A stretch of DNA of 9,479 bases from Methanocorpusculum sp. (GTDB lineage: Archaea; Halobacteriota; Methanomicrobia; Methanomicrobiales; Methanocorpusculaceae): contig JAFZFW010000049.1 of the NCBI GenBank assembly GCA_017555685.1, forward strand, positions 1-9,479. Reading direction: 5' to 3'. The notes under the pieces were generated by a model. It was not told the DNA's origin. It made no database searches and saw only the letters and a list, made by a program, of their open reading frames with translations. Position 1 is the stretch's first letter; each line of letters begins with the position of its first letter. The position numbers and the translations under genes were made by a program. Shown piece by piece: positions 1-9,479 of this stretch.

Positions 1-428
1 CCTCTCGCACTCGCATCCACTGCAGAGCCGCCGGCATCCATTGCCGCAACGCTTCCCGGAACATACGGCACTTCCCCTCCCGGTTCGAGCCAGAGCTCGT
101 GGACTCCGTACTTTCCGGTATCACAGGCACACTCGGTCCAGACAAACTCCTCGTCGACTAACTCCTCAAAGACGTTTCGAAGAACATTGCCGGTTGCTTC
201 CTGATACTCGGAGTAGCCGCAGCCGACAGCCTTTCCCTGTGCAATGAACCGCCAGAACGGAAGATAGAGCAGGTATGTTTCGGTGACGTGAACGTTCTTT
301 GTAAGATCCGGCGCTTTGATACCTTTGGAGAACCACTTCCGGATTGTTTTGTCCGCAACTCCTTTGGTAATCTTTGCCGGATACATGGACTCAACAATCC
401 GGTCTTCCGCCGCCCGTTCAAGAACCAT
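1..428 (-). CDS. Uncharacterised PFW-motif protein, C-terminus cut by window edge
   Basis: An open frame runs leftward from an ATG at 428-426 through the window edge, giving at least 142 codons with no stop, so the gene is partial at its 3' end. I do not recognise the family. The visible part begins MVLERAAEDRIV, carries the aromatic motif LLYLPFWRFIAQG at about residues 53-65, and has a CAC pair at residues 100-102. No membrane segment or signal peptide appears in this part. The start is supported by an SD-like AGGAGG at 440-435, 6 nt before the ATG. The start overlaps the end of the neighbouring minus-strand gene by 11 bp, which suggests translational coupling. The next protein shares the PFW motif, so the two may be distant paralogs or partners. 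Other frames here read as shadows without sensible composition. Function unknown. Confidence 0.72.
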   Translation of the reverse strand, partial: MVLERAAEDRIVESMYPAKITKGVADKTIRKWFSKGIKAPDLTKNVHVTETYLLYLPFWRFIAQGKAVGCGYSEYQEATGNVLRNVFEELVDEEFVWTECACDTGKYGVHELWLEPGGEVPYVPGSVAAMDAGGSAVDASAR

Positions 429-1095
429 TCTCTCCCTCCTTCAGTTTGGTGCTTATGCGCGAGAGCATGCCGCTTTGATAGACGAGGAAGATAACAACTG
501 CCGCGTCCAAGATGAAGAGAGCCGGATGAAGCAGGATGGCAATTAAGCTGATGACAACCAGCGGGATAAAAGCAATAAGAGCAAGCTTTCTCCAGTTTAC
601 CGGCTCTCTAAACGGATGCCATTCCGGAAGAACCGCACCGGTTTCCGCATCGACTTTGAGCATGTAGATGCTTTTGTTTATTTTGTAGCTGATAAGCCAG
701 AAGGGGACAGCAACCAGCCGTTCCCCGCGCGGGAGACCGTAGATATCCGGATAATAGTATTCAGCGCTGATGGTTATTGGAAGGGTGGTGAGGTTTGCCG
801 GAAGCTCTTCAGACGGTGTTCCTGCGCGGGTCAGTTTCTGTAGGTCGGTCATGAGTGTACCGCAGGCCGGACGGTAGATGGTTTTCATCTGTGAGCCGTC
901 TTCGCGGATGAACTCCCAGAATGGATAATAGACCAGAACCGCACGGCCGATACGGTACGATTCTTTGCGGGCGAGGATATTCTGCCCCTCAATCCATTCG
1001 CGGGTGAGCGCTTTTGCCTGCTCTTCGTCTATTTGCGGCAGGAAAGCAGCCCGGACTTCCGGTTTTTCAAAGGCTTTTGGAGGAGTGTCAGCCAT
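418..1095 (-). CDS. Uncharacterised PFW-motif membrane-anchored protein (225 aa)
   Basis: This 225-residue protein belongs to no family I can name. The first ~165 residues are soluble-looking and contain two similar aromatic patches, VLVYYPFWEFI at 53-63 and LVAVPFWLISY at 127-137, suggesting an internal duplication. Two adjacent hydrophobic stretches at about 170-190 and 192-208 look like a transmembrane hairpin, followed by a charged tail. There is no N-terminal signal peptide, so the large N-terminal part may be cytoplasmic; the topology is inference. The ATG at 1095 has no good SD site. The gene is first in a minus-strand unit that continues into the overlapping partial gene at 1-428, and it diverges from pstS across a 177-bp promoter region. 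Nothing in the sequence ties it to phosphate uptake beyond adjacency. Confidence 0.8.
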   Translation of the reverse strand: MADTPPKAFEKPEVRAAFLPQIDEEQAKALTREWIEGQNILARKESYRIGRAVLVYYPFWEFIREDGSQMKTIYRPACGTLMTDLQKLTRAGTPSEELPANLTTLPITISAEYYYPDIYGLPRGERLVAVPFWLISYKINKSIYMLKVDAETGAVLPEWHPFREPVNWRKLALIAFIPLVVISLIAILLHPALFILDAAVVIFLVYQSGMLSRISTKLKEGENGS

Positions 1096-1139
1096 AAGTA
1101 TTCTATTGTTTCTCGCGCTACGAGAAAGATGTTATCCTT

Positions 1140-1155
1140 GAGGGAGTTCTCCCTC
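1140..1155. promoter_or_regulatory. Perfect 7-bp palindrome, candidate operator
   Basis: GAGGGAG-TT-CTCCCTC is a perfect inverted repeat with a 2-bp centre, and it is GC-rich inside an otherwise AT-rich divergent intergenic region. It lies just downstream, on the minus strand, of a TATA-like stretch at 1161-1169. A regulator bound here could therefore block transcription of the minus-strand gene at 418-1095. It could instead form a hairpin in that gene's 5' leader. The operator role is inference. Confidence 0.4.
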
Positions 1156-1160
1156 TGCTG

Positions 1161-1183
1161 CATATAATTCGCAGTATATATTT
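1161..1183 (-). promoter_or_regulatory. TATA-like region for the minus-strand PFW gene
   Basis: Read on the minus strand, AATATATAC (1183-1175) and ATTATATG (1169-1161) are the only TATA-like stretches at a sensible distance upstream of the ATG at 1095. A box at 1161-1169 would place the transcript start around 1135-1140, giving a leader of about 40 nt. The choice between the two boxes cannot be made from sequence alone. Confidence 0.35.
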
Positions 1184-1189
1184 CAAAAC

Positions 1190-1228
1190 TATAGAGAATC
1201 AATAGATAACATACTCTATAATATCTAT
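1190..1228. promoter_or_regulatory. Interleaved inverted repeats upstream of pstS
   Basis: Two inverted repeats overlap here: TATAGAG (1190-1196) with CTCTATA (1214-1220), and ATAGATA (1202-1208) with TATCTAT (1222-1228). Both lie just upstream of the probable pstS TATA box, where a repressor or activator of a phosphate operon might bind. The region is AT-rich, so seven-base matches may arise by chance, and the regulatory reading is tentative. Confidence 0.3.
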
Positions 1229-1230
1229 AT

Positions 1231-1246
1231 CGAGAACAACTATATT
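1231..1246 (+). promoter_or_regulatory. Probable TATA/BRE promoter of the pst operon
   Basis: TATATT at 1241-1246 is preceded by a purine-rich CGAGAA at 1231-1236 that could act as a BRE. The TATA-like box lies 27-32 nt before the ATG at 1273, and no SD site lies before that ATG. This is the expected arrangement for an archaeal leaderless transcript starting at or near the pstS start codon. Confidence 0.45.
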
Positions 1247-1272
1247 GAATCAATTCTAATCTAATTTTGGTT

Positions 1273-2100
1273 ATGACTAAACGTAATTACCAGATTTTAC
1301 AGGGAATTGCCCTTGCAGCAATTCTTCTAACCTCTGTGCTTGCAGCAGGATGCATCAGCACAGAAGATACAGAAACTATCAGTATTGCCGGCTCAACAAC
1401 CGTTCTGCCGGTGGCGCAGGCTGTTGCCGAAGAGTATATGGCACAGAACGCAAACGCAGACATTCAGGTTTCCGGCGGAGGGTCCGGTGTTGGAGCAACC
1501 TCTGCAATCGAAGGTACGGCAGACATCGGCATGCTCTCCCGAGACCTGAAAGCATCTGAAAAAGAAGGAAACAACCTCCGTGAATTCGTAGTCGGAAAAG
1601 ATGGAATTGCTCTCGTTGGCCACCCGTCAAACAGTGTATCTGACCTGACCTTAGAGCAGGTGAAAGCAATTTATCAGGGAAAAATCACCAACTGGAAAGA
1701 AGTCGGCGGAACTGATGCAGAAATCGTCTTAATCGGACGCGACAGTTCCTCGGGCACTCGAGAATTCTTCACTGAGTTCGTCTTAGACAAAGAAGATGCC
1801 GCAAAGAAGATGCAGGAGTTAAACTCCAACGGTGCAGTGGCACAGGCAGTATCGATTACTCCAGGTGCAATCGGCTACGTCTCCTTAGAGTATGTTGATG
1901 ACAGTCTCAAAGCATTCAGTATTGAAGGAGTTGAACCAACTGTGGAAAATGTAATCTCCGGAGCATATGAAATCAATCGCCCACTTCTGATGATTACCAA
2001 CGGAGAACCGGAAGGACTGGCAGCAGATTATCTTGAATTTATTCTCTCCGCAGAAGGACAGATGATTCTCAAAGACAACGGATTCATCCCTGCAGTATAA
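1273..2100 (+). CDS. pstS: PstS, phosphate-binding lipoprotein of the Pst ABC importer
   Basis: Extracytoplasmic phosphate receptor (275 aa) that delivers phosphate to the PstC/PstA permease. A basic N-terminus and hydrophobic stretch are followed by a lipobox-like LAAGC with the candidate lipidated cysteine at residue 27, so it is probably anchored on the outer face of the membrane. Phosphate-contact signatures of the PBP-like family are clear: AGSTTVLP (39-46), SGGGSGVG (67-74) and RDSSSGTREFF (156-166). Its length suits a short-form PstS. I chose the ATG at 1273; a TTG two codons earlier (1267) is in frame but would only add two residues and gains no SD. The gene starts the pst operon, and the permease gene begins 2 nt after its stop. 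Control probably acts through the upstream promoter region. Confidence 0.96.
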   Translation: MTKRNYQILQGIALAAILLTSVLAAGCISTEDTETISIAGSTTVLPVAQAVAEEYMAQNANADIQVSGGGSGVGATSAIEGTADIGMLSRDLKASEKEGNNLREFVVGKDGIALVGHPSNSVSDLTLEQVKAIYQGKITNWKEVGGTDAEIVLIGRDSSSGTREFFTEFVLDKEDAAKKMQELNSNGAVAQAVSITPGAIGYVSLEYVDDSLKAFSIEGVEPTVENVISGAYEINRPLLMITNGEPEGLAADYLEFILSAEGQMILKDNGFIPAV

Positions 2101-2102
2101 TC

Positions 2103-3872
2103 ATGAGCAAAAAAATCAGCTGGAGTGAAAATGGAATGCGCGGAGTGTGGTTCACCTCCGCCCTTTTCGCTTCACTTGCAGTCATTTTTATTTTAGGCTA
2201 TCTCCTGATAACAGCACTCCCTGTATTCTTTGAGGTTGGTCTTACAGGATTTCTCTTCGGAACAGATTGGAATCCAACAGGAACAAATCCATCGTACGGG
2301 ATTGGCGCATTAATTGTCGGAACACTTCTGGTAACAGCAGGTGCAATGCTGTTTTCCGTACCGCTTGGACTGCTGTCTGCCGTCTTTCTTGCCTATGTCG
2401 CACCGAAGAAACTCCGCGATGCAGTAAAACCCGCAATTGAATTGCTGGCCGGCATTCCTTCTGTTGTGTACGGATTTTTCGGCATGCTTGTCCTCTGCAG
2501 TTTCCTGCAGAAGGTATTCGATGTCCCAAGCGGATTCTCATGGGCCGCCGCATCCATTCTGTTAGGAATTATGGCTCTTCCGACTATTGTCTCCATATCA
2601 GAAGACGCACTCTCTGCAGTTCCAAAGGATTTCCGGGAAGCATCCTTAGGGCTTGGAGCAACCAGATTCCAGACAATATCCCGCGTACTCCTGCCGGCAG
2701 CAGCTTCCGGCATCTCCGCAGCAGTTGTTCTTGGAATGGGAAGAGCGCTTGGTGAAACAATGGCAGTAATGATGGTTGCCGGAAACAGTGCGGTGATTCC
2801 ATCACCATTGTGGGATGTACTTTCTCCGATTCGCACCCTTACCGCAACCCTTGGAATTGAACTCGCAGAAGTTTCTGCCGGCTCTATGCACTACTATGCA
2901 TTATTCGGCATAGCAGTTGTCCTCCTGGCAATTACTCTTGCGGTAAACCTTGCATCACGCTTTGTAACCCGCAGAATTGAGACAGGAAAACAGCTCTTTA
3001 CCCTCCCAACATTGCCGGAACTGCCGGTCCGCATCCCCCCGCGGGTTACAGAAAAAATCGCATTTGCCTGCATCTACTTAGGAACATTTGCTGTTCTTGC
3101 AATACTTGCCGTAATCCTTGGAAATATCTTCATCAATGGAATTCCGGCAATATCCTGGGAATTCTTAACAGAATCACCAAAAGATCTGGGAAGAGCCGGC
3201 GGTATTTTCCCGGCGATTGTCGGAACTGTGGAGCTGGTTTTCGGAGCGATTCTTATCGCACTTCCGATTGGTGCAGGTGCTGCAGTATACTTACACGAGT
3301 ATGCAAAGGCCTCTCATATTACTGCAGGTATTCGAACCGGTATTGACCTGCTTTCCGGAACACCGTCTGTCGTATTTGGAGTCTTTGGTTTTGCATTCTT
3401 TGTCATATTCCTTGGATGGGGCATCTGTCTTCTTGCGGGAATGATTTGTCTTGCACTGATGATTCTGCCAACGATTATCAAAACCACAGAAGAGGCGCTC
3501 AAATCAGTTCCGGACTCTCTGAGGGAAGCATCTTTAGGTCTTGGAGCTACAAAAACGCAGACTATCTTCCGGGCAGTCCTGCCGGCAGCAGCCTCGGGAA
3601 TTATCACCGGCGCGGTGCTTTCCCTTGGACGCGCTGCAGGAGAGACCGCCCCTATCATGTTTACCGCAGTTGTCTTCTCCAAGCGGTTCATCACCCCGGA
3701 CCTCTTTGAACCAGTGATGGCTCTCCCCTTCCACCTCTACGTTCTTACGACCAGCGTTCCAAACACCGAACCGCAGCAGTACGCAACTGCTGTGGTGTTA
3801 ATCTGTATGGTGGCAGCCATCTATGTCACCGCGGCAATCCTCCGCAGAAAATTCCAGAGAAATCTCGCATGA
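2103..3872 (+). CDS. pstC/pstA: PstC-PstA fusion permease of the phosphate ABC importer
   Basis: Both permease subunits sit in one 589-residue polypeptide. Residues 1 to ~291 are PstC-like: a start segment with hydrophobic helix, then WNPTG...[24 protein letters not shown] (115-127) and [13 protein letters not shown] (216-228). Residues ~315-589 are PstA-like: [10 protein letters not shown] (366-375), [13 protein letters not shown] (417-429) and AGETAPIMF. Each half has its own EAA coupling loop (167-204 and 463-500) for contacting the PstB ATPase, and about six hydrophobic segments. A hydrophilic, proline-rich linker (about 292-315) joins the halves. The frame is continuous across the junction, with no internal stop. 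The gene lies 2 nt after pstS and overlaps pstB by ATGA, so expression is probably coupled. PstC and PstA are usually separate proteins of about 280-320 aa; fusions do occur. Confidence 0.95.
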
Positions 3873-4618
3873 CAACAATTATTGAAGCAAAACACGTAAA
3901 CCTCTTCTACGGACAGAAGCAGGTTCTCTTCGACGTTACCTTTCCCTTCGAGGAAAACGCAGTTACCGCATTAATCGGACCATCAGGATGTGGAAAATCC
4001 ACCCTGCTTCGTTGTATGAACAGAATGAATGATTTAGTCCCGAACTGCCGGGTAGAGGGAGAACTGCTCTTCAAAGGAAAGAGCATCCGGAATGAAGATC
4101 CGGTCTCTCTTCGGAAACAGATTGGCATGGTGTTTCAAAGACCGAACCCATTCCCGAAGTCCATCTACGAAAACATTGCCTATGGACCAAAAGTTCACGG
4201 AATCAAAAATAAGAATACTCTTGATGATATCGTTGAGGAATGTCTAAAAAAGGCAGTCCTCTATGACGAAGTAAAAGACCGGCTGCATGATTCCGCGCTT
4301 GGTCTTTCCGGCGGACAGCAGCAGAGACTCTGTATCGCAAGAAGTCTTGCGGTAAACCCAGAGGTTATCTTAATGGATGAGCCCTGCTCGGCGCTTGACC
4401 CGATTGCAACAGCAAAGATTGAAAACCTCATTGCAGACCTCAAGAAGGAATACACTGTCCTGATTGTGACGCACAGCATGCAGCAGGCAGCCCGTGTTTC
4501 TGATGTAACGGGTTTCCTGTACATGGGAAAACTTATCGAATACGGCGAGACACCGCAGATTTTCTCCAGTCCGCAGGATGAACTCACCGAGAAATATATT
4601 ACAGGAAGATTTGGATGA
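3869..4618 (+). CDS. pstB: PstB, ATPase of the phosphate ABC importer
   Basis: This cytoplasmic ATP-binding subunit (249 aa) drives phosphate import. All ABC ATPase motifs are intact: Walker [10 protein letters not shown] (37-45), Q-loop Q90 in [16 protein letters not shown] (typical of PstB), signature LSGGQQQR (146-153), Walker B VILMDEP (166-172), D-loop SALD and H-loop His202. CMNRMNDL just after Walker A is also typical of PstB. The length is normal for the family. The start ATG overlaps the TGA of the permease gene (ATGA), and its own stop overlaps phoU in the same way, so the four genes form one operon. A homodimer of PstB probably serves the two EAA loops of the fused permease. Confidence 0.98.
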
Positions 4619-5268
4619 GCGACCATTTCCACACTGAACTTGCGTCCTTCAAAGATGAGGTCATCTGGTACGGACGTTTTGCCCTTGATGTTCTGAAAAA
4701 TTCCATCTCTGCTTTCGAAACAGGAGATGAAATAATTGCCGCAAATCTGATTCGGCAGAAGACCTATGTTTCATCGCAGTACGAGATGCTCTATGCAAAA
4801 GGGATTCTTCTGATTGCCTTGCATCAGCCGATGGCTGCAGACCTCCGGCTTATCTCCTGCTCGATGGATGTAGTAACTTCGTCAGAGCGTATCGGACGGT
4901 ACGGAAAAGACATCGCAGAGCTGGTGTCATCAGAGGAGAACTCCCTTCCAGCAAAACTGCATGAGATGGGAGAGCTGGCCGGGATGATTCTGGAGAATGT
5001 CTACAATGTCTTTGAATCCGGAGACCTAACGCTTCTGCAGAATTGTGCAGAAATTGAGGACAGAGTTGACAGTCTGTATAAGGAGATCTATGCAGAACTT
5101 ATCGCAGAGATGGATGAGCGCAAACTTTCTGCAGCCTTCGGCTCAGCATGCCTTATGGTGAACCGATATCTGGAACGCTGTTCTGACCATGCATGCAGAA
5201 TGGGCGAAAAGATGTATTACTCACAGACAGGAAAGCATATTCCGCTTTCTGAGATGAAGAAAAATTGA
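4615..5268 (+). CDS. phoU: PhoU, phosphate transport/signalling regulator
   Basis: A 217-residue cytoplasmic protein with the two tandem three-helix PhoU repeats, about residues 8-110 and 115-205. PhoU proteins restrain the Pst transporter and signal phosphate status; in bacteria they act with PhoR/PhoB, but no two-component partner is visible here. The metal-binding helices read [12 protein letters not shown] (91-102) in repeat 1 and [12 protein letters not shown] (187-198) in repeat 2. Position 95 is Arg where bacterial proteins usually have Asp; I believe this is common in archaeal PhoU. The start ATG overlaps the pstB stop (ATGA), with a weak AGGA upstream. As last gene of the operon it is followed within a few bases by a hairpin terminator. 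Confidence 0.95.
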
Positions 5269-5289
5269 GAGGTCTTTAAACCTCTTTTT
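5268..5289. terminator. Bidirectional hairpin terminator between phoU and the DUF1858 gene
   Basis: AGAGGT (5268-5273) and ACCTCT (5280-5285) form a 6-bp stem with a 6-nt loop. It is followed by TTTTT on the plus strand and, read on the minus strand, by CAATTTTTC. It begins in the phoU stop codon and lies between two convergent genes, so it can end both transcripts. Confidence 0.65.
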
Positions 5290-5300
5290 AGTATTGGCGT

Positions 5301-5486
5301 TTATAAACCGAGCTTTGCTGCGAGTTCTTCTAATGGGATTCCGTGAACCATTGCTGCTTCGCGGATGGTTTCGTTGTTTGCGATTGCACAACCGAGGCAT
5401 CCCATACCAAAGCTCTGGAGGACTGCTGCGCTTTCCGGCTTCTCACGGAGGAGGTCGGCGATAGTGGAATCTAAAGTAATTGCCAT
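5301..5486 (-). CDS. DUF1858 / hybrid-cluster-protein-associated CxxC protein
   Basis: This 61-residue protein fits the DUF1858 family, also described as the hybrid-cluster-protein-associated redox disulfide domain (TIGR03980-like). It shows the typical short helical start (TIADLLREKPESAAVLQSF), the central GMGCLGC with Cys30 and Cys33, then ETIREAA and the closing helix PLEELAAKLGL. The CxxC pair could form a redox disulfide, carry a persulfide or bind metal; the biochemical role of the family is poorly known. The protein is small, soluble and presumably cytoplasmic. It lies 49 nt downstream of the TauE-like gene on the same strand, with its own likely promoter, so it can be expressed separately from that operon. 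The sulfur link to its neighbours is inference. Confidence 0.9.
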   Translation of the reverse strand: MAITLDSTIADLLREKPESAAVLQSFGMGCLGCAIANNETIREAAMVHGIPLEELAAKLGL

Positions 5487-5511
5487 ACCTATTAATTTGG
5501 TTCGGCAACTA

Positions 5512-5520
5512 CTATAGGTT
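5512..5520 (-). promoter_or_regulatory. TATA-like box for the DUF1858 gene
   Basis: On the minus strand, an A-rich stretch and ACC are followed by CTATAG at 5517-5512, which lies 26-31 nt upstream of the ATG at 5486. There is no properly spaced SD site (AGGT abuts the ATG). The spacing suggests a leaderless transcript, separate from the upstream operon. Confidence 0.4.
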
Positions 5521-5532
5521 TTTCATATGATA

Positions 5533-5546
5533 CCCTCAAAAGAGGG
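5533..5546 (-). terminator. Small hairpin over the TauE-family gene stop codon
   Basis: CCCTC (5533-5537) and GAGGG (5542-5546) form a perfect 5-bp stem with an AAAA loop (TTTT on the transcript), overlapping the stop codon of the permease gene. No T-run follows directly, so termination is uncertain. It may instead protect a 3' end or be chance. Confidence 0.25.
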
Positions 5547-6318
5547 ACAGTATCCACTCAAAAACCCCGAGCATATGAAGCGAAATGCCAAACATCAGAA
5601 CCGCAAACATCCGCCGGAGAAGTACATCCGGCACGCGGGAACTGAATTTTGCCGAGAGCGCTGCCGCGGGGACTGCTGTTACTACTAAAATCACCCACAT
5701 CGGCAGGTCAAAGTAGCCGTTTAAGAGGTAGGAACCAATACCGCCTATGGTGATGAACACGATAGCCGCAGAGGAGGTGGCAACAGCTTTTTTCATCGGG
5801 AACTTTCCAAGCATCGTCATAAGCGGCACTAATATCGTCCCGCCGCCGACGCCGAGAAGCCCTGAGAAGAATCCTGCAAGACTGCCGATTCCTGCCGCAA
5901 GCGGGGCTTTCATGCAGGTCTGTTCTCCGCACGGGAGCGCGGTTATCAGACGAATCGCTCCGAAGATTAAGAGAAGAGCGAAAAGAACCGTCAGAACTTT
6001 TACCGGGAGAAGCGTTGCCGCATTTCCACCGATAAAGCCCGTAATGATTCCGGCAAAACCCATGATAAGTGCATCACGCCAGACCACATTCCCCTGCTTC
6101 GTATGCGAAAGAGCGCCGGTTAAAACCGTGGGCAGAGCCGCGGCCAGACTCGTCCCGAATGCGGTAAGAAGTGCAGTATCCACAGGGATGCCTGCAGCCT
6201 GCAGAACGAAAAACATCGCCGGGGCAAACACAAATCCGCCGCCGACACCAAGCATGCCGGACATACATCCGGCAAAAAGACCGACTGCGATGAGAAAAAG
6301 AATGAAGAGGATATCCAT
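5536..6318 (-). CDS. TauE/SafE (DUF81) family membrane permease
   Basis: A 260-residue polytopic membrane protein with about eight hydrophobic segments. The family signature appears twice, once per half: GMLGVGGGFVFAPAM (21-35) and GLLGVGGGTILVPLM (153-167). This matches the duplicated fold of the TauE/SafE family, whose members export or import small anions such as sulfite, sulfoacetate or thiosulfate. The substrate here cannot be read from sequence. A loop between the halves carries two cysteines (C130 and C135 in PCGEQTC). The start ATG shares one base with the stop of the radical SAM gene (TAATG on the minus strand), so the two are probably translationally coupled in the pscS operon. That setting makes a sulfur compound a reasonable substrate guess, but no more. 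Confidence 0.9.
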   Translation of the reverse strand: MDILFILFLIAVGLFAGCMSGMLGVGGGFVFAPAMFFVLQAAGIPVDTALLTAFGTSLAAALPTVLTGALSHTKQGNVVWRDALIMGFAGIITGFIGGNAATLLPVKVLTVLFALLLIFGAIRLITALPCGEQTCMKAPLAAGIGSLAGFFSGLLGVGGGTILVPLMTMLGKFPMKKAVATSSAAIVFITIGGIGSYLLNGYFDLPMWVILVVTAVPAAALSAKFSSRVPDVLLRRMFAVLMFGISLHMLGVFEWILSLF

Positions 6319-7424
6319 TACGGGATAATCTCACAGCCGTTGTAGCGCGTGTGTGCAAAGCTTTCAAGCGAGAGCACACCGGAATCAAGAAGCGATGCAA
6401 TCTCCGGGAGCACAGCCTCAAGAGAACTCTTGAGGTTTCTGACGGTATCGCAGACAAGCGAGTACTCTTCTCCCCACGGACGTACGATATTCGAGTAGAG
6501 ACAGCGCCCTCCGCAGAAGTCATAGATGTCGCAGGAAAGACACGGCTCGCCAATCGGAATCTCCGGCAGATTGTTCGGGTCTGCATCACGAATGTGACCG
6601 GCGTAGTAGTCTGCCATACCAACCATAATCGGGCACGGTGCAACAAAGCCGTTGGTCATGATGCTGTAGTTCACATATCCTGACCCGCAGCGAAGCTTCG
6701 TCTTCTGTCCGGTTAAGAGATCCTCGGTTGTCGAAAGGAACGGATACCATTTCGGAACGGTTCCGGACTGCATCCGGGATACCCACTCCTTTGCAAGGCG
6801 GGCGATTCCGGCGTTGTATCCGTTCTTCCATTCCGCAAAGCGTCTGCGGGATAAGTCGCCGGTAAAGTCTGCATCCATCTGCCAGTGGATGGAACTGAAA
6901 AGACCCGTATCTGCAAGATGGGTAACTGCCTCGAATATTTCGGTATCTTCGGCAATCGTCATGCGGGCGATGAGCTCTCCGGTAAATCCGCCCTCACGGA
7001 TTTTGCGGGCCGCATTCGTTACGGTCTCATAGACGCCTGCTCCGCGGTGGCCGTTGGTTAATGCCGCATCTCCGTCGATGGAGATGAGGATGGTTTCCAG
7101 GCGGTTAATGTAGGATGCTCCAAGCTCTAAGAGCAGCGTGCCGTTTGTCTGGAGCATGAAGCGTTTAACCGGCGCTTCGTCCATCACCTGCTGAACGAAG
7201 GGGATGTTTAAGAGCGGCTCTCCGCCGATGAAGGTCAGAACTGCATCGGCATCCTTTGCGAGGAAGGCATAGAGATCGGCCTTCCCGCAGGAGAAGTGTT
7301 CGGTGATGGTCTCGTCAATGGTTCCCGGAGAGCCTGCCGGCTCATCCTCTTCATCGAACATCTTTGCCCGGCAGTACGAACAGCAGAGGTTGCAGTCGTC
7401 TGTTACCATCAGATGGTAAAACAT
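6318..7424 (-). CDS. Radical SAM/SPASM enzyme, AF0577-like putative peptide modifier
   Basis: This 368-residue radical SAM enzyme has the N-terminal cluster motif CX3CX2C (C11, C15, C18, with an extra C14), and GGEP at 67-70 for SAM binding. A full SPASM-type C-terminal cysteine set follows: C246, C264, C295, C298, C304, C308 and C325, spaced CX2CX5CX3C in the core. It should therefore bind the SAM-cleaving [4Fe-4S] cluster plus auxiliary clusters. The opening MFYHLMVTDDCNL and overall length fit the AF0577 family (TIGR04084), predicted to modify peptides, with unknown substrate. No short cysteine-rich precursor is visible next to it. It starts 2 nt after the pscS stop with no SD, and overlaps the permease gene by one base, so it is a mid-operon gene. 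Family assignment is from memory of the pattern, not a search. Confidence 0.9.
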   Translation of the reverse strand: MFYHLMVTDDCNLCCSYCRAKMFDEEDEPAGSPGTIDETITEHFSCGKADLYAFLAKDADAVLTFIGGEPLLNIPFVQQVMDEAPVKRFMLQTNGTLLLELGASYINRLETILISIDGDAALTNGHRGAGVYETVTNAARKIREGGFTGELIARMTIAEDTEIFEAVTHLADTGLFSSIHWQMDADFTGDLSRRRFAEWKNGYNAGIARLAKEWVSRMQSGTVPKWYPFLSTTEDLLTGQKTKLRCGSGYVNYSIMTNGFVAPCPIMVGMADYYAGHIRDADPNNLPEIPIGEPCLSCDIYDFCGGRCLYSNIVRPWGEEYSLVCDTVRNLKSSLEAVLPEIASLLDSGVLSLESFAHTRYNGCEIIP

Positions 7425-7426
7425 GG

Positions 7427-8608
7427 TTACTGGATGGTAAGGCCGTTGGTCTCGGCGATTTCGAGATAGGTGTCTGCGACGTATTCGGCCTGCTTTCTGG
7501 TCATGCCGTAGGTGTTGATCTTCCAGACCTTGGTGGCTCCCGGAATAATGCCGGTGATGCCTTTCTTGGATAAGGCAGAGGAGAGGAAGAATCCGCGCTT
7601 CTTGTGGGTCTGTGCAACGACGTCGAAGGAGCCGGTGGTATCTAAGCGGGTTAAGGTGTGCTGTCTCGGCATCTCGGAGAGAATCTTGGTTCCCTCAATA
7701 GAGGCAAGTGCGTCGATGACAATCTTGCTGTTTGCAAGCTCTTCATCGAAGTGTTTGACTCTTTCCTTGACAGTCGGGAAGGATGCGAGCAGTCCGACGA
7801 TTGGTGCACCCATTAAGGAACAGCCAAGGATGCCGACTTCCTTGATTCCGAAGCGGCGTCCGGTTAAGTCTCCTTCCATCTGGGTGGTGCGGAAGACTTC
7901 GTCTGCTCTTTCTTCGGTTGCGGCAAGGATTCCGGACGGTGCCGGAGCAGCCATACTCTTGTGTCCGGAACCGATGATGAAGTCGACGCCTAAGTCTTTT
8001 CCGTTGACAGGCATGATACCTACCGTGTAGACACCATTGTAGAGAACCGGAATGTCGTACTGGTGTGCGACTTTGGCGATGCCTTTTACATCGTGCATGT
8101 TTCCGTACTGGTAGTCCACGTGGTCGATGTAGAGGAGTTTCGGCGGTCTGCCGAACTCGGTGATGACGTCTTCGATTCTCTCTGCGGCTGCTTCGGCGGT
8201 GATGTGGTTGTCTGCAGTCTTTGGAATCTCACGGACGATACCCTGCTGAATCTCGACAGAGAGGTAGGAGGTATAGTGTGCAAGAGCGCCGATTAAGACC
8301 GGATCGCCTTTTTCAACGTAGGTTCCGGCGACCTGCTGGAATCCGCGGCGTGCTCCCGGGACGGTTCTTGCCTGCCCCATACCGAGCCACTCTGCCATGT
8401 CGACATGGAAGTCCTTTAACGGCGGCTGTTCGATGTAGTCGAGGCGGAACGGCTTTTTGCATGCGTCACAAACGGAGTAACCGTCTCCCCAGGAAATCAT
8501 GGCTTTCATTGCTTCCGGAGTTAAACGGCCGCCGACCTGAATCGGGTCAAGGTTGATGGCAGTTTCATCCCGCATGCGGGCATCGACGTTGCATGCTCCG
8601 CACTTCAT
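7427..8608 (-). CDS. pscS: Sep-tRNA:Cys-tRNA synthase (SepCysS), PLP-dependent
   Basis: Converts O-phosphoseryl-tRNA(Cys) to cysteinyl-tRNA(Cys) using a sulfur donor, the second step of tRNA-dependent cysteine synthesis in methanogens and Archaeoglobus. The 393-residue protein is a fold-type I PLP enzyme; GSGHKSMAAPAPSG (213-226) holds the probable PLP lysine K217. The three cysteines implicated in sulfur transfer in characterised SepCysS are recognisable as C47 and C50 (SVCDAC) and C263 (GILGCSLMG). INLDPIQVGGRLTPEAM (18-34) is typical of the family. An additional N-terminal CGAC (C3, C6) gives the first 50 residues a two-CxxC, zinc-ribbon-like look. The start is fixed by the SD GAGGTGA at 8621-8615 and overlaps the stop of the 59-aa gene (ATGA). 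SepRS, which makes the substrate, is not in the window. Confidence 0.96.
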   Translation of the reverse strand: MKCGACNVDARMRDETAINLDPIQVGGRLTPEAMKAMISWGDGYSVCDACKKPFRLDYIEQPPLKDFHVDMAEWLGMGQARTVPGARRGFQQVAGTYVEKGDPVLIGALAHYTSYLSVEIQQGIVREIPKTADNHITAEAAAERIEDVITEFGRPPKLLYIDHVDYQYGNMHDVKGIAKVAHQYDIPVLYNGVYTVGIMPVNGKDLGVDFIIGSGHKSMAAPAPSGILAATEERADEVFRTTQMEGDLTGRRFGIKEVGILGCSLMGAPIVGLLASFPTVKERVKHFDEELANSKIVIDALASIEGTKILSEMPRQHTLTRLDTTGSFDVVAQTHKKRGFFLSSALSKKGITGIIPGATKVWKINTYGMTRKQAEYVADTYLEIAETNGLTIQ

Positions 8609-8784
8609 AAGAGCTCACCTCTCAGGATGGCAATCTGCTTTTCCACGGATGCAAGGGCTTTTTCGACTTTCTTTTTCTGCTCCTCGTCTAATTCATGAGT
8701 CGGTGCGGTGATTCTAAGTATTGAACGGATATCGGTCAGGGAGAATAATCCCTGAAATACGGCGTCTGCGGCACGCTGAGACAT
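8605..8784 (-). CDS. Uncharacterised 59-aa helical protein coupled to pscS
   Basis: A short frame, ATG at 8784-8782 to TGA at 8607-8605, encodes 59 residues beginning MSQRAADAVFQGLFSL. I do not recognise it. Residues 1-26 look like a mixed helix (FQGLFSLTDIRSILRI). Residues 31-59 are highly charged with regularly spaced Leu, Val and Ile (V40, A44, V47, I51, L54), consistent with an amphipathic helix or short coiled coil, so a protein-binding role is plausible. There are no cysteines or membrane segments. Its stop overlaps the pscS start (ATGA), and the pscS SD lies inside its last codons, so the two should be co-translated. A TATA-like box at 8812-8820 fits a leaderless start. A distant analogue of the SepCysE helical domain is one possibility, unproven. 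Confidence 0.72.
   Translation of the reverse strand: MSQRAADAVFQGLFSLTDIRSILRITAPTHELDEEQKKKVEKALASVEKQIAILRGELL
8612..8622 (-). promoter_or_regulatory. Strong Shine-Dalgarno site of pscS inside the 59-aa gene
   Basis: On the minus strand GAGGTGA (8621-8615) stands 6 nt before the pscS ATG, a 7-base match to the archaeal anti-SD. It lies in the last codons of the 59-aa gene, supporting both the pscS start and translational coupling. Confidence 0.7.
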
Positions 8785-8811
8785 ACCATATATGTCAGCG
8801 GCAAAAAAGAT

Positions 8812-8820
8812 GAATATATT
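8812..8820 (-). promoter_or_regulatory. TATA-like box for the pscS operon
   Basis: AATATATTC on the minus strand (8820-8812) lies 28-36 nt upstream of the ATG of the 59-aa gene, which has no SD. A transcript starting about 26 nt downstream would begin just before this ATG. A second TATATA-like patch at 8788-8794 is too close to serve this start. Confidence 0.4.
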
Positions 8821-8877
8821 GGTTAGGCTGGCTTTATCCCAAACAGGAAGTGCTCTGTATTCTCCGGGATAGATGGA

Positions 8878-9089
8878 GATAGAACACAGACCACACAGAC
8901 GCTCCCTTCGGTCGCAGCAACGCGTCGCTCTCGCCTTCGGCGAGCTGCTGCCGCAGCCGCTTTAGCGTTGCTTGATGTTGTAAGAAATATTTAGCGACCA
9001 CAAAGCGTCTGCGGCAGCAGGTCTGAGCGTAGCGAAGACAGCGACTGGTCGCTGCGCCATAGGCGCGTCTGTGTGGTCTGTGTTTTATC
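8878..9089. repeat. 212-bp palindromic multi-hairpin element (MITE-like or structured RNA)
   Basis: Outer arms of 25 bp, with one mismatch, bound the element: 8878-8902 pairs with 9065-9089, including 20 perfect pairs at 8883-8902 with 9065-9084. A second nested pair of arms matches at 18 of 19 positions (8945-8963 with 9002-9020). Smaller perfect hairpins lie between them: CTCGCC-TTC-GGCGAG (8930-8944), AGCGAC-TG-GTCGCT (9040-9053) and GCGCC-ATA-GGCGC (9054-9066). AGCAACGC (8916-8923) also matches GCGTTGCT (8965-8972). No convincing coding sequence or target-site duplication is present. It lies between the acyl-CoA synthetase gene and the promoter of the pscS operon. It could be a dispersed repeat, a non-autonomous mobile element or an RNA; sequence alone does not decide. 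Confidence 0.7.
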
Positions 9090-9120
9090 CAAGTACACTC
9101 AAACACCTGCAAACGATTCA

Positions 9121-9149
9121 AAAAAAGAGAAGGAAGTCAGCCTGACTTC
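9121..9149 (-). terminator. Hairpin terminator of the acyl-CoA synthetase gene
   Basis: GAAGTCA (9133-9139) and TGACTTC (9143-9149) form a perfect 7-bp stem with a 3-nt loop. On the minus strand it is followed by a pyrimidine tract ending in TTTTTT (9126-9121). The stem overlaps the stop codon of the gene, a compact terminator arrangement. Confidence 0.6.
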
Positions 9150-9479
9150 AAGCGTACTTTTCCCGAAGTTCGCGGCGGAGCAGTTTCCAACCGTTTACTC
9201 TGGGGAGTTCTGCAACAGAGATGATCTTTCTCGGCACTTTGTATCCTGCTAAGTGCTGTTTTGCAAACTCCACGAGGTCGCCCTCGTTTTCTGCGGAGTA
9301 GCCGTCCTTCCAGACGACAGCCGCTGCCGGAATTTCTCCGCGGTGTTCGTGCGGGATTCCAAAGACAGCAATCTCGGAGATGCCGTCGAAGCGGATTAAA
9401 GCGTCTTCGACTTCGGTCGGGTAAATCTTCCAGCCGGACATTACAATCATGTCCTTTTTGCGGTCGGTGATACAGAGGC
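9148..9479 (-). CDS. AMP-forming acyl-CoA synthetase, C-terminal part only
   Basis: The frame enters from the right edge and ends at TGA 9150-9148, leaving about 110 C-terminal residues. These match the C-terminal lid domain of the ANL (AMP-binding) superfamily: ITDRKKDMIVMSGWKIYP forms the hinge region, PTEVEDAL starts the lid, and ISEIAVFGIPHEHRGEIPAA and LAGYKVPRKI are conserved blocks. ANL enzymes activate a carboxylate with ATP and usually transfer it to coenzyme A. The substrate cannot be told from this part. The usual closing P-x-x-x-SGK-LRR motif reads PRVNGWKLLRRELR here; the catalytic Lys is kept but Trp replaces Gly before it. An ATG at 9450 is internal, since the conserved hinge extends upstream of it. 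A hairpin terminator overlaps the stop. Confidence 0.88.
   Translation of the reverse strand, partial: LCITDRKKDMIVMSGWKIYPTEVEDALIRFDGISEIAVFGIPHEHRGEIPAAAVVWKDGYSAENEGDLVEFAKQHLAGYKVPRKIISVAELPRVNGWKLLRRELREKYA

Follow-up and report, generated by a model that had tools for sequence, protein, structure and literature searches.

Introduction

Directly before the gene for O-phosphoseryl-tRNA:Cys-tRNA synthase (SepCysS, pscS), the stretch of 9,479 nucleotides analyzed here (hereafter the window) carries a frame that would encode only 59 amino acids (8605-8784, minus strand). Is this frame a gene at all, and if it is, what could so small a protein do beside SepCysS?

Gene Organization of the Locus

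In the ORF listing the short frame begins with ATG and ends with TGA, and the sequence has this TGA overlapping the ATG of SepCysS (ATGA, 8605-8608, minus strand), just as a sequence-only reading of the same DNA had described. SepCysS itself (7427-8608, minus strand, 393 aa) is identified by NF006810 (E 4.9e-176) and by TIGR02539 above its cut-off. The four-base overlap is found in 18 of the 21 same-genus copy-1 loci, the window counted among them, and in the remaining three of the 21 the stop of the small gene ends 2 nt ahead of the SepCysS start. Approximately 30 nt upstream of the ATG lies a TATA-like ATATAT (8814-8819, minus strand), a candidate promoter. The TATA-like box of the earlier reading is thus present, but the hexamer itself varies among the nearest relatives, which retain a wider AACC...TTC.TCTTTT block there.

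The region further upstream contains a palindromic element of approximately 212 bp (8878-9089), which is located 93 nt from the start of the small gene and bounded by 28-nt terminal inverted repeats that are 93% complementary. The fold calculated for 8870-9100 is very stable, with an energy of -130 kcal/mol (z -10). The element has no Rfam match, the genome carries full or partial copies of it on seven further contigs (the best with 86% identity over 208 bp), and it looks like a MITE-type repeat.

SepCysS is followed on the minus strand by a radical SAM/SPASM enzyme of the TIGR04084 family (6318-7424), a term that was not found in a literature term search, and then by a TauE/SafE family transporter (5536-6318; PF01925, E 2.6e-48). 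The run of these four genes is the same in the window and in all nine other same-genus copy-1 loci examined. Since the profile neighbors of the TIGR04084 enzyme are peptide maturases and the enzyme belongs to the run, the 59-aa protein could be imagined as its peptide substrate. However, a search of about 4-5 kb downstream of the small gene found neither the enzyme nor the transporter in the two copy-2 pairs (2/2) or in the nine other-genus loci (9/9), the 59-aa protein contains no cysteine, and 13 of 85 SepCysS carry the same domain in fused form; we consider a substrate role very improbable.

Just past the run there is a gene for a 61-aa protein with a DUF1858 / hybrid-cluster-protein-associated redox disulfide domain (5301-5486, minus strand), found behind the run in one of the nine other same-genus copy-1 loci examined. 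The rest of the window comprises phosphate-uptake-like genes on the plus strand (1267-5268: a PBP-like protein, a permease, an ABC ATPase and a PhoU-domain protein), among which the permease of 589 aa has two permease units in one chain, and two overlapping minus-strand ORFs, one of 142 aa that is open at the window end (3-428) and one of 225 aa (418-1095), both without a Pfam match at E 0.001.

Conservation of the Small Gene

The 59-aa gene is present in all 61 genomes searched, that is, in the genome of the window, itself 69% complete, and in 60 relatives, which together represent 17 genera (17/17). Substitutions in it follow the pattern of a coding sequence. The NG86 dN/dS ratio between the window and 12 of the 21 same-genus orthologs ranges from 0.056 to 0.116, the other nine having saturated dS and being left out of the range. 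The mean pN/pS is 0.22 over 231 pairs, and the values for the five other frames are 0.37-3.1; variable sites number 35, 17 and 58 of 59 at the first, second and third codon positions, respectively. ORF 8605-8784 is a real, conserved gene under coding selection. This is what the sequence-only reading had held, and both observations that it had named as damaging, a frame that is not conserved in related genomes and equal rates of synonymous and non-synonymous change, came out in favor of the gene. The relatives of the protein that bear a name at NCBI (5 of 24 rows) are all from Methanocorpusculum; four of the five are labeled "hypothetical protein" and one is labeled "DUF2100 domain-containing," DUF2100 being the SepCysE family.

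Linkage to SepCysS

The domain precedes every SepCysS whose 5' end could be read in the 61 genomes (85/85), either as a separate gene (72) or as an in-frame fusion (13, one of which, G043:C3, is truncated at 193 aa), with the reservation that the search model behind this count (A1) was built partly from the same sequences. Twelve of the 61 genomes have both the split and the fused form, and eleven have two split pairs.

The A1 profile was also run over 246 genomes spread across the phylum Halobacteriota, where it gave 127 matches in 102 genomes. Directly upstream of SepCysS are 123 of the 127, so the third danger seen by the sequence-only reading, conservation away from pscS, did not materialize. 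When called by frame length, the 123 comprise 60 split and 63 fused cases, and by this criterion the 193-aa frame G043:C3 was entered as split here and as fused among the 85. SepCysS was found in 189 of the 246 genomes and the domain in 102, which means that numerous SepCysS from other lineages stand without the domain; among the matches listed, at least 44 SepCysS have no domain match. Four of the 127 matches do not lie directly before SepCysS. Two are extra free copies upstream of a domain-SepCysS fusion, an 85-aa frame 0.5 kb away (locus L194, G156:C130) and a 69-aa frame 3.7 kb away (locus L196, G254:C125), which we read as local duplications. The third (G198:C191) is a 38-aa frame adjoining a C-terminal piece of SepCysS, and the fourth (G241:C179, E 2.9e-4), situated between genes that by eye look like a ferritin-like gene and gyrB, may be a chance match.

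Distances between domains correlate with distances between the corresponding SepCysS (Spearman 0.75, 76 pairs from 57 genomes), and in the 19 genomes with two copies all 38 domain copies track their own SepCysS line and not the paralog. Linkage alone could produce such a pattern.

Relation to SepCysE

Searches with single sequences of Pfam, NCBIfam and the PDB left the family unsettled. With the lone 59-aa sequence, DUF2100 did not reach its cut-off (E 0.013), the PDB match to MJ1481 was likewise sub-threshold (E 0.059), and a PDB profile search with A1 put unrelated coiled coils on top. The same searches raised the possibility of a small MerR-type DNA-binding or dimerization helix that regulates pscS, with PF09278 (MerR-DNA-bind) at E 0.013 and a weak PDB match to the MerR-type regulator 1q08 (E 0.48 and 0.077). 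The PF09278 score of 16.6 bits is, however, below the curated Pfam cut-off of 25.4, none of the 50 Foldseek rows listed names a MerR entry, and other copies of the domain are fused to SepCysS. We consider a regulator of this type very improbable.

Comparison of profiles was more informative. The SepCysE reference sequences were drawn from a contig of Methanocaldococcus and from genomes belonging to the same phylum; judging by the named matches, this side presumably represents class I methanogens, and the order of the window is presumably Methanomicrobiales. The interface between SepCysE and SepCysS is reportedly the subject of a study by Liu et al. in PNAS in 2014. Alignment of A1 with 30 SepCysE sequences by hhalign gave a score of 28.7 (probability 51%), with residues 7-52 placed on SepCysE residues 50-95, versus a best score of 17.4 (probability 2.1%) in 200 column shuffles. 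The 18 split rows alone scored 34.0 (79%) and the seven fused rows alone 12.4 (0.3%), while a comparison of split with fused rows gave a probability of 97%. Most split rows have an AP.H.L motif at the turn, and the SepCysE rows have a similar form of it. The link to the N-terminal domain of SepCysE, which the sequence-only reading had suggested should be looked for with profiles, is thereby upheld.

All 36 genomes examined from the phylum to which the Methanocaldococcus genome belongs contain full-length SepCysE above the cut-off, and none of 100 Halobacteriota genomes does. Among the latter, 17 yielded sub-threshold matches to the DUF2100 model, 21 in all, and the unaided model found the fused domain in three (G084, G093 and G100) at E 0.002-0.04, below the cut-off.

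The AlphaFold2 model, made as a single chain on the basis of 24 aligned close sequences, predicts a two-helix hairpin (residues 3-26 and 34-58) with a mean pLDDT of 95.4, so the helical character proposed earlier holds at the level of prediction. In a Foldseek search of the PDB with this predicted hairpin, the top five rows are all M. jannaschii SepCysE (probability 1.00, E 0.17-0.27; rmsd 5.5 Å in four and 1.0 Å over 45 columns in one), and the sixth row has an E of 1.2. VIA-align places the model on SepCysE residues 42-99 at 1.9 Å over 58 residues, with a Z score that is tied with those of unrelated hairpins and is non-discriminating.

SepRS and the Missing Parts of SepCysE

In SepCysE, an N-helix (residues 1-24) inserts between the SepRS subunits and is followed by a linker, residues 35-101 form the N-terminal domain (NTD) that binds SepCysS, and a Toprim-like C-terminal domain holds tRNA (PMC5688128). 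The window protein corresponds to the NTD only. Its sequence match begins at SepCysE residue 50 and its structural match at residue 42, and the 59-aa protein ends after the hairpin, where the tRNA-binding domain would follow. In four same-genus orthologs the open frame consists of 60 codons only, so a stop stands directly before the start and there is no room for an N-helix.

SepRS is found in 57 of the 61 genomes and CysRS in four, one of them above its cut-off, so that for most of these genomes no route to Cys-tRNA other than SepRS and SepCysS is apparent. If the tether to SepRS was lost, SepRS need not retain the loops in which the N-helix docks, and this consequence was examined by comparing 30 SepRS of the order of the window with 30 from the Methanocaldococcus phylum (the sets being 30 of 34 and 30 of 56 SepRS above the cut-off; one row, L268, looks mis-translated). 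In the loops that hold the N-helix, of which there are three in M. jannaschii, the window-order consensus keeps one of six residues conserved on the Methanocaldococcus side, against 51 of 102 in the C-terminal part of SepRS, and has an FNGE loop shortened by three residues; the comparison is small, it rests on plain counts, and variation in the docking loops is also seen among the Methanocaldococcus-side sequences. The changed loops agree with loss of the tether.

These observations bear directly on the scaffold between SepRS and SepCysS that the sequence-only reading had put forward. A true mini-scaffold would link SepCysS to SepRS or tRNA by a new surface and so provide a transsulfursome without SepCysE, and with SepRS in 57 of 61 genomes, channeling of Sep-tRNA would still be useful. 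Yet a single predicted hairpin fills the 59 residues. Scaffolding in the known way is excluded by the absence of the N-helix and the C-terminal domain and by docking loops that are largely unkept, and a scaffold of a new kind seems to us improbable.

Proposed Role of the Small Protein

The reading that we prefer, with a probability of roughly 0.84, is that the gene product equals the hairpin by which SepCysE binds SepCysS, the SepRS-binding helix and the tRNA-binding domain being absent, and that its likely binding partner is the dimer of SepCysS, the protein encoded by the overlapping gene. Only the SepCysS-binding part of SepCysE being retained, we infer a subunit of SepCysS alone. In the solved M. 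jannaschii complex, the SepCysE NTD is dimeric and rests on the SepCysS dimer with the two-fold axes aligned (PMC5688128), and by analogy two copies of the small protein would clamp one SepCysS dimer. Such a clamp might help the dimer to assemble or to stay active, the presumed benefit being in assembly, stability or activity, and through the ATGA overlap, ribosomes would be able to synthesize the two subunits jointly as they translate. The protein would tether neither SepRS nor tRNA, because the N-helix and the C-terminal domain are absent and the docking loops of SepRS are changed.

A broader view is possible, although we would put it at somewhat less than even odds: the transsulfursome of Methanomicrobiales may have been dismantled on both sides, with the docking loops of SepRS lost and SepCysE shrunk to a hairpin that became an obligate subunit of SepCysS (85/85). 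If that were true, the SepCysE NTD would at its core serve to keep SepCysS in a working state rather than to tether it, and Sep-tRNA-Cys would pass between the enzymes scaffold-free in cells that mostly lack CysRS.

In these archaea cysteine is coded almost wholly by way of SepRS and SepCysS (CysRS in 4 of 61 genomes), and a gene labeled as a 59-aa "hypothetical protein" is likely a constant part of this machinery. Its constancy without tethers to SepRS or tRNA makes it testable whether the SepCysE NTD serves tethering or the upkeep of SepCysS.

Comparison with Known Systems

SepCysE (MJ1481, DUF2100; PDB 3wkr, 3wks, 5x6b, 5x6c) and the window protein share the hairpin of the NTD, matched at SepCysE residues 50-95, and an AP.H.L-like motif at the hairpin turn. 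They differ in size, 216 versus 59 aa, and in the N-helix and the C-terminal domain, both of which the window protein lacks.

The closer counterpart is SepCysSn, named by Mukai et al. (2017; PMC5424206) and called SepCysSN when fused (PMC5424206, 2017; PMC8762117, 2022). Its binding to SepCysS rests, in PMC8762117, on homology to the SepCysS-binding domain, and the SepCysS downstream of it belongs to clade VII or, in a few cases, to clades I and VI (PMC5424206; PMC8762117). A term search of the main text of PMC5424206 gave no hit for Methanomicrobi-, Methanocorpusculum, Methanospirillum or Methanoculleus, and the main text of PMC8762117 likewise has no Methanomicrobiales; the figures and supplements of both papers may well show the lineage. 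The small gene of the window is homologous to the SepCysE NTD (scores of 28.7 and 34.0 against at most 17.4 for shuffles, and the top five Foldseek rows) and stands as a separate gene directly before SepCysS, with the ATGA overlap and with 72 split and 13 fused cases among 85. From SepCysSn/SepCysSN as presented in PMC5424206 and PMC8762117 it differs in nothing essential. The 59-aa protein is most likely SepCysSn, a kind of protein already in print, and since it belongs to this named kind the label "undescribed" given to it by the sequence-only reading does not stand. What is added here to the published picture is the order-wide linkage to SepCysS (85/85), the finding that one genome can hold both the split and the fused form, and the changed docking loops of SepRS.
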